DNA of 64,000 bases from an uncultured Bacteroidales bacterium (GTDB lineage Bacteria > Bacteroidota > Bacteroidia > Bacteroidales > P3), in NCBI GenBank assembly GCA_905234695.1, contig CAJOHZ010000003.1, positions 62,001 through 126,000 of the forward strand, written 5' to 3'. The translations under genes were made by a program, and so were the position numbers. The notes below the pieces were generated by a model, which searched no databases, was not told the origin of the DNA, and saw only the letters and a program-made list of their open reading frames with translations. This document shows positions 1 to 64,000 of the stretch, one piece after another. Within the stretch, counting starts at the first letter, position 1, and every line of letters begins with the position of its first letter.

Positions 1-1
1 C

Positions 2-643
2 CGCCGAGTGGAGGTAACCTTTCTCGACGAGGAGACTGGCCACCGCCTGTGGGCCGCGCAGGACACCCTGGCAATGACCGCGGAGGAATATCTGGCCTTC
101 AAAGACCGCAGCCGACACCGACGCATCACCCCCTTCGACACCCCCGCCGAGCTAGCCAGCCGCCTCCCCGAAAAGTGCCCCCCACAAACCAAACCCAAAT
201 CCGCCGGGAAACTAACCGGAAAAGCGCCCGAGGTGGCCGAGGCGGTAGTGACAGAAGAGGAGGAACCCGAGACCGAACTGGACAAGCCGACACCCGTGGT
301 GGTACAGAGCCAGCCGGCTGTCATCATATCGGCACAAGGAACCCCGCGCGACACCGTGACCGACGACGACTCCACCCCTGCCAAACAGCGGAAATACGAC
401 ATCGAACTCTGTATCGTAGGCTCGCACAGGGCCGCCATGAAGGTCATCGACCGCCTGCCCGCCAACCTGCAGCGAAAGACCACACTGGAATACGTACATC
501 ACCGAAAACAGGTACGCGTCGTCCTTACGTTGGCGTCGTCGCGCAGCCATGCCGTCCGCACCCAGGAAATGCTGCTTGAAGACTTCCCCGACAGCTACCT
601 TTTCATCCACCAAGACCCACACAAAGCGACGGAAAAACCCTAG
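2..643 (+). CDS. Uncharacterised protein with SPOR-like C-terminus, 5' partial
   Basis: The frame is open to the left edge of the window, so the gene probably begins upstream; a GTG at 8 would be the first in-window start. Residues about 50-125 are a low-complexity Pro/Glu/Lys linker (EEEEPE, KPTPVV), typical of a tether. The last ~75 residues (from KYDIELCIVGS to FPDSYLFIHQD) have the alternating strand-helix pattern and paired hydrophobic strands of a SPOR-like peptidoglycan-binding fold. That assignment is by pattern only. It sits directly upstream of the porP promoter on the same strand, so a role in the envelope is plausible but not shown. Function unknown. Confidence 0.55.
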   Translation, partial: RRVEVTFLDEETGHRLWAAQDTLAMTAEEYLAFKDRSRHRRITPFDTPAELASRLPEKCPPQTKPKSAGKLTGKAPEVAEAVVTEEEEPETELDKPTPVVVQSQPAVIISAQGTPRDTVTDDDSTPAKQRKYDIELCIVGSHRAAMKVIDRLPANLQRKTTLEYVHHRKQVRVVLTLASSRSHAVRTQEMLLEDFPDSYLFIHQDPHKATEKP

Positions 644-714
644 TCCGGACCCCCCGAAATGAAAAAAAAGAGAAAAAAAATAAAAAAAAAGCGTGCCATG
701 TAAATAATTATTCC

Positions 715-722
715 TATCTTTG
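715..722 (+). promoter_or_regulatory. Bacteroidetes -7 box upstream of porP
   Basis: TATCTTTG matches the TAnnTTTG -7 element of Bacteroidetes sigma-ABfr promoters. No good -33 TTG is seen at the expected distance, as the upstream DNA is an A-tract. Transcription would start near 728-730 and give a leader of about 95 nt before the porP ATG. This argues against the more upstream TTG start at 720. Confidence 0.6.
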
Positions 723-824
723 CAAGTCAAAACTTTGTATGCTTTCCCCCCGGAGAAGCATTCAAAGTATATACATACACAACAGAATATTAGATATTTA
801 GATGATATTGTCATGAACGTGCAC

Positions 825-1847
825 ATGAAAATCAAGGCATGGAAAAAGCTGTCACTTTTGGTGATTGCAATGGGATTTTCATGTGTTGCCACCGCCCAGC
901 AGGAGCCTCAGTTCACAGAATACATGTTCAACCGGATGTCGTACAACCCCGGTTACGCAGGTAGTTCTGGATCCATCTGCGCCACGGCCATGTACCGCAA
1001 CCAGTGGATGGGGCTCACCCTTGACAAGCCCTATGCCGATGCGAAAGAAACTGGCTCCACGCCGACCGACATACTGTTCACCTTCGACATGCCCGTGCAG
1101 TTCCTCCATGGCGGTTGGGGACTCACCTTTGTTTCCGACAAAATCGGTTTCCATGACAACGTGGAGGTCGACTTGGATTATGCCTTCCGTATGTTCTGGG
1201 GCTCGGGCAACCTCTCCGCCGGCGCGGAGGTCAACCTCCTCAATAGCACACTCGATTACACCTACCTGAGAGGCCCCGACGACTTGTCTGGCGACCCTTC
1301 CAACCCCGTCAGTTCCAGTAACGACCCGCTGTTGCAGGGGCAGACTGCCTCGGCCTTCATGTTTGACGTCTCCGTCGGTGCCTACTATCAAGTGCCGGGT
1401 AAATATTACGTGGGATTCTCTGTAAAGAACCTTCTGGGTTCGCACAGCGACGAGATACACTTCTCCAACGCCCGTACCGTCTATGCGATGGGTGGATACG
1501 ACTACACGCCCTCCTCGGCACCCTCCATTCGCATCCGTCCTTCCTTCTTACTCAAGACCGCCAATTTCAGCATCTTCCAAGCCGATGTCTCTTGTTTGGT
1601 GGACTACCGCAACGCCGTGTGGGGAGGTCTCTCCTATCGTGTACAGGACGCCTTCTCGGTGTTGGCAGGCGTACACTGGTGGAAACTGCGTGTGGGCGTG
1701 GCTTACGACTTCACCACCAGCCGACTGGGTACGTTCAAGAGTAACCGAAGCAACGGTTCTCTGGAGCTCTATCTGCGCTTCTGCTTCAAGGTGGTCATCC
1801 CGCGCAAACCTGCCACCTCGTATGGCAATACCATCTACCTGCTGTAA
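825..1847 (+). CDS. porP: PorP/SprF family T9SS outer-membrane protein
   Basis: Family role: an outer-membrane beta-barrel that works with the PorK-PorN ring and motor of the type IX secretion system. The N-terminus is a signal peptide (MKIKAWKKLSLLVIAMGFS, then ATAQ). It is followed by the family hallmark around YMFNRMSYNPGYAG and RNQWMGL, where an incoming OMP begins. The rest is alternating beta strands, ending in a short strand-like tail. Start chosen at ATG 825; ATG 813 is also in frame, and the TTG at 720 lies within the promoter. It is the first gene of the porPKLMN cluster, as in Porphyromonas gingivalis. Length 340 aa, normal for the family. Confidence 0.92.
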   Translation: MKIKAWKKLSLLVIAMGFSCVATAQQEPQFTEYMFNRMSYNPGYAGSSGSICATAMYRNQWMGLTLDKPYADAKETGSTPTDILFTFDMPVQFLHGGWGLTFVSDKIGFHDNVEVDLDYAFRMFWGSGNLSAGAEVNLLNSTLDYTYLRGPDDLSGDPSNPVSSSNDPLLQGQTASAFMFDVSVGAYYQVPGKYYVGFSVKNLLGSHSDEIHFSNARTVYAMGGYDYTPSSAPSIRIRPSFLLKTANFSIFQADVSCLVDYRNAVWGGLSYRVQDAFSVLAGVHWWKLRVGVAYDFTTSRLGTFKSNRSNGSLELYLRFCFKVVIPRKPATSYGNTIYLL

Positions 1848-1967
1848 CCTCTCCAACTGTTAGAAAAACATAAAAAACGAAACTTTTTTAACATTTCTCC
1901 GTATAATAACAGAAAGTCAATCCAGACAAAGCAAACAAACAAAAACGACAATTAATAAATTACGAAT

Positions 1968-3371
1968 ATGAAAAGATTGTTTTTCGTACTTGCAGCATCA
2001 GTAGTCCTGTTCTACAGTTGCTCCATGTCTGCCTCCGACAACGGTGAGTTGGTCGGCGTGCAGGACCGTCCCTATTTCGAGGATATCGACCTCCATGGCA
2101 TGGTCTTCATCAACCAAGGCAATTTCAGCATGGGTGCCGGTGTGCAGAACAACACCTATGGCGTCACCTCGCAGCCCCGTACCATGCAGGTTTCCTCGTT
2201 CTTCATGGATGAGACGGAAATCACCAACAACGAGTACCGCCAGTTTGTGAACTGGGTGTTCGACTCGATTTGCCGCCGCACTCTGGCAATCGCCGGCCGT
2301 GACGAGTTCATCATCACGAAAGACCAATACGGTGAAGATATCGATGCCGACCCGCAGAACGGCAAGCTCGACAAGCAGGCGAAAATCGACTGGCGCGACC
2401 AGGAAGTGCGCGAAGCCCTCGAAGGTCTCTACATGGCCGAGAAGGACCGCTACTTCGGACGCAAGGAAATCAACGCCTCGCTGCTCAACTACGAGTACTA
2501 CTGGATTGACTACGCCGATGCCGCCCGCAAAGGCATCAGCGAGAACGGTACCAGCAGCACCAATATCGTCAACAAGGAAGAGCACCGCGGTACCCTTTAT
2601 ACCGCCCGCCCCCGTGGTTTGAACAATCGTTCCACCTTCGTCCACAAGGAGACGGTCAACGTCTATCCCGACACGCTGTGCTGGGTACACGACTACACCT
2701 ACACCATGAACGAAGATTTCACCAAGAACTACTTCTGCTCGTCGGCCTACGACAACTATCCCGTGGTGGGCGTCAGCTGGCTGCAGGCCAAAGCATTCTG
2801 CATCTGGCGCAGCAAATATCTGAATGACTACCTGGAGCGCATCAGCTACCAGCACATGAACGACTTCCGTCTGCCGACGGAGGCCGAGTGGGAATTTGCC
2901 GCCCGTGGCGGTATCGCTGCTGAGAGCTATCCGTGGGGTGGGCCCTATGTGCGCAACCCGAACGGCTGCTTCCTCGCCAACTACGAGCCTCTGAAGGGCG
3001 CCTATGACGACGACGGCGGTGTCCGTACCCTCATCGTGGGTCACTACGCCCCCAACGACTACGGTCTGTATGACATGGCCGGTAACGTGGCCGAATGGTG
3101 CGCCGACGCTTACAGCGAGTCCACCTACATCATTGCCAACGCCCTCTCCCCCTACTATAACTATAATGCACAGGAGAGCGACCCCTTGGCCATGAAACGC
3201 AAAGTGGTGCGTGGCGGCAGCTGGAAGGACCAGAAATACTTCATCCAGGTCCAGACCCGTTCGTTCGAATTCCAGGACACCTGCAAATCCTACATCGGTT
3301 TCCGTTGTGTGCAGCCTTACATGGGCCGTATCAAGGGCGACAACTTGAAGACCGCCTCGATGGTATACTAA
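1968..3371 (+). CDS. porK: PorK/GldK T9SS ring lipoprotein
   Basis: Outer-membrane lipoprotein that, with PorN, forms the periplasmic ring of the T9SS. The signal peptide ends in a lipobox, LFYSC, with the lipidated Cys at residue 18. The remainder is an FGE-sulfatase (SUMF1-like) fold: GVSWLQAKAFCIWRSKY at ~268-284, FRLPTEAEWEFAARGG at ~300-315, YDMAGNVAEWCADAY at ~368-382 and VVRGGSWKD at ~413-421. An insertion at about 120-260 that is rich in charged residues is typical of GldK. Length is 467 aa. It lies 120 bp after porP and 60 bp before porL in one apparent operon. Confidence 0.95.
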   Translation: MKRLFFVLAASVVLFYSCSMSASDNGELVGVQDRPYFEDIDLHGMVFINQGNFSMGAGVQNNTYGVTSQPRTMQVSSFFMDETEITNNEYRQFVNWVFDSICRRTLAIAGRDEFIITKDQYGEDIDADPQNGKLDKQAKIDWRDQEVREALEGLYMAEKDRYFGRKEINASLLNYEYYWIDYADAARKGISENGTSSTNIVNKEEHRGTLYTARPRGLNNRSTFVHKETVNVYPDTLCWVHDYTYTMNEDFTKNYFCSSAYDNYPVVGVSWLQAKAFCIWRSKYLNDYLERISYQHMNDFRLPTEAEWEFAARGGIAAESYPWGGPYVRNPNGCFLANYEPLKGAYDDDGGVRTLIVGHYAPNDYGLYDMAGNVAEWCADAYSESTYIIANALSPYYNYNAQESDPLAMKRKVVRGGSWKDQKYFIQVQTRSFEFQDTCKSYIGFRCVQPYMGRIKGDNLKTASMVY

Positions 3372-3431
3372 ACAATATTGCAGAAAACAAATACATCAAA
3401 CACACATAAGTAACACTTAAACACATTCACT

Positions 3432-4292
3432 ATGAGCTTCATTGACAATCTTGTCCGCAGTAAGGGATATAAGAACTTCATGTCGAAACTATATGGATGG
3501 GGCGCCGCCGTTGTGATCATCGGTGCTCTGTTCAAGATCAACCACTGGCCCGGTGGTACCATCATGCTGATTATCGGTATGGGTACCGAGACCGTCATCT
3601 TCTTCCTCTCTGCTTTCGAGCCGCCGCACGTTGAGTTTGACTGGACGCTGGTATACCCCCAGCTGGCCGGCATGGAAGACGGAGAAGGTCTGGAGACCCC
3701 GTCTGAGGAAGGCGAAGAGGGCGAAGAACTTCCCGTGAAGGCCCCCATCAGCAACGACCCGCTAACTGCCCGTCTGGACAAGATGCTCGAAGAGGCCAAC
3801 ATCACCCCCGAGCTTATCGAGCGTCTGGGCCGTGGTATGGAGAACCTGGCCGGCTCGGCTGAAGCCATGAACGGCATGGCTACCGCCGCCGCCTCGACCG
3901 ACAAGTTTGTCGCCACCCTGGATGGCGCCGCCGAAGCTGTGGCCAACCTCAAGCAGGCCACCGAGGCTGTCAACACCCTCACCACCATCTATCAGGAGAC
4001 CGCCCAGGCCCTCACCAGTGGCGACGCCTCGTATGCCGACGAGATGAAGAAACTGGCCGGCAGCCTGGCTTCCGTCAACGCCATGTACGAGATGCAGCTG
4101 CAGACTTCCACCAGCCAGCTCGAAGCCACCAAGGAGGTCGAGGAGCGCATCCACAGCATGATGTCGAACTTCGCCGATTCCGCCGAAGGAGTACTCAAAT
4201 ACAAAGAACAGGTCGATGCCCTGTCGCGCAAAGTTGCCGAACTCAACAATGTGTACGGCAACATGCTGGCAGCCATGCAGACCCGCATCTAA
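3432..4292 (+). CDS. porL: PorL/GldL T9SS inner-membrane motor subunit
   Basis: Inner-membrane component of the proton-powered T9SS motor, partner of PorM. Two transmembrane helices lie at about 22-35 and 42-61. The second contains a buried Glu at 53 (GMGTETVIFF), and Glu63 follows at its end. In the GldL family acidic residues in helix 2 are needed for motor function, so these are the likely equivalents (inference by position). After an acidic linker (~80-105, with EEGEEGEEL) the cytoplasmic part is Ala-rich, alpha-helical and coiled-coil-like to the end. Length 286 aa, normal. Confidence 0.95.
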   Translation: MSFIDNLVRSKGYKNFMSKLYGWGAAVVIIGALFKINHWPGGTIMLIIGMGTETVIFFLSAFEPPHVEFDWTLVYPQLAGMEDGEGLETPSEEGEEGEELPVKAPISNDPLTARLDKMLEEANITPELIERLGRGMENLAGSAEAMNGMATAAASTDKFVATLDGAAEAVANLKQATEAVNTLTTIYQETAQALTSGDASYADEMKKLAGSLASVNAMYEMQLQTSTSQLEATKEVEERIHSMMSNFADSAEGVLKYKEQVDALSRKVAELNNVYGNMLAAMQTRI

Positions 4293-4365
4293 ACTTCTTG
4301 CCGGCCGCCCCGGTGGCCGCTATCTCAATCGAACACAACTATTGACTAAAAAAGAAGATTAACAA

Positions 4366-6039
4366 ATGAGTGCTTCAAACTGTCCGGAAACCCCGCGACA
4401 AAAAATGATTCAGATGATGTACCTTGTGTACACCGCCATGTTGGCACTGAATGTGGCAGCCGAGGTCTTGAACGGCTTCGTCACAGTCGGTGACGCCATG
4501 AATAAATCCAATCAGAACATCGAGCTAAAAATCAGCGATACCTACGACATTTTTGACGCCGCCCACAACAACAACCCTGCCAAGACCCAGGAGTGCTGGG
4601 AAAAGGCGCAGCAGATCAAAGCCCTCTCCAACGAAATCCGCCTCTATATCGATACCTTGCAGTTTGACTTCCTCGCCAAAGTACAGCCCAAAACGACTGT
4701 TGTGGACCACAGCACTGGTGAGAAACAGTCTTTTGTTCTGAAAGAAGGTGAAACCACCAACTACGAAAACTGCAAGAAAGCCCTCGAAATCGGTGGTCTC
4801 GCTATCCTTGAGAAACCCGAAGACCAGCATGAAGGCTCCAACTACTTTTATGGCACAGGCGACAACCCCAACGGAAAAGGCCTCGAACTTCAAAAGAAGA
4901 TTATCGAATACAAACGGAAATTGAATGACATTCTAGGTGAAGATTCCACCCAGTTGAAAACCGGCCTCGATGTTGAGTCCGATGGATGGAGCACCAAGCA
5001 GGGTAAATTCGTTCCGTGGGTGCAGTTCAATTTTGACAACACCATTGTCGTCTCCGACTTCGTGATTCTCGCCAAACTGAAGGCCGAAACCATGAATGCC
5101 GAGTTCGATGCCGTGAACCTGCTGTACAAGAAAGTCAAGTCCAACGACTTCTCGTTCGACAAGATTGCCGTCATCTCCCGTCCGAAATCCTCCTACATCA
5201 TGCAGGGCGGCAAGTACGAGTTGGTGGTCAACGTAGGTGCCTACGACTCGAAAGCCCACTTTGAGGCCGATGTCAACGGTGCCCATTTCACCTCCAACGA
5301 CTCGGGTGCCGTGGTCTATACCGCTGCCTGCAATGCCACCGGTCCCAAGACCGTGACCGGCACAGTGTATGTGAAGAACGACAACGGTACCGAGAGCTAT
5401 CCCTTCAAGGAGAGTTATTTCGTGGCCGAACCCATGGCTGTGTTCGAACTCACCGAGATGAACGTGGTCTATTACGGTATCGACAATCCTATCCGTATCT
5501 CTGTCCCTGGTGCCGCCGCACATGATGTGGTCGTCACATTGGCCGACCCCAACGACGCCACCATTATCCCCGACAAGGAGAAAGGTGCCGGTAACTACAT
5601 CATCCAGCCGAAAGTCAAGGTGAAAAAAGAAGGTATCAGGGTCAACGCCTCCATCAAAGATGGCAAGGGCACCCGCCAGATGGGTTCCACCACGTTCCGC
5701 GTCCGTACCATCCCCGACCCCAAGGTTTACATCGGCAAATACGAAAGCGGCCAATCCATCCCCCTCAACGAGTTCAAGAATGCGAAATCCATTTCTGTAC
5801 GTCAAGGTCCTGACTTCGCTTTCAAGATGAAGAATCCTCAAGTCACCAAACAGAGTATCACCATCACCAAGATACAAGGTGCTGATGAGCTGGAAAGCAA
5901 AAACAACAACTGGGGTCCGGATGTCCAGAGCTATGTGCAGAAGGCAAAACCCGGCTGCAAGATGACCATCGATGTCACCGTCACCATGGCCGACGGCAGC
6001 AAACGAATCATCCCCGCATCATTCCGTATCATCCGATAA
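4366..6039 (+). CDS. porM: PorM/GldM T9SS motor periplasmic shaft
   Basis: The single N-terminal transmembrane helix (about residues 15-34, MIQMMYLVYTAMLALNV) packs with PorL. The long periplasmic part forms a dimeric shaft that carries energy to the PorK-PorN ring. The conserved N-terminal start CPETPRQKMIQMMYLVYTAM is diagnostic. The middle is helical (to ~180), and the C-terminal half contains successive beta-sandwich domains, ending in a family-typical ADGSKRIIPASFRI strand. Length 557 aa, close to known GldM/PorM. It lies between porL (73 bp gap) and porN (65 bp gap). Confidence 0.95.
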   Translation: MSASNCPETPRQKMIQMMYLVYTAMLALNVAAEVLNGFVTVGDAMNKSNQNIELKISDTYDIFDAAHNNNPAKTQECWEKAQQIKALSNEIRLYIDTLQFDFLAKVQPKTTVVDHSTGEKQSFVLKEGETTNYENCKKALEIGGLAILEKPEDQHEGSNYFYGTGDNPNGKGLELQKKIIEYKRKLNDILGEDSTQLKTGLDVESDGWSTKQGKFVPWVQFNFDNTIVVSDFVILAKLKAETMNAEFDAVNLLYKKVKSNDFSFDKIAVISRPKSSYIMQGGKYELVVNVGAYDSKAHFEADVNGAHFTSNDSGAVVYTAACNATGPKTVTGTVYVKNDNGTESYPFKESYFVAEPMAVFELTEMNVVYYGIDNPIRISVPGAAAHDVVVTLADPNDATIIPDKEKGAGNYIIQPKVKVKKEGIRVNASIKDGKGTRQMGSTTFRVRTIPDPKVYIGKYESGQSIPLNEFKNAKSISVRQGPDFAFKMKNPQVTKQSITITKIQGADELESKNNNWGPDVQSYVQKAKPGCKMTIDVTVTMADGSKRIIPASFRIIR

Positions 6040-6104
6040 CTTCACATACGCAGAGAGTAAGTAAGCGCACAAAACCCTCAGAGTATAAACCAACATTATA
6101 AAAG

Positions 6105-7031
6105 ATGAAAAAAGTATTGTTCGGCATCAGCCTCCTGTTCCTCGCCTTTGGCGCGACGAGTGTGAACGCACAAGTCATAGGCAACAACCAAAATAATGCC
6201 GGGAGCTTCGAAGAGTTCTATGATAACAACAACAGCAACTTCTACCAGAAGACCATCACCTCCACCAAAAGGGCCCAGCCCTATCCTCACCTGCGTGAGA
6301 GCGATGTCATCTGGGAGACCTGCATCTGGCGCACCATCGACTTCCGTGAGAAGTTCAACCAGTTCTTCTATTTCCCGAAGGGCGACCAGTGCGACCTCGG
6401 CAACCAGGGCCGTGTGAATCTGGCTTACCTCGTCTACAAGACCGCCGGTGCCGGTGAGTACGAAGTTTTTGAGGACGACGAGCTCAAAGTTCCGTTGGAT
6501 TGGGCCGATGTGGACCGCAAGTTGAACAAAGCCGACTCCACCACGACGGAACCCGAGTACGATGAGTACGGTGATATGATTTCCGAAGGTCACGATACTG
6601 TGATTTTCACCAATTTCAACTCCGATGATTACTATAAAATCTACCTGAAAGAGTACTGGTATATCGACAAGCAGGACACCCGTATGAAGGCCCGCATCAT
6701 CGGTCTCTGCCTTGTGGATGAAAACTGCAAAACCGATAAGGACGGTGAAATTGACTGCAATCCCCAGGAGCGCTTCTGGATTCCGATGAACAACATGGCC
6801 GTGCGCAACGTGATGGCTCGCTACAATGCCTATGACATGTACAACAACAGCGCCGACCGCAGCTATGACGAGATTTTTGTCACTCGCTTTTTCGACAGCT
6901 TTATCACCCGCGAGACCAACGTATACAACCGCGAAATCCATGACTATGTGACCGGTGAGGATGCCATCCTTGAGTCGCAGAACATTGAAGAGAGAATTTT
7001 CGACATCGAATCCGATATGTGGGAATACTAA
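6105..7031 (+). CDS. porN: PorN/GldN T9SS ring protein
   Basis: Periplasmic partner of PorK in the T9SS ring. It has a cleavable signal peptide (MKKVLFGISLLFLAFGA, then NAQ). The mature protein carries the family signatures WRTIDFREKFNQFFYFPK, NLAYLVYK, EVFEDDELKVPLDW and, at the C-terminus, FITRETNVYNREIHDY and ESQNIEERIFDIESDMWEY. Length 308 aa. A second family member follows 71 bp downstream, with a terminator-like hairpin in the gap. Confidence 0.95.
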   Translation: MKKVLFGISLLFLAFGATSVNAQVIGNNQNNAGSFEEFYDNNNSNFYQKTITSTKRAQPYPHLRESDVIWETCIWRTIDFREKFNQFFYFPKGDQCDLGNQGRVNLAYLVYKTAGAGEYEVFEDDELKVPLDWADVDRKLNKADSTTTEPEYDEYGDMISEGHDTVIFTNFNSDDYYKIYLKEYWYIDKQDTRMKARIIGLCLVDENCKTDKDGEIDCNPQERFWIPMNNMAVRNVMARYNAYDMYNNSADRSYDEIFVTRFFDSFITRETNVYNREIHDYVTGEDAILESQNIEERIFDIESDMWEY

Positions 7032-7055
7032 ACAGAATAGAGTTTTACTAAATAG

Positions 7056-7097
7056 AAAGAGTTAAGGGTGAGCGTGCTTATTCTTAACTCTTTTCTT
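7056..7097 (+). terminator. Terminator-like hairpin between porN and the second porN
   Basis: An 11-bp perfect stem, AAAGAGTTAAG (7056-7066) with CTTAACTCTTT (7083-7093), has a 16-nt loop and is followed by TCTT. It ends only about 6-9 nt before the next ATG. It could therefore either reduce read-through out of the porPKLMN transcript or occlude initiation of the next gene. Confidence 0.6.
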
Positions 7098-7102
7098 ATT
7101 CA

Positions 7103-7969
7103 ATGCGACGCTTCGGAAAGATACTCCTGCTGTTTATCCCTCTTGCCACCTTCAGCGAAGGGTGGGCGCAGTATGTCACCCCACAGCCCTCGGACTACTA
7201 CGAGCGCACCATGACGTGGGAACAGAAGCCTCAGGAATTTGAGTATGTCCGCGAGATAGACGTATACTGGGAAAAACTGCTGTGGTGTACCATCGACCTG
7301 CGGGAAAAGGAGAACCAATATTTCTATTTCCCTATCGCAAAAGAGGGCATCCGAGGCCGCAAGAATCTGGCTTATGTGCTGTGGGACGCCATCGTGTCCA
7401 ACGAAATTGAAATCTACGAAGACGACGAATTGAAGATACCACTGGACAACGATGTGGTGGTGGCTCGCGCCACACGGAGCGACACCATCGAGGTGGCAGT
7501 ATACGACGACTATGGCGAGGCGGAGTATTCCACCGTGACAGTACCCAAGGAGTTTCTCTCGGACGACATCTACCAGTATTCCTTCAAGCAGGCGGTATAT
7601 CTGGACCGTGCACAAAGCGGTATGCAGATGCGTAAACTGGGTCTGGCACCGCTAGAGGAACGATACAAAGAAATTGACGGTGAGATGGAGTTTCTGGGGA
7701 CAGTGCCGTTGTTCTGGGTACCGATGAACGCCTTGCCCGTGCGGGTGCTCTTTGCCAAGAAGGAGGCCTATTGCCGCGAAAATCTTGTACACTTGCCGAC
7801 ATGGGAATACGCCTTCAACTCGAATATGTTCACCTGGTTCATCACCCGCGAGGACAACGTGTACAACCGTGCCATCCACGACTACCTCTCGGGTGAGGAT
7901 GCGCTGCTGGAGTCGCAACGCATCGAAGAGGAAATCATGAATATTTCATTAGACATGTGGGAGTACTGA
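7103..7969 (+). CDS. Second PorN/GldN-family protein
   Basis: A tandem paralogue of porN. It has a signal peptide (MRRFGKILLLFIPLATFSEG, WAQ) and the same blocks in the same order: WCTIDLREKENQYFYFP, KNLAYVLWDAI, EIYEDDELKIPLDND, FWVPMNALPVRVLFAKKEAY, FITREDNVYNRAIHDY and ESQRIEEEIMNISLDMWEY. The last ~45 residues are almost identical to those of PorN. The middle diverges more, and the N-terminal linker is shorter (288 against 308 aa). It may be an alternative or auxiliary ring subunit; nothing here shows whether it assembles. It is the last gene of the por cluster and converges on rluD 13 bp away. Confidence 0.9.
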   Translation: MRRFGKILLLFIPLATFSEGWAQYVTPQPSDYYERTMTWEQKPQEFEYVREIDVYWEKLLWCTIDLREKENQYFYFPIAKEGIRGRKNLAYVLWDAIVSNEIEIYEDDELKIPLDNDVVVARATRSDTIEVAVYDDYGEAEYSTVTVPKEFLSDDIYQYSFKQAVYLDRAQSGMQMRKLGLAPLEERYKEIDGEMEFLGTVPLFWVPMNALPVRVLFAKKEAYCRENLVHLPTWEYAFNSNMFTWFITREDNVYNRAIHDYLSGEDALLESQRIEEEIMNISLDMWEY

Positions 7970-7982
7970 CCCTGCGGGGCCG

Positions 7983-9068
7983 CTACGCCTGCATACTACC
8001 TGCCGCATAGGTGCGCCATTTGGCCAACACCAAAGCCATATCATCGGGCATCGAGCTTTCAAAGTGCATCTGCCGTCCCGTGGCAGGATGGACGAAACCC
8101 AACACCTGCGCATGCAACGCCTGGCGGGGCATGAGGCGGAAACAGTTCTCAACGAACTGACGATACTTGGAGAAAGTAGTCCCCTTCAGTATCTTGTCGC
8201 CCCCATAGGCTGCATCGTTGAAGAGGGGATGACCGATATGCTGCATGTGGGCTCGGATTTGATGGGTGCGACCCGTTTCCAGCACACACTCCACCAGCGT
8301 CACATAGCCGAACCGCTCCACCACCCGCCAGTGGGTGACCGCATGTTTTCCGCGTTCCGCGTCGGGGGTGACATGCATGATACGACGGTCGGCCGGAGAA
8401 CGCTCCAGATTGCCGACCACGGTGCCATTGTCCTGGTCAAAGCCGCCCCATACCAAAGCCTGGTATTTCCGTTCTATCGTATGGTCAAAAAACTGCTTGG
8501 CGAGGCATACCTGCGCCTCCTCGTTCTTGGCAATCAACAGCAATCCAGATGTATCTTTGTCGATGCGGTGGACAAGGTAGGGCTCTATCGGCTGCCCGTC
8601 GACGCCAACCTTTCCCTGAAAATAGAATTTGAGTCCATTGAGGAGCGTGCCGGTAAAATTACCATAACCGGGGTGTACCACCAGCCCCGCCTGCTTGTCG
8701 ACCACCAGCACGTCGTTGTCCTCGTAAGCGATGGTGAAGGGTACCTCCTCGGGCAGGACTTCGAAGTTATGCGGAGGCTCCGGCAAGAGGACACTGATAA
8801 CATCTTCGGGTTTGACCTTGTAGTTGGACTTGGCAGGCTTCTCATTCACTAGAATGCAACCTGCCTTGGCGGCCGTCTGTATCTTGTTGCGGGAGATGCC
8901 CTCCAGTCGCATCTGTAGGTATTTGTCCAAACGGAGCGACGCCTGTCCTTTGTCGACGGTAATGCGGTGATGTTCGTACAATCCGCCCTCGTCCTGTTCT
9001 TCCTCTGTGGCGACCCCCTCGTCGGGAAGCATGGGCACTGTCTCGTCGATATTGATTCTTTGTTCCAT
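7983..9068 (-). CDS. rluD: RluD-family 23S rRNA pseudouridine synthase
   Basis: Converts uridines to pseudouridine in 23S rRNA helix 69 (family role for RluD; the exact site is inferred). An acidic N-terminal extension (1-35) precedes an S4 RNA-binding domain at ~40-95 (ASLRLDKYLQMRLEGISRNK). The catalytic domain follows, with the signature LVHRIDKDTSGLLLIAKN at ~165-182; Asp170 in HRID is the expected catalytic residue. The later motif GRTHQIRAHMQHIGHPLFND is also present. Length 361 aa. It is the last gene of a minus-strand run miaB, PASTA protein, T9SS cargo, rluD; PASTA and rluD genes are often neighbours in Bacteroidota. Confidence 0.92.
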   Translation of the reverse strand: MEQRINIDETVPMLPDEGVATEEEQDEGGLYEHHRITVDKGQASLRLDKYLQMRLEGISRNKIQTAAKAGCILVNEKPAKSNYKVKPEDVISVLLPEPPHNFEVLPEEVPFTIAYEDNDVLVVDKQAGLVVHPGYGNFTGTLLNGLKFYFQGKVGVDGQPIEPYLVHRIDKDTSGLLLIAKNEEAQVCLAKQFFDHTIERKYQALVWGGFDQDNGTVVGNLERSPADRRIMHVTPDAERGKHAVTHWRVVERFGYVTLVECVLETGRTHQIRAHMQHIGHPLFNDAAYGGDKILKGTTFSKYRQFVENCFRLMPRQALHAQVLGFVHPATGRQMHFESSMPDDMALVLAKWRTYAAGSMQA

Positions 9069-9077
9069 CTTGTCTTG

Positions 9078-10964
9078 CTAAAATACAACGACCTTCCTGA
9101 CGTTTCCGCTCTGTCCTACCCGCACGACATACACTCCCGGAGCCAATGCATGGGTACGGACGCATCCTTCGGCCGCAGGGCTGGAGAACATGAGCCGTCC
9201 CGTCACATCATACACCTGCACGGTGGTGCGGGATGCTCGTTCCACCACAATACAATTTCCTTGGGTGTATACTTTTCCACCATCCTCGGGGCGCTCGGAC
9301 ACCGATGCCACCGCCCGCTGGCCGAAGCAGGGGCGCAACATCAGCGCGCCACGCAGGATACTGGTCTGCCAGCCGACTCCAGTCTGGTAGACAATCTGTG
9401 AGGAGGCGTCGTTGTTTCGGTCGAATCCCAGGTTAAGGAAATCGGCAGAAATCTGTTCCAAGCCCACATATATGGTGCCGTTGCATGTCACAGGGGTTTC
9501 CAAAGCGTAGCGCACATATTGGTTAAAACCCTCGAAGAGCGGCTTGCGCCGGTTCTGGTCCTGATAGATGATATTGCCCGGACGGCCATTGTTATCATCC
9601 CATATCTTGATGAGGAAGCGCATCGCTCCGTTCTCGTCGTGATAGGTGCGGTTGAAATAAAGGTCCACGGCGGTCATCGTGTCCTCCCTCGAAATGGCAA
9701 AGCGACAGGCCATGCGGATAGGAGTGCTTGTAGAGGTGATGCCGTAGCCGTTCTCCGCCACCCCATCGTCATAGGCGTAGTAGTTGTCGAACACCTGGGT
9801 GTAGACCACCGTGTCGTTGGAGGGCCGCGGGTCGCCGCTGACACCTTCGCGCACATGATGCACCACACGGAATGTCACAGGAGCCTCGGAGGGGTCGAAT
9901 GAGAATACGTAATCGACCGCCGGACAGGCATGGGCCGCCGAGGTCTGATAGACCGCACCAGGCCAGAAGACGGGTGCGTTCTCATATCCCCCGTTATATT
10001 CGTGCAAGCTGTTGCCCGATTCGTCGAAGACGGTGTAGCCGTAGCTGGTGGCCAACTCCTCTGAGTAGAGGTTGGTGATGGTCAGCGAGAGCGTGGAGGC
10101 CATCTCGGAGGGCGAGAACTGCTTTGCCGGCATAGCCCTGTATCGACGCAGCATCGACGGTGCGGGGTTGACGAAGGCCACATCGCGCGAGGCACGGCCA
10201 CTGCCGTTGCGTCCCTTGTCGAGCAGAATGTAATCAAGGTTCCACTGGTCGGCATTGCTCAACATGCCGGTCTTGTTCCCCCCGTCGAGGCTGCAGTAGT
10301 TGCGGAAGCGGAACTGGAAGCCTGCCTTGAAATATTTCGTGTCCAGGACTGGGACAAGAACATACTGCCAGTCCGTGCCCGTAGAGGCGATGAGGGAATC
10401 GACCGAGACTCCTCCCCTCCCCCAAACAACGGTCCACTCTTGTGTCTCGGGGTCGTAGAAGTCGAGCAGCAGGGAGTCATTCGCATTGGGGCAGTCGCCG
10501 ATGCGCTCCCACATATTCCCCGTGCCACCTCCCGGGAGGTAATAGAAACTGAGATACAGCGAGTCGTCCGGCGCCAAGGCACGGGCGTAAGGATCAAAGA
10601 CAGAGTCGAGCCGTAAGGGAAGCGAGACCAGCGTGTCGCCAAAATACAGGTCGCCAGTTGTCGTGGGGTAGAGTTCACCGTCGGCATCAAAGGCGTCAAG
10701 CGTCACCATGCCCACCGTGGGAGGCAGGGGGGCATAGCCCTCGTTGACGAAGGCTCCACCCAGCGACCAAGGGCCTTGATAAGGGTTCGAACCCACCGTG
10801 GAGAAGTCGTCAAAGAAAGGTAGTGTCAGTATTGTGTCCGCACTTTTTGCAGCCGACGGCCGTGCATAGCGCACGGGAAGCAGCACCTCTTGTGCCGAAA
10901 GGGTGCCGGCAGCGAACGCCAGCAACAAAATCCCTATCCATGTGCGGAGCACCTGTCTTTTCAT
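9078..10964 (-). CDS. Secreted protein with C-terminal T9SS sorting domain
   Basis: Start set at ATG 10964, giving a signal peptide (MKRQVLRTWIGILLLAFAAG, LSAQ); longer in-frame starts would lie inside the PASTA gene. The 628-aa product is mostly beta-structured. It has a jelly-roll-like region around FFDDFSTVG and SLYLSFYYLPGG, and a later domain with YDDGVAENGYG, which is common in Bacteroidota exported proteins. The last ~70 residues form a type A sorting domain (VQVYDVTGRLMFSS, LAPGVYVVRV, KVVVF), so the protein should cross the outer membrane by the T9SS encoded nearby. No catalytic motif was seen. It starts 1 nt after the stop of the PASTA gene, implying translational coupling. Confidence 0.85.
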   Translation of the reverse strand: MKRQVLRTWIGILLLAFAAGTLSAQEVLLPVRYARPSAAKSADTILTLPFFDDFSTVGSNPYQGPWSLGGAFVNEGYAPLPPTVGMVTLDAFDADGELYPTTTGDLYFGDTLVSLPLRLDSVFDPYARALAPDDSLYLSFYYLPGGGTGNMWERIGDCPNANDSLLLDFYDPETQEWTVVWGRGGVSVDSLIASTGTDWQYVLVPVLDTKYFKAGFQFRFRNYCSLDGGNKTGMLSNADQWNLDYILLDKGRNGSGRASRDVAFVNPAPSMLRRYRAMPAKQFSPSEMASTLSLTITNLYSEELATSYGYTVFDESGNSLHEYNGGYENAPVFWPGAVYQTSAAHACPAVDYVFSFDPSEAPVTFRVVHHVREGVSGDPRPSNDTVVYTQVFDNYYAYDDGVAENGYGITSTSTPIRMACRFAISREDTMTAVDLYFNRTYHDENGAMRFLIKIWDDNNGRPGNIIYQDQNRRKPLFEGFNQYVRYALETPVTCNGTIYVGLEQISADFLNLGFDRNNDASSQIVYQTGVGWQTSILRGALMLRPCFGQRAVASVSERPEDGGKVYTQGNCIVVERASRTTVQVYDVTGRLMFSSPAAEGCVRTHALAPGVYVVRVGQSGNVRKVVVF

Positions 10965-10965
10965 C

Positions 10966-11850
10966 TTACCAGTCCCAATCCCATTCATCGACATACGTGC
11001 TGCCTGCAACATCCTCCTCAGTCTCTGCCTCGGGCAGTACAATCTTCGACGAGTCTACTTTGAAAGTGCTGATGATACGTTCCACGTCCTTGTCCGAAGC
11101 ATTGCAGTACCACAGCTCGACATAGGTGCCGAGGGGATAGCGTGTCACACCCGTGTAGTCGGGTTCAAGACGATAGCACACCGCACTGCTACGGTTGGTG
11201 ACACTATTGTCGTAATGCTCGCGACCCACGTTCAACGATGCGGAAAGGATGGCTCGATGCACCTTGGCGGGCACCTGTCCGATGACAAACGGAACAATGG
11301 TGGAGGGGTTGCCCTCACCCAATCCCACAGTGAGGTCCACCGCGGACCCCTGTTCCATCTTCTCGCCCGCGGAGATTAGGCGACCCTTGTATGTGGCTTC
11401 CAAGATAACGTTGCGGTAGGGGCTGTCGACAAACTTCAACGTGCCGCACCGCAGGCCTGCCGCATCCAATGCCGACACCGCGCTGCGCACCGTCATGTTG
11501 CTCAACTCGGGCAGCACCACATCGCTGGGGGCATGAGCTGTGACGGTGACATACACCGTCCGCTTGGTCTTGACCATCGTCCCCGGCTTGGGGTCTTGTT
11601 GCAACACCACACCGCCCTTGCTGTCGGCATCATATATCGAGTCGATAACAACAAAATTCAATTTCAACGGATTGTCCTGACTGACCTGTTCCAGCATCTC
11701 GCCGCGGAAGTCGGCCAACTCATACTCCTGTCCCTGACGGGCGAAGAGTTTGATGAACAGGAAGGCGATTGCCACAATCGCGACAGAGACGACCAGCATG
11801 AGCAGCAGATGCTTCAGCAGGGGGTGCTTACGGAAGATATTTTCACTCAT
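10966..11850 (-). CDS. Membrane-anchored PASTA-domain protein
   Basis: A 294-aa protein with a short cytoplasmic N-terminus, one transmembrane helix at ~12-33 (LLKHLLLMLVVSVAIVAIAF) and three PASTA-type repeats at about 40-110, 111-185 and 186-260. Each shows the pattern of a hydrophobic strand, a helix and a PG[TE]xVxxGxxVxLxV-like ending (VLQQDPKPGTMVKTKRTVYV in the first). PASTA domains bind peptidoglycan fragments or beta-lactams in kinases and PBPs; no kinase domain is present here. The C-terminus is acidic and ends in DEWDWDW. It is co-transcribed with the downstream cargo gene and rluD. Confidence 0.85.
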   Translation of the reverse strand: MSENIFRKHPLLKHLLLMLVVSVAIVAIAFLFIKLFARQGQEYELADFRGEMLEQVSQDNPLKLNFVVIDSIYDADSKGGVVLQQDPKPGTMVKTKRTVYVTVTAHAPSDVVLPELSNMTVRSAVSALDAAGLRCGTLKFVDSPYRNVILEATYKGRLISAGEKMEQGSAVDLTVGLGEGNPSTIVPFVIGQVPAKVHRAILSASLNVGREHYDNSVTNRSSAVCYRLEPDYTGVTRYPLGTYVELWYCNASDKDVERIISTFKVDSSKIVLPEAETEEDVAGSTYVDEWDWDW

Positions 11851-11878
11851 AATACTTGATAACGGAAATTGTCGGTGA

Positions 11879-13210
11879 TTATTGTATGAGGATGCCTTTC
11901 AGGGTGGCCGCCGTGCAGTCCGTGACGCGGACGCGGACATACTGGCCGACACAGACATCCTGACGGTCGAACACGACCACTTTGTTCTGGCTGGTGCGAC
12001 CAAAAAGTTGTTCCTTGCTGCGGTGCGACTCACCTTCCACCAGCACCTCGAACTCCTTGCCCACCTCGAGGCGGTTGTTTTCAAGGGCTATCTGCCCCTG
12101 GAGGGCGATAATCTCTTCCAGCCTACGGGTCTTGACATCCTCGGGCACATCATCCACCAAATGCTTCGCGGCATAGGTATCGGGGCGCATGGAGAACTTG
12201 AACATATAGGCGTAGTCGTACCTCACCTTACGGAAAAGTTCCAGCGTCATGCGGTGTTCCTCCTCGGTCTCGGAACAGAAACCCGCAATGACATCGGTGG
12301 TGATGGAGCAGTCGGGCATGTAGCGACGGATGGCGGCAATGCGGTCAAGGTACCATGCCGCGTCATAGTGGCGATTCATCAGCTTCAGCATCCGGTCGCT
12401 GCCACTCTGTACAGGGAGGTGTATGCACTTACAGACGTTGTCGTGCGAAACCATCACCTGCAGCAATTCATCGCTCAGATCTTTGGGATGGGAGGTGGCG
12501 AAACGGACACGCAGCTGCGGACTGATGTCCGCCACATGGCTGATAAGGTCGGCAAAGCCGGTCTCCTGCCCGTCGTCGGGATTGTACCAATGGTAGGAGT
12601 TGACATTCTGTCCCAGCAACGTCACCTCTTTGTATCCCTGATTGAAGAGCGAGCGTGCCTCGGCCACGATGGTCTCCGGGTCGCGGCTGCGCTCCCTGCC
12701 GCGGGTGTAGGGCACCACGCAATAGGCGCAGTAGTTCTGGCATCCGCGCATGATGGAGATATAGGCCGACACGCCGTTACTGCCCAGCCTCACGGGCTCG
12801 ATGTCGGAATAGGTCTCGGTTGTGCTCAGTTCCGTCTCGGCCGCTTTCACTCCCGGCTGACGCACCTGACGCAGGATATCCGGCAGCCGCCGGTAAGCAT
12901 CTGGTCCCACGACGAAGCTGACATTCTCTTCCTCCACCATCAGTTGGCTCTGCAGCCGCTCGGCCATACAGCCCAGGATGCCGATCCGCAGTTGGTGGTG
13001 GCGCTGCTGTACCGCCCGCAGCTCACGGAGGCGTTTGCGGATGCGCTGCTCCGCATTGTCGCGGATGGCGCAGGTGTTTATCAACACATAGTCGGCTTCC
13101 TCGATGTCGGTCACCATCGTATGGCCCTCCCGTTGCATCAGGGAGGCCACAATCTCGCTGTCGGCGAAATTCATCTGACAGCCATAGGTCTCGATATAAA
13201 TGCGGTACAT
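11879..13210 (-). CDS. miaB: tRNA methylthiotransferase MiaB
   Basis: Radical-SAM enzyme that adds a methylthio group to i6A37 of tRNAs reading UNN codons. The N-terminal UPF0004 domain has three cluster cysteines (Cys11 in YGCQMN, Cys47 in INTCAIRDNA, Cys81 in GCMAER). The radical-SAM motif CxxxCxxC is Cys157, Cys161 and Cys164 (MRGCQNYCAYCVVPYTRGRE). A TRAM RNA-binding domain closes the protein (last ~65 residues). The NTCAIRDNAE signature separates MiaB from RimO and MtaB. Length 443 aa, normal. It lies 28 bp upstream of the PASTA gene on the same strand. Confidence 0.96.
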   Translation of the reverse strand: MYRIYIETYGCQMNFADSEIVASLMQREGHTMVTDIEEADYVLINTCAIRDNAEQRIRKRLRELRAVQQRHHQLRIGILGCMAERLQSQLMVEEENVSFVVGPDAYRRLPDILRQVRQPGVKAAETELSTTETYSDIEPVRLGSNGVSAYISIMRGCQNYCAYCVVPYTRGRERSRDPETIVAEARSLFNQGYKEVTLLGQNVNSYHWYNPDDGQETGFADLISHVADISPQLRVRFATSHPKDLSDELLQVMVSHDNVCKCIHLPVQSGSDRMLKLMNRHYDAAWYLDRIAAIRRYMPDCSITTDVIAGFCSETEEEHRMTLELFRKVRYDYAYMFKFSMRPDTYAAKHLVDDVPEDVKTRRLEEIIALQGQIALENNRLEVGKEFEVLVEGESHRSKEQLFGRTSQNKVVVFDRQDVCVGQYVRVRVTDCTAATLKGILIQ

Positions 13211-13221
13211 AGTCTTCTTGC

Positions 13222-16200
13222 CTAGTATAACACCATCACTTTCTGTGCCTCGGAAGTACCGATACGCACCATATACAAGCCTTGGGGCAGTACGGGGGTC
13301 ACCGTCCGCTGGGTGCAGCGGTCAGTGGCATACACCTTCTGGCCAAGCACATTGTACACAGCCATCGGCTCACCCTGCGCCCGCTCCACCACTAGGGTTC
13401 CCTGCACGGGGTAGATGCGCCATGGAGCCGGCTCAGCCGTGACGATGGCAGAGGAACCATCCTCCTCAAAGAGTGCCGTAAGGGTCATGTTGCCCGTCAC
13501 AGTGACGGCATAAGGGAGGTCGGTGGCCTCATCGGACCATTTGACGAAATGGTATCCCTGGCAGGCGACTGCCCCGAGTTCCACTACCGTGCCCACCATG
13601 AAGCGACCGCTACCGGCAGCAAAGCCACGGGTGGTGTCGTTGGAACGCACCGTCAGTTCGTAGTATTCCACCGTATCCAGCGTCACCGTCTCATGCACAT
13701 CCACCCAGAGGGTATCGTGGAGGTTGTTGGGGATACGGAGCGTATCGCGCAAGGTTATCCACGTAGTGTCGTGCACCTCAATCCAGATTGTGTCACGCGT
13801 CACCACCGTGTCATGGACAATGCGAATATAGGCAGGCGGTTCCGCGACGGTCTTCGCTCCTTGCGGCAGGAAATACGCGGTATATGTCTGCATTCCGCCC
13901 ACCGTTACCCTTCGGGGGTTGTCGGTATTATTGTCCTGCCAATGGGAGAAACGGCAGTTGGCGGCTGCCATGGCGGCAATCTCCACCTCCGTTCCTTCCG
14001 CAAAGCGACCCGAGCCGGAGACGGTTCCCAAAGCCAGTTCGTTGGGGATCACTGTCAGATCATAGAATTCGTGTGTCTGATAGACGGTATCGTATATTGG
14101 CCTTGTCAGTGTGTCCACAGGGGTGTAATAGAGTGTGTCGTGCGCCTGAAGGGTCAAGGTGTCGTGAACGAAACGGGTGAGCGTGTCGTGAATATTCACA
14201 TACACCGTGTCGTGCGATACTAACAGCGTATCCCGCAGTTCAATATCATCGACATACAGATAATACATGTAATTGGAGAAGTAGTTGATGGCGACATACT
14301 TGGCCGAATCAGGGATAATCACATCGCACAGCTGGAAGAGCGTGTCGGTCGTGGTGATGCTCGTCACCGTATGGGTGAAGGCCGCCGGCTGGTTTGTGGT
14401 AGTGGAGTATTTCACCGCAAACTGCTCGTTATTACCGAGGTGATATTTTCTGTAGTAGAATCTCATGCGCATGTCATTGGAACTTCCCAGCCGAGGTGAG
14501 ATGAGATACTGGTTGTAGTCCGAGGCACGGCTATAGCTGGAGAAACGGTAATAGTAATTTCCGCTGTGGGCCGGGACTCTCGAGGTGGCGGAATAGACGC
14601 CCGCTTTGCTGTCGTTGGCGGCATCGGCACTGGCAAAAGTCCAACAGCCCTCGTCGCCCTGGTCAAAATTCTGTATCTGCGGGAATGTGGTCATCGTGCC
14701 ACAGGCAGATCCTCCACGCGGAGTAAAGGTGAAACTGACCGTGCGATAGTCGCTGCTTATCTGGATATTGGTAATACTGAACGACGTATCCAACGTTCCA
14801 TCACACAAATAGGGATGGGGATTGGAGGTTCTGCTGAATTCCGTACGGGTGTTCACTCCAAAAGAGGCCTGCGCCACATTGCCAGCCGTGGTGTCATCAC
14901 TGCTGTTGGGGCGGAAGAGCCACAGTTGGTTCGGAACCGTGGTGGCGTTGAACGAGGCGTTGTCAGCATTGCCGATATCGTTGAACCGCCATATCAGCAA
15001 TCCACGGTTGGGGATGGATGAGTCGAAGGTATCGGTGTTGTTGCGGTACTCCAGGATATACCACTGGTGGGGGTTGCTGGAACGAATTTTACAAGCATGG
15101 TTGGGACCCGAGGCCAGCGACTGCAACGTATAGTCGCCCGTGTCTGTAAGTTCGGGAATGGAGTCTATCCAGCCCAGATAATGAAACTTGAAAAAGGAAT
15201 TGGTTTGCTGCGGAGGGGTCTGGTTGCTGTTCATCAAATCCCAGCTGCCTCCCGGTGAGACGTTTGTGTAGTTGTTGTAGTGGTAAATGTCGGGGCAACC
15301 CAGCGTGTGGGTCATCTCGTGGCAGAAAGTGCTGACGCTGAAATAATGAGACCCCGAACCCGCCAACTGAAGGTTGAAAGTGTATACCCGCTTGCCGTTG
15401 ATGTTGACGGTGCGGTCGTACAGGCTCCACTTGTGAGGCCACAGTAGGTCGCTCCAACCCGTATAGGTGCCACTGACAACAAAGCAGATATTGTCCACCT
15501 TGCCGTCGTTGTCGCGGTCCAGATTGATGGAAGTAGGCACCGGATGGTTCGTGTTAATCCAGTTAACCGCATTCTCCAGCATGGTGAACTCACGAATGCG
15601 GCTGGTGTCGTCATTCACATACCCATTGGGGTTGGTGGCACTGTAGGGTTCGTAGTAGCTACGCGGGTGGCTGTCCTGATAGGAGAGCACCGTGGTGCCA
15701 CTGGGAGCGGGGAAGAAGTATGTGGGAATGTGTATTCTGTCGTAACTGGAGCGCTTGAAGAAGTTGTACATCGACACCGCCGCGGCGGAACTGTCGTTGA
15801 ACATGCCATCGATGGTGGAGAACGGCTCTGTCGTGAGGGCCGACTCGTCGCTGAAGCGGACGAAAATCACGATATTGTTGAGCGTGTTGGATGCCGTACC
15901 CGACTTGGGGTCGGCGGTGGGAAGTTTTTTCTCCTCCGGTACCTCCCAACGGCGGTACATCTGTGCCAGCGTTCTGCTGTCGGGTATCAAACCGGGTCGC
16001 AAGCCCACACTGGCAGGATTGACCCGACCAGGCACATACTCCGTCGGCACCAAGGCCGTACCGTCGGCAGCGAGAGCAGCATAGACATACTGGCCCGTCT
16101 CGACATTCTGGACAATGGTGTAGTCTTCGGCATCGTGCAGTCGATGGAAGTATTCGTCACCACTCACATAGCAGTGCAGCGTATCGCCTTTGGGCTGGAT

Positions 16201-16290
16201 ACGCGACACCGGCATGAACCGCACTGGCGCGGCATAGGTAACCGTCGTGACTGTCAACAGGATAGTTAGAAACAACTTTCTGAGTTTCAT
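13222..16290 (-). CDS. Secreted M6-type metalloprotease with stalk repeats and T9SS sorting domain
   Basis: After the signal peptide (MKLRKLFLTILLTVTTVTYA) comes a propeptide and an M6 (immune inhibitor A-like) peptidase domain. Its zinc motif is HEMTHTLGCPD, with His324, Glu325 and His328 expected as ligands and base. A jelly-roll domain follows (around QNFDQGDEGCWTFASADAAN). Then come two blocks of octapeptide-like HDT repeats, each followed by an InlB-type beta repeat (GRFAEGTEVEIAA...HWQDN and GRFMVGTVVELGA...KWSDE). The end is a type A sorting domain (MAVYNVLGQKVYATD, LPQGLYMVRIG, KVMVLY), so export by the T9SS is expected. Length 1022 aa. It resembles gingipain-era secreted proteases in layout, not in fold. 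Confidence 0.9.
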   Translation of the reverse strand: MKLRKLFLTILLTVTTVTYAAPVRFMPVSRIQPKGDTLHCYVSGDEYFHRLHDAEDYTIVQNVETGQYVYAALAADGTALVPTEYVPGRVNPASVGLRPGLIPDSRTLAQMYRRWEVPEEKKLPTADPKSGTASNTLNNIVIFVRFSDESALTTEPFSTIDGMFNDSSAAAVSMYNFFKRSSYDRIHIPTYFFPAPSGTTVLSYQDSHPRSYYEPYSATNPNGYVNDDTSRIREFTMLENAVNWINTNHPVPTSINLDRDNDGKVDNICFVVSGTYTGWSDLLWPHKWSLYDRTVNINGKRVYTFNLQLAGSGSHYFSVSTFCHEMTHTLGCPDIYHYNNYTNVSPGGSWDLMNSNQTPPQQTNSFFKFHYLGWIDSIPELTDTGDYTLQSLASGPNHACKIRSSNPHQWYILEYRNNTDTFDSSIPNRGLLIWRFNDIGNADNASFNATTVPNQLWLFRPNSSDDTTAGNVAQASFGVNTRTEFSRTSNPHPYLCDGTLDTSFSITNIQISSDYRTVSFTFTPRGGSACGTMTTFPQIQNFDQGDEGCWTFASADAANDSKAGVYSATSRVPAHSGNYYYRFSSYSRASDYNQYLISPRLGSSNDMRMRFYYRKYHLGNNEQFAVKYSTTTNQPAAFTHTVTSITTTDTLFQLCDVIIPDSAKYVAINYFSNYMYYLYVDDIELRDTLLVSHDTVYVNIHDTLTRFVHDTLTLQAHDTLYYTPVDTLTRPIYDTVYQTHEFYDLTVIPNELALGTVSGSGRFAEGTEVEIAAMAAANCRFSHWQDNNTDNPRRVTVGGMQTYTAYFLPQGAKTVAEPPAYIRIVHDTVVTRDTIWIEVHDTTWITLRDTLRIPNNLHDTLWVDVHETVTLDTVEYYELTVRSNDTTRGFAAGSGRFMVGTVVELGAVACQGYHFVKWSDEATDLPYAVTVTGNMTLTALFEEDGSSAIVTAEPAPWRIYPVQGTLVVERAQGEPMAVYNVLGQKVYATDRCTQRTVTPVLPQGLYMVRIGTSEAQKVMVLY

Positions 16291-16308
16291 AGTTATTTGT
16301 TTTTTAGT

Positions 16309-17595
16309 TTATAATCTCTTGTATGCCACCAGTCGGTCGTATCGGTCGCTGGGCGAGCGGTAATAAACGTAGACATAGTAGTTGTTGGGGGTTTCGTAAT
16401 GGTCGCCTTCGAGCACCGAGGTGAGGCCTTCGTGGCTACCGACAGGTACAAAAAGCAGCTGGTAGGCATAATAGCCCTGCTTTAACAGCAGCCGCAGCGT
16501 GTAGGCTTTCCTCTCGGGGCTGTACTCCATGCGGCTGTGGTCGTCGAGATGCCATTGTGTGAGGTCTCCCACCACGTGGATGTTGCCGTCGAGGAACGGC
16601 GTGCGCATCGGCAGGAGGAAATTGACATACACATAGTCCGCCTCGGTCTGTTTCTGCGTCCTGTCCCACACATTGACTTTCATCCCGCCGTTAAGTGTCT
16701 GCTCTGTATAGAAACTTTTGTCCGCACGGCTCTCCAACGGCCGCAGCATGGCAAACCACTCGCCGCCGTACTCCTCGATGGAGACAACGTTGTACATGGC
16801 AGTGCGGATATTGCTGATATCGAAATAGCGGAAGTTGTTGCCCCCGTCGAACAGGTTCTCCTGCCGATGGCGGTAGCCTAGCATCCCGCGGTCATAGCCG
16901 CTGAACGGCAGTTCCCGACGGGTGTCCTGACGGCCGTTCTGGCACACCTGCACATGGAAATAGGCGGGATTGAGCGACGGCGGGAACAGCATCCCGCGAT
17001 ACTCGGGGTTTTCGCCCACCGTCACATCGACCTCCCTGCGTTGCAGGACCGAGGCGTTGTCGTAGGGCACGCCCACCGATGCCTCGACCTTCAGGGAACC
17101 CTCCACCACACAGAAACGGCGGGTGAAAAGGATACTGTCGGGGTTGTCTTGCGGGAATACCGTAAGGAGGTAATTGCCTGAGAGCAAAAGCTGGCTATTC
17201 TGTGCCGGAAGGTACTGGTAGTAGTTGATGTAATCGGTCAGCGTGGTGAACGAAGGGTTGTAGTTCTCTATCGGGCCCTCATCGAAGCCGTTGATGTACT
17301 CATAGGGTTCCATGTCGTCCACTCGCCACTGGCTGTCGCAATGCCGGACGCGGTAGCGGTAGTTGTCGGGTTCCGTCCCCAGAACGTCGAAGCGCAGCAG
17401 CATTCGGTCGGTGCTGCCCAGCGACAGCACCGGGGCCTCCAACTCCACCCCGTTCTTGTATAGCGTTACCGTCTTCACATCGGCACGCCAGTTGGAGTCA
17501 GTGACCACCTGTGACCACAGCGGGGAGACGCCCGTCAGCAGCCACAATGGCACCCACCATCGCAACGGCCTGCTCCATCGGCCGGCCTTGGACAT
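16309..17595 (-). CDS. T9SS plug protein (DUF5103 family)
   Basis: Family knowledge: DUF5103 proteins, now called T9SS plug, close the SprA/Sov translocon on its periplasmic side when no substrate is bound. The 428-aa product has a signal peptide (MSKAGRWSRPLRWWVPLWLL, then SPLWSQ). The N-terminal block VKTVTLYKNGVELEAPVL, with LLRFDVLGTEPDNYRYRVRH and WRVDDMEPYEYINGFDEGPI, is the family signature. The C-terminal part ends in YYVYVYYRSPSDRYDRLVAY. Start at ATG 17595; a GTG at 17613 is an alternative. Finding it among cargo genes and near the por cluster supports a T9SS role. Confidence 0.88.
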   Translation of the reverse strand: MSKAGRWSRPLRWWVPLWLLTGVSPLWSQVVTDSNWRADVKTVTLYKNGVELEAPVLSLGSTDRMLLRFDVLGTEPDNYRYRVRHCDSQWRVDDMEPYEYINGFDEGPIENYNPSFTTLTDYINYYQYLPAQNSQLLLSGNYLLTVFPQDNPDSILFTRRFCVVEGSLKVEASVGVPYDNASVLQRREVDVTVGENPEYRGMLFPPSLNPAYFHVQVCQNGRQDTRRELPFSGYDRGMLGYRHRQENLFDGGNNFRYFDISNIRTAMYNVVSIEEYGGEWFAMLRPLESRADKSFYTEQTLNGGMKVNVWDRTQKQTEADYVYVNFLLPMRTPFLDGNIHVVGDLTQWHLDDHSRMEYSPERKAYTLRLLLKQGYYAYQLLFVPVGSHEGLTSVLEGDHYETPNNYYVYVYYRSPSDRYDRLVAYKRL

Positions 17596-17626
17596 GTAAC
17601 TACGGATATTCACCCTTGGGAAAAGA

Positions 17627-18712
17627 TTATCGTGTGGCCGACATCAGCATGATTTTCTTCACTGGGAAGGGACCCACCTGCACCAGACAGAGGCCACCCT
17701 GCGACATACGGAATGTGCGGACCGACTCGGTGTGTTTGTCGCCCATCGGATCGGAGACAAGCAGCAGGTGTCCTGCCGCATCGAAGAAACGCACCGTCAT
17801 GTGGGCCGGACAGGTGATTTTGATGTCGTAGCCTTGCACATTGTATTTCACCACTGCCTCCCAGAGTTCTTCGGGTTCCTCGGGCGGGATAGGATCAACT
17901 GGGTCAGAGGCGGTATCGATGGCAAACTCAGCCACAAAGATTTGTATATCGTCCAACGTCACCCGACGCGGATTCTCGCGGTTGCGGTCGTGCCAATGAA
18001 CGAAGCGGTGGCCTTCGGCGGGCACCGCGGCAATTTCCACCACCGTGCCGACGGGGAAGGTACCATTACCGGCCACCTTGCCCATCTCGCTGGAGCCAGA
18101 CAGCACCACCAACGGGAAATACTCCAGCGTGTCTACCCAGAGGGTGTCGTGCGGCGTAATCCAAAGGGTGTCGTGCAGCGGAATACGCACCGTGTCGTGT
18201 TCCACGATATAGGTTGTATCGTGTACCTCGCCGTCCTTGGTGGCGCCTACTATAGGCATACTGCGCGCCGGAGCCGCAGCGGAATCAAAAAGGGCCACAT
18301 AAACCCTGTCGCCATCGAGTACCACCGTACGTGGGTTCTCCTGATTGCCATCGCCCCATCCCATGAAGCGGCAGCCGCGGTTGGGGATGGCCGCAATCTC
18401 CACCTCACTGTTCAACGGGAAAGTGCCGTTGCCCGACACCTGCCCGTAGTCATCCGCCTCCGACTGAGCCGGAACATCGGCCTGCACTTGCAGACTTTTG
18501 AACTCCGGCGCGGTATACACCGTGTCCGTCACCGTATCACGGTACACCGTGTCGTGCACACCCTCATAAATGGTGTCATACACCGTGACATATATCGTGT
18601 CATGCACCGTATCCGCGGTACACAGAGGGGTGGCTACGGCAAACACCGAGGCGGCATAGGTGGACATAAATCCACACAACACCATGACAGACAGCAAAAT
18701 AATCTTCTTCAT
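17627..18712 (-). CDS. Secreted protein of HDT-repeat stalks and InlB-type beta repeats
   Basis: Start at ATG 18712, 30 nt below a good promoter; it gives a signal peptide (MKKIILLSVMVLCGFMSTYA). The mature protein is two repeats of one module. An octapeptide-like block (VHDTIYVT, VYDTIYEG, VHDTVYRD; later VEHDTVRI, PLHDTLWI, TPHDTLWV) is followed by a ~65-residue InlB/Listeria-type beta repeat (GNGTFPLNSEVEIAA...GWGDGN; GNGTFPVGTVVEIAA...HWHDRN). The ~75-residue C-terminus (KYNVQGYDIKITCPAHMTVR, FFDAAGHLLLVSDP) looks like a divergent sorting domain. The same modules occur in the M6-type protease at 13222. No enzyme motif; likely surface-exposed or adhesive (inference). Length 361 aa. Confidence 0.78.
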   Translation of the reverse strand: MKKIILLSVMVLCGFMSTYAASVFAVATPLCTADTVHDTIYVTVYDTIYEGVHDTVYRDTVTDTVYTAPEFKSLQVQADVPAQSEADDYGQVSGNGTFPLNSEVEIAAIPNRGCRFMGWGDGNQENPRTVVLDGDRVYVALFDSAAAPARSMPIVGATKDGEVHDTTYIVEHDTVRIPLHDTLWITPHDTLWVDTLEYFPLVVLSGSSEMGKVAGNGTFPVGTVVEIAAVPAEGHRFVHWHDRNRENPRRVTLDDIQIFVAEFAIDTASDPVDPIPPEEPEELWEAVVKYNVQGYDIKITCPAHMTVRFFDAAGHLLLVSDPMGDKHTESVRTFRMSQGGLCLVQVGPFPVKKIMLMSATR

Positions 18713-18741
18713 GGGGATAATTATATATATATTATGCATTG

Positions 18742-18773
18742 CAAAGATACCATTTTTTCTCCAATTACACAAA
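18742..18773 (-). promoter_or_regulatory. Promoter of the HDT-repeat protein gene
   Basis: On the minus strand TTTG (18773-18770) is followed after 20 bp by TATCTTTG (18749-18742). This is a near-perfect Bacteroidetes promoter about 30 nt above the chosen ATG at 18712. Confidence 0.8.
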
Positions 18774-18846
18774 TAGAAAACATATCCCTGCCCCGCATAA
18801 TCCTACAGAAGCATTTAATAATCAGCTTTTCAGACAGACAAAAAAC

Positions 18847-20139
18847 TTAGGAAAGCACCTCGACTTTTAACACTTGGCGGGTAGTCTCGGTGACCCTGTG
18901 GGGGTCACTGGTCCGCCGCCCCACAATCCACAATATCGTCCCTTTCGCATCGGTCAGCAGCAGCTGGTTCCGTTTGTCAGCGGCGCTGTATTTGTGGTCG
19001 CTGAAATAGTCGCTCACCAGTTGGCTGCGTCCCTGCATGCCCAGCGGACAGAAGCGGTCGCCCGCCTGCCAATACCGTAGTTGAAGGGGCGGCTGTACTG
19101 TGGCGGCATCGAACATGGCCACCCCTGCGGGCAACCGTTTCAATTCGTCCATGGAGACGGACTCCAACGTAATCTGCCGGAAGGCTGGAAGGGTCCGCTC
19201 CTCCCATGCCCCCGCAGGGGTCAACACCAACACATCCCGCTCCAAGCGGGCCGTATATGCCGGCGCACGGAACTCACGTCCTGTCTGTGACGCAGTGCCG
19301 ACGGAAGCCACCGTGGAGGCGTTGAAGCCATAGGCTTTCAGCAGTTCATACAGCAACTGCTGCGATGAATCATAGGCCTTCACCTGTGCCATATCGATGG
19401 TAACAGAGCCGTCGGGCTGCGTTGCCACACAGCGGTTCCTCACAGGCTCCAGCAACTCTTGGTAAAGACATTCCACCGACCGCAGGTGGTCCATGGTCTG
19501 CTGCATCGTGCGGTCGAATGCCGGCTGCAGCTGACGCATCAGCGGAATCAGGTGGTGGCGGATGCGGTTGCGCCCATAATCGTCGGAAGCATTGGTGGCA
19601 TCCTCCACATGCGCCAGATGCCATTCGTCGGCATACCGCTCAATGTCGGCACGGCCAACGGTCAGCAACGGCCTGATAATCTCTCCATGACGGGGAAGGA
19701 TGCCATGCAGTCCCGACAGTCCCGTCCCCCGCAGCAGGTTGATGAAGAATGTCTCGAAAGCATCGTCGCGATGGTGAGCCACCAGCACGGCGGCATAGCC
19801 GTGGGCCTGTCGCAGCTCCTCGAAATAGCTGTAGCGAAGGGTACGGGCAGCCTCCTCCACGCTTTGGCCGCTGTCGCGGGCCACCGCCAGAGTGTCGAAT
19901 TGTGCCACATGACACACCGCCCCGTAATCGGCGGCTAGTTGCCGCACAAACTGTTCGTCGCGGTCGCACGCCTCCGGGCGGAGGTGGAAGTTGCAATGGG
20001 CTATGGCAAAGGGGTATCCTGCACGATGGGTCAGATGGGCCAGCACCACAGAATCGACACCCCCGCTAACAGCCAGCAGCACCTCCTTCCCCGCGGGGAG
20101 GAGGTGCTGCTGCATGTTGGCTATAAACTGCGGAAGCAC
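18847..20139 (-). CDS. tilS: tRNA(Ile)-lysidine synthase TilS
   Basis: Ligates lysine to C34 of the AUA-reading tRNA-Ile, using ATP. The PP-loop motif LLAVSGGVDSVVLAHL lies at ~21-36. HCNFHLRPEACDRDEQFV, VAHHRDDAFETFFINLLRGTGLSGL and the active-site region RPLLTV follow in the usual order. The C-terminal ~200 residues form the tRNA-binding part, ending with WRTSDPHRV-like IVGRRTSDPHRV. Start: GTG at 20139, 2 nt after the adhesin stop, fits the family's N-terminus; ATG 20115 is an alternative. Length 430 aa. It lies downstream of the giant adhesin on the same strand and is probably reached by read-through. Confidence 0.94.
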   Translation of the reverse strand: MLPQFIANMQQHLLPAGKEVLLAVSGGVDSVVLAHLTHRAGYPFAIAHCNFHLRPEACDRDEQFVRQLAADYGAVCHVAQFDTLAVARDSGQSVEEAARTLRYSYFEELRQAHGYAAVLVAHHRDDAFETFFINLLRGTGLSGLHGILPRHGEIIRPLLTVGRADIERYADEWHLAHVEDATNASDDYGRNRIRHHLIPLMRQLQPAFDRTMQQTMDHLRSVECLYQELLEPVRNRCVATQPDGSVTIDMAQVKAYDSSQQLLYELLKAYGFNASTVASVGTASQTGREFRAPAYTARLERDVLVLTPAGAWEERTLPAFRQITLESVSMDELKRLPAGVAMFDAATVQPPLQLRYWQAGDRFCPLGMQGRSQLVSDYFSDHKYSAADKRNQLLLTDAKGTILWIVGRRTSDPHRVTETTRQVLKVEVLS

Positions 20140-20141
20140 GG

Positions 20142-23100
20142 CTAGCGCAGAATCATCTTGTGCATACGGCGTTCACCGTCGAACTCGATGCCGTAGTAGT
20201 AGACACCGGCCGACAGGTCATTGCGGTCGAAGGTGATGGTGTGGCGGCCTTCGTCGTAGGTGGCGGTATGCTCGTAGACCGTCCGCCCGAGGGCGTCAGA
20301 GACGAAGAACCGCGCACTTCCGCCATACGGCAGGGCAAACTCTATCTGGGTCTTTCCTTCAAACGGGTTGGGATAGTTCTGCTCCAGCACGAAGAGTCCG
20401 TCGTCCGCCGTGGGAATGCCCTCGAAGTAGTTGACAACCTCCACAATGGTGGTTTGGTTGTTCGACGGGTCGGTATCGTCGTTCACCATGGTGAAACGAC
20501 CTGAACCTACGTAATTTCTGCCGGGATCCTTGAGTATCTTCTTTCCGTCGAACATGATGTGGCGTGTCGTCTGCGGGTCGATAGTCACCGCCTTCTGGAT
20601 ACGGACACGTTCGCCGTTGATAATGGCCTCCATACCGAGGGTGGACACATACGTGATGTTACCCAGGTTGGACACCACCATACGCACCCGGCACGAATCA
20701 CTACGGTTCTCCTCCACCTGTACCTTCTGCACCGCCATATCCACCGAAAGCGGGACGATGATGGTAGTGGTGTCGTTGGTCTTGTTCGTGTCGTCGTCCA
20801 CCGCGAGGAAGCAGGTGACATACTCATACGGGGCGGTACGTCTTCTGATGGTATCCTGGAACATATACACCGTCGACTCACCCGAGGCAAGGCCGTCAGT
20901 GCGGTAGAAGGTCTCCGTCACCTTTGTGGTGGTGTCCTTGTCATACCAATAACCCACGGTGAAGTTGTTCGCCATGCGGGCGCCCACATTGGTAATCATC
21001 ATACCGATATGGTATTCACTGAAGTTTCGCTTATCCACCATACAGTTGACGGCATGCAGGTCGGTGATGGCCGCGATACCTTGGATGGACTTGGAGGCGG
21101 TGTCATTGTATGGGTACACATCCCGTGAGTAGGAGCAACGTGTGGTAAGCTGCATCGTACCCATCGTGGCCCTCTCACGGTGTCGGAAGGTATAGTTGAA
21201 GAATTCCGTCGACTGCAATCCTCGACCCAGGTAATTCCGGAAGACGATATGCTCATGCACTTCCGCACCGTCGTTGTAGGTATAGTAGACATCGCACTCG
21301 TCGATATCCTCCTGACCGAAGTTACGCAGACGCACCGTGATATTGATGCTGTCGCCCGCCACCGCACTGTTCAGCGGCGAGACGATATTGTACATGTACA
21401 GGTCATGTTGCAACGGCGAGAGGCCGAACATCTTGCAGTTGGTGTCGTTATCGTCATAGATATCGCCCGTGGTACGGGTGAATGCACAAATCTGGAAGGT
21501 GTCGGGGAAGCGGTTGGTAATCACGAACGGGTCGGGGCACTCGAACTCGTAGTTGCTATCGGGCTCGATTGTGGCATGGCAGACAGCCTCCATGGGGAGG
21601 TAGATGCCATAAGGACGGTAGCTCACAATCACGTCATGAACGGGGGCGGTACCGTAGTTGTGGACGACCACTTTCGGTTTGATGGTTTGGCCGAATTGGG
21701 GTTCTGTCGGGTAGGTGATGTCCACGATACCGGCATCATACATCAGGCGGCTGCGGTCGATACGGAAGTTGTCGATAGCCACACCATCGCCGAAAGAGGA
21801 GCTGGAACTCGACGTGGGAGGCGTGGTGAAGACGAAGCGGAAGCGGAGACGCTGCGGGAACTCTGTGCGGAGGTTTCCGATAGCGGCATGGACTCTGACA
21901 TATCCGCCGTTGGGCGTGTTGCTCGTCCAACCGGCCTCTTCATCGTACCAGCTGACGTTGGTATCCTGCGAACCCCAACGGGCCTCGGGATCGTCGGCAA
22001 CAACCCACTCACCCATATAGTTGAGGTACTCGAAGCGCATATAGCTCTCGTTGGCCATATTCTTGCTTATCAAGAACGAGATGGTGTCGGGACGTATCTG
22101 CGAGATATTGATAACCGGCGTATAGAGGACACTTCTGTTGCCCCGGCGACCGGTAGATATCGTCTGCTGGGTGCTGGTGACATACGCATTCGGCTGCGAA
22201 TAAGCGGAGTTAATTACACTCTTGGCCGGTGTGCCTCGCTCGAAATAGTTGCGTGTATAGGCGTTGTAACCCACCGGTGCATACCACATGTCGAGATCGA
22301 CATCGAAGTCATCTATCAGTCGCAACTCGACTACATAGTTGCGGTGGTACTGGTACAACAGGGTGTCATTGCTCGTATGGATGTTGTCGCCGTCCACATG
22401 CACAATGCATTGCAGGTCAGTAGTACCCTGATAGAAATCCAGCGAGTCGAAACGCACCATCTCGCTCGTTCCCGGAGCCAGGTTGCCGGTCCAGTTGATT
22501 GTCCGCACCTGAATGGGGCCCACCGGGTTGATGAAACGGGCTTCGACCGTAGCTTGCGTCAAGGGAGTCCTACCCTTGTTGGCCAGTATCACTGCCACAT
22601 AGTGCTCCGTGTCGACAATATGGTTGCGCGGATACACCACACGGGTGATAGCGGCATCTATCGAATCTTCTGTGCCCGGTTCCTGAATGAAGATCAGGTA
22701 CTGCTGCATCTGACCCGCCGGGCTGACGGTGTTCTCCAGACCGGAAATATAGGCGGTAGAGTCGTTGCTGACCCACACCAGCATACGCATATAGCCATAG
22801 TGGGCGTAACTCGGTATCGTGAGCGGCAGCTGATACGGCGTGCGGCTGCGTACCTTCACACCCTTCATCGAGCCTTGCTTGGTGATATTCTCGTTTCCGT
22901 CAAGGTCGAATTGGCCGTCACGGTTATAGTCAATTGCCACACAGAGGCTGGCAGCCGTCCGAGTGTCGTTCTCGTTCTCATTGTTGGCCACCTCGATGGT
23001 CAGCGTGTCGCGCGTGCCGTGGCGGAAATATGCGCAAGGTATCTGCTCAATCGTACGGTTGTAGCGACCCAGTTCCAGAGAGGTGTAGCCAATCAGGTCG

Positions 23101-26100
23101 GGCATCACGTTGTCCAGTTCGCTATACGACACCCGCGTGATGTCGAAGCCCACGGGCTCCGTGGGAGCGTACTGCAAGATGCTATCGTACGTGTTCTCGG
23201 CCAAGGACCTAAAGGTATGGGCTGTGCGCAACGTGTCGTTGCCGGTTTGCTGGTCATTAGGCATATACACCCATGCCTGCAGCGTGAAGGTGGCGTTGGA
23301 GGTGGGACGGTTGACGGTGAGCAGGGCCGTGTCGAACACAAAGTCGTAATAACTCACCGAGTCACCGATACGCGGCGCGATGGTGGCGCGAACGGTGTCG
23401 TGAACCTCGGCATAGGTGATGCGTCCCGAAGCATCCATGAACTTATAGGCAATCGGGATGTTGCTGATGGGGTTGGAACCGTAGTTCACCACACGCAACT
23501 TCACCGTGTCGACCTCCAGGTAGACGCGACCGCTGGCGCGAGGCGAGAGCACCTTCGAGATGGAGCAGTCGTAGGCAATCGGCGGATTGACCGCCACGTT
23601 TATCGGCGAGTAGTAGCTGGTGCAGTTGGCCGCACTGAGGCAGCTGAGATAATAGGTGCTGTCGTGGAAATACTGCGGTGTGGTGCTCCAGTGTGTGGAA
23701 CGGGCATAGTTGTTACTCCCGTTATAGAAGAACTCCGTACCCAACGTATCACGGTGCCAACGGATGACCTTGTTCTGGTCCTGCGTGGCCCAGAAGTTAC
23801 CATAAGTACCATAGTCCAAAAGGGTGTCGCTACCCACAGGAGCCGCAGGTGTGTAGTTGGAACGGATATTGATCCAAGTGGAGGTGTCGTTGAGGGGTTT
23901 CACATCGTTTTGGTAGCGCACCCAGCCACGCAATCTGGCCGCGACATCCGCATTGTAGCCATGGGCGGCATTGGGATAGGCGGAGAAGGCGTCAATGGTA
24001 CCAACCAAACGGGGATACAGGTCAGGCTGGTTGGCGGGCGAGTTGACCACATCGCGCTCGGTGCCCACCGGCAGGTCGTTTCCTTCACCGAATGTCTGCA
24101 TCTCATCGGCGTTGTAGCCAGGATAATTCTGGAACATCGTGCCCGTGGGGGTACGCGGATTGCCGTTATAGTTGAGCTCGTACTCGTAGCCGAGGTTGAA
24201 CTGGAAATTGCCCGGGAAGTCTTTCTTACCCTCATTCTTCAGCTTATAGGTGAGGGGCACCTGCAGCAGGCGGCAGCCCGCCGGGGTGTTGTTCGTGAAG
24301 GAAATCGACACCACCTTCAGGTCATAAGCGGGATAGAGGAAGATTGTCACCGTATCGACATTGTCGTCCAGATAATTGTCGTTGGCATTGTTCAGCAGGA
24401 GCTCGATGACCACGCGTTGCGTGTCCACCAGGCCCAGCGGCGTATATAACTTGACGCTGTCCTCCACATAGGTACGCAGCGGGAGGCGGATATTGCGCAC
24501 CACAGAGCGTATCTCAGGCGTGTAATCGGCAATACGGGCCGTCCACGAAGCCGAATTCTCAGGGGCTTGGCCGTTGTTGTAGAACCGCACACGCACCATG
24601 ATGGAGTCGGTTTCGATATTGTATACCTCCGCATTGTTACCCACCGTAATCCTCGGCATCATCGGCTCTACCACCTCAACGATGGCGATATCGTGCATCA
24701 GACGGGCGAACTCATGGGCACCGATGGTCGGGGTAGGAATCTGCGGACGGATGCTGTCGAAGATATCCTGCGGTACATCGGAGTTGTACTGGGCCAAGCC
24801 GGCAAACTGTGCCAAGGCAAGGCGCAGGTCGAGATCGCTCACAAAATAAGGTCTCGACTCAACCGAGTTGACATCCTTGTGGTTGGCCGTGCGCAGGCTG
24901 TCCAAGTTGCTCCGCTCGTTCGGCGCAGCTTGGGGTGACACCAAAGCGCCCCAGACGGCAAACTTGCGGACACCCGTATTCGGGTTCGGCTCGGCATTCG
25001 ACCAATAGGCGTTGAAGTTCGAGGAACTCACACAGGAGTCGATGGCCACATAGTAGGCATACCCCTTGCTCTGGTTCTCAAAGATGTTGTTCAACACATG
25101 CACGTTGGAAGACTGTTGGCAGCTGAAGGCGCGGGTAGTGGGCTTGTTGTCACCCGTCTTCAACGATACCGTATTGTACAGCACATTGACATATTTTGAA
25201 GCGGTATCAATCCAGATACCCGAGGAAACCAGCGACGCGACATCTATACCGCGCAGGGCAATCATGTTGTTGTATATTGTCACACGGTCAATGTTCGTAC
25301 CCTTGCAGTTGACAATATGGATACCGCGCTTACCACCCGTCTTTGCGTCGGCCAGCGTGATAAAGTTCTTCTGGATGCTGATGTGATTGCCATCGGCCAC
25401 AAAGACACCCGTGAGGGGCTTGCCGTTCACCGACACCCCCGCCGCAATGCTGTCGTGCAGCACCGTCACGCTGTCGACATTCCGGAGGTTGATACCCATA
25501 TACCAAAAGTGCAGAATGTCATTGTTTGTAATGTCAATCATATAGCTGTGGGTGTTCGTCGGCAGCGTGCGGATAGCGTAGTAACCGCTGTCCAGCAGGT
25601 TGTGGTCGAAGGTCAGGTAGTTGTTGTCATTGCCCAGCAGCACCAGGTTGGCATTGGTCGACGAGCCTGTTGTGGCCTTGGAACGAATCACACAGTTACG
25701 GAAGGTGATATGGTTGGATTCCTCTATCTTCAGCACATTGGCGAAGATGTTGTTACCCGAACCTGAGGTATAGTTGGCATAGAAGTAAATATTGTCGAAG
25801 ATGAGATGGTGCGTGCCGGTGAGGGCCATCACATAGTTGCTCGCCGATGTCGTGGTAAACGTAATCTTTGCCTGGTCGGCAGCACCCGGAGTGGTGATGA
25901 AGGTGATGGTGTTGGTGTCGTCGGCACCGTCGATTTCGTTCAGATCCACCTGGCCGCTGAAAGTCTGCGGGTTCAGCAGGAAGCGGATGGGACCGGCCAC
26001 ACCGGCATTATGCAGCGTGTCGATAGCCACTGCCAGCGACGGGAAGTTGAACGTGATGCCTGTGGCGGAACCCACGGTGTAGTCGCCGGCGCAGAAGCGC

Positions 26101-29100
26101 ACATTGAACGTGCGGACAATGGTATCATTGGAATGTATGGTGTCGTCCGAGTTCTGCACCACGGCAATCACCGTATGGCGGCCGGGAGTCAGCGAGCTGC
26201 TCAACAACGGCACCACGATACTGCGACCCGAGCTCAGGTTGATGGTGCGGGACTGCGGCGAAGACCAGCTGCCATTGTCAATCTTGTATTTCAACGTGCA
26301 GGAGGAAATCAAATTGTTACCACGGTTGTTTATCTGCACATTGAGGTTGGTGGCGGCACACGAGGCAATCACCATTGTATCGAGGGCGGGATCCCACGAG
26401 AGAGAGAGATCGTACGGCGGCACATTGGTCACCGTGATGTCCACCAGACTCTCCGGACCCTCGCAGCCGTAATCGTAGAAAGTGAACCGGACATCCGGGC
26501 GGTTGCCACCCTTGGCACCTGTCGTTTGTGCAGACTGGTCGCTGCTCGCATTCTGTTTCGTGATTACAGAGTTGGCCTTCAAGGTAAAGTAGGTGCTGGC
26601 TCCTGTGTTGATACCGGCGGTGGACAATGCCGTGTTGATTTCCACCACGATATTGGAAACGCCATCCCACTCATAGGGGGTCTGGAACTGATGGTACACC
26701 CAACCCACATTGGCGGCCGACAGCGTAAGGCTTGTGCTGTTGTACACCGGTGTCAGGCCAGTGGTGATGAAGTTCGTATTGGCATATTCGCTGAGCGTGG
26801 TGGCACCCATCTTGATAGTATAATTACTATAAGTATAGGTAACGTTGTTGCCACCGACAGAGGCCAGTTTGAACGCAAGGCCGCGGATGGAGCCTGCCGA
26901 GTGACCCGCCGCGAGGAGTTCCTGTGCGGTGTAGATGTACTGTTCTTTTGTATAGCGGGTCTTGGGGTTGTAGGGCGACGGATAGACCGTCAAACTCGTC
27001 GTCGAAGCCAGTGTACCTACATGGAAACTGTTCTCGCTCATCCCGATACCCTTCACATAGAAGGTGTCGCGGTGGTAGATATTGGGCGTAATGAAGGCTC
27101 CAGTGGTGGTGTCAATCACGTTGTGCTCCGCATCCATCCAAATTGCATAGGTGTTCGACGGAATCCCTGTCGGAGTCAACGTCAACCGACCGCCATACAG
27201 CACCTGCCGCGGCGAAGTGACCGCCAGCTGGTTCGGCGTGTAGCGGGCCATGAACTGGCCGCGGTTGGTGTCGTTGGTGCGCGAGGCGTCCGTAGAGAGC
27301 CCATCCACCCAAACCTTCACGTTGAAGATTGAGTCGTGCGCCTGGCGCATATTGAGCGGCGTGGAGAAGGTGTGCGTCACCGACGAGCGGGCGGGAATAC
27401 CGCCCGGGATAGTGCCGGTGCCGACCGGGGTATTGCTGTTGTTGAGACTGTACTTGACCGTCACTGCACCACTGGTGGCGGAACCGTAGTTGTGGATGGT
27501 CACCGTGACGTGCTCGGCCGTAGTGAGGTTACATCCAGTATCCACCACCGGCACATCCACGGCCAGGTCGGTTACAGGTACATTAGGTACATTAATATAT
27601 ACGGGACCGCGGGCACCTTCGCACCCGTTGTCGTAGTAGCGGATTAACTGCGTCTCCGTCTCGCCGATATGCATGGGGTTGGCATTGCTGGCCACCTGCC
27701 ACTGCTGGGCCGACTGGCTGAGCGATGTGGCCGAGGCCGGCCACGAAATACGACGGGCACCGGCGCAAGCCGAGGTTCCCATCTGCACCGCCGCACCATA
27801 CCACACGGCATTGGGAACACCCTGAGTGGACCATTTCACCGCGTTGCTCGAACTGGAGGTAATCACACTGTTGAACGGCACCGCATCGGCAATACCGTGC
27901 TTGTCGCGGTATATCACGGCAAAGTTGGTGTTGTATGCCAGCGACACAGTGGCGGAACTGGGGCAGTAGATAGTGCGGCTGGAGTCGCTCGGGGTGGTAA
28001 CCACCTTGAACTGCAGCACCAGGTTGTTGCCCGGCTGGATAGTCACCCTGGGCAGCACCCAGTATTTAGGAGCCTGGTTCGTCTGGATAATTACAATGGA
28101 GTCGCCCTCCAAGTTGGCGGGATAGTCACCGCAGTTGGTCAACTCAATCGCGAAATTGGTCTGCGCGTTCATCCACGAAGGCATGGGATTGGTGGCACCG
28201 ACGGCGGTTCTGTTCACCTGCACCTCGGTAATCTTGACCAACGGCAGGTTACGCTTCTGCGAGATGTAGAAGGTATCGGGGGCGTACAACGGTTCGGTCT
28301 GATAGGTGTTGCCGTAGTAGAAGGCGGCGGTATCGTCCATCGAGTGGTACCACGAAATACCCGACTTCTGCTGGCGACCGTTGCCAGTGGAGGTGTAGAA
28401 ATGCACCGGCCAGGTGTTCACACCCTGGGTGGGCGTGATGGTCACGCTGTTGCCATAGGTGCCGTTCTGGCGGATGGTGGTGGGGGCCGCGGCGGCATAG
28501 CGCGAAATCACCTGGTAATAGGCCGTATCGTTCATGTTGTTGGGGTCGCTGTTGCACTTCACACACCAGCGGATGTTATACGTCACATCGCTGTTGCCCG
28601 ACCCATAGGGCAGCTGCATCGTGCGTGTCGAGAGGAACTGTATCGTGTCACCGGGACCGACATTGCGGTTGATGGTGAAGTTCTGCCAGGCAGCGTTATT
28701 GATGCTGTAAAAGACCGTAATCGGGGAAGAGGCCGAATAAGTGTAGGTGCCGATACCCATGTTCTGGATACATACCTTCACCGGAATGCTGGACGGAGCA
28801 CCGCAGTAGTCCTCCAAGGGGGTGATGAAGGTCACGGGTTTGAAGTCAATCGTCAACGAACGCACCTCATAGGCACCCAAGCTGGGATTCGTCGCATTGC
28901 GGGGGGTACCCTCGATATCGGTGGTCACTCCCGGCACCGGCGTACCGACATTGCGCAGCAGGTCGCTGAAGGAACGGAGGTCCACCAGGCCACCGTTGGT
29001 GTACTGCGGGTTGCCCACCACAGAATGCTGGTCGCCCGAAATGGCGTTGCGCCAGGTGTTGAGGTTATAGTAGCTCACACCCGTCAGTTTGTTCAGCACG

Positions 29101-32100
29101 CCACTGACCGAGTGGTAGCAGTTGTAGTCCACATGGTTGGTGGCCGCATTGTTGCCGGGGATATAGGCAAAGGCGTAGTTGTTGGTATCGAAGGTCGCCA
29201 CCACGTTGTTCTGGAAATAGCTGTTGCTCAGCACGCCGCCGCCGAACGTGGCCGCCGCGATGTTCACACGCGACGGGGCGGACATACGCACCGAGTTGAA
29301 GACCACCCGCAGATACGAACCCTTGATGATGTTCAGCGGTGTAGTCAGCATGTTGGTGGTACCGTCATCGAGCGACACCAGCATGTTGTTGGCCACAATG
29401 GAGTATTGCGACTGGTTGCCCGTGGCGTCGTGGCCATGCATGTCGGACACACCGATGCAGCAGGCACCGTGGGTGGAGTACACCCGGTTACGCGTGATGC
29501 GGCTGCCGTCATACACATACTGACCCAGGATGATATAACTGGCATTGGTCTGCACATCGTTCACAAAGTTGCTGTCCACCAAGACATCGCTCTGGTTCAC
29601 CAGACTGATAGCGGTGTTGACCTGGTTGGCAAACTCGTTAAACTGCACAATATTGTGCCGCGAGCGGATATCCGGTGCAGTACCTTCCACGCTGACACCG
29701 ATGGTGCCGCCGTAGAAGGAGCAGTTCTGCACCAGCACCGAGTCGGCACTGCCGGTGTGGATCAATGCCTGCGCCGACGTGGTGACAGTGTTGCTGTCTA
29801 CAAACTGGCAGTTGAGGAACTGGCAGTGGGCGCTGTGCTCACCCAACTGGGCCAGCACATCGCAGCGGTTGTCGACATAGCGGCCGTTGGCAAAGCGGAT
29901 ACGGTTGAACCGGATACCGCGGGACTCGGTGAGGTCCACCAAGGCAGGCTCGGTGGAGGAGACCGAACTGCGCGAGCGACGGAAGGTCACCTGTGCCGAG
30001 GTAGTGGCGGGCTCAAACTGCACATACTTCGTCGCCGAGGTGCCCGGGATATAGGGGAACTTAACCACATCATAAGTGCCGGCAGGCAACTTGATGGTCA
30101 GTGGATTGTTGATACCGCAACGGCTCAGCACATACAGGCACTGCTCCAAGGTGGCGAAATTGCCGCCGGGTCCCACCGTGCGGGTGCCGTTGTAAGCACC
30201 GCTGCAGGCGGCGAAGGGGGTATAGCTGGTGTCGTTCAGCGGCTCGTGGTCGCGGAAGCGGCTCGTCCCCACGGTGATGGTATCGTCCACCCAAGCACGG
30301 ATGGTATGATAGCCCACCGAGAATGACTGGCTGGTGCTCAACTGCACCCTGACGCTGTCGCCTCCGTTGAGGTGGCCGGTCCAGTTGACATACACCGGGG
30401 AGCCATTGTCAATCTTGTAAGCGATACGGACGGCATCCATCGGACGCTCGCCAAAGTTCTTCAGCCACACCACCACCGAGTCGGTACCTGCGTTGCAGGG
30501 CTGGTTGTAACTGGGATAGCTGAAACCGGAGATACCGCAGTCGTACAACAGCGGCTGGTTCCTGTTCACATAAAACTGAACCCACGGACGAGTCGGGGCG
30601 ATGGTACCCTCGGCAAAGTTCTCCATATCTCCACTGTTGCCGAAGACATTGTAGTTGAAGGCGGCCGAGTGACCGGGGATAAACAGCGAATTTTTGTTCG
30701 CCAACGTCGGGATATGCTTAATCGACGTGGCTTGGGGGTTCGTGTTGCCATCGTAAATCACCTGCACGATGAGGTCACCGCCGGCATAGAAGAACGTATC
30801 CTGCAACGTCACCATCAGGTACGACCCGGGAGCCGCCTGGTCAATCACAAATGCAGAATCATACACCAACTGCATCGGGTCGCTGTAGAAAGTCTCGTTT
30901 GCCAAGTTGGAGGTAGTAGTGCGAGTTACCAGGGTATTGCTTACATTCGCCATCCAAATCTGGAGTCGCGGACGGACCACCGTGGTGGGCGAAGTGGTTC
31001 GAATCATACGAAACTGCTTGATGCCGCCGGGGCCGTAGCCCATCTCCGCCATCGTTGTACTGTCGTAGAAGAACTCCGACCGGTTGTCGGCGTAGGCCGG
31101 GAACGGGAAGGTATTGTTGTTGGACTGCACCCCCTCTGGCTGCGCCGTATGGGTCCTGCCTCGCACACAGCGGTAGGGCACCCACTGGCTGGAATTGGTC
31201 GGGAAAGTCACCGTGTTGTTATTATTGGTGGAGTCCTTGACAATCAAGTGGAAATACATCATTGTGTCATATCCGTAGAAGGGGATGCGGCCGGCAAAAC
31301 GGTCGGTGCCACTGATACGATGCAGATAGGCGCGGTTCACTATCCGGCTGTTGCCCACACGGTACTCGGCATACACCGAGTCGCCGTTGATACCTTGGCG
31401 CGCTACCGTGGAAGGCTCGGCGCACAGGTAGGCACCGCGGCTGCTGGGATAGTCCACCATGTCGGGATAGGCAAGCATCTTGACGCGGGGGGTTATCATC
31501 TGCTGGCTCGACGCACGGAACACAATATCGTCGATATACCACCCACTCGTAGTGGCGGTGCTGACATTACGCTGATAGACCACAAAACGCACCACCAACT
31601 TCCTGTTGACGGGCAAGACATTCTGGAACAGCTGCTCCAAATCGAAACGCTCATGCCTCCACATGCTGGGATTGTACGTGGTGGCATTCTCCCAATCAGT
31701 ATACGACTGCTTACTGAACGAGGAGAACGACGAGAACTCCGACGAGCCTCCATCCGTCATGTTGTAGTGCGTGGTACCCAGACGGGTCCAACGCGTATCG
31801 CCCGGACGTCTGACCTCAATCACACACACATCCGTTGCCGAGGCGACATATCGGGCATCCGCCTCGCAATAGTGCATGAACTCCATCGTGTAGTAGTTGA
31901 AGTTCGCCATCTCGGAGAAATCAATCGTGTCAAGCGTCATCATCACATCCTGGTTGTACACATGCGACAACTTCATCGAACGGTTGCCACCCGACACCAC
32001 GGAAGTCTGCACTTGGGCATTACTGGACAACTGATACGTGACGGGCGACCCTGTCTCGAAATCCTGCGTGTAGACTTGATAGATTTGTGCATGGGCAGAA

Positions 32101-32150
32101 AATGCCATGAAAGCAAAAATCAATCCAAATAGCGAAAGTCTTGTTTTCAT
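20142..32150 (-). CDS. Giant secreted adhesin-like protein (4,002 aa) with T9SS sorting domain
   Basis: One uninterrupted 12-kb frame, read from ATG 32150 with a signal peptide (MKTRLSLFGLIFAFMAFSAH, AQ). Modules by approximate residue: an N-terminal beta-sandwich region (1-640). A parallel beta-helix at ~660-1095 (LPAGTYDVVKFPYIPG, GIRFNRIRFANGRYVDN). CARDB/Ig-like domains at 1100-2000. A second beta-helix at ~2015-2485 (NHITFRNCVIRSK). More CARDB-like domains follow. A GEVED domain lies at ~2990-3150 (CVAIDYNRDGQFDLDGNENI). Further jelly-roll and CARDB repeats precede a type A sorting domain in the last ~85 residues (LEQNYPNPFEGKTQIEFALP, GRTVYEHTA, LSAGVYYYGI). No catalytic motif found. 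Expected to be exported by the T9SS and held at the cell surface. Confidence 0.88.
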   Translation of the reverse strand: MKTRLSLFGLIFAFMAFSAHAQIYQVYTQDFETGSPVTYQLSSNAQVQTSVVSGGNRSMKLSHVYNQDVMMTLDTIDFSEMANFNYYTMEFMHYCEADARYVASATDVCVIEVRRPGDTRWTRLGTTHYNMTDGGSSEFSSFSSFSKQSYTDWENATTYNPSMWRHERFDLEQLFQNVLPVNRKLVVRFVVYQRNVSTATTSGWYIDDIVFRASSQQMITPRVKMLAYPDMVDYPSSRGAYLCAEPSTVARQGINGDSVYAEYRVGNSRIVNRAYLHRISGTDRFAGRIPFYGYDTMMYFHLIVKDSTNNNNTVTFPTNSSQWVPYRCVRGRTHTAQPEGVQSNNNTFPFPAYADNRSEFFYDSTTMAEMGYGPGGIKQFRMIRTTSPTTVVRPRLQIWMANVSNTLVTRTTTSNLANETFYSDPMQLVYDSAFVIDQAAPGSYLMVTLQDTFFYAGGDLIVQVIYDGNTNPQATSIKHIPTLANKNSLFIPGHSAAFNYNVFGNSGDMENFAEGTIAPTRPWVQFYVNRNQPLLYDCGISGFSYPSYNQPCNAGTDSVVVWLKNFGERPMDAVRIAYKIDNGSPVYVNWTGHLNGGDSVRVQLSTSQSFSVGYHTIRAWVDDTITVGTSRFRDHEPLNDTSYTPFAACSGAYNGTRTVGPGGNFATLEQCLYVLSRCGINNPLTIKLPAGTYDVVKFPYIPGTSATKYVQFEPATTSAQVTFRRSRSSVSSTEPALVDLTESRGIRFNRIRFANGRYVDNRCDVLAQLGEHSAHCQFLNCQFVDSNTVTTSAQALIHTGSADSVLVQNCSFYGGTIGVSVEGTAPDIRSRHNIVQFNEFANQVNTAISLVNQSDVLVDSNFVNDVQTNASYIILGQYVYDGSRITRNRVYSTHGACCIGVSDMHGHDATGNQSQYSIVANNMLVSLDDGTTNMLTTPLNIIKGSYLRVVFNSVRMSAPSRVNIAAATFGGGVLSNSYFQNNVVATFDTNNYAFAYIPGNNAATNHVDYNCYHSVSGVLNKLTGVSYYNLNTWRNAISGDQHSVVGNPQYTNGGLVDLRSFSDLLRNVGTPVPGVTTDIEGTPRNATNPSLGAYEVRSLTIDFKPVTFITPLEDYCGAPSSIPVKVCIQNMGIGTYTYSASSPITVFYSINNAAWQNFTINRNVGPGDTIQFLSTRTMQLPYGSGNSDVTYNIRWCVKCNSDPNNMNDTAYYQVISRYAAAAPTTIRQNGTYGNSVTITPTQGVNTWPVHFYTSTGNGRQQKSGISWYHSMDDTAAFYYGNTYQTEPLYAPDTFYISQKRNLPLVKITEVQVNRTAVGATNPMPSWMNAQTNFAIELTNCGDYPANLEGDSIVIIQTNQAPKYWVLPRVTIQPGNNLVLQFKVVTTPSDSSRTIYCPSSATVSLAYNTNFAVIYRDKHGIADAVPFNSVITSSSSNAVKWSTQGVPNAVWYGAAVQMGTSACAGARRISWPASATSLSQSAQQWQVASNANPMHIGETETQLIRYYDNGCEGARGPVYINVPNVPVTDLAVDVPVVDTGCNLTTAEHVTVTIHNYGSATSGAVTVKYSLNNSNTPVGTGTIPGGIPARSSVTHTFSTPLNMRQAHDSIFNVKVWVDGLSTDASRTNDTNRGQFMARYTPNQLAVTSPRQVLYGGRLTLTPTGIPSNTYAIWMDAEHNVIDTTTGAFITPNIYHRDTFYVKGIGMSENSFHVGTLASTTSLTVYPSPYNPKTRYTKEQYIYTAQELLAAGHSAGSIRGLAFKLASVGGNNVTYTYSNYTIKMGATTLSEYANTNFITTGLTPVYNSTSLTLSAANVGWVYHQFQTPYEWDGVSNIVVEINTALSTAGINTGASTYFTLKANSVITKQNASSDQSAQTTGAKGGNRPDVRFTFYDYGCEGPESLVDITVTNVPPYDLSLSWDPALDTMVIASCAATNLNVQINNRGNNLISSCTLKYKIDNGSWSSPQSRTINLSSGRSIVVPLLSSSLTPGRHTVIAVVQNSDDTIHSNDTIVRTFNVRFCAGDYTVGSATGITFNFPSLAVAIDTLHNAGVAGPIRFLLNPQTFSGQVDLNEIDGADDTNTITFITTPGAADQAKITFTTTSASNYVMALTGTHHLIFDNIYFYANYTSGSGNNIFANVLKIEESNHITFRNCVIRSKATTGSSTNANLVLLGNDNNYLTFDHNLLDSGYYAIRTLPTNTHSYMIDITNNDILHFWYMGINLRNVDSVTVLHDSIAAGVSVNGKPLTGVFVADGNHISIQKNFITLADAKTGGKRGIHIVNCKGTNIDRVTIYNNMIALRGIDVASLVSSGIWIDTASKYVNVLYNTVSLKTGDNKPTTRAFSCQQSSNVHVLNNIFENQSKGYAYYVAIDSCVSSSNFNAYWSNAEPNPNTGVRKFAVWGALVSPQAAPNERSNLDSLRTANHKDVNSVESRPYFVSDLDLRLALAQFAGLAQYNSDVPQDIFDSIRPQIPTPTIGAHEFARLMHDIAIVEVVEPMMPRITVGNNAEVYNIETDSIMVRVRFYNNGQAPENSASWTARIADYTPEIRSVVRNIRLPLRTYVEDSVKLYTPLGLVDTQRVVIELLLNNANDNYLDDNVDTVTIFLYPAYDLKVVSISFTNNTPAGCRLLQVPLTYKLKNEGKKDFPGNFQFNLGYEYELNYNGNPRTPTGTMFQNYPGYNADEMQTFGEGNDLPVGTERDVVNSPANQPDLYPRLVGTIDAFSAYPNAAHGYNADVAARLRGWVRYQNDVKPLNDTSTWINIRSNYTPAAPVGSDTLLDYGTYGNFWATQDQNKVIRWHRDTLGTEFFYNGSNNYARSTHWSTTPQYFHDSTYYLSCLSAANCTSYYSPINVAVNPPIAYDCSISKVLSPRASGRVYLEVDTVKLRVVNYGSNPISNIPIAYKFMDASGRITYAEVHDTVRATIAPRIGDSVSYYDFVFDTALLTVNRPTSNATFTLQAWVYMPNDQQTGNDTLRTAHTFRSLAENTYDSILQYAPTEPVGFDITRVSYSELDNVMPDLIGYTSLELGRYNRTIEQIPCAYFRHGTRDTLTIEVANNENENDTRTAASLCVAIDYNRDGQFDLDGNENITKQGSMKGVKVRSRTPYQLPLTIPSYAHYGYMRMLVWVSNDSTAYISGLENTVSPAGQMQQYLIFIQEPGTEDSIDAAITRVVYPRNHIVDTEHYVAVILANKGRTPLTQATVEARFINPVGPIQVRTINWTGNLAPGTSEMVRFDSLDFYQGTTDLQCIVHVDGDNIHTSNDTLLYQYHRNYVVELRLIDDFDVDLDMWYAPVGYNAYTRNYFERGTPAKSVINSAYSQPNAYVTSTQQTISTGRRGNRSVLYTPVINISQIRPDTISFLISKNMANESYMRFEYLNYMGEWVVADDPEARWGSQDTNVSWYDEEAGWTSNTPNGGYVRVHAAIGNLRTEFPQRLRFRFVFTTPPTSSSSSSFGDGVAIDNFRIDRSRLMYDAGIVDITYPTEPQFGQTIKPKVVVHNYGTAPVHDVIVSYRPYGIYLPMEAVCHATIEPDSNYEFECPDPFVITNRFPDTFQICAFTRTTGDIYDDNDTNCKMFGLSPLQHDLYMYNIVSPLNSAVAGDSINITVRLRNFGQEDIDECDVYYTYNDGAEVHEHIVFRNYLGRGLQSTEFFNYTFRHRERATMGTMQLTTRCSYSRDVYPYNDTASKSIQGIAAITDLHAVNCMVDKRNFSEYHIGMMITNVGARMANNFTVGYWYDKDTTTKVTETFYRTDGLASGESTVYMFQDTIRRRTAPYEYVTCFLAVDDDTNKTNDTTTIIVPLSVDMAVQKVQVEENRSDSCRVRMVVSNLGNITYVSTLGMEAIINGERVRIQKAVTIDPQTTRHIMFDGKKILKDPGRNYVGSGRFTMVNDDTDPSNNQTTIVEVVNYFEGIPTADDGLFVLEQNYPNPFEGKTQIEFALPYGGSARFFVSDALGRTVYEHTATYDEGRHTITFDRNDLSAGVYYYGIEFDGERRMHKMILR

Positions 32151-32238
32151 TAGTTGTATTTTTATTTTATTATTTTTCAATCATTTGCAAGCAAATCACA
32201 CCCGTTTTCGGGCGGATTCGGACACAATTTTTAACTTA

Positions 32239-32268
32239 CAAAGTTACGAAGAAAAAATGAATCGCCAA
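32239..32268 (-). promoter_or_regulatory. Promoter of the giant adhesin gene
   Basis: On the minus strand TTG (32268-32266) is followed after 19 bp by TAACTTTG (32246-32239), a good TAnnTTTG match. It implies a leader of about 80 nt before ATG 32150. Confidence 0.7.
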
Positions 32269-32608
32269 CATTTTTTTTACATATTAGTAATTTTTTATAA
32301 TTCCGCGCACATTTTCGCGCCAAGATTTTATGTCTTTTCATCGTCATGGTTGCCTCTTTTCATGTGTCTGTTTTGGATACTTTTTCGTGTCGTTTTTTCG
32401 GGGAGTCCGAAGGCCGTTTCCGTGAGGTCATCCCCTCGGCACACGCCCCCCTCGAAAAACTCGTTTGTATATATACACTGACTACCCCCGTTTTGGATAC
32501 CCCCCTAGGCCCGATTTTTAAGAAAGTTTATGATTATTTTCTGTTTTTTTAAGAAAAACACACTTCCACGGCGGGATTTTGTTCCATTCCAGCCGAGTGA
32601 CAAGGGAG

Positions 32609-32785
32609 TGGTCTCGGTGTAGTCCTTATGTGACGCTTATGTTCTTTCGCTGTTCCTTCGGTCCTTCTCTAACGCTTCTCTAACATTTCTCTAACACTTC
32701 TCTAACGTACCTTAGGAGAAGTGTAGGAAAAGTGCTGGGTATGCGTAAGATAAGGGTAAAAGGAATACCGAAGGAACATAAAAGC
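32609..32785. repeat. 11-bp-period degenerate repeat array
   Basis: The clearest part is four units of (C/T)TTCTCTAAC(G/A) at 32664-32707. The same 11-bp phase can be followed outward. Pyrimidine-rich units lie to the left (TTCTTTCGCTG, TTCCTTCGGTC) and purine-rich units to the right (AAGTGTAGGAA, AAGGGTAAAAG, GAACATAAAAG). Inverted pairs link the two halves: ACACTTCTC (32694-32702) with GAGAAGTGT (32716-32724), and GTTCCTTCGG (32652-32661) with CCGAAGGAAC (32768-32777). Confidence 0.75.
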
Positions 32786-32800
32786 CACTCCGAGAGACGA

Positions 32801-33571
32801 CTAGAGACCGCGCTGACGCAGGGCTTCGTACATGAAGATGCCTGCGGCGACGGAGACATTGAGCGACTGCACCTGCCCACGGATGGGGAGACGAGCCCGG
32901 AGGTCGGCCATCTTCAGCAGCTCGGGACTCACACCGGTTTCCTCGGCACCCATAATCAGCAAAGTAGGTTTCCGCAGGTCGGCCTCAAGGTAGTCGGTGG
33001 CTCCTTTCTCGGTGGCGGCCACAATCTGCATCCCGTACTGGCGCGCAAGGTTCAAAACGGTCTTGAGGTTGGCCTCCCGACACACCGGCATCCGCAGCAG
33101 GGCCCCTGAGGAGGTCTTCACCGCATCGTCGCCCACCTGAGCACTGCCGTGGTCGGGGATAATGACAGCGTCGACTCCGGCACACTCGGCGGTGCGGACG
33201 ATGGCACCGAAATTGCGCACATCGGTGACACGGTCCAACAGCAGCACAAAGGGGGCATGTTCCCCTTCGCAGAGGGCAGGGAGCAGCTCGTCGGCACGAC
33301 GGTAGGCGATGGGGGCGATGAGGGCTACCACCCCCTGATGGTTGCCTTTGGTGAGGCGGTTGAGTTTCTCGACCGGGACGAACTGGAAAGGTATTGCATG
33401 GTCGCGGATACGTCCTTTCAACTCGCTGGCCAGCGAACCGGCCAAGCCGTTCTGGATAAAGATTCGGTCGATGCGGGTGCCACCGTCAATAGCCTCGATG
33501 ACAGGGCGCAGGCCATAGATATGGGTGGAGTTTTTCTCGGAGGTCGAGGGATGGTTGCCGGAAACTATCAT
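32801..33571 (-). CDS. rlmB: TrmH-family 23S rRNA 2'-O-methyltransferase RlmB
   Basis: SpoU/TrmH-class (SPOUT) enzyme; RlmB methylates G2251 in 23S rRNA. The N-terminal L30e-like substrate-binding domain (HIYGLRPVIEAIDGG, ~17-95) precedes the knotted SPOUT domain. Its three motifs are LLDRVTDVRNFGAIVRTAE (~110-128), LIMGAEETGVSPELL (~205-219) and LPIRGQVQSLNVSVAAGIFM (~229-248). Length 256 aa, normal. It is the last gene of the minus-strand run ruvB, hutI, lolD-like, rlmB. Confidence 0.92.
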   Translation of the reverse strand: MIVSGNHPSTSEKNSTHIYGLRPVIEAIDGGTRIDRIFIQNGLAGSLASELKGRIRDHAIPFQFVPVEKLNRLTKGNHQGVVALIAPIAYRRADELLPALCEGEHAPFVLLLDRVTDVRNFGAIVRTAECAGVDAVIIPDHGSAQVGDDAVKTSSGALLRMPVCREANLKTVLNLARQYGMQIVAATEKGATDYLEADLRKPTLLIMGAEETGVSPELLKMADLRARLPIRGQVQSLNVSVAAGIFMYEALRQRGL

Positions 33572-33605
33572 AGGAATTTCGTTAAGCTGTTATTACTGGA
33601 TTGGG

Positions 33606-34256
33606 TCACACCACCTGACCGTCGCGAAGCTGTATCTGACGGTCCGACTTGCAGGCCAGTTCGGTGTTGTGGGTGACGATGACGAAGGTCTGCCGGTACT
33701 GGTCGCGCAGTTGGAAGAAGAGGTCGTGCAACTCGGCGGCATGACGGGTGTCGAGGTTGCCGGAAGGCTCGTCGGCCAACACCACGGCGGGGTGGTTGAC
33801 GAGGGCGCGCGCCACGGCAAACCGCTGCTGCTCACCGCCCGAGAGCTGGGCGGGCTTGTGCGAGGCACGCTCCTCCACATGGAGGAACCGCAGCAGCTGC
33901 ATCGCCTCCGCCTCGGCCTCTTTCATCGACCGTCCCGCAATCAGGGCGGGAAGGCAGACGTTCTCCAAGGCGGTGAACTCGGGCAGGAGGTTATGGAACT
34001 GGAAGACAAAACCCACATGGCGGTTGCGAAACTGCGCCAAGGCTTTCTCGCCCAGTGTGGTGACATCAGTGTCGTCGTAGAGGATATGGCCGCTGTCGGG
34101 ACGGTCGAGGGTGCCCAACAACTGCAGCAGGGTGGTCTTGCCGGCCCCTGAGGCGCCGACAATGCTGACAATCTCGCCCTGCTGGATGGTAAGGTTCACG
34201 TCGCGCAGCACCTGCAAGGTGCCATAGGACTTATTGATATTGGTAACCGCAATCAT
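33606..34256 (-). CDS. LolD-like ABC transporter ATP-binding protein
   Basis: ATPase subunit of the MacB/LolD group, which drives lipoprotein release or other periplasmic work together with FtsX-like permeases. Walker A is GASGAGKT (~34-41), the Q-loop lies in [17 protein letters not shown] (~84-100), the signature is LSGGEQQR (~138-145) and Walker B is [12 protein letters not shown] (~158-169). The spacing and the EFTALENV wording fit LolD. No permease gene is adjacent, so the partner is encoded elsewhere. A 7-bp repeat array fills the gap to hutI. Length 216 aa. Confidence 0.88.
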
Positions 34257-34261
34257 TAATG

Positions 34262-34289
34262 TTCTTACTTCTTAGTTCTTACTTCCCTC
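34262..34289. repeat. 7-bp repeat array at the hutI-lolD junction
   Basis: Three units of TTCTTA(C/G) and one degenerate unit (TTCCCTC) run without a break from 34262 to 34289. The array includes the hutI TGA stop (34288-34290) and fills the whole intercistronic space up to the lolD start. Confidence 0.8.
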
Positions 34290-35523
34290 AAACCTCCTTG
34301 CCGTTCAGAAAAACCCGTTCCACTTTGTTCTCGCCAAAGGCATAAGGCATGTATTCGTAGCTGGGTATCGGCTTGGTGATGTAGAAATTGGCCCTCTTGC
34401 CAACGGCGATGGTGCCCACCTCACGGCTTACGCCCATGGCATAGGCGCTGTTGAGGGTGACGGCGTTGATGGCCTCCTCCGGCGTGAGCCGGTACCTAAT
34501 ACACGCCATCGAGAGGATGAGCTGCATATTGTTGGAAGGCGAGGTGCCGGGATTGTAATCGGATGCCATCGCCACAGGCAGACCCGCATCAATCATCTTG
34601 CGTGCCGGAGAGAGTGGCAGATTGAGGAAGAAGGCGCAGCCGGGAAGGATGGTCGGCATCGTCTCGCTACCCTTGAGCGCCTCTATCTCGGCATCGCCCA
34701 TCTGCTCAAGATGGTCGACGGAGATGGCACCATGTTTCACGCCCACCTGCACACCTCCCGAGATGGCCATCTCGTTGGCGTGAATCTTCGGTTTCATACC
34801 GTATCTGATGCCTGCCTCAAGGATACGCTCGGTATCCTCGACAGTGAAGAAACCCTGGTCGCAGAACACATCGATGAAATCTGCCAAGCCTTCGGCCGCG
34901 ACCTTCGGAATCATCTCATTGATAACCAAATCCACATAATCTTCCTGATGCCCGCGATATTCCATCGGAATGCCGTGAGCTCCAAGGAAATTGGACTTGA
35001 TGGTCAGGGGCGAATTCTCTTTGAGACGACGTATCACGCGCAACAGTTTCAGTTCGCTCTCGGTGGTCAGGCCATAGCCGCTTTTGATTTCGATGGCACC
35101 CGTGCCCAGATGCATCACCTCATGGAGGCGCTGCTGAGCCATATCGTACAGTTCCTCCTCCGAGGCCGCCGCTGTCGCCTTGGCCGAATTGAGGATTCCC
35201 CCTCCCCTTTTTGCAATCTCCTCGTAGCTGAGACCCCGGATCTTGTCGACAAACTCCAATTCGCGCGAATTGGCATAGACCAGATGTGTGTGAGAGTCGC
35301 AGAACGAGGGGAATACCATTCTCCCAGTGGCGTCGACCTCGCGGTCGAAATGGGTATTGGGGATTTCCGTCATCGGGCCGAAGGCAGCGATGGTGTCGTC
35401 CTCGACGAGAAGGTAGGCGTCCTTGACGGTTTCCATCCGGGACATCTCTTTGCCCATGGCACAGAGTTTGGGCTGGTATTCCACCTGCACCAACTCCTTG
35501 ATATTCTTGACAAGTGTTCTCAT
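34288..35523 (-). CDS. hutI: Imidazolonepropionase HutI
   Basis: Hydrolyses 4-imidazolone-5-propionate to N-formimino-glutamate in histidine degradation. An amidohydrolase fold: the N-terminal metal motif is FCDSHTHLVYANSRELE (~74-90, His78 and His80). ILNSAKATAAASEEELY, KSGYGLTTESELKLLRVI, KIHANEMAISGGVQ, VDHLEQ and SDYNPGTSPSNNMQLILSMA are all in the family order. Length 411 aa, normal. No other hut gene is in the window. It is flanked on both sides by 7-bp repeat arrays and lies between ruvB and the lolD-like gene. Confidence 0.95.
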   Translation of the reverse strand: MRTLVKNIKELVQVEYQPKLCAMGKEMSRMETVKDAYLLVEDDTIAAFGPMTEIPNTHFDREVDATGRMVFPSFCDSHTHLVYANSRELEFVDKIRGLSYEEIAKRGGGILNSAKATAAASEEELYDMAQQRLHEVMHLGTGAIEIKSGYGLTTESELKLLRVIRRLKENSPLTIKSNFLGAHGIPMEYRGHQEDYVDLVINEMIPKVAAEGLADFIDVFCDQGFFTVEDTERILEAGIRYGMKPKIHANEMAISGGVQVGVKHGAISVDHLEQMGDAEIEALKGSETMPTILPGCAFFLNLPLSPARKMIDAGLPVAMASDYNPGTSPSNNMQLILSMACIRYRLTPEEAINAVTLNSAYAMGVSREVGTIAVGKRANFYITKPIPSYEYMPYAFGENKVERVFLNGKEV

Positions 35524-35537
35524 ATTATGGATTTACA

Positions 35538-35572
35538 TCTTAGTTCTTAACTCATACTTCTTACCTCAAAAT
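35538..35572. repeat. 7-bp repeat array at the ruvB-hutI junction
   Basis: Five 7-bp units beginning TC (TCTTAGT, TCTTAAC, TCATACT, TCTTACC, TCAAAAT) run in strict phase and include the ruvB stop codon TGA (35566-35568). On the coding strand they read as TAAGAA(C/G)-like units leading to the hutI start. Confidence 0.8.
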
Positions 35573-36591
35573 AGCTCTTGTTGGTCGCCAGAGGTCTTCA
35601 GCTTGCCGAGGTGCTGGTAGGCCATCGGGGTGGCCTCGCGCCCGCGAGGGGTGCGCTGGAGGTAACCCTCCTGGATGAGGTAAGGCTCGTAGACCTCCTC
35701 GACGGTGCCGGCATCCTCGCCGACGGCGGTGGCGATGGTGTTGACCCCCACGGGGCCGCCGTGGAACTTGTCGATGATGGTGGAGAGGATGCGGAGGTCC
35801 ATCTCGTCGAGACCGTTGCGGTCGACATTGAGCGCTTGCAAGGCATAGCGGGCGATGTCAAGGGTGATGGTGCCGTCGCCTTTCACCTGCGCAAAATCGC
35901 GCACACGGCGCAGCAGCAGGTTGGCGATACGGGGGGTGCCGCGGCTGCGACGGGCAATCTCGAAGGCCGACTCAGAGGTGATTTTCACCTGCAGCAGACC
36001 GGCGGAGCGGTTGACGATGGAGGCCAGCGTGTCGGAATCATAGTACTGCAGGCGGCAGTTGATGCCGAAACGGGCCCGCAGCGGGGCGGTGAGCATTCCC
36101 GAGCGGGTGGTGGCGCCAATGAGGGTGAAGGGCTTGAGGCCCAGCTGCACACTGCGGGCCGCCGGACCCGACTCGATGAGGATGTCTATCTTGTAATCCT
36201 CCATGGCGGAGTAGAGATACTCCTCGACCACGGGCGAAAGACGGTGGATTTCGTCAATGAAAAGGACGTCGTTGGCCTCCAGAGAGGTGAGCATCCCCGC
36301 CAGGTCGCCGGGCTTGTCGAGCACCGGACCCGAGGTCATCTTGATATTCACTCCCAACTCGTTGGCGATGATATAGGAGAGGGTGGTCTTGCCCAGACCC
36401 GGAGGACCGAAGAAGAGCACATGATCCAGCGGCTCGCCCCGTTTCTTGGCAGCCCCGACGAAGATGCGCAGGTTGTCAATCACCTGTTGCTGGCCGGCAA
36501 AGCTGTCGAACCCCTTGGGGCGCAACGCCCGCTCCACCTCGCGTTCCTGCGGCGACTGGCTGTGGCCTGTGGCATCAAGATTATTGTTCAT
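35566..36591 (-). CDS. ruvB: Holliday junction branch-migration helicase RuvB
   Basis: Hexameric AAA+ motor that, with RuvA, drives branch migration in recombination. Start at ATG 36591, just below a good promoter. The 341-aa product has the RuvB N-terminus [20 protein letters not shown], Walker [13 protein letters not shown] (~61-72), Walker B and beyond [20 protein letters not shown], the sensor region [20 protein letters not shown], and the C-terminal winged-helix domain with [18 protein letters not shown]. First gene of a minus-strand operon continuing to hutI, lolD-like and rlmB. Confidence 0.96.
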
Positions 36592-36611
36592 AATGCGGTA
36601 GATTGAATTTG

Positions 36612-36641
36612 CAAAGGTACGACTTTTTTTCATTCTATCAA
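36612..36641 (-). promoter_or_regulatory. Promoter of ruvB
   Basis: On the minus strand TTG (36641-36639) is followed after 19 bp by TACCTTTG (36619-36612). This supports ATG 36591 rather than longer in-frame starts that would lie upstream of the transcript. Confidence 0.75.
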
Positions 36642-36790
36642 CAATTGTCGCCGCATATTTTTCCCGTCCCACCCTGTGGCAAGGCTGTCCGCAGGGGAGG
36701 AAATTATTTTTTTCGCTGTCGGGAAAATAAAAAACAAGCTTTCGCGTTTTATATAAGCACTAATGTAATAAACGACTAAAGCAAGACTAT

Positions 36791-37624
36791 ATGAAATCGA
36801 TTATCGTCGGTACCGATTTTTCCAAGGGTTCGTTTGTGGCACTGGAACTGGCCACGGACATTGCCAACAAAATGGAATGCGACATCAAGCTCATCTGGGC
36901 CAAACGCGAGAAACTGCTGATTGACGAAGAGCAGCAGACCATCATGACCCTCCTGGCCGAAGAGAAACTGAAACGGCTGTGCGAGGAGTACCAGCCCATG
37001 CTGCATTCCGGCACCATCCGCTGGGAGATTTGCAAAGGCAAGGTGGCTGCCGTCATCGCCCGCGAGGCGCGTCACGCCAACGCCCCGATGATTGTCATCG
37101 GCACCAACGGAGCCTCGGGATTCGAGAAGTACTGGATGGGCAGCACCGCCGTGCGCATCGTCCAGGAGGCCCCTGTCCCTGTGCTCACCATTCGCGAGGG
37201 ATTCAATTTCCACAAGCAGCTGGAGCGCATCGTGGTGCCCATCCGCGTCAACGTCAACTCGCGCCAGAAGGTGCCGCCCGCAGCCTCCATGGCCAAGATG
37301 TTCGGTGCTGAAATCCACATCCTGGGTCTCATCGACTCGCCCGACCAGTCGTCGCACCTGCGCGCTTACATGATGCAGACCGCCGAGTTCCTGGGCAACG
37401 AGGGGATACCGTATGTCTCGACCGTGAAGAAATACAAGAACTACGGCGACGAAGTGCTGAACTACGCCGAGAGCGTCAATGCAGACCTCGTGGTCATCAA
37501 CACCGAGCAGGACCGCATCATCTCGCAGCTCTTCCTTGGCACCAATGCCCAGCAGATTGTCCACAAGTCGCAACTGCCGGTGCTCTGCATCCATCCCGCC
37601 GATATCTTCAATTTCGCAAAGTGA
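36791..37624 (+). CDS. Tandem universal stress protein
   Basis: Two USP domains in one 277-aa chain. The first (~1-145) begins KSIIVGTDFSKGSFVALELA and keeps the ATP-binding loop in GTNGASGFEKYWMGSTA. The second (~150-270) has the fold (LERIVVPIRV, ADLVVINTEQ, SQLPVLCIHP), but its GxxG loop is replaced by NTEQDRIISQLFLGTNA, so it probably does not bind nucleotide. Tandem USPs of this shape are common in Bacteroidota; the exact role is unknown. The stop overlaps the GTG start of the next gene by 4 nt, so the pair is probably translationally coupled. Confidence 0.88.
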   Translation: MKSIIVGTDFSKGSFVALELATDIANKMECDIKLIWAKREKLLIDEEQQTIMTLLAEEKLKRLCEEYQPMLHSGTIRWEICKGKVAAVIAREARHANAPMIVIGTNGASGFEKYWMGSTAVRIVQEAPVPVLTIREGFNFHKQLERIVVPIRVNVNSRQKVPPAASMAKMFGAEIHILGLIDSPDQSSHLRAYMMQTAEFLGNEGIPYVSTVKKYKNYGDEVLNYAESVNADLVVINTEQDRIISQLFLGTNAQQIVHKSQLPVLCIHPADIFNFAK

Positions 37625-38898
37625 ACGTCATTGTCGTGGGCGGCGGAGCCGCCGGTATGATGGCCGCCATCGCCGCCGCCGATCAAGGGGCGCAGGTGGT
37701 GCTGCTGGAGAAGATGGACCAACCCGGCCGCAAGCTCCGCATCACCGGCAAGGGACGTTGCAACCTCACCAACACCGCCCCGCTGAAAGATTTCCTAACC
37801 CACGTAGGGCCCGACAGCAAATGGCTGCGGAACTGCTTCGCCCAGATGTTCAACACCCAGTTGATGGACTTCTTCGAGCAACGGCAGGTGCCGCTGGTTG
37901 AGGAGCGCGGAAACCGCGTGTACCCAAAGAGCGGCAAGTCGCTCGACATCTTCCTGGCCCTTGTCAACGACCTTGAACGGCGTTCCAATGTCACCATCCA
38001 CCGCAACGCCGCCGTCAAGAGCCTGCTGCTGCCTGACCCCGACGCCGACCCGCGGCTGCCCCGCACCCTCGGTGTGCGGATGCAGGACGGTACCGCCCAC
38101 CGCGGCGACGCCGTAATTATCGCCACCGGCGGACTCTCCTACCCCACCACGGGAAGCACCGGCATCGGCTACCGCCTAGCGGCAGAGGCCGGCCACATGG
38201 TCATCCCCCAGGTGCCATCGCTGGTGTCGCTCACCTGTAACGACCCCCTCCCGCCGGAGTTGGAGGGGTTTGTGCTGAAAAACGTGGGACTCCGCGTCGC
38301 CCTCCCCATCGGGAAGACGATATACGACGGCTTTGGCGAGATGACCTTTACCGACCACGGCCTCGACGGGCCGCTGGTGCTGTCGGCCAGCCGCCTATGC
38401 AGCCGCATGCTGCACGAAGGCAATGAGCTTATCGCCCACCTTGACTTCAAGCCCGCCCTCGACCACGACACACTGGACCGCCGTCTTATCCACGACCTCG
38501 ATGCCAACGGTACCCGCATCTTCAACGACGCGCTGCGCCTCTGGCTGCCCGCCGAGGTCATCCCCCTCGCGCTGAAACGGATGCATATTGAGTATTACAA
38601 GCGACTCAACCAAATCAACGGCACCGAGCGCAAACGCCTGCTGGCATTCCTCAAAGACTGCACCTTCACCCTCAACGGCACAGATGACTACAACACCGCC
38701 GTGGTGACCCAAGGCGGCGTCGAACTGAAGGAAATCAATCCCAAGACCATGGAGTCGCGCCGTGTGCCAGGGCTTTACTTCGCCGGCGAGGTGCTGAACC
38801 TCGACGCCGACACCGGCGGCTACAACCTGCAGATTGCCTTCTCGACAGGATTTGTGGCGGGAAGGAGTGCGGCACAACCTGTGGAAGGCAACAGATAG
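37621..38898 (+). CDS. HI0933/YhiN-family NAD(P)/FAD-dependent oxidoreductase
   Basis: Flavoprotein of the HI0933 family (BaiN-like), with a Rossmann FAD motif VIVVGGGAAGMMAAIAAA at ~3-20. The family signature QPGRKLRITGKGRCNLTN follows at ~34-51, with GGLSYPTTGSTGIGYRLA in the middle and GLYFAGEVLNLDADTGGYNL near the C-terminus. In BaiN the family reduces bile-acid enoyl groups; the substrate here cannot be deduced. GTG start at 37621 (GTGA overlap with the USP stop). Length 425 aa, normal. Confidence 0.92.
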   Translation: MNVIVVGGGAAGMMAAIAAADQGAQVVLLEKMDQPGRKLRITGKGRCNLTNTAPLKDFLTHVGPDSKWLRNCFAQMFNTQLMDFFEQRQVPLVEERGNRVYPKSGKSLDIFLALVNDLERRSNVTIHRNAAVKSLLLPDPDADPRLPRTLGVRMQDGTAHRGDAVIIATGGLSYPTTGSTGIGYRLAAEAGHMVIPQVPSLVSLTCNDPLPPELEGFVLKNVGLRVALPIGKTIYDGFGEMTFTDHGLDGPLVLSASRLCSRMLHEGNELIAHLDFKPALDHDTLDRRLIHDLDANGTRIFNDALRLWLPAEVIPLALKRMHIEYYKRLNQINGTERKRLLAFLKDCTFTLNGTDDYNTAVVTQGGVELKEINPKTMESRRVPGLYFAGEVLNLDADTGGYNLQIAFSTGFVAGRSAAQPVEGNR

Positions 38899-38911
38899 CA
38901 CCGCATCGACA

Positions 38912-40801
38912 ATGAAACATATCGCCACCCTCACACTGTTCTTTTTTTCTGTGCTGACGCTTGTGGCACAAGAGGATTCCCTCATCCCCACCAAAGCCAG
39001 ACAGGACTACCTCGTCACTGACTTCGGAGCCAAAGGCGACGGCGTCACCCTCAACAGCCGCGCCATCCAGGCAGCCATCGACACCGTCCATGCCCGCGGC
39101 GGTGGCCGGGTAATTGTCCCCGCAGGACAGTTCGTCACCGGCACGCTCTACCTGAAGACGGGCGTCGACCTCCACCTCGACAGCGGAGCCGTCCTGCTCG
39201 GCTCGCTCAACCCCTTCGACTACGTGAAAGACCCCGTCGTGCGCTGGACCTCCCTCCTCTTCGCCGTCGACCAGAAGAATATCGCCGTCACCGGCAAGGG
39301 CACTCTCGACGGACGCGGCTGGGAGGTGGCCAACCGCATGGTGCAGTACATCCACCTCGGGCTGGTGAAAGACCCCCTCAAATACGACCGGCCGGGGGGC
39401 GAGAACCGACCGGAGCTCATCCACATGCTCCGTTGCGAGAACGTCACCATCAGTGGCGTCACCCTCCGCGACCCCGCCAGCTGGTGCCAGCAGTACGACC
39501 AGTGCCGGACCTTGGTGCTGATGCACGTCACTGTCGACGCCAAATGCTATTGGAACAACGACGGCCTTGACGTGGTCGACTGCAAAGATGTCCTTATCCG
39601 CCACTGCCATATCGACGCTGCCGACGATGCCTACTGCTTTAAGAGCCACAGCCGCAACGGTCTCTCCGAGAACGTCACCGTCGAACATTGCTTCGGCCGC
39701 AGCAGCGCCAACGGCATCAAGTTCGGCACCGTCACCCGCGGCAAGTTTCGCAACTTCCGATTCCACGACATCACCATCCGCGACACCTACCGCAGCGCCA
39801 TCACCATCGCCAGTGTCGACGGGAGCCAGATAGAGGACATCTCTTTCGACAATATCCACGCCTATCACACCGGCAACCCCATCTTCCTGCGCCTCTCGCA
39901 CCGCAACGCCCAAGCCGACCAGCGGCCTTATCTGCGCCACGTCGTCATTAGTAACTCCACTTTCGAGGTGCCTTACGACAAGCCCGACGCGGGATATTCC
40001 TACGAGGGACCCGTCGAAGACCAACCCCGCAATATCTCGCCCGCCTCCATCGTGGGCTGCCCCGACCAGCATATCAGCGGCGTCCTTCTCGACAATGTAG
40101 AGTTCACCTTCCCCGGCCGCAGCGACACCGCCTACGCCTACTTCCCCACCACCCCCGCGGCCATCGCTGCCCTTCCCGAGCGCGAGAAGCAATACCCCGA
40201 GTTCTCGATGTGGAAGGAGTTGCCCGCCTGGGGTCTCTTCGTCCGCCACGCCGACAGTATCATCCTCCAAAATGTCCGCTTCACTGTCAAGGAACCCGAC
40301 TACCGCCCCGCCCTCGTCACCGACGACGTGAACCTCTTCGGCCTCAAACAGGTGGACATCCAGATTCCCGACAGTAAAAAACCGCTTGGTCTGGTGGCAC
40401 AAAATACCATCTTGCGTACCAAACAAATTCCCTGGCGCATTCGGAAGCAGAAAGGCCCGACGGCCATTGCCCCCGATCCCGAGTCCGTCGACTACTGTCC
40501 CGACATCCCCGACACCCTTACCCGCCACCTCGCCTCCCGTTTCGGCATCAAGAACGACGGCCGCACCGACAACACGACCTCCATCCAGCGGGCGCTGGAC
40601 TATATTGCCGCGCAAGGGGGTGGCGTGCTGGTCTTCAACGTAGGCCGCTACCGCTCCGCCCCGCTGCAGTTGCGGGCGAGAGTCCATATCGAACTGAAAG
40701 AGGGGGCCATCCTCGTACCCATTACTCATGAAGGGGAGTTCCTCCACCCCGACCCCGCCGGCGACATCATCCTCTGCGGCCAAGGGTTCATCGAAGATTG
40801 A
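38912..40801 (+). CDS. Secreted GH28 polygalacturonase-like enzyme with a second N-terminal-type cap
   Basis: Start at ATG 38912, giving a signal peptide (MKHIATLTLFFFSVLTLVAQ). A GH28 right-handed beta-helix follows, with FGAKGDGVTLNSRAIQAAID at ~38-57. The catalytic-site signatures are NNDGLD (215-220), DAADDAYCFKS (235-245) and SANGIKFGT (265-273). Family role: hydrolysis of polygalacturonan or rhamnogalacturonan backbones. Odd: the last ~90 residues (from ~535, FGIKNDGRTDNTTSIQRALD, then APLQLRARVHIELKEGAILV) repeat the N-terminal cap sequence without the catalytic part. Length 629 aa. It converges on a GH106 rhamnosidase, 5 bp apart; together they suit pectin side-chain and backbone breakdown. 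Confidence 0.9.
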   Translation: MKHIATLTLFFFSVLTLVAQEDSLIPTKARQDYLVTDFGAKGDGVTLNSRAIQAAIDTVHARGGGRVIVPAGQFVTGTLYLKTGVDLHLDSGAVLLGSLNPFDYVKDPVVRWTSLLFAVDQKNIAVTGKGTLDGRGWEVANRMVQYIHLGLVKDPLKYDRPGGENRPELIHMLRCENVTISGVTLRDPASWCQQYDQCRTLVLMHVTVDAKCYWNNDGLDVVDCKDVLIRHCHIDAADDAYCFKSHSRNGLSENVTVEHCFGRSSANGIKFGTVTRGKFRNFRFHDITIRDTYRSAITIASVDGSQIEDISFDNIHAYHTGNPIFLRLSHRNAQADQRPYLRHVVISNSTFEVPYDKPDAGYSYEGPVEDQPRNISPASIVGCPDQHISGVLLDNVEFTFPGRSDTAYAYFPTTPAAIAALPEREKQYPEFSMWKELPAWGLFVRHADSIILQNVRFTVKEPDYRPALVTDDVNLFGLKQVDIQIPDSKKPLGLVAQNTILRTKQIPWRIRKQKGPTAIAPDPESVDYCPDIPDTLTRHLASRFGIKNDGRTDNTTSIQRALDYIAAQGGGVLVFNVGRYRSAPLQLRARVHIELKEGAILVPITHEGEFLHPDPAGDIILCGQGFIED

Positions 40802-40806
40802 TTTCC

Positions 40807-43668
40807 TTAATAAAACATCACGGGGCCCACGAGTCCGGTGGGTGTGGTGGGGACTTTGCGTTTGATGACATAATGTTGGACCACCTTATCGTCCGTGAGG
40901 GTGTGGACGTAGTTATTAAGAGTGGTGGTAACCTTTATCTCTAAGGTGTTGTCGCCTGGATGGAGAAGGCCGCCCAGATTGCAGTAGCTTCGCTCGCCGT
41001 ACCACTTCACACCGCAGTCTGTGCCGTTCACCTTCAGCTCGCAGATGTCGTACACCTTGCCGAGGTCGATGCAATCAAGGCTCTCGGGGGTATAAGTGAC
41101 CCCTTGCAAGGTGTCCTCCGTCAAGCTGTCGAGATGGAAATAGGCGGTGTAAGTGATGGTGCCGGAGAAGTCTTTGAACTGGGTCTCGCGGAGGTCGCAC
41201 AATTGCTGCATCGAGGTGTCGCGCGTCCAGCCTTCAATGGCATGATGCAGCGTGAGGTGCCACTGCATGGGGATGGAGAAATAATGCTGGCCCTCGTTGT
41301 AGGCGGCTTCCCACACATGAACTCCTGCTGTGTCAGCAGTCGAACTTTTCTCGAAGAGAATGAAGAGACTCTCGGCGGGCGGGAGGTAAAGCCATGTGCC
41401 GCCGTCTTCAAGGGGTAGCCGTTGCTTCTCATCAGTGGCGGCGTTATAGACCCAGGCGGTGCGCCCTTGATAGATTTCTTTGGGGAAATGCAATGTGGTC
41501 GCCACGGCCTTGTCGAGGTGGGCATTGACGAAGAGGAAGATGTCGTCGCCACGGTCGTTTCTTCGAGACGTTGCTTGGCTCGGCAAAGAAAGCTCGCTTT
41601 CTTTGCTCTCGCTTCGTGCAACGTTGCGGTAGTGGTTCTGCAATAGGAAGCGGTCGGAATTCTCAATCTCTACAGCATGGGGCAGACGGTATTGCTGCTG
41701 CACCGTGCGGTACCAGTCGAGGTAATTGCGGTCGGGATGGTCGGGTACCGTTATAATTGAGAATTGAGAGTTTGCTCCACTGACGGTCGCCGACCTTTTG
41801 CTGAAAGATGAAAGCTGATTGCTATCTATGGTGTTGTCTATTACCAGGAGAGCTTTATAGGCTTTGTCACCAACGATAAGTTTATTATCCAAAAGCGTCG
41901 CCGATTGCAGCTGGCGCGAAGTGATGAGGTCGCAGTTGCCACCGTTCTTATGTACCGCCTCCCACAGCAGATAAGGAATATCGTATGGGCTTCCCTTGGG
42001 GTAATATGGGAAAGGCTCTGTCTGCACGCCATAGTATGCCCATAAGCTGTCGACGGGAAGCACGACGGCAATGTCGGTCTGCATCTCGGCATTCTGGAGC
42101 AGGGCGCTCATGCGGGCACGGTATTCGTTAAGGAGGTGGAAGTAGGGCCACCAGGTGTTCTTCTCGTTGAGGTAGCTGCCGTACTGCACCCAGCCGGGGA
42201 AACCCGCCTCGGGGGGCGAGTAATTGAAGCCGTGCCAAACGGAGTGGGTGATACCGCTGAAGGCACTCATGTCGCTGCCCAGCTTGAGTAGTTCAAGGGT
42301 GGTCTCGAACATGCGGTAGGTATTGGTCATCTCCTCACAACTCACGATACGTTTCCCGCTCTGGTGGGCGGCAGAGCTGACACATTTGTTAATCATCGTG
42401 TAGGCGCGGCCGCGGCGGTAGTCGCTGTCGGGCATCTCCTCGCCCACGCGGTGGCGCAGGTAGTTGGTGGTCCAGCTCTCCCCCTCGGGGATGTCGTAGG
42501 CCGTGGAACTCAGCAGGGGGAAGAACCCACGCCCGTAGGCCTGTCCGCGCGACTGCACACCCTGCGCACGGCACCAGTCGGCAAAGACCGTGGAGAATCG
42601 TTCGTAGAGCAGTTCCGCCTTGGTGCGTTCGAAGTCAAGACGTACCTGCCGCACTTTCCGCTTGAAGTCGGGTGACTGCTTGGCACCATACTCATAACTC
42701 AGTACCTCACCCAGCCGCCCTGTTTTGAACATGGTGAAAGGCAACCACGGCATAAGGTCATAACCGTTGCGGCGACGGAACTCCTCGGCGAAGTCGCCCG
42801 TCCAGTTGGACCCTTCCAACTCCATACTGTCGACGAAATAGGACCGCAGCCAGTTGCGCATAGGCCCAAGACGCCCCTCCAGCGTGCGCTGAGTATGGAG
42901 GAGGTAGTGCCGCACCGCCTCGGCGTTCATGTGGTCAAGGATAGGCCCCGATGCCCCAGGGGCGCCATTGATGACCGAGGCAAACGAGGTGCAACGGACA
43001 AGAGCGTAAAGGTGAGAGGTGAGAGATGAGAGATGAGAGACGGGTGAGATGCTTATTGTGTCGCCTTGAGGGACGTGAAGGTTGTAACGTTGATTAATAT
43101 CGCTCACCGAGTCCGGCACCATGAAGATGTCGACCAGTTCAAACTGTCGGTCGGCATTAGCTTCCGTCACCTTGGGGTCGACAGCCTCAAATATCTGCTG
43201 CTTGGTGATGACGAAAGGTTTGCCCTCGGACCAGTCGACTTCTGTGACGTAAGTCAGCATCACCTGTGCACGATCCCCCATGGGGAGGGATTCCATGCCG
43301 AAAGGCCAGCCGCTACCCACCAACAGGTCACAGCCCATACCGAGACTTTTCGCCTCCTTCAGTACCACCTCCAGCATATCCAGCCATTCCTCACTCATCC
43401 AGGTCAAGGAAGGTTTGCCGAGGTCGTCACAACGTTTGGAGGGAAACTCGATGGGGTTGATTTCCACGCCGCCGATACCCGCCTCGTGGAGCACATGCAA
43501 CTCGCGTATCAACTCGGCACGCTCCACCTTGTCGCCATTCCACCACCACCGCACCCACGGCCTGCAACTGTCATCGACACGAGAGGTCGGCTCTACCATG
43601 GTAGCCTGTCCCCACATGGGCAGCGCTGCAACAAGCAGCATCAACCCGACAATCAGCCACTTTTTCAT
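40807..43668 (-). CDS. GH106 alpha-L-rhamnosidase
   Basis: Secreted enzyme (signal peptide MKKWLIVGLMLLVAALPMWG, QA) of family GH106, which releases alpha-L-rhamnose from pectic side chains. The family N-terminus is VRWWWNGDKVERAELIREL with GIGGVEINPIEFP (~40-80). Later blocks include LLVGSGWPFG, LEGRLGPMRNWLRSYFVDS and RIVSCEEMTNTYRMFETTLE. The C-terminal galactose-binding-like domain ends with YCNLGGLLHPGDNTLEIKVT. Unusual: three translated repeat insertions. Two are 7-bp repeat tracts (about residues 209-220 and 632-639); the third is a palindromic element (about 681-703, read RSESKESELSLPSQATSRR). All keep the frame. Length 953 aa. Confidence 0.92.
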   Translation of the reverse strand: MKKWLIVGLMLLVAALPMWGQATMVEPTSRVDDSCRPWVRWWWNGDKVERAELIRELHVLHEAGIGGVEINPIEFPSKRCDDLGKPSLTWMSEEWLDMLEVVLKEAKSLGMGCDLLVGSGWPFGMESLPMGDRAQVMLTYVTEVDWSEGKPFVITKQQIFEAVDPKVTEANADRQFELVDIFMVPDSVSDINQRYNLHVPQGDTISISPVSHLSSLTSHLYALVRCTSFASVINGAPGASGPILDHMNAEAVRHYLLHTQRTLEGRLGPMRNWLRSYFVDSMELEGSNWTGDFAEEFRRRNGYDLMPWLPFTMFKTGRLGEVLSYEYGAKQSPDFKRKVRQVRLDFERTKAELLYERFSTVFADWCRAQGVQSRGQAYGRGFFPLLSSTAYDIPEGESWTTNYLRHRVGEEMPDSDYRRGRAYTMINKCVSSAAHQSGKRIVSCEEMTNTYRMFETTLELLKLGSDMSAFSGITHSVWHGFNYSPPEAGFPGWVQYGSYLNEKNTWWPYFHLLNEYRARMSALLQNAEMQTDIAVVLPVDSLWAYYGVQTEPFPYYPKGSPYDIPYLLWEAVHKNGGNCDLITSRQLQSATLLDNKLIVGDKAYKALLVIDNTIDSNQLSSFSKRSATVSGANSQFSIITVPDHPDRNYLDWYRTVQQQYRLPHAVEIENSDRFLLQNHYRNVARSESKESELSLPSQATSRRNDRGDDIFLFVNAHLDKAVATTLHFPKEIYQGRTAWVYNAATDEKQRLPLEDGGTWLYLPPAESLFILFEKSSTADTAGVHVWEAAYNEGQHYFSIPMQWHLTLHHAIEGWTRDTSMQQLCDLRETQFKDFSGTITYTAYFHLDSLTEDTLQGVTYTPESLDCIDLGKVYDICELKVNGTDCGVKWYGERSYCNLGGLLHPGDNTLEIKVTTTLNNYVHTLTDDKVVQHYVIKRKVPTTPTGLVGPVMFY
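41561..41626. repeat. Palindromic element, copy A, inside the GH106 coding sequence
   Basis: A 66-bp imperfect palindrome. Outer arms: ACGTTGC at 41568-41574 and GCAACGT at 41618-41624. Inner arms: GCAAAGAAAG (41583-41592) and CTTTCTTTGC (41597-41606), with a 4-nt loop. On the minus strand it aligns along its whole length with 62763-62830, sharing CAACGTT, AGCGAG, AAGAAAG, AGCCAA, AACGTC and CGAAG blocks in order. Confidence 0.75.
41754..41774. repeat. 7-bp repeat tract inside GH106
   Basis: Three units (TAATTGA, GAATTGA, GAGTTTG) in phase. The minus strand encodes NSQFSII of the GH106 protein here. The tract has the same A/T/G-rich wording as the arrays at gene junctions. Confidence 0.6.
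43010..43044. repeat. 7-bp repeat tract inside GH106
   Basis: Five units: two AGGTGAG, two AGATGAG and one AGACGGG. The minus strand reads through them as a Ser/His/Leu tract (SHLSSLTSHL) in the GH106 protein, so the insertion is in frame. Confidence 0.8.
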
Positions 43669-43716
43669 ATTTTTCTTAACGCGCTGCCTCCATTTTTATT
43701 GTCCATGACGCTCGGT

Positions 43717-43748
43717 TTTGCGTGAACGAGAAATTCTTCGTATCTTTG
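43717..43748 (+). promoter_or_regulatory. Promoter of the GH92 gene
   Basis: TTTG (43717-43720), 20 bp, then TATCTTTG (43741-43748): a near-perfect Bacteroidetes promoter. The ATG at 43775 lies about 27 bp below the -7 box, which fixes that start. Confidence 0.82.
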
Positions 43749-43774
43749 CAGCGTCGAAACAATACTCTCCCCAC

Positions 43775-46199
43775 ATGAAAAAGAGCATCCTGATAGGGCT
43801 TTGCATGGTGGCCGCAGCAGCCATGGGACAAAGCCGGTACGTCAACCCGATGATAGGCACCAACGGCATGGGCCACACCTTTCCCGGAGCCTGCTTCCCC
43901 TACGGCTTTGTGCAGCTGAGCCCCGACACCGACACCATCCCCCACAACGTGGGCGGAGTCTACCAGCCACGTGTCTACGACTACTGCGCCGGCTACCAGC
44001 ACCGCGACAGCAGCATTGTGGGCTTCAGCCACACCCACTTCAGCGGCACCGGTCACAGCGACTTGGGCGACATCCTCATCATGCCCTACAGCGGTGAGAC
44101 GAAGCTCAACCCCGGCACCGCCGACAACCCCGACGGGGGCTACCGCCAGCGTTTCCGCCACGAGACCGAGGTGGCCAAACCAGGCTATTATGCCGTCACG
44201 CTCGACGACGACAACATCCGCTGCGAACTGACCGCCACAAAGCGTTGCGGCGTGCACCGCTACATCTTCCCCAAGGGGGCGGCACAAAAGATCATCCTCG
44301 ACCTCAATCATAGCATCTACAACTACGACGGCAAGGTGCTATGGGCGCAGTGCAACGTGAACCAGAAAGGGGTGCTGTCAGGCTGGCGCATGACCAGTGG
44401 CTGGAACCGCTGCCGCAAACTGTACTATTACATCCAGTTCAACAAACCCATAAAGCAGTAATGGCTACCACGACTTTGCCCCGCTGTCGTATCACGGCTT
44501 CTGGAACCGTTTCGACCAAGAGCACAACTTCCCCGAGATGGCAGGACGCAAGCCAGTCTGCTGGTTCGAATTTGAAGACGGCGGAAACGACACTCTTGAG
44601 GTAATCGTAGGTCTTTCGCCCAACAGCATCGGGGGTGCCAGCCGAGCCGTACAACGCGAAGGGAGCCAGTACTCTCCTACTGCCTCAAGGATACTATTCC
44701 GCGACAGGCCGGAGGGCGACACACTGCTCATCGTACATCAAGGCGACCCCAAATACCGCAGCCATTTCGACATTGTGCGCGAGCTGACACGCATCAATTG
44801 GGACCGGATGCTGGGACGCATTGAGGCGCAAGGGCCAGAGGATGCGTTGGCGATGCTCTACACCTCATACTACCACACCATGATAAACCCCTCCATCTAT
44901 CAGGATATTGATGAAAAGAACTATGGCGGGTATACCCGTTATACCATCTTCTCGCTCTGGGACACCTACCGCGCTCTGCACCCTCTCATCAACCTTACCG
45001 ACACCGCCATGAGCCGCAACATAGCCCTCACGCTCTACTACCACAGCAAGAGCAACCCCCACAGCATGCTGCCCGTGTGGAGCCATCATGGCGGCGAGAA
45101 CTGGTGTATGATAGGCTATCATGGCGTTTCCGTTATGGTGGACGCTGCCGTCAACACGCTTCTACCCGAGCCCGATACCGAGCGGGAGCTGGAAACTATG
45201 GATGCCATCTTCACCACCACCAATGTGGACTACTACGACTTCACGGGACTATACAAGGAGATAGGCTATGTCCCCTTTGACAAGAGCCGCAACGGCACCT
45301 CCGTCACCCTCGAGAATGCCTACGAGGACTGGTGTGTCTATTGGGCGTTGGTAAACCATCTGGATAATACCCTGCCCGATGTGATAGGCTATGAGGATTC
45401 CGTGCGCGAGAGTTATCGCCAGCGGGCGTTGAGCTATCGCAACGTCTATAAAGACGGCTTTGTCCGCGCGCGTTACAGCGACGGTAGTTGGAAGACCCCT
45501 TACAGCCTTCTCTCCACCAGCGGAGAAGGCTTGATTGAGGGCAACGCATGGAACTACAGTTTCTATGTCCCCCACGATGTGAACGGCATGATGCAGATGA
45601 TGGGAGGCGAGAAGGCCTTTGTGCGCAAGCTCGACACCCTCTTCACCATGCATGTGCCCGACGAGTTCTTTGCCGAAACCGAGGACGTCACCCGCGAGGG
45701 CATGCTGGGCGGCTACGTCCACGGCAACGAGCCCTCCCACCATATCCCGTACCTTTACATGTGGACCACCCAGCCGTGGAAGACCCAGTACTGGGTGCGC
45801 GAGGTGATGAACAAGATGTACCGCAACCATATCGACGGCCTCTGTGGCAACGACGACTGCGGGCAGATGTCCGCCTGGTATATCTTCTCCGCCATGGGCT
45901 TCTATCCCGTCTGCCCCGCCAGCGGACAGTACGTCCTCGGAGCCCCCTATCTGCCCTACATGAAGGTGCGCATGGGCAGTGGCAAATACCTCGAGATAAA
46001 AGCCCCCAAGGTGAGCGACCGCAACCGCTACATCCGTGCCGTGCGCCTCAACGGCAAGCCTCTCACCCATGCCTATCTCACCTACAAGGAACTGATGGAG
46101 GGCGGCGTGCTGGAGTTCGACATGGCCTCTAAACCCAACAAGAAACTATTCCAAGCTGTCGCCGACAAACCCTACAGCCTGTCGAGAAGTGAGAATTGA
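43775..46199 (+). pseudogene. GH92 alpha-mannosidase gene broken by one +1 frameshift
   Basis: Secreted GH92 enzyme (Ca-dependent exo-alpha-mannosidase family) in two frames. Frame 1 runs from ATG 43775 (signal peptide MKKSILIGLCMVAAAAMGQS, then YVNPMIGTNGMGHTFPGA) to a TAA at 44459-44461. Frame 3 continues at 44460 with NGYHDFAPLSYHGFWNRF and runs to 46199. Removing the T at 44459 joins them as PIKQ-NGYHDF. All later family motifs are intact: HHGGENWCMIGYHGV, YVHGNEPSHHIPYLY and CGNDDCGQMSAWYIFSAMGF. The damage is therefore a single base: a recent mutation, or a sequencing or assembly error. A good promoter and an otherwise clean frame favour a recent event or an error. The C-terminal residues overlap a 7-bp repeat tract. 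Confidence 0.87.
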
Positions 46200-46210
46200 A
46201 AATATGAGGA
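46183..46210. repeat. 7-bp repeat tract over the GH92 stop codon
   Basis: Units CGAGAAG, TGAGAAT, TGAAAAT and ATGAGGA run in phase. The tract encodes the last residues (SRSEN) and contains the TGA stop (46197-46199). It is degenerate but uses the AATTGAAAAT wording seen after the sufC stop. Confidence 0.55.
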
Positions 46211-46216
46211 GGTTTG

Positions 46217-48151
<1,935 letters not shown>

Positions 48152-48161
48152 GGAGGGGAGC

Positions 48162-48189
48162 GATTAGTGATGAGTGATAAGTGACAACT
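48162..48189. repeat. 7-bp repeat array just upstream of the ABC-F start
   Basis: Four units (GATTAGT, GATGAGT, GATAAGT, GACAACT) in strict phase, ending 11 bp before the ABC-F start codon on the minus strand. Confidence 0.78.
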
Positions 48190-48206
48190 TAAATGAAAAA
48201 CTTAAA

Positions 48207-48246
48207 CTAAAGAAAAAGGCTGCCAATCGGTGGGAAGGGCAGCCCT
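48207..48246 (-). terminator. Intrinsic terminator of the TonB-like gene
   Basis: Read on the minus strand: GGCTGCC (48244-48238), a 13-nt loop, GGCAGCC (48224-48218), then TTTTTCTTT. It lies about 25 bp below the stop at 48268. Confidence 0.82.
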
Positions 48247-48267
48247 AAAAGTATCTTTTTTATTCAA

Positions 48268-48957
48268 TTATTGCAGGTTGAAAGAGACCGGCAGGTTGAA
48301 CTGCGTACGGACAGCCTTACCACGCTGTTTGCCGGGTTTCCACTTAGGCATGGACTTGACCACGCGCACAGCCTCGGCACCGCAACCGCCGCCGATGTCG
48401 CGCAGCACTTTCACGTTGGCCACGCTACCATCCTTCTCGACCACGAAGGTCACGAAGACACGGCCGGTGATATTGTTTTCCTTGGCCAACTGCGGATACT
48501 TGATATTCTCGGCAATGAAACGGGAGAGGGCTTCGAGACCACCGGGGAACTCCGGATCGTCTTCCACCACGAGGAAGACCTCTTCTTCCTCTTCCTGCTC
48601 TTCTTCCTCCACTTCGACCTTCACGAACTCTTCCTGTGCCTTGTTGGCGTTATCGTCGGCATTGATGATACCCACCTCATTGGTCAACTCGGCATCGTTC
48701 TCCACCACGGTGAGGTCGGTAGCCACCACCTCGGGCTCTTCGGGAGGAGGCGGGGGAGTCTCTTCCTGCTGGGTCTGGATAATGACGTCTTCAATCTCGG
48801 TCTCGGCGGTACGCTTGGAAACTTCCTTCTCTTCGCGGTCATACGATTTGATGCTGAAAGCACCCAGTGTAAGGGCCAAAATAATCACCAAACCGATTTC
48901 CCAGTGCATGAATTTCCTTTTTTCAAGGTCAGCCTTCGGGGTTTTCTTTGATTCCAT
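48268..48957 (-). CDS. tonB: TonB-family energy transducer
   Basis: Inner-membrane protein that passes energy to outer-membrane TonB-dependent receptors. One transmembrane helix at ~17-36 (MHWEIGLVIILALTLGAFSI), then an acidic, Pro-rich periplasmic linker (TPPPPPEEPE; VEVEEEEQEEEEEV). The C-terminal TonB domain at ~135-229 has EFPGGLEALSRFIAENIKYP, GRVFVTFVVEKDGSVANVKV and PKWKPGKQRGKAVRTQFNLP, the usual Bacteroidota layout. Length 229 aa. It is a single gene with its own terminator; no ExbB or ExbD is adjacent, so it may be one of several TonB copies. Confidence 0.92.
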   Translation of the reverse strand: MESKKTPKADLEKRKFMHWEIGLVIILALTLGAFSIKSYDREEKEVSKRTAETEIEDVIIQTQQEETPPPPPEEPEVVATDLTVVENDAELTNEVGIINADDNANKAQEEFVKVEVEEEEQEEEEEVFLVVEDDPEFPGGLEALSRFIAENIKYPQLAKENNITGRVFVTFVVEKDGSVANVKVLRDIGGGCGAEAVRVVKSMPKWKPGKQRGKAVRTQFNLPVSFNLQ

Positions 48958-49110
48958 TGTATTGCGGTTTAATTTGTTATTCGTTTTTTCAGGGAGCCAA
49001 TAACCACCCTTTTCAATCCGCTAAATTAGCAAATTTTCTCGAATTATCAACACTCGGATGTAAAAAAAATTATTTTTTTTGTTTTCCCACTCAAAACCGG
49101 GAATATTTCG

Positions 49111-49118
49111 TATCTTTG
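49111..49118 (+). promoter_or_regulatory. -7 box upstream of the AddA-like gene
   Basis: TATCTTTG lies 32 bp above ATG 49150. The expected start site (about 49125) falls at or after the alternative ATG 49123, so 49150 is preferred. The -33 element is not clear. Confidence 0.65.
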
Positions 49119-49149
49119 CATTTTGTTTTCCTCCCCCAATACTTCCCCT

Positions 49150-52100
49150 ATGGACCACAGTCGATTCATTATTTGCCGCGCCTCGGCCGGCTCGGGCAAG
49201 ACCTTCACTCTGGTGCTCCAGTTCTTGGAGCTGGCCTTCTCAGACACCGAAGAGAATCTGCACGACCGTTTCCGCCACATCCTGGCCATCACTTTCACCA
49301 ACAAGGCCGCCAACGAGATGAAGGAACGCATCATGCACGAGTTGCAAGCCATCCGCGACCACGGCACCGACTGCGACATGGGACGCGAATTAGCCACACG
49401 CCTACAACTGGATGACAACACCCTACGCCGCTATGCAGGCATCGTATTCAGCGCCATCCTGCACAACTACTCCGACCTCTCCGTCTGCACCATCGACAGT
49501 TTCATGCACCGCATTGTGCGCACCTTCGCCCACGACCTCAACCTACCGGTGAACTTCGACGTCTATATCGACCAGTCGCAACTGATACAGAACGCCGTGG
49601 ACAACCTCATGGCCTTGGCTGGCGCCGAAGGACAGCAGGAACTGACTGAGATGCTGTGCGATTTCGCCGAAAGCCGCATGGCCGAGGCCAAGAGTTATAA
49701 AGTGGAGAACAAATTGGCCGAACTGGCCGAAGAACTTTTCAAAGAGCGCACCTACGAATACCTTCAAGCCCTTTCGAAAACCGACACCGCCCAATTCCGC
49801 AGCATTCACCGACAACTGGTCACAGACAACCGAAAGTACGAGAAACGATTGCGCAGACTGGGGGGCAAGGCCGTGAAGGCCTACACCAAAGTCGGCCTCG
49901 ACGAGACAGATTTCTACCAGGGCTCCAACGGAGCAGGAGCCTACTTCCGCAAGCTGGCCAACGGAGCGATGCCCAAGCCCAACAGCTATGTGATCGCATA
50001 CCTTGAAGGCGACAAACTGGGGGCTAACGGGGCGAGTGCCGTCCAGACCGACGCTCTGACCGCCATCAAGCCCAAACTGCAGAATATCCACCGCCGGATT
50101 TGCCGCCTACGCAACACCAAGGGGGTACGTTACAACACCCGCCGGCTGTTGCTCAAGAACCTATACTCACTGGCTCTCCTAAACCGACTGAACCAGTTCG
50201 TGGAAGACTTCTCACACGAGAATGAGATCGTGCATATCTCCGAGTTTAACAAACGCATCGCCGAAGTGGTTCAGAACGAGCCTGCCCCTTTCATCTATGA
50301 ACGCATCGGCACTCGCTACTACAACTACCTCATCGATGAGTTCCAAGACACCTCGCGAATGCAGTGGCAGAATCTCGTGCCATTGGTGGAGAACGGTGTG
50401 TCGGCCAACCATACCTCGTTGGTGGTGGGTGACGGCAAGCAGGCCATCTACCGATTCCGTCAAGGCGATGTGGGGCAGTTCGTCGCCCTGCCACATGTCG
50501 ACTCGCCTCTGCACGGACGGTTACTGGAACATCCCGGCATCGCCCAGCCCACCCGCCTGAAGAAGAATTTCCGCTCCACTCGCACGGTAGTGGAGTTCAA
50601 CAACCGGTTCTTTGACTGGGCAGTACGCAACCGATTCGACATCCCCGAAGTGCACGACATCTACCTGCGCGAAACGCCCGAAACATCCGAAGCTGACCTG
50701 ATGCAGCTCCCTGTCAAGGAGGGAGGTCACATACAACTGGGTTTCTGGGACGAAGTAGAGGGGCTTGACCCCCTGTGGCAGCAACTCGTCGACGACCTGC
50801 AGGCACAAGTGACCGGAAAGGGTTACCACTACCGCGACATCTACATCATCGCCCGCGACCGCAAGACGCTGCAGGAGGCCTCGACCCACCTCACCGCCCA
50901 AGGCATCCCCGTGGTTTCGGAAGAATCATTCCTGATTTCAAACAGCACTGTCGTCAAGCTGCTGCGCAGCCTGTTGCATTACCTCCTCGACGGACAGAAC
51001 CGCGGCGCCGCCGCTCGGGTGTTGATACACCTGCAGTCCCTCGGTCTTTTCGACGACGACATCTCCCCTTATTTCCTCAGCCAAGAGCCAAGGGTGGACC
51101 TTGAGCACATCCTGCAAGCCAAGGGAATGCCCCTCGACTGCGCCCGGCTGCGCGACCTGAGCCTCTACGATTGCTGCGAGGAGGCCCTGAGGATGCTGCG
51201 ACTCCACGGCATCGAGACCGCCTACACCGCAACCTTCCTCAATATCGTCTGCGCCTATAGCGGAAAACACCGCCAAGACATCGGCGAATTCCTGCAATGG
51301 CTCAGCGAGAATATCGAATCACTCTCGTCGAAAACCGCCACTGACCTCGACGCCGTGCGGCTTATGACCATCCACAAAGCCAAAGGTCTGGAAGCACCCA
51401 TAGTGATATACCCCATCCCGGTGAGCACACCCAAAAGCGACAACATCTGGGTGCATATCCCACCCGAAAGCGGCATGGGCCTCCCTGCAGGGCTAGTGCT
51501 GCCCCACAAGAACGAGTCGACCCTGTTCGACAACGAGTATAACGATGAACTTCAGAAACGCGATATGGACCGCCTCAACGTGCTCTATGTCGCCCTCACT
51601 CGACCAAAGGACAAATTGATGGTTTACTGCCAGTTGCCAGAAAAGATCGGAAATGACTACGGTTCGCTGCTGCACGACTATGTCCTCAGTCCCGAAAGCG
51701 GCTTTCTCTCCCAGGACGACAACCGGCGATGGACACTGGGCGACAACGGCGATGCCCCCGCCCGCCATACCGACAACAACGCCCCCGAACCCATCCCCGT
51801 CGGCGACATCCTCTTCCCCGACTGGCCCGACCGAATCACCATCGCCGACCAGTCGTCAACCCTCTTCGGAGAACGCAACGATGAGGCCATCCGCCGCGGC
51901 AACCAAGTGCATGAACTTCTAGCCCTGACCCACCATTGCGACGACACCGCCAACGCACTGACCCGCTATCTGGGGCTGCACCCCGGCCAACGGGAAGAAA
52001 GCGACAGCCTGCGCCAGTTGCTAGAGGACGTCGTACAACACCCCGACGCAGCCCGTTTCTTCGACCCCGCCTACCGCAGCCTGCGCGAATGCAGCATCGC

Positions 52101-52308
52101 ATGGAAAGGCGAAGTGCTACGCCCCGACCGGGTGGTCCTCACCCCCGACGCCACTTGGGTGGTAGACTTCAAGACCGGCGCCCCCGCCGCCGACCATCAC
52201 AGCCAGGTGCAGACCTACTGCGATGCCATTCGTGCCATGGGCTATTCCAACGTGCAGGGATTCCTGCTCTACCTCGGCGGACACAAACCTGAAGTTGTCC
52301 GCGCATGA
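49150..52308 (+). CDS. AddA/RecB-type UvrD helicase with C-terminal nuclease domain
   Basis: Double-strand-break repair helicase-nuclease of the AddA/RecB group. The SF1 Walker A is ASAGSGKTFTL (~11-21). Further helicase motifs: ITFTNKAANEMKERI, YLIDEFQDTSRMQWQNLVPL, VVGDGKQAIYRFRQGD, the KKNFRST block, RLMTIHKAKGLEAPIVIYP and LNVLYVALTRPKDKLMVY. The C-terminus carries a PD-(D/E)xK-type nuclease: LRPDRVVLTPDATWVVDFKTG then SQVQTYCDAIRAMGY, with the Asp...DFK...Q order expected. Length 1052 aa. The usual partner gene (addB-like) is not adjacent. Confidence 0.9.
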   Translation: MDHSRFIICRASAGSGKTFTLVLQFLELAFSDTEENLHDRFRHILAITFTNKAANEMKERIMHELQAIRDHGTDCDMGRELATRLQLDDNTLRRYAGIVFSAILHNYSDLSVCTIDSFMHRIVRTFAHDLNLPVNFDVYIDQSQLIQNAVDNLMALAGAEGQQELTEMLCDFAESRMAEAKSYKVENKLAELAEELFKERTYEYLQALSKTDTAQFRSIHRQLVTDNRKYEKRLRRLGGKAVKAYTKVGLDETDFYQGSNGAGAYFRKLANGAMPKPNSYVIAYLEGDKLGANGASAVQTDALTAIKPKLQNIHRRICRLRNTKGVRYNTRRLLLKNLYSLALLNRLNQFVEDFSHENEIVHISEFNKRIAEVVQNEPAPFIYERIGTRYYNYLIDEFQDTSRMQWQNLVPLVENGVSANHTSLVVGDGKQAIYRFRQGDVGQFVALPHVDSPLHGRLLEHPGIAQPTRLKKNFRSTRTVVEFNNRFFDWAVRNRFDIPEVHDIYLRETPETSEADLMQLPVKEGGHIQLGFWDEVEGLDPLWQQLVDDLQAQVTGKGYHYRDIYIIARDRKTLQEASTHLTAQGIPVVSEESFLISNSTVVKLLRSLLHYLLDGQNRGAAARVLIHLQSLGLFDDDISPYFLSQEPRVDLEHILQAKGMPLDCARLRDLSLYDCCEEALRMLRLHGIETAYTATFLNIVCAYSGKHRQDIGEFLQWLSENIESLSSKTATDLDAVRLMTIHKAKGLEAPIVIYPIPVSTPKSDNIWVHIPPESGMGLPAGLVLPHKNESTLFDNEYNDELQKRDMDRLNVLYVALTRPKDKLMVYCQLPEKIGNDYGSLLHDYVLSPESGFLSQDDNRRWTLGDNGDAPARHTDNNAPEPIPVGDILFPDWPDRITIADQSSTLFGERNDEAIRRGNQVHELLALTHHCDDTANALTRYLGLHPGQREESDSLRQLLEDVVQHPDAARFFDPAYRSLRECSIAWKGEVLRPDRVVLTPDATWVVDFKTGAPAADHHSQVQTYCDAIRAMGYSNVQGFLLYLGGHKPEVVRA

Positions 52309-52326
52309 GGCAATCCGAAGAAATTC

Positions 52327-52356
52327 TTGCTAATTCAAAAAAAAGGCGTATATTTG
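52327..52356 (+). promoter_or_regulatory. Promoter of the methylmalonyl-CoA mutase gene
   Basis: TTG (52327-52329), 19 bp, then TATATTTG (52349-52356), with the ATG at 52394. It starts a new transcript 20-40 bp after the helicase gene stops. Confidence 0.72.
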
Positions 52357-52393
52357 CCCAATTGATAATGAGCATTAATTTATATTTAGCATA

Positions 52394-54259
52394 ATGGAAG
52401 ACAACAAGTTGTTCACCGAATTCCCGCCGGTATCGACCGAAAAATGGGAAGAAGTCATCAATAAAGACCTCAAAGGCGCCGACTATGAGAAGAAACTCGT
52501 GTGGAAGACCATCGAAGGGTTCAAAGTAAAACCCTACTACCGCGCCGAAGACTTGGCCAACCTTGAGTACCTTGACAGCAACCCCGCCCAAGAGCCTTAC
52601 ACCCGTGGCAAGCACGCCGACAACAATGTGTGGGACATCCGGCAGGACATGAACATCCACGACATTGCCAAGGCCAACGCCCTGGCTGTCGACGCCGTGA
52701 AACGCGGTGCAACCTCGTTAGGGTTCTGCGCCAAAGAGGTTGCCTCTGTCGAAGAGATGACTCGTTTGCTGAACGGCATCAACCCCGAGGAAGTGAAAAT
52801 CAACTTCACCTGTTCGCCCGACCACCTGCACACCCTGAAACTCTTCACAGAGTATCTGGACAAGCAGGGCTATGACAAAGCCAAGGTGCAGGGCAGCTGT
52901 GGTTACGATCCCTTCCGCTATGCCTTGAAACATGGGGCATTCCTGCGGGGTGAAGAGGGCGACATGAAATATGCCGCCGAGTTGGTGGCCTACGCCAAGG
53001 CCAACCTCCCGCAGTTCCGCACACTGACCATCCACGGCAGCCTGCTGCACAACGCCGGTAGCAACATCGTGCAAGAACTCGGCTTCACTCTGGCCGCCGC
53101 CAACGAGTTAATGGCCCGCCTCACCGATCAGGGTTGCAAGCCCGAACAGGTAGCCTCCTGCATCGTGCTTTCGTTCGCCGTGGGCAGCACCTACTTCATG
53201 GAGATTGCCAAATTCCGCGCCGCCCGCCTGATGTGGAGCAAGATTGTCGAGCAATACAAGCCTTCCTGCGACTGCGCCTACAAGGTGTTCATCCACGCCA
53301 CTTCATCCACATGGAACAAGTCGGTGTTCGACCCCTATGTCAACATGCTGCGCACCACTACCGAGACTATGTCCGCCGCCATCGCGGGAGTGGACTCCAT
53401 ATCCACCCTCCCCTTCGACACCGCCTACAAGGAGGCAGACGACTTTGGCTACCGCATCGCCCGCAACCAACAGCTGCTGCTGAAGGAGGAGAGCTACATG
53501 GACAAGATTGTCGACCCCGCCGCCGGCAGCTACTATATCGAGAACCTCACCAACAGCATCGCCCAGTATGCCTGGGAGAAATTCCTCGCCGTCGAGCAAC
53601 AGGGTGGCTTCTGCAAAGCCATCCGCGAGGGTTTTGTGCAGGCCGATGTTGAAAAGACCGCGCAGGAGCGCGACATGAACATCGCCACCCGCAAGACCAC
53701 CATCCTTGGCACCAATCAATACCCCAACCTCCTGGAGCGTATGGGCGACAAACTCGCCAAAAACGACAGCTGCCACTGCTGCTGCAAGGCCGAGGGCAAC
53801 GAGGTAAAGGTGCTTCGCCAATACCGCGGTGCGGAAGCCTTTGAGCGGCTACGCCTCGCCACCGAACGCAGCGGCCAGCGGCCCAAAGTGTTCCTGCTCA
53901 CATACGGCAACCTCGCCATGCGCAAGGCTCGCAGCGGATTCGCCACCAACTTCTTCGGCGTGGCCGGATATGAGATTATCGACAACCCCGGCTTCAAGAG
54001 TGCCGACGAGGGGGTGAAAGCCGCCCTCGAAGCCAAGGCCGACATCGTGGTACTCTGCTCCAGCGACGACGAATACGCCGAGATTACCGAACAGGCCTGC
54101 AACGGACTTAAAGGCAAAGTGAAGAGCATCGTCCTCGCCGGCTATCCGAAAGAGATGGTTGAGACCTACCAGGGCCACGGCATCGACGAGTTCATCCACG
54201 TCAAGACCAACGTCCTTGAAAGCCTCACCCGCTTCCAGAAAATCTTCGGTATCGAGTAA
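52394..54259 (+). CDS. mutA: Methylmalonyl-CoA mutase small subunit (MutA)
   Basis: Small (beta) subunit of the B12-dependent mutase that interconverts succinyl-CoA and methylmalonyl-CoA in propionate metabolism. The TIM-barrel part carries EEVINKDLKGADYEKKLVWK, SCGYDPFRYALKHGA and SIAQYAWEKFL. The C-terminal flavodoxin-like domain (from ~500, VFLLTYGNLAMRKARSGFAT) lacks the DxHxxG cobalamin-binding motif; that loss is the hallmark of the non-catalytic small subunit. Length 621 aa, normal. Odd: the large subunit gene, usually next to it, is absent. The next gene (lptF/G-like) begins 2 nt after its stop. Confidence 0.93.
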   Translation: MEDNKLFTEFPPVSTEKWEEVINKDLKGADYEKKLVWKTIEGFKVKPYYRAEDLANLEYLDSNPAQEPYTRGKHADNNVWDIRQDMNIHDIAKANALAVDAVKRGATSLGFCAKEVASVEEMTRLLNGINPEEVKINFTCSPDHLHTLKLFTEYLDKQGYDKAKVQGSCGYDPFRYALKHGAFLRGEEGDMKYAAELVAYAKANLPQFRTLTIHGSLLHNAGSNIVQELGFTLAAANELMARLTDQGCKPEQVASCIVLSFAVGSTYFMEIAKFRAARLMWSKIVEQYKPSCDCAYKVFIHATSSTWNKSVFDPYVNMLRTTTETMSAAIAGVDSISTLPFDTAYKEADDFGYRIARNQQLLLKEESYMDKIVDPAAGSYYIENLTNSIAQYAWEKFLAVEQQGGFCKAIREGFVQADVEKTAQERDMNIATRKTTILGTNQYPNLLERMGDKLAKNDSCHCCCKAEGNEVKVLRQYRGAEAFERLRLATERSGQRPKVFLLTYGNLAMRKARSGFATNFFGVAGYEIIDNPGFKSADEGVKAALEAKADIVVLCSSDDEYAEITEQACNGLKGKVKSIVLAGYPKEMVETYQGHGIDEFIHVKTNVLESLTRFQKIFGIE

Positions 54260-54261
54260 TC

Positions 54262-55353
54262 GTGAACCTGCTGCCCAGACTTGACCGATACATCCTTCTC
54301 AAGTATCTGAAGACATTCTTGATGGCGATGGTGCTCATCATCATCATCGTCATCACGTTTGATGTGTCGGAGAAACTGGACGATTTTCTCAGCAACCACG
54401 CTCCCGTCAAGGAAATTGCGCTAGACTACTACCTCAATTTCATCCCGGGGTTTGTCAACCTATATAGCCCCCTGTTCATCTTCATCAGCGTTATCTTCTT
54501 CACCTCCAAAATGGCGGGGAACACTGAAATCATCGCTATTTTGGGCAGCGGCATGAGTTACCGACGGCTGCTTCGCCCCTACATCTACGGCTCGGTGATT
54601 ATCGCCCTCATCGTATTGGCGTTTAGCAACTTCCTCATCCCCGTCAACAACCGCACCATGGTGGCGTTTGAAAACAAGTACATCCACACCCGCCACCCTG
54701 AGTGGTTCAGCAACATCCATTTCCAGAGCCAGCAGGGGGTGCAGATTTACGCCGAAAGCTACAACACCAACACCCTGCGCGTCGAGAACTTCCACCGCGA
54801 CATCTACGACCCCTCGCACCAGTTGATTGACCGCATCACCTGCAATACCATCATCTACGACACCGTGCAGAAGAAATGGGAGTGTCAAGGGTTGTACCAC
54901 CACGTCATCAGCGACAACCACCGCGAGCGCGTCTCACGCATCGAGAAATCGATGCAGAACCTCGGCGTCACACCCGACGACTTCAACGCCGTAGCATGGC
55001 GCATCGAGACCATGAACTCCATTGAACTGTACCGCCACATCGCCCGCGAGAAGATGCGGGGCACACGGGCCGTCGTCACCGCCAAGATAGAATTCTACCA
55101 GCGACTCCTCAACCCGTTGGCCATCATCATTATGACCCTTATCGGAGTGGGCGTGTCGAGCCGCAAGACCCGCGGCGGCATCGGACTCCACCTCGCCATC
55201 GGCATCACACTCGCCTTTACCTTCATCATCTTCATGAAGGTCAGTACCGTCTTTGCCATCAACGGCAACTTACCCCCCTTCCTGGCCATCCTGCTGCCGC
55301 AGGTCATCTTCGCCATTATCGCCGTCTACGTCATCCGAAGCGCACCGAAATAA
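54262..55353 (+). CDS. LptF/LptG-family permease (YjgP/YjgQ)
   Basis: Inner-membrane permease subunit of the LPS export ABC transporter (family role). Helices at ~10-30 (LKYLKTFLMAMVLIIIIVIT), ~60-80 and ~100-120, then a periplasmic domain (~130-275) and three closing helices (LLNPLAIIIMTLIGVGVSS, GIGLHLAIGITLAFTFIIFM, PFLAILLPQVIFAIIAVYVI). GTG start at 54262, 2 nt after the mutA stop. Length 363 aa. LptF and LptG cannot be told apart here. Its 3' end runs into a 9-bp CTAG repeat array before sufE. Confidence 0.88.
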   Translation: MNLLPRLDRYILLKYLKTFLMAMVLIIIIVITFDVSEKLDDFLSNHAPVKEIALDYYLNFIPGFVNLYSPLFIFISVIFFTSKMAGNTEIIAILGSGMSYRRLLRPYIYGSVIIALIVLAFSNFLIPVNNRTMVAFENKYIHTRHPEWFSNIHFQSQQGVQIYAESYNTNTLRVENFHRDIYDPSHQLIDRITCNTIIYDTVQKKWECQGLYHHVISDNHRERVSRIEKSMQNLGVTPDDFNAVAWRIETMNSIELYRHIAREKMRGTRAVVTAKIEFYQRLLNPLAIIIMTLIGVGVSSRKTRGGIGLHLAIGITLAFTFIIFMKVSTVFAINGNLPPFLAILLPQVIFAIIAVYVIRSAPK

Positions 55354-55389
55354 CTAGAAAAACTAGACCAACTAGAAAAACTAGTACCC
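55354..55389. repeat. 9-bp CTAG repeat array between lptF/G and sufE
   Basis: CTAG tetramers at 55354, 55363, 55372 and 55381 are exactly 9 bp apart; the first and third units are both CTAGAAAAA. The array begins one base after the permease stop codon (TAA, 55351-55353). Confidence 0.8.
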
Positions 55390-55412
55390 CCCCAAAAAAA
55401 AATCAAACAACA

Positions 55413-55838
55413 ATGACCATCCCCGAAATTCAAGACAGCATCATCAGCGAGTTCGCTCTCTACGACGACTGGCTGGACAAATACGCCTATATCATCGAAC
55501 TAGGCAAAGACTGCCCCCTCATCGACGAGAAAGACAAAACCGAGAACAACCTCATCAAAGGCTGCCAGAGCCGCGTGTGGCTTAGCTGCGAACACCGCGA
55601 CGGCCGCCTATGGTTCAAGGCCGACAGCGATGCCGTCATCACCAAAGGCATCATCAGCCTGCTCATCCGCACCCTCGACGGGCAGACCCCGCAGGACATT
55701 CTCGCCGCCGACCTACATTTCATCGACGAGATCGGCCTCAAGGAACACCTCTCCCCCACCCGGTCCAACGGCCTTACCTCCATGGTCAAACAGATGCGGA
55801 TGTACGCAATGGCATACCAATTAAAAATGGAAAATTAA
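55413..55838 (+). CDS. sufE: SufE-family sulfur acceptor
   Basis: Accepts persulfide sulfur from the SufS cysteine desulfurase for Fe-S cluster assembly. The active-site region KGCQSRVWLSCEHRDGRLWF holds the reactive Cys at ~51. DSDAVITKGIISLLI and the C-terminal SPTRSNGLTSMVKQM also match. Length 141 aa, normal. The last residues (QLKMEN) and the stop are coded by a 7-bp repeat array that runs on to the start of the next gene. Confidence 0.93.
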   Translation: MTIPEIQDSIISEFALYDDWLDKYAYIIELGKDCPLIDEKDKTENNLIKGCQSRVWLSCEHRDGRLWFKADSDAVITKGIISLLIRTLDGQTPQDILAADLHFIDEIGLKEHLSPTRSNGLTSMVKQMRMYAMAYQLKMEN

Positions 55839-55853
55839 GAATTAAAAATGGAA
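55819..55853. repeat. 7-bp repeat array across the sufE stop and sufT start
   Basis: Five units in strict phase: AATTAAA twice, AATGGAA twice, AATTAAG once. The array codes the last residues of SufE and its TAA stop (55836-55838). It also supplies the ATG of the next gene (55848) within its final AATGGAA unit. Confidence 0.85.
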
Positions 55854-56165
55854 CCCAACAAGGAAACGCTGAAAGACGCCATCGTCAACTGTCTCAAGAA
55901 TATCTACGACCCTGAGATACCCGTTAACATCTACGACCTGGGACTCATATACAACGTGGACATCGACGACGAATTCAACGTCAAGATACTTATGACCATG
56001 ACCGCCCCCGATTGTCCCGAGGCCGAATACATGTATATGGAAGTGAAACAGATGGTGGGCTATATACAGGGCATCAAGTCGGTGGATGTGGAACTGACTT
56101 TCGACCCGCCATGGGACTATGCCAACCTCAGCGACGAGGTGAAAGTGGAACTAGGACTGCTGTAA
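55848..56165 (+). CDS. MIP18/DUF59-family Fe-S assembly factor (SufT-like)
   Basis: Small protein that helps mature Fe-S proteins. It matches the MIP18/PaaD/SufT family: IYDPEIPVNIYDLGLIYNVD (~19-38), KILMTMTAPDCPEAEYM (~46-62), then VDVELTFDPPWDYANLSDEV. The Cys in the APDCP motif is the expected functional residue. Length 105 aa. It follows sufE by 9 bp, so the two form an accessory suf pair away from sufCD at 61.8-63.6 kb. Confidence 0.9.
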   Translation: MEPNKETLKDAIVNCLKNIYDPEIPVNIYDLGLIYNVDIDDEFNVKILMTMTAPDCPEAEYMYMEVKQMVGYIQGIKSVDVELTFDPPWDYANLSDEVKVELGLL

Positions 56166-56168
56166 AAA

Positions 56169-56218
56169 CTAGGGTTTCATAGGCAAGCCTAGGCTATCCT
56201 GGGAAATCCTAGAAAAAC
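56169..56218. repeat. 10-bp CTAGG-type repeat array between sufT-like and permease genes
   Basis: Five 10-bp units start at 56169, 56179, 56189, 56199 and 56209: CTAGGGTTTC, ATAGGCAAGC, CTAGGCTATC, CTGGGAAATC, CTAGAAAAAC. It begins 4 bp after the stop codon and nearly fills the gap to the TTG start at 56228. Confidence 0.72.
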
Positions 56219-56227
56219 CAAAGACCA

Positions 56228-57313
56228 TTGAAAATCTTCAAGCTCATAAAACCCTTTGAAGACCATGGAAAGTCTGCGTCGCTGAGCCACGAGGCATGGC
56301 GGCGGTTCCGTCACAACCGGCTGGCCATGATCAGTCTGGCGGTCATCGGGTTATTCGCTCTGGTGGCGCTGTTGGGCTACGCCATCACCCCCGACCACAC
56401 CCCCTACTGCAACCAACAGTACCTCGAACTGGCCACCCTCAAGCCCGGCAGCAAGGCTACCTTCCTTTGTATCGACCCCAAAGAGGATGTCGGCGGCTCG
56501 TTTTTCAAAGGCTACCCCCTCCCCTACACAGCCATTCCCATCGACTCCTGCCGGATGGATGGCGACAGTCTTTATGTCGCCCCTTTAGCAGGGGAGCCCT
56601 ACACCATCGCCTACGAGCGGGTAGTGAAAGTGAAGGAACGGACCTTCTGGCTCGGCACCGACGCCTACGGGCGAGATGTGCTGAGCATGATTCTCATCGG
56701 AAGCCGCGTCAGCCTCTCCGTAGGCTTTATCGCCATCCTCATCGCGCTACTCATCGGCATCACCTTGGGCGCACTGGCGGCCTACTATGGTGGCTGGGTC
56801 GACAACCTCATTACTTGGCTCATCAACGTGGTGTGGTCCATTCCCACCGTGTTGCTGGTTATCGCCATCACCTTCGCTCTGGGCAAAGGCTTCTGGCAAG
56901 TCTTTATCGCCGTGGGGCTCACCATGTGGGTCGACATCGCACGCGTGGTGCGTGGACAAGTATACAGCATCAAAGAGAAAGAATATATCGAGGCTGCCCG
57001 CGCATTGGGGTTCAGCACCTTCCGCACCATCTTCCGCCACATTCTACCCAACATCACCGGAGCCGTCATTGTCATCACCGCCTCCAACTTCGCTAGCGCC
57101 ATCCTGCTGGAGGCAGGCCTCAGTTTCCTCGGCATCGGCGTGCAGCCCCCCATGCCCTCATGGGGTACCATGGTCAAAGAGAACTACTGCTACATCCTCC
57201 TCGACAACGCCTACCTTGCCCTGCTACCCGGCTTGGCCATCATGCTCATCGTCCTTGCATTTATGCTCATGGGGAATGGTCTACGCGACGCTCTGGACAT
57301 CAAAAACAAATAG
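56228..57313 (+). CDS. Peptide/nickel ABC transporter permease (DppC/OppC type)
   Basis: Inner-membrane subunit of an oligopeptide-type ABC importer. A first helix at ~34-52 is followed by a periplasmic insert of ~90 residues, then the BPD permease domain with five helices. The EAA loop that contacts the ATPase is EYIEAARALGFSTFRTIFRH (~255-275). The block GTDAYGRDVLSMILIGSRVS is a DppC/OppC signature. TTG start at 56228. Length 361 aa. No OppB, binding protein or ATPase gene is next to it, so the partners lie elsewhere. Confidence 0.88.
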   Translation: MKIFKLIKPFEDHGKSASLSHEAWRRFRHNRLAMISLAVIGLFALVALLGYAITPDHTPYCNQQYLELATLKPGSKATFLCIDPKEDVGGSFFKGYPLPYTAIPIDSCRMDGDSLYVAPLAGEPYTIAYERVVKVKERTFWLGTDAYGRDVLSMILIGSRVSLSVGFIAILIALLIGITLGALAAYYGGWVDNLITWLINVVWSIPTVLLVIAITFALGKGFWQVFIAVGLTMWVDIARVVRGQVYSIKEKEYIEAARALGFSTFRTIFRHILPNITGAVIVITASNFASAILLEAGLSFLGIGVQPPMPSWGTMVKENYCYILLDNAYLALLPGLAIMLIVLAFMLMGNGLRDALDIKNK

Positions 57314-57386
57314 CATCCTCCCTCCGAAAAAACGCCCCAAAACATATAAAAAAACTAAAAAAAGTAACCAATCTTAAAAAAAGTCG

Positions 57387-57394
57387 TATCTTTG
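57387..57394 (+). promoter_or_regulatory. -7 box upstream of the InlB-repeat lipoprotein gene
   Basis: TATCTTTG lies 66 bp above ATG 57460. The upstream DNA is A-rich and no clear -33 TTG is present. Confidence 0.6.
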
Positions 57395-57459
57395 CAAATT
57401 ATAAATCAAAGAAAACAACAGTTAACCTAATCTATAAACAATTAAAAATCAAACACAAA

Positions 57460-58308
57460 ATGAAGAACACGTTCAAGATTTTTGGTCTGATGCTCCTCGC
57501 TGGAACGCTCGCTTTCAGCAGCTGCAAGGACGATGAAGAGACCACTCCCGGTGTCAACCCCGAGACTGGTAAAACTCAGTTCACCATCACCGCTACCTCC
57601 AACAACGACGCATGGGGTACTGTGAGCGGCGGCGGCACCTACGACACTGGCGCAGCTGTCACCCTTACCGCTACTGCGAACGCTGGCTACACCTTTGTCA
57701 ACTGGAACACCGGCGCAACCAACAATCCTCTGGTTTTCGCTGCCACCGAGAACGCTACTTACACTGCCAACTTCGCCGAGCAGGCTGGTGTGTCCGTGAC
57801 CTATGGCTCCACCAACTGGAACGCTCAGTACATCAATGGCCAGTACAGCCCCTCGCAGAAGGCTTTCATTATTGCCACCACTCAGGCTACCGATCCGCAG
57901 TCCTATCCCAAAGCCTATATCGGTTTCCAGTGGGAAGGTGATGCCACCACCGGTTCCTTCAACGGCACCTCCACAGTCAACGTTGAGGAGAGCACTGCCA
58001 CGAAGGGCAATCCCTACATGTGGTACTTCACCAGCGCTGATAATGCTATGACCCTCGGCGGCAACCCCTGCGGTGACTGGTGGGACAAGACCATGACCCT
58101 CAATATCACCGCTTTCGATGCCACTGCCCTGACTATCAGCCTCGTTGCCAATGCCACCATGGGCAATCTGAACCAGTGCATCAGTGGTACTCAATGGGAC
58201 AATGTCGAAACTTGCGACATGACCATGCAGGCCACCAACGTGAACCTCACCAACGCTGGCAAGAGCCTGTTCGTCAGCAAGACTGCTGAGAAACTCGCTG
58301 CTCTTTAA
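57460..58308 (+). CDS. Lipoprotein with an InlB-type beta repeat
   Basis: Start at ATG 57460. Signal peptide with lipobox LAFSSC, lipidated Cys at 22, followed by KDDEE, so it is likely kept in the outer membrane or surface-exposed. One InlB-type repeat at ~40-110 (NDAWGTVSGGGTYDTGAAVT, AGYTFVNWNTGA, ATYTANF) is akin to those in the proteins at 13222 and 17627. The remaining ~165 residues are a beta-rich domain with Trp and Cys pairs (NPCGDWWDKTMTL, NLNQCISGTQWDN, ETCDM) that I do not recognise. Length 282 aa. First gene of a small lipoprotein cluster. Codon choice is AT-richer than its neighbours, consistent with high expression (inference). Confidence 0.8.
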   Translation: MKNTFKIFGLMLLAGTLAFSSCKDDEETTPGVNPETGKTQFTITATSNNDAWGTVSGGGTYDTGAAVTLTATANAGYTFVNWNTGATNNPLVFAATENATYTANFAEQAGVSVTYGSTNWNAQYINGQYSPSQKAFIIATTQATDPQSYPKAYIGFQWEGDATTGSFNGTSTVNVEESTATKGNPYMWYFTSADNAMTLGGNPCGDWWDKTMTLNITAFDATALTISLVANATMGNLNQCISGTQWDNVETCDMTMQATNVNLTNAGKSLFVSKTAEKLAAL

Positions 58309-58357
58309 TCAGTAAAGTCGACCCCTAATTAAAAACATTTCAAATTCAACAATAATC

Positions 58358-58747
58358 ATGAAAAGAACTGTTAAAGTTTTAGCCATCGCCCTTCTGGGCA
58401 TGAGCCTCGCTGTGGCTTGCAACAACAACGCCGAGCCGGTTGAAGAAGAGCCCATCATCGACACCCTCGTTGAGGAACCCGTCGTCGAAGAGCCCGTTGT
58501 TGAAGAGCCTGTCGTCGAAGAGCCCGTTAAAAAGGACACTCCTAAGAAAACCGAAACCGTTGTCAAGGCCGACGCCAGCAAGGTGACCATCAACACCGAC
58601 AAGGGTTCCGCTACTTTCGGTGCCAGTGGCGCTTCCGTCAACACCAAGAATGGTGAGACCAAGGCTGATGCCAGCAAGGTGACCATCAACACCGACAAGG
58701 GTTCTGCCTCTTTTGGTAAAGGTGGTATGGAAATCAAGAAGAACTAA
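58358..58747 (+). CDS. Small lipoprotein with VVEEP and KADASKV repeats
   Basis: A 129-aa lipoprotein, lipobox LAVAC with Cys at 21. The mature N-terminus is a negatively charged tether of four VEEPV units. The C-terminal half is a duplicated 19-residue block, KADASKVTINTDKGSA(T/S)FG, separated by ASGASVNTKNGET. No known family; it looks like a short surface spacer with a repeated strand. It ends just before a strong terminator, 50 bp after the previous lipoprotein gene, so the two are probably co-transcribed. Confidence 0.75.
   Translation: MKRTVKVLAIALLGMSLAVACNNNAEPVEEEPIIDTLVEEPVVEEPVVEEPVVEEPVKKDTPKKTETVVKADASKVTINTDKGSATFGASGASVNTKNGETKADASKVTINTDKGSASFGKGGMEIKKN
58469..58528 (+). repeat. 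15-bp tandem repeat coding VVEEP
   Basis: Four copies of a 15-bp unit (GTTGAGGAACCCGTC-like), differing mainly at third codon positions, so the protein repeat is conserved more tightly than the DNA. Confidence 0.85.
58565..58717 (+). repeat. Direct 57-bp repeat in the small lipoprotein gene
   Basis: Copies at 58565-58621 and 58661-58717, offset by 96 bp. They are nearly identical, with mostly synonymous changes, and each codes the 19-residue KADASKV block. Confidence 0.85.
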
Positions 58748-58765
58748 AACCTCTTCTAATCCTCA

Positions 58766-58799
58766 AAAAAAGCCCGAGCGATTGCTCGGGCTTTTTTGT
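58766..58799 (+). terminator. Intrinsic terminator after the lipoprotein gene
   Basis: A 14-bp stem with AAAAAAGCCCGAGC (58766-58779) and its complement (58784-58797), loop GATT, flanked by A- and T-runs. It lies 19 bp after the stop and could work in both directions. Confidence 0.93.
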
Positions 58800-58860
58800 T
58801 TTCCTTGAACGGACAATAAGACGAGACTTTCTGCGTTATTATAAAATAATAACTACAACT

Positions 58861-59331
58861 ATGAAAAGACCTATACCTGTATTTATACTGCTGTTGGCGG
58901 CAGGACTGCTGGCAGGGTGCAAGAGCGAGAAAGAACGCATTGCCGAGACGGCCTATGGCTATGTAATTGCCACGGGCAACTACCAAATCGACGAGGCCAT
59001 TCCGTATGCCTCGAAAGAGACGCGCGAGAACACCCTTCCCTTTCTCAAAAACGTCATTCTCCCATTGACTGACACAAATTTCCTGAATTCTAACACCCCC
59101 GCTACCGCAACAATTGACACGGTGATAATCGAAGACGACACAGCCTGGGCCGCTTATACCAAGATCACCCCGCTAGGAACCACCTACGGAATCCTCGCGC
59201 TTATAAAAGAAGAGGGGAATTGGCTGGTGCATGCACCGTTACTGCAAGGACCCACTGAAGACCAGAACGACCCTGTAACGGACTCCACTGACAACACCGT
59301 AGCCACCCTTTCAATGGCTACAGAAGAATAA
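58861..59331 (+). CDS. Small lipoprotein, DUF4878-like
   Basis: A 156-aa lipoprotein with lipobox LLAGC (Cys20). The mature domain (ETAYGYVIATGNYQIDEAIP, ENTLPFLKNVI, DTAWAAYTKITPLGTTYGIL, EEGNWLVHAP) resembles NTF2-like/DUF4878 proteins, which are frequent in Bacteroidota and of unknown role. The C-terminal ~30 residues are a Thr/Asp-rich tail. No clear promoter box is visible in the 60 bp upstream. It converges on the DUF4296 gene 2 bp away. Confidence 0.7.
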   Translation: MKRPIPVFILLLAAGLLAGCKSEKERIAETAYGYVIATGNYQIDEAIPYASKETRENTLPFLKNVILPLTDTNFLNSNTPATATIDTVIIEDDTAWAAYTKITPLGTTYGILALIKEEGNWLVHAPLLQGPTEDQNDPVTDSTDNTVATLSMATEE

Positions 59332-59333
59332 TC

Positions 59334-59687
59334 TTACAGATTGACAACGCTGTCGAAATAGTGTACCACCTCTTTGTGGATACGCTCGTATCGATCGCCG
59401 TGACGTACATACCACTTGACGCTGCGCTCAAAGTCCTCGGCGGTGATACCGTGACGGGCGAAAAGACTGTCGTACGATGCCGCCATCTCGGGATAGAGAG
59501 TATCGTAACGGAAACCCGTCTCAACGGCATAAAACCCTTCGAGGGTATAGGCATCCTTGAAAAAGGCCGTCATGGCGGCCTCATCCATCACATCGGAGGG
59601 AATCCGGTCGTCGTCGCAGCTTGGAAGCAGTGTTGCACCGACAACACACAACACTGACAGCGTGATATATCGAAACAATCTCTTCAT
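59334..59687 (-). CDS. DUF4296 lipoprotein
   Basis: Start at ATG 59687, below a good promoter. A 117-aa lipoprotein, lipobox TLLPSC (Cys24). The mature part (DDRIPSDVMDEAAMTAFFKD, YDSLFARHGITAEDFERSVK, YYVRHGDRYERIHKEVVHYF-like C-terminus) fits DUF4296, a Bacteroidota family of helical lipoproteins of unknown function. It is divergent from the tRNA-Val transcript, with the two promoters back to back at 59712-59780. Confidence 0.85.
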   Translation of the reverse strand: MKRLFRYITLSVLCVVGATLLPSCDDDRIPSDVMDEAAMTAFFKDAYTLEGFYAVETGFRYDTLYPEMAASYDSLFARHGITAEDFERSVKWYVRHGDRYERIHKEVVHYFDSVVNL

Positions 59688-59711
59688 TGTGACAATAGGG
59701 TTTTGAAAGTG

Positions 59712-59743
59712 CAAAAATACAAAAGTTTGCCCACCTACACAAA
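59712..59743 (-). promoter_or_regulatory. Promoter of the DUF4296 gene
   Basis: On the minus strand TTTG (59743-59740), 20 bp, then TATTTTTG (59719-59712). Confidence 0.72.
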
Positions 59744-59772
59744 ATAATTTTCGCTATGTCGCGAAAAGTTTG

Positions 59773-59780
59773 TATCTTTG
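59773..59780 (+). promoter_or_regulatory. -7 box of the tRNA-Val gene
   Basis: TATCTTTG lies 44 bp upstream of the mature tRNA 5' end. The -33 position reads TTTTCG rather than TTG. Confidence 0.65.
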
Positions 59781-59824
59781 CACCCAGTTTCAGCTCTCCA
59801 AGAACAGCGAGACAGAATCCGCAA

Positions 59825-59899
59825 GGGAGTATAGCTCAGTCGGTTCAGAGCATTTGCCTTACAAGCAAAGGGTCATTGGTTCGAATCCAATTACTCCCA
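59825..59899 (+). tRNA. tRNA-Val (anticodon UAC)
   Basis: A 75-nt cloverleaf: acceptor GGGAGTA / TACTCCC, D arm GCTC...GAGC, anticodon stem TTTGC / GCAAA with loop CTTACAA (anticodon TAC), T arm ATTGG TTCGAAT CCAAT. CCA is not encoded. A perfect hairpin follows at once. Confidence 0.96.
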
Positions 59900-59902
59900 C
59901 CC

Positions 59903-59944
59903 GATAAAAGAAACAGCAGGCCATGGCCTGCTGTTTCTTTTATC
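59903..59944. terminator. Perfect bidirectional terminator between tRNA-Val and the ABC exporter
   Basis: A 42-bp perfect palindrome: two 20-bp arms around a central AT, core GCAGGCC-AT-GGCCTGC, with AAAAG and CTTTT runs outside. It begins 3 bp after the tRNA and contains the TAA stop (59940-59942) of the convergent exporter gene. Confidence 0.93.
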
Positions 59945-61796
59945 TAAAGGACTGCATATCGACCAATTTTTTGTACAATCCGCCGAGCTGCATCAGCTGC
60001 TCGTGGCTTCCACGCTCAACAATTCGCCCTTTGTCCATCACCACTATCTCGTCGGCACGAAAGATGGTGGAAAGACGGTGGGCAATGACGATACTGGTAC
60101 GCCCCTGCATCAGCTGTTCGATGGCCTGTTGCACCACCTGCTCACTCTCGGTGTCGAGTGCGCTGGTAGCTTCGTCAAGGATAAGTATCGGAGGGTCTTT
60201 GAGCACCGCCCGTGCAATACTGAGTCGCTGCCGTTGGCCACCGCTGAGGGTAAGGCCGCGGTCGCCGATATTGGTCTGATAACCCTGCGGCATCTGCTCC
60301 ACAAACTCGTCGGCATGGGCTACCCGTGCCGCCTGTCGCACCGCCTCCATGCTGTAGTCAGTGCGCCCAAAGGCGATGTTGTTGGCCACGGTGTCGTTGA
60401 AGAGGATACAGTTTTGCGACACCAGTCCCACCTGCGCTCGCAAGCTGTCGATATTCAAATCGACCAAGGGATGACCGTCAATCAATATCTCACCCTCAGT
60501 GCAGTCGTAGAAACGCGGCAAGAGGTCCACCAAGGTGGTCTTGCCCGCCCCAGACGGCCCCACCAGGGCGATGGTGCGTCCCTTGGGAATCACCAAGTCG
60601 ATATCGCGCAGCACATACACCAGCTCGCTGCCGCTGTCGGACTGATAGGCAAACGACACTCCGCGATACGCTATCTTCTCCCCGAAACCGGCGAGCCGTA
60701 CCGCATTGGGCTTCTCGACGATGCTCTCATCGGCATCCATGATTTCGAAGAACCGCGTGGCCGCCGCGTTGGCCTTCTGAAGATTGTTGTATACCCGTAC
60801 CATCGACTGCACCGGTGGTATCAGGCGGGCAAAGAGGATGACGAAGAGCACAAATACCGAGGAGAGAATTTCCCCTTTCATCACTGCCAGCCCGCCCAAC
60901 ACAAGGATAAACACCAACCCGAGAGTGATAAGCACCTCGGAGAGGGGCGCGCTGAGTTCGCGTCGCTCAGCCACGCGCACCATAGTGCGGGCGTAGTCGT
61001 CGTTGACCTTGCCGAAGAGCACTCGGCGGACATGCTCCTGTCCGAAGGACTTGATAGCCCTCACGCCAGCCAGTGACTCTTCCAACACAGCGAAAAGCGA
61101 GCCCAGACTGGCCTGTCCCTTGGCCGAGTTGCGCCGCAGGCTCTTGCCGATAAGGCCAATAAGCCATACCGACACTGGCAGCACCAACAGGAAATAGAGG
61201 AAGAGACGTGGACTGATGAACACCAGCGTGCCAGCGAAAACAAGGATATTGATGGGGTCCTTGCCGACAGAAATGATGGAGGTCAGCACCCCCCACTCAA
61301 TGTCGAACAAGTCGTTGGTCATGCGGCTGATAATGTCGCCCCGGCGGCGGGAATTGACATACGAGACGGGTAAAATAGTAATTTTCTCATACACGTCATC
61401 GCGCATCCGCTGCACGATACCGTTGCGCACCGGCCCAATAAAGAATTGTGCCATGTAACGACAAAGGTTGGAGAGAAACGAAAAAGAGAGGTAGCCTGCA
61501 GCAATGCCCAGAAGACAGGGCCACAAGCCATACTTCCCTTGCAGGGAATGAAGCGTATAAGTAAGGTAAACCGAAAGCGTCTGCTGGTCAAACGAGAATG
61601 GTGGCAACTGAGCCACCGGCTGCGCCGTGCCGAACAGCATCTCAACAAAGGGCACAATCATCACAAAAGTGAACAGGTTGGCGATAACCGCCAGCATGTT
61701 GAACAAGATGTTGGCCGTGAGGTGCCAGGGGTAAAACCTGAGGTATCGGAAAACGCGCCAGATGTCGTGCATTGCCAGAGGTGTTGGGGCCGCCAT
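59940..61796 (-). CDS. MsbA-like ABC exporter (fused permease-ATPase)
   Basis: A half-transporter of ~618 aa. Six transmembrane helices at ~1-320 (for example LTANILFNMLAVIANLFTFV, YLSFSFLSNLCRYMAQFFIG, LFLYFLLVLPVSVWLIGLIG) precede the ATPase. Walker A is [20 protein letters not shown], the Q-loop lies in VGLVSQNCILFNDTVANNI, the signature is LSGGQRQRLSIARAVLKDPP and Walker B is ILILDEATSALDTESE. The family exports lipids, LPS precursors or drugs; the cargo cannot be told from sequence. Start at ATG 61796, 14 bp below the sufD stop; ATG 61772 is an alternative. Its stop lies within the shared terminator. Confidence 0.9.
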   Translation of the reverse strand: MAAPTPLAMHDIWRVFRYLRFYPWHLTANILFNMLAVIANLFTFVMIVPFVEMLFGTAQPVAQLPPFSFDQQTLSVYLTYTLHSLQGKYGLWPCLLGIAAGYLSFSFLSNLCRYMAQFFIGPVRNGIVQRMRDDVYEKITILPVSYVNSRRRGDIISRMTNDLFDIEWGVLTSIISVGKDPINILVFAGTLVFISPRLFLYFLLVLPVSVWLIGLIGKSLRRNSAKGQASLGSLFAVLEESLAGVRAIKSFGQEHVRRVLFGKVNDDYARTMVRVAERRELSAPLSEVLITLGLVFILVLGGLAVMKGEILSSVFVLFVILFARLIPPVQSMVRVYNNLQKANAAATRFFEIMDADESIVEKPNAVRLAGFGEKIAYRGVSFAYQSDSGSELVYVLRDIDLVIPKGRTIALVGPSGAGKTTLVDLLPRFYDCTEGEILIDGHPLVDLNIDSLRAQVGLVSQNCILFNDTVANNIAFGRTDYSMEAVRQAARVAHADEFVEQMPQGYQTNIGDRGLTLSGGQRQRLSIARAVLKDPPILILDEATSALDTESEQVVQQAIEQLMQGRTSIVIAHRLSTIFRADEIVVMDKGRIVERGSHEQLMQLGGLYKKLVDMQSFR

Positions 61797-61809
61797 CGAG
61801 GCGGAGGTA

Positions 61810-62745
61810 TCAGAGTTTCGCGGGGTCAATATAGAAATTGGCCTCGGGCCCATTGCAGGGCGACGAGCAGCGGATGGCGCACTCGTCACACGAGGGCATC
61901 AACTCGCCGTGGAGACGTTTCTTCACCATGTCGCCCACAGCGTCACGGAGACTGTCAACGGCGATTGTGCGTATCACCTCGTCGCAGAAGGCATAACTGA
62001 GCATCGTTATGGCAACACGTTCGGGGATGCCGCGGGAACGGAGGTAGAAGAGCGCCTGCTCGTCTAGTTGGCCGATAGTGCTGCCATGCGAGCACTTCAC
62101 ATCGTCGTTGTATATTTCGAGGAAGGGACGGGTGTCGACATGCGCCTTATCGGTGAGGAGAATATTGCGGTTGGTCATGAAAGCCTCGGTTTTGACAGCG
62201 CCGTCCTGCACGAGCACATGCCCGTTGAAACGCGCACGTGCCGAGTCGTCCACAATACCCTTGTAAAGTTCGTGGCTGGTGCAGTGGGGCTCGGCATGTT
62301 CGACAAAGATGTAGTTGTCGCACTCCTGCTCACGGTCGACGAGGTAAAGGCCGTTGGCCTCCACATGGCAGTGTTCCCCTTTCATACGCACGACCACATT
62401 GTTGCGCACATGTCCACCACCGAGGGTAACGGTGCAGAGGTTGAGGGAAGCACCCGCATGCAGAGTTACATCAAGGTCGGTGAGGTGCATCTGCGGTGTG
62501 TTCATGCCTTGGAGGCGGTAGAGTTCCAACGCGGCCCCCTCCTCTATGTCAATGTGAAGGTTCTCGCTGTCGGGAGAGGCGGTATAGCCGCCCTCGGAGG
62601 AAATCATGAACATGGGCCAGTCGGCAGGGTTGCTCAGCACCATGCGCGAGGGGCTGTCGCCTCGCGTAATACGCAAGGTTCGGGACTCGGCAGTGCCGCT
62701 CCAGCGGTCATTCCAAATATCGGGCAATTGGTCTTTCCTAATCAT
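61810..62745 (-). CDS. sufD: SufD, Fe-S scaffold subunit, with a Cys-rich tail
   Basis: Partner of SufB and SufC in the SUF scaffold. The beta-helix core matches SufB/SufD: LHIDIEEGAALELYRLQG, LHAGASLNLCTVTLGGGHVR, ARFNGHVLVQDGAVKTEAFM, DTRPFLEIYNDDVKCSHGST, IGQLDEQALFYLRSRGIPER. Start at ATG 62745 (311 aa), shorter than many SufD because the N-terminal domain is reduced. Odd: after the core the protein ends MPSCDECAIRCSSPCNGP, four cysteines in 12 residues, which could bind a metal or cluster (inference). sufC lies upstream with a 92-bp gap that holds a palindromic element and 7-bp repeats; sufB is not in the window. Confidence 0.9.
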   Translation of the reverse strand: MIRKDQLPDIWNDRWSGTAESRTLRITRGDSPSRMVLSNPADWPMFMISSEGGYTASPDSENLHIDIEEGAALELYRLQGMNTPQMHLTDLDVTLHAGASLNLCTVTLGGGHVRNNVVVRMKGEHCHVEANGLYLVDREQECDNYIFVEHAEPHCTSHELYKGIVDDSARARFNGHVLVQDGAVKTEAFMTNRNILLTDKAHVDTRPFLEIYNDDVKCSHGSTIGQLDEQALFYLRSRGIPERVAITMLSYAFCDEVIRTIAVDSLRDAVGDMVKKRLHGELMPSCDECAIRCSSPCNGPEANFYIDPAKL

Positions 62746-62769
62746 TCTCAAGTCTCAATTTTCAACGTT
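62742..62769. repeat. 7-bp repeat tract over the sufD start
   Basis: Units TCATTCT, CAAGTCT, CAATTTT and CAACGTT in phase. The sufD ATG (complement of 62743-62745) lies in the first unit. The last unit merges into the palindromic element that starts at 62763. Confidence 0.65.
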
Positions 62770-62830
62770 TCGCAAAGCGAGCACATAAGAAAGTTGTTCA
62801 TTATGCCAAGCCAAAGAAACGTCAACGAAG
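62763..62830. repeat. Palindromic element, copy B, between sufC and sufD
   Basis: A 68-bp element that aligns end to end with copy A (41561-41626, minus strand). Outer arms: ACGTTTC (62765-62771) and GAAACGT (62816-62822). Inner stem: CATAAGAA (62784-62791) with TTC-A-TTATG (62797-62805), one bulged A. Arm bases differ from copy A, but pairing is kept. The internal-loop blocks AAGCGAG and GCC(A/G)AGCCAA are shared by both copies. Confidence 0.75.
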
Positions 62831-62850
62831 TTAATTTTCAATTCCCCAAC
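62831..62850. repeat. 7-bp repeat tract over the sufC stop
   Basis: TTAATTT, TCAATTC and a degenerate third unit. On the coding strand it reads GGGGAAT-TGAAAAT-TAA, with the sufC TGA stop (62838-62840) inside it, as at the GH92 stop. Confidence 0.55.
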
Positions 62851-63596
62851 TCCTCCTTAATCCACTCGTAGCCGCGCTGTTCCAGGTCGAGTGCCAACTC
62901 CTTGGGACCGGTCTTGACGATGCGGCCTTCGTAAAGCACGTGCACAAAGTCGGGCACGATATAGTCCAGCAGCCGCTGATAGTGGGTAATTACCACGATT
63001 GCGTTCTCAGTGCTACGCAGCTTGTTAACCCCCGAAGCCACGACACGAAGGGCATCGATATCGAGTCCCGAATCGGTCTCGTCGAGGATAGCTAGCGTGG
63101 GATCGAGCATCGCCATCTGAAAAATTTCGTTCTTTTTCTTCTCGCCGCCACTGAAACCCTCATTCACCGAACGATTGGCCAACGTGGCGGTCATCTCCAC
63201 CACCTTCTTCTTTTCCTCCATCAGTTTGACAAACTCGGCGCCCGAAAGCGGGTCAAGGCCGCGATATTTGCGCTGCTCGTTGACGGCGGTCCGCATGAAA
63301 TTGGTGATGCTCACCCCGGGAATCTCCACTGGGTACTGGAAGCCAAGGAATATCCCTTCGGCAGCACGCACATCCACCGGCATCTCCAGGATGTTCTTGC
63401 CTTTGTATATCACCTCGCCCTCGGTGACGGTGTACTTGCTGTTGCCGGCAATCACGCCCGCCAGGGTGCTTTTCCCGTTGCCGTTGGGACCCATGATGGA
63501 ATGTACTTCGCCGTAATCCACCTCCAGGTTGACCCCTTTCAGAATCTCCCGGTCGCCGATGGAAGCGTGTAAATTGCGTATAGACAGTAATGCCAT
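62838..63596 (-). CDS. sufC: SufC, ATPase of the SUF Fe-S assembly complex
   Basis: ABC-type ATPase that drives the SufBCD scaffold. Walker A is IMGPNGNGKSTLAGVIAG (~34-51), the Q-loop lies in IFLGFQYPVEIPGVSITNFM (~81-100), the signature is FSGGEKKKNEIFQMAML (~147-163) and Walker B is LAILDETDSGLDIDAL. The sequence SGGEKKKNEI is specific to SufC. ATG 63596 chosen (252 aa). It is divergent from the SAM adenosyltransferase gene. The usual upstream sufB is absent, so the suf genes are split: sufCD here, sufE and a sufT-like gene at 55.4-56.2 kb. Confidence 0.95.
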   Translation of the reverse strand: MALLSIRNLHASIGDREILKGVNLEVDYGEVHSIMGPNGNGKSTLAGVIAGNSKYTVTEGEVIYKGKNILEMPVDVRAAEGIFLGFQYPVEIPGVSITNFMRTAVNEQRKYRGLDPLSGAEFVKLMEEKKKVVEMTATLANRSVNEGFSGGEKKKNEIFQMAMLDPTLAILDETDSGLDIDALRVVASGVNKLRSTENAIVVITHYQRLLDYIVPDFVHVLYEGRIVKTGPKELALDLEQRGYEWIKEELGN

Positions 63597-63658
63597 ATTA
63601 TCTATAAATAATTGATTCAACAAATATTACAATGCTCACCCAAAAGCAAACATCTGTA

Positions 63659-63666
63659 CAAATATA
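63659..63666 (-). promoter_or_regulatory. Possible -7 box of sufC
   Basis: On the minus strand TATATTTG (63666-63659), 63 bp above the sufC ATG. No clear -33 TTG. Confidence 0.45.
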
Positions 63667-63719
63667 CGAAATATAATTGAAATAATGGACCGAGGCGTGC
63701 GTATGTCGGGATTTTTGCG

Positions 63720-63727
63720 TAAATTTG
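63720..63727 (+). promoter_or_regulatory. Possible -7 box of the SAM adenosyltransferase gene
   Basis: TAAATTTG, 68 bp above ATG 63795. No clear -33 TTG. Confidence 0.5.
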
Positions 63728-63794
63728 CACCACTGAAAAGGCTTCCACCAACCTGACTGGAAGCCATATAAAATACAGCAAACAAGACAGTAGC

Positions 63795-64000
63795 ATGGAT
63801 TCGCCGATTGTGACACTCACCACAGACTGGGGCTACCGGGACTTCTTCGCCGGCATGGTCAAGGGACGTCTCTACTCCAGCATCCCCGGCGTGCGGGTGG
63901 TGGACATCACCCACGGTATCGATCCCTACCAACTCGGCAGCGCCATTTTCGTGGCTCGTCAGTGTTGTCAGGAATTCCCGAAGGGCACCATCCATATCAT
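63795..64000 (+). CDS. SAM hydroxide adenosyltransferase (DUF62 family), 3' partial
   Basis: ATG 63795 opens a frame that is still open at the window edge (68 codons seen). It reads SPIVTLTTDWGYRDFFAGMV, then VKGRLYSSIPGVRVVDITHG and IDPYQLGSAIFVARQCCQEF. This matches the N-terminus of the SAM hydroxide adenosyltransferase (chlorinase/DUF62) family, including TTDWG, KG, VVDITH and FPKGTIHI. The family splits S-adenosylmethionine to adenosine and methionine, and in some members adds halide. It is divergent from sufC. Confidence 0.88.
   Translation, partial: MDSPIVTLTTDWGYRDFFAGMVKGRLYSSIPGVRVVDITHGIDPYQLGSAIFVARQCCQEFPKGTIHI

Follow-up and report, generated by a model that had tools for sequence, protein, structure and literature searches.

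A putative family of small two-hairpin elements found in frame within genes of Bacteroidales

Protein-inserting palindromes have been described chiefly in Rickettsia and Wolbachia, and the means by which they move is a long-standing question. The SDR elements of the cyanobacterium Nostoc, reportedly described by Elhai et al. in 2008, are said to be tiny (21-27 nt), conserved in structure, often embedded in minitransposons or in arrays of heptads, and arranged in tandem or one within another. Rickettsia palindromic elements (RPEs) are long stem-loops of 105-146 bp according to PMC2229807, which also presents bacterial MITEs (Correia/NEMIS, ERIC and RUP) as non-autonomous elements, some of them fused in frame to genes. 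The REP families tagged with CGTC/GTAG are short palindromes, some of which lie in genes, and the CGTC families have stems of 8-9 bp, loops of 4-5 nt and a fixed tag (PMC3733652). The hairpin or cruciform of DGRs is located downstream of the variable repeat, with a simple GC-rich stem of 7-10 bp and a GRNA loop in the examples described (PMC3240598).

We analysed a folded unit that occurs twice in a 64-kb stretch of DNA from a Bacteroidales genome (here called the window). A literature search found no description of this unit. The relevant features of the window are as follows.

40807..43668, minus strand: GH106 alpha-L-rhamnosidase gene with copy A inside (953 aa; PF17132, E = 5.1e-40)
41560..41625, minus strand: copy A, the complete insertion of 66 nt, which encodes 22 residues (GH106 residues 682-703)
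41568..41624, minus strand: hairpin I of copy A, placed from the sequence and the structure of the family
41560..41567, minus strand: mini-hairpin II of copy A, decayed, with 2 bp remaining (TC-GAA-GA)
61810..62751, minus strand: SufB/SufD-type gene flanking copy B (PF01458)
62744..62765, plus strand: heptad array ATTCTCA, 3.1 copies, directly adjoining copy B
about 62764..62832, plus strand: copy B, hairpin I and mini-hairpin AAC-GAA-GTT, intergenic
62838..63623, minus strand: ABC ATPase gene on the other flank of copy B (PF00005), probably SufC-like to judge from the neighbouring gene

The sequence-only reading had reported two copies 21 kb apart, and both were found in these places and align end to end once the minus strand is taken for copy A and the plus strand for copy B. 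The places stood but the boundaries moved: copy A, given as 41561-41626 and residues ~681-703, spans exactly 41560-41625 and residues 682-703, while copy B, given as 62763-62830, extends from about 62764 to 62832. The five-copy covariance model also matched copy B, at positions 124762-124835 of contig C3 in the genome from which the window derives (G000). As had been claimed, both partners of a pair differ between the outer stems (ACGTTGC/GCAACGT in A, ACGTTTC/GAAACGT in B), the inner stems are altered on both sides, and the internal-loop blocks AGCGAG and AGCCAA are common to the two copies. In copy A, the outer stem arms are located at 41618-41624 and 41568-41574, the inner stem is GCAAAGAAAG/CTTTCTTTGC, and a tandem G·A is present. 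The earlier description did not include the second, small hairpin, nor the tandem G·A, the location of the two copies on opposite strands or the spread across the order.

A search of the same genome with copy A identified further copies at E = 2.7e-9, 1.7e-5 and 0.009, which indicates that the likeness of A and B exceeds chance. The five-copy covariance model gave 12 matches in this genome (E up to 10) and the 41-copy model 13 (E up to 1e-4), and copies were identified in 28 of the 36 other genomes of the genus (E up to 1e-3), as expected if the two copies belong to a family. A model built solely from copies of this genus matched 72 of 392 other genomes of the order, as compared to 1 of 295 genomes drawn from across the phylum. 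The unit is carried by 48 of the 206 sampled Bacteroidales genera, and its positions differ among species. No matches to a strict core pattern, the one pattern tried, were obtained in viral contigs, and carriage by viruses was set aside on this basis. The 153 matches to model R1 (64 plus 89, in which the same contigs may recur) were trimmed by hand and by script to 107 copies, of which 71 are located outside any suitable ORF. The 106 copies of at least 64 nt, thus excluding the short L100, were reduced to 51 representatives. Pairs were counted and model R2 was built from 41 of these, with ten odd or degraded ones set aside (L020, L042, L047, L064, L083, L112, L117, L123, L126 and L130).

The unit is 66-75 nt long and consists of two hairpins. 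In hairpin I, an outer stem of 7 bp is combined with the conserved tandem G·A and with an inner stem that varies. Hairpin II, which follows it, is a mini-hairpin with a GNA-type loop on a stem of about 3 bp. Among the 41 diverse copies, 90.1% of 943 cells are paired, and two-sided changes were observed at 19 of 23 pairs; with all 51 representatives counted, the values are 91.0% and 20 of 23. The covariation score of 0.374 for the 41 copies compares with 0.154 in shuffled and 0.042-0.068 in slid controls. The proposal that compensatory change around conserved loops marks a folded family is thus borne out by the 41 copies against two controls and by the complete set of representatives. The mini-hairpin was found in 29 of the 51 representatives, as compared to a shuffled mean of 1.4, with a stem of 3 bp in 28 and of 5 bp in one; the stem was 2 bp in nine, 1 bp in two and absent in 11. 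It is thus often weak or missing, which counts against the two-hairpin explanation. Cells with G·T outnumber those with A·C (41 versus 24 in the 41 copies; 52 versus 27 in the 51 representatives), as a fold of sense-strand RNA would give, but the excess drops to 33 versus 23 when two very variable pairs are removed, and the mini-hairpin has 8 of each.

One possible source of such paired changes is the mutation process itself, as quasi-palindrome correction makes the arms of a palindrome match irrespective of selection on the fold. Correction would erase mismatches, and their persistence therefore speaks against it: the mismatched tandem G·A is retained in 37 of the 41 copies. In the mini-hairpin the stem changes, yet the GNA-type loop is kept. 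We regard this origin of the covariation as very improbable.

Copy A had been described as translated into about 22 residues of the rhamnosidase, and it is indeed an in-frame insertion of exactly 66 nt, the boundaries of which can slide by 4 nt because AACG is present at both ends. The 22 residues are absent from all 16 aligned GH106 relatives (19 other loci were retrieved, of which L314, L323 and L325 were omitted as broken or split). Among nine relatives read at the DNA level, seven share the same empty site, CGC|AACGACCG. Alignment with GH106 homologues, which had been suggested as a check, thus identified these residues as an insertion.

Insertions are not confined to this gene. In the same genome, in-frame units were identified in LpxB, QueA, TruB, PrmA and a transposase, and in related species they were found in QueG, a macro-domain protein and others. 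Another genuine copy is located at the end of yebC (L021). The in-gene copies are read through and add 22-25 residues without a frameshift; both orientations and two different reading frames are used. A mean of 3.31 of the six frames are open per unit, as compared to 2.51 in shuffles. Exact insertions with empty sites are available for GH106, the macro-domain gene, an IS5-family transposase and an oxidoreductase-like fragment; at the known empty sites the insertion begins and stops where the fold does, and the host sequence beyond the insert starts with AA. Relatives of QueA and LpxB without the unit were also identified, so that a dispersed palindrome is found in frame in unrelated genes and is absent from their homologues (GH106, QueA, LpxB, the transposase and the macro-domain gene). 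QueG has three, one or no units across related genomes, and these are bare and in tandem. In the predicted model of QueA, the insert is shown in a loop between two strands (residues 106-112 and 138-150), with a pLDDT below 50 for residues 116-134. Translational bypass of the insert is not favoured, because each in-gene copy inspected is open and preserves the reading frame.

Three loci resemble an oxidoreductase, presumably pyruvate oxidoreductase: L107 (108 aa), L127 (218 aa) and L116 (253 aa). Their ORFs are short and rearranged, only L116 has a Pfam match (TPP_enzyme_C), and they serve for the insertion boundary only. A copy on contig C37 was considered as a pyruvate oxidoreductase insertion and rejected; the 165-aa ORF has no Pfam match and was excluded from the in-gene count.

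The unit is thus dispersed, and its fold is conserved through paired changes. We suggest, with a probability of roughly two in three, that the copies form a putative family of mobile elements that are small and non-autonomous, the folded two-hairpin unit being the element. Such a unit would move as a folded RNA or a single DNA strand with the help of an enzyme provided in trans. Where an insertion disrupts a needed gene it would be lost, while those in permissive loops would remain. The same hairpin module is also carried within larger MITE-like repeats and beside heptad arrays. The location of 71 of the 107 copies outside suitable ORFs counts against this explanation.

How the target is chosen could be related to the outer stem. 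It is conceivable, although doubtful, that the target supplies the 5' half of this stem and that the 3' arm of the element pairs with, or copies from, the target during insertion. In the yebC copy, the 5' arm ACATGGC fits the conserved ending HNMA at 6 of 7 bases, and in QueG the 5' arm is similar to the Asn-His-Ala codons that are native to one relative with an empty site. Native bases are AACGT in the macro-domain gene and AACG in GH106. Against the idea, neither the transposase nor the oxidoreductase-like fragment has a native arm. If such guidance did occur, the changing but matched stems would be a record of target choice, and a unit of ~70 nt without a protein of its own would insert under the guidance of RNA or single-stranded DNA.

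The hairpin could instead be just one structural part of larger elements derived from DNA transposons (MITEs bounded by terminal inverted repeats), of which the bare copies in genes would be remnants. In G003, the unit is contained in near-identical repeats of ~296 bp with the ends GGTAACCTCTAA/TTAGAGGTTACC, and it is located within other larger repeats in G030, G314, G260 and G069; repeats of ~300 bp in several genomes could be what moves the copies. However, the larger repeats are unlike in sequence between genomes, while the hairpin is common to them, and the inserts in GH106, the macro-domain gene and the transposase are the bare unit with no additional foreign sequence, as are the tandem units in QueG. 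The bare gene copies have no terminal inverted repeats beyond the fold and repeats of at most 2-5 nt at their ends, although the outer stem arms could themselves be the inverted repeats of the bare unit. We consider this explanation unlikely.

Mobilization as a REP-type palindrome by a RAYT (Y1) transposase would account for a palindromic unit that is dispersed and located partly in genes, and the Y1 domain was identified in 45 of the 61 genomes searched. Against this, no Y1 match was obtained in G006, G008, G014 and G017, which contain 9-13 copies, and G001 has six Y1 matches and no copies. In the genome of the window (96.8% complete), searches for PF01797 (RAYT, Y1) and PF00078 (reverse transcriptase) gave no matches, and both were rejected as resident movers. 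The sizes of stem and loop are also outside those of the published REP classes (PMC3733652), and a role of RAYT is quite unlikely.

A host regulatory RNA or terminator that is occasionally captured by coding sequence would be consistent with the conserved fold and with the majority of copies outside suitable ORFs, but not with locations that vary by species or with precise insertions, in either orientation, into genes that are unrelated to one another. In a search with Rfam 15 (4227 models), the window matched only a tRNA at gathering level, and 16 unit loci matched only SSU rRNA (E up to 1); a known structured RNA family was rejected, as no Rfam model fits. We give this origin very little weight. 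By eye, an integron attC site was rejected because AAC and GTT of the arms are in reverse order, and a kink-turn because the tandem G·A has pairs on both flanks.

Finally, the unit might be derived from, or moved by, DGRs, the homing of which requires a hairpin downstream of the variable repeat (PMC3240598). In three of 40 regions outside the genus (L245, L246 and L247) the unit lies just past a variable target gene and ahead of an avd-like gene, with a similar but less clear placement in L244, and the repeats of L245 differ at template adenines in 28 of 29 substitutions. This is the least probable of the explanations, since the other 37 regions had no match to the reverse transcriptase or avd query used, so that DGRs failed as a general partner in this wider test, the three avd matches include two that share 98% identity across 60 residues and are therefore hardly independent, the genome of the window has no PF00078 match, and the DGR hairpins described are simple stems of 7-10 bp with 4-nt loops.

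The Bacteroidales offer a family comparable to the protein-inserting palindromes, with a clear and testable fold, many genera and exact empty sites. Together with the tandem copy-number differences among related species and the insertions in the core enzymes LpxB, QueA, TruB and PrmA, this makes two old questions experimentally accessible, namely the way in which elements of this size move and the effect of the extra residues on the enzymes that carry them.

We compared the unit with the known systems. With the DGR hairpin it shares a corresponding place in the three regions mentioned above. Like the CGTC/GTAG families, many copies end in CGTC (24 of 41, with TGTC in seven, GGTC in three and others in the remainder), but the CGT is not fixed and varies with its pairing partners, and two hairpins with internal loops form a longer fold than a stem of 5-13 bp with a single loop. 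As for bacterial MITEs, larger MITE-like repeats contain the unit in several genomes, whereas the bare gene copies may differ from MITEs in their ends. Like the Nostoc SDRs, the unit is found beside heptads (copy B, L026/L085, L099, L114 and L138) and within the ~296 bp repeats, but it is about three times as long, has another fold and enters proteins. Like the elements of Rickettsia and Wolbachia, it is palindromic, dispersed, and both intergenic and in frame within unrelated conserved genes (for RPEs, PMC2229807). The resemblance to RPEs that had been drawn from copy A thus holds for behaviour, but not for size and fold: by their description, RPEs differ in length (105-146 bp versus 66-75 nt), and the tandem G·A, the separate GNA mini-hairpin and the Bacteroidales host set the unit apart. 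The unit thus behaves like the Rickettsia palindromic elements and the cyanobacterial SDRs, with a size and a fold of its own.

Copies A and B of the hairpin unit were both found where the sequence-only reading had placed them, and they align end to end over their full length, with the stems and common blocks that it had described:

41560-41625, minus strand: copy A, inside the GH106 gene
62764-62832, plus strand: copy B, intergenic

Further copies were recovered from the genome that holds the window, G000, an assembly of 2.47 Mb in 70 contigs with 96.8% completeness. With copy A as the query, E-values of 2.7e-9, 1.7e-5 and 0.009 were obtained for others of the family. At E up to 10, a covariance model of five copies (R1) had 12 matches; one built from 41 copies of the genus (R2) had 13 at E up to 1e-4. 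Six of these 13 copies are located in frame within ORFs matching Pfam families (GH106, QueA, LpxB, a DDE transposase, PrmA and TruB), and in all six the sense direction of the element is the reading direction. Two frames are used, a VSQSE...NVNEV-type in QueA, PrmA, GH106 and the transposase, and a HKASAEG...ETSTK-type in LpxB and TruB. The transposase ORF is shortened, with 234 codons as compared to about 354 in insert-free relatives. One copy overlaps the last codons of yebC, another overlaps the first bases of tRNA-Arg, and a third (L392, contig C37) is in a 165-aa ORF with no Pfam match, the end of which presumably resembles an orphan oxidoreductase C-terminus. The other four (B, those on contigs C47 and C2, and C3:59351) are outside recognised genes. 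Separately, a perfect inverted repeat with 21-nt arms and no spacer is present at window 59903-59944, directly beyond the tRNA gene at 59825-59899.

The fold of the family is unusually well supported, and its description is firm. In A5, an alignment by sequence of 41 diverse copies on which one named structure of 23 pairs was counted, 90.1% of the 943 cells are paired. The compensatory change proposed from copies A and B is borne out, with changes on both sides in 19 of the 23 pairs. Such cells number 124, as compared to a shuffled mean of 39.6, a control that overstates the support because the copies are related. Covariation was 0.374, against 0.154 for shuffled alignments and 0.042-0.068 for slid structures, the latter being handicapped from the start because the structure was derived from these same copies. 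Among all 51 representatives, 91.0% of 1155 cells are paired, with two-sided change in 20 of the 23 pairs. The 7-bp outer stem is 96.2% paired, and its arms are nearly always matched across variants (e.g., ACGTTGC, ACGTTTC, ACATTGC, ACCATGC, ACCCTGC). The short middle helix varies from GC/GC to other pairs, the tandem G·A is present in 37 of 41 copies, and the inner stem is immediately followed by a mini-hairpin, NNN-GNA-N'N'N' (e.g., AAC-GAA-GTT, AGC-GAA-GCT, ATG-GAA-CAT). At least 3 bp surround the GNA loop in 29 of the 51 representatives (mean 1.4, maximum 6 in 1000 shuffles); the remaining 22 have fewer, including copy A with 2 bp.

Cells with G·T outnumber those with A·C in A5 (41 vs. 24, or 33 vs. 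23 without two very variable pairs), among the 51 representatives (52 vs. 27) and in A6, an alignment across the order made by fitting to the model (31 vs. 15); in the mini-hairpin they are equal (8 vs. 8). This excess favours, without proving, a fold of the sense-strand RNA. The 51 representatives have on average 3.31 of six reading frames open, as compared to 2.51 after shuffling (sd 0.13, highest of 300 being 2.94), an excess that counts as a single family property because they are related.

The 22 residues encoded by copy A, suspected to be an insertion, are indeed missing from all 16 aligned GH106 relatives. The DNA reads CGCAACGACCG in seven of the nine relatives read, while in the own gene the 66-nt unit sits between CGC and AACGACCG. 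Two relatives without the unit (L313, L321) carry different inserts directly after the site. The GH106 frame also contains the 7-nt tandem repeats AATTGAG and TGAGAGA (window 41755-41769 and 43013-43040; residues ~634-638 and ~210-219), and another such repeat, ATTCTCA (62744-62765), adjoins copy B. At these places, relatives differ in repeat length and in the repeats themselves, and such heptads may represent a second type of in-frame insertion. At window ~41785-41795, an inverted repeat, GGTCG-G-CGACC, lies within seven residues near KRSATVSG that are extra relative to most aligned relatives, making it a second, different palindromic insert in this gene.

The element is found in none of 29 aligned relatives for QueA and none of 29 for LpxB; different inserts occur at that place in QueA (L161) and in or near the loop in LpxB (L187, L199, L200, L207). 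In L207, from genome G002, the frame enters tandem HSSRNRFIT repeats at the insertion loop, and LpxB appeared in two pieces in the search. The QueA model has a mean pLDDT of 79.3. It shows the insert as a coil lying between strands 106-112 and 138-150, with residues 116-134 below pLDDT 50; because other parts of the model also fall below 50, this means no more than that the insert has no predicted fold. For the IS5-family transposase, 23 residues between H and K are present in five of 12 aligned proteins and absent from seven, and the nearest relative without the unit shares 90% identity across 98% of the query. The macro-domain gene has the unit in L356, L357 and L359 and an empty site, ATG directly followed by AACGT, in L376, L358 and L361. 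In QueG, 75-nt units occur three in tandem in G027, singly in G021 and not at all in G017 and G018; these in-frame units (L326, L327, L152) are located just after the cysteine cluster, together with more short repeats. Further carriers matching Pfam are a BlaR1-type peptidase/TonB protein, a DUF4143 protein and a DUF4248 protein, and a DUF5686 protein carries the unit in antisense. In total, 36 of 107 copies are within ORFs of at least 110 codons with at least 25 codons on each side, and 71 are not. An open frame alone was not taken as a gene: 10 of 19 scanned candidate ORFs gave no Pfam match and were not counted, and the oxidoreductase-like loci, which are gene fragments, are likewise excluded from the in-gene cases.

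The unit inserted in GH106, the macro gene and the transposase begins at AACGTT, and its far end is the mini-hairpin, decayed in copy A. Its first bases are ACCGTT in the oxidoreductase-like fragment (filled in L107 and L127, empty in L116). At these four sites, and after the last QueG unit, the host sequence resumes with AA. AA follows the unit in 28 of 41 copies and starts it in 32 of 41, and because most units also begin with AA, a 2-nt duplication is indistinguishable from none. The target DNA could provide the 5' half of the outer stem, with which the 3' arm of the element pairs or which it copies. The left-end AACG (GH106) and AACGT (macro gene) recur at the right end, either intact or with up to two differences, and 38 of the first 40 listed yebC homologues end in VFHNMA, so that the 5' arm at yebC belongs to the host. 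The arm does not come from the host in the transposase or the oxidoreductase-like fragment, and with cases both for and against, we consider a target-supplied stem unlikely. In L108 and L035, a copy fuses the beginning of a DUF4248-like gene with an oxidoreductase-like fragment, an arrangement that recombination between two copies could give.

At E up to 1e-3, R1 had matches in 28 of the 36 other genomes in the genus and in one of 24 genomes of other genera. R2, trained on the genus only, matched 72 of 392 other genomes sampled across the order (one belonging to the same genus) and 48 of 206 genera, the own included. In a phylum-wide draw, which includes at least two genomes of the order, R2 matched one of 295 other genomes (G717, marked as the same class). 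This locus, L386 (58.3 bits), is the sole match outside the order in that draw, possibly by horizontal transfer. Weak matches are lost under the stricter filters that the larger searches used. A strict core pattern found 60 stretches in named species genomes, many of ruminant origin, with the titles Bacteroidales, Bacteroidetes, 'bacterium P3', Alistipes (one) and Prevotella (one); it gave no matches in viral contigs.

Copies also occur within several kinds of larger dispersed repeats (296 bp in G003), beside heptad arrays and in tandem. In three regions (L245, L246, L247), the unit lies between a target gene of the diversity-generating retroelement (DGR) type, directly after its variable end, and an avd-like gene; L244 is less clear. 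The template and variable repeats of L245 differ by 29 substitutions, 28 at template adenines, and by this repeat test L245 is a DGR; we read the target genes of L246 and L247 as putative DGR targets. The two domain families searched, PF01797 (Y1/RAYT) and PF00078 (reverse transcriptase), had no match in G000. Genomes G006, G008, G014 and G017 contain 9-13 copies each and no PF01797 match, while G001 has six PF01797 matches and no copy. We infer the way in which the unit moves: the mover may be an earlier-acting one, a host enzyme or another transposase, and the IS5-family lineage with the unit in frame (P0001, P0002, P0004, L012, L023) may spread it as a passenger.

We estimate a probability of about two in three that this hairpin family represents small mobile palindromes that enter proteins. 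It was not described in the literature searched, including passages of PMC3733652, PMC3116915, PMC2229807 and PMC3240598, which does not mean that it is unpublished, because many journals are outside the coverage. As compared to known systems, the family is new and falls outside the groups known for such elements, and the kind of element is one already known.
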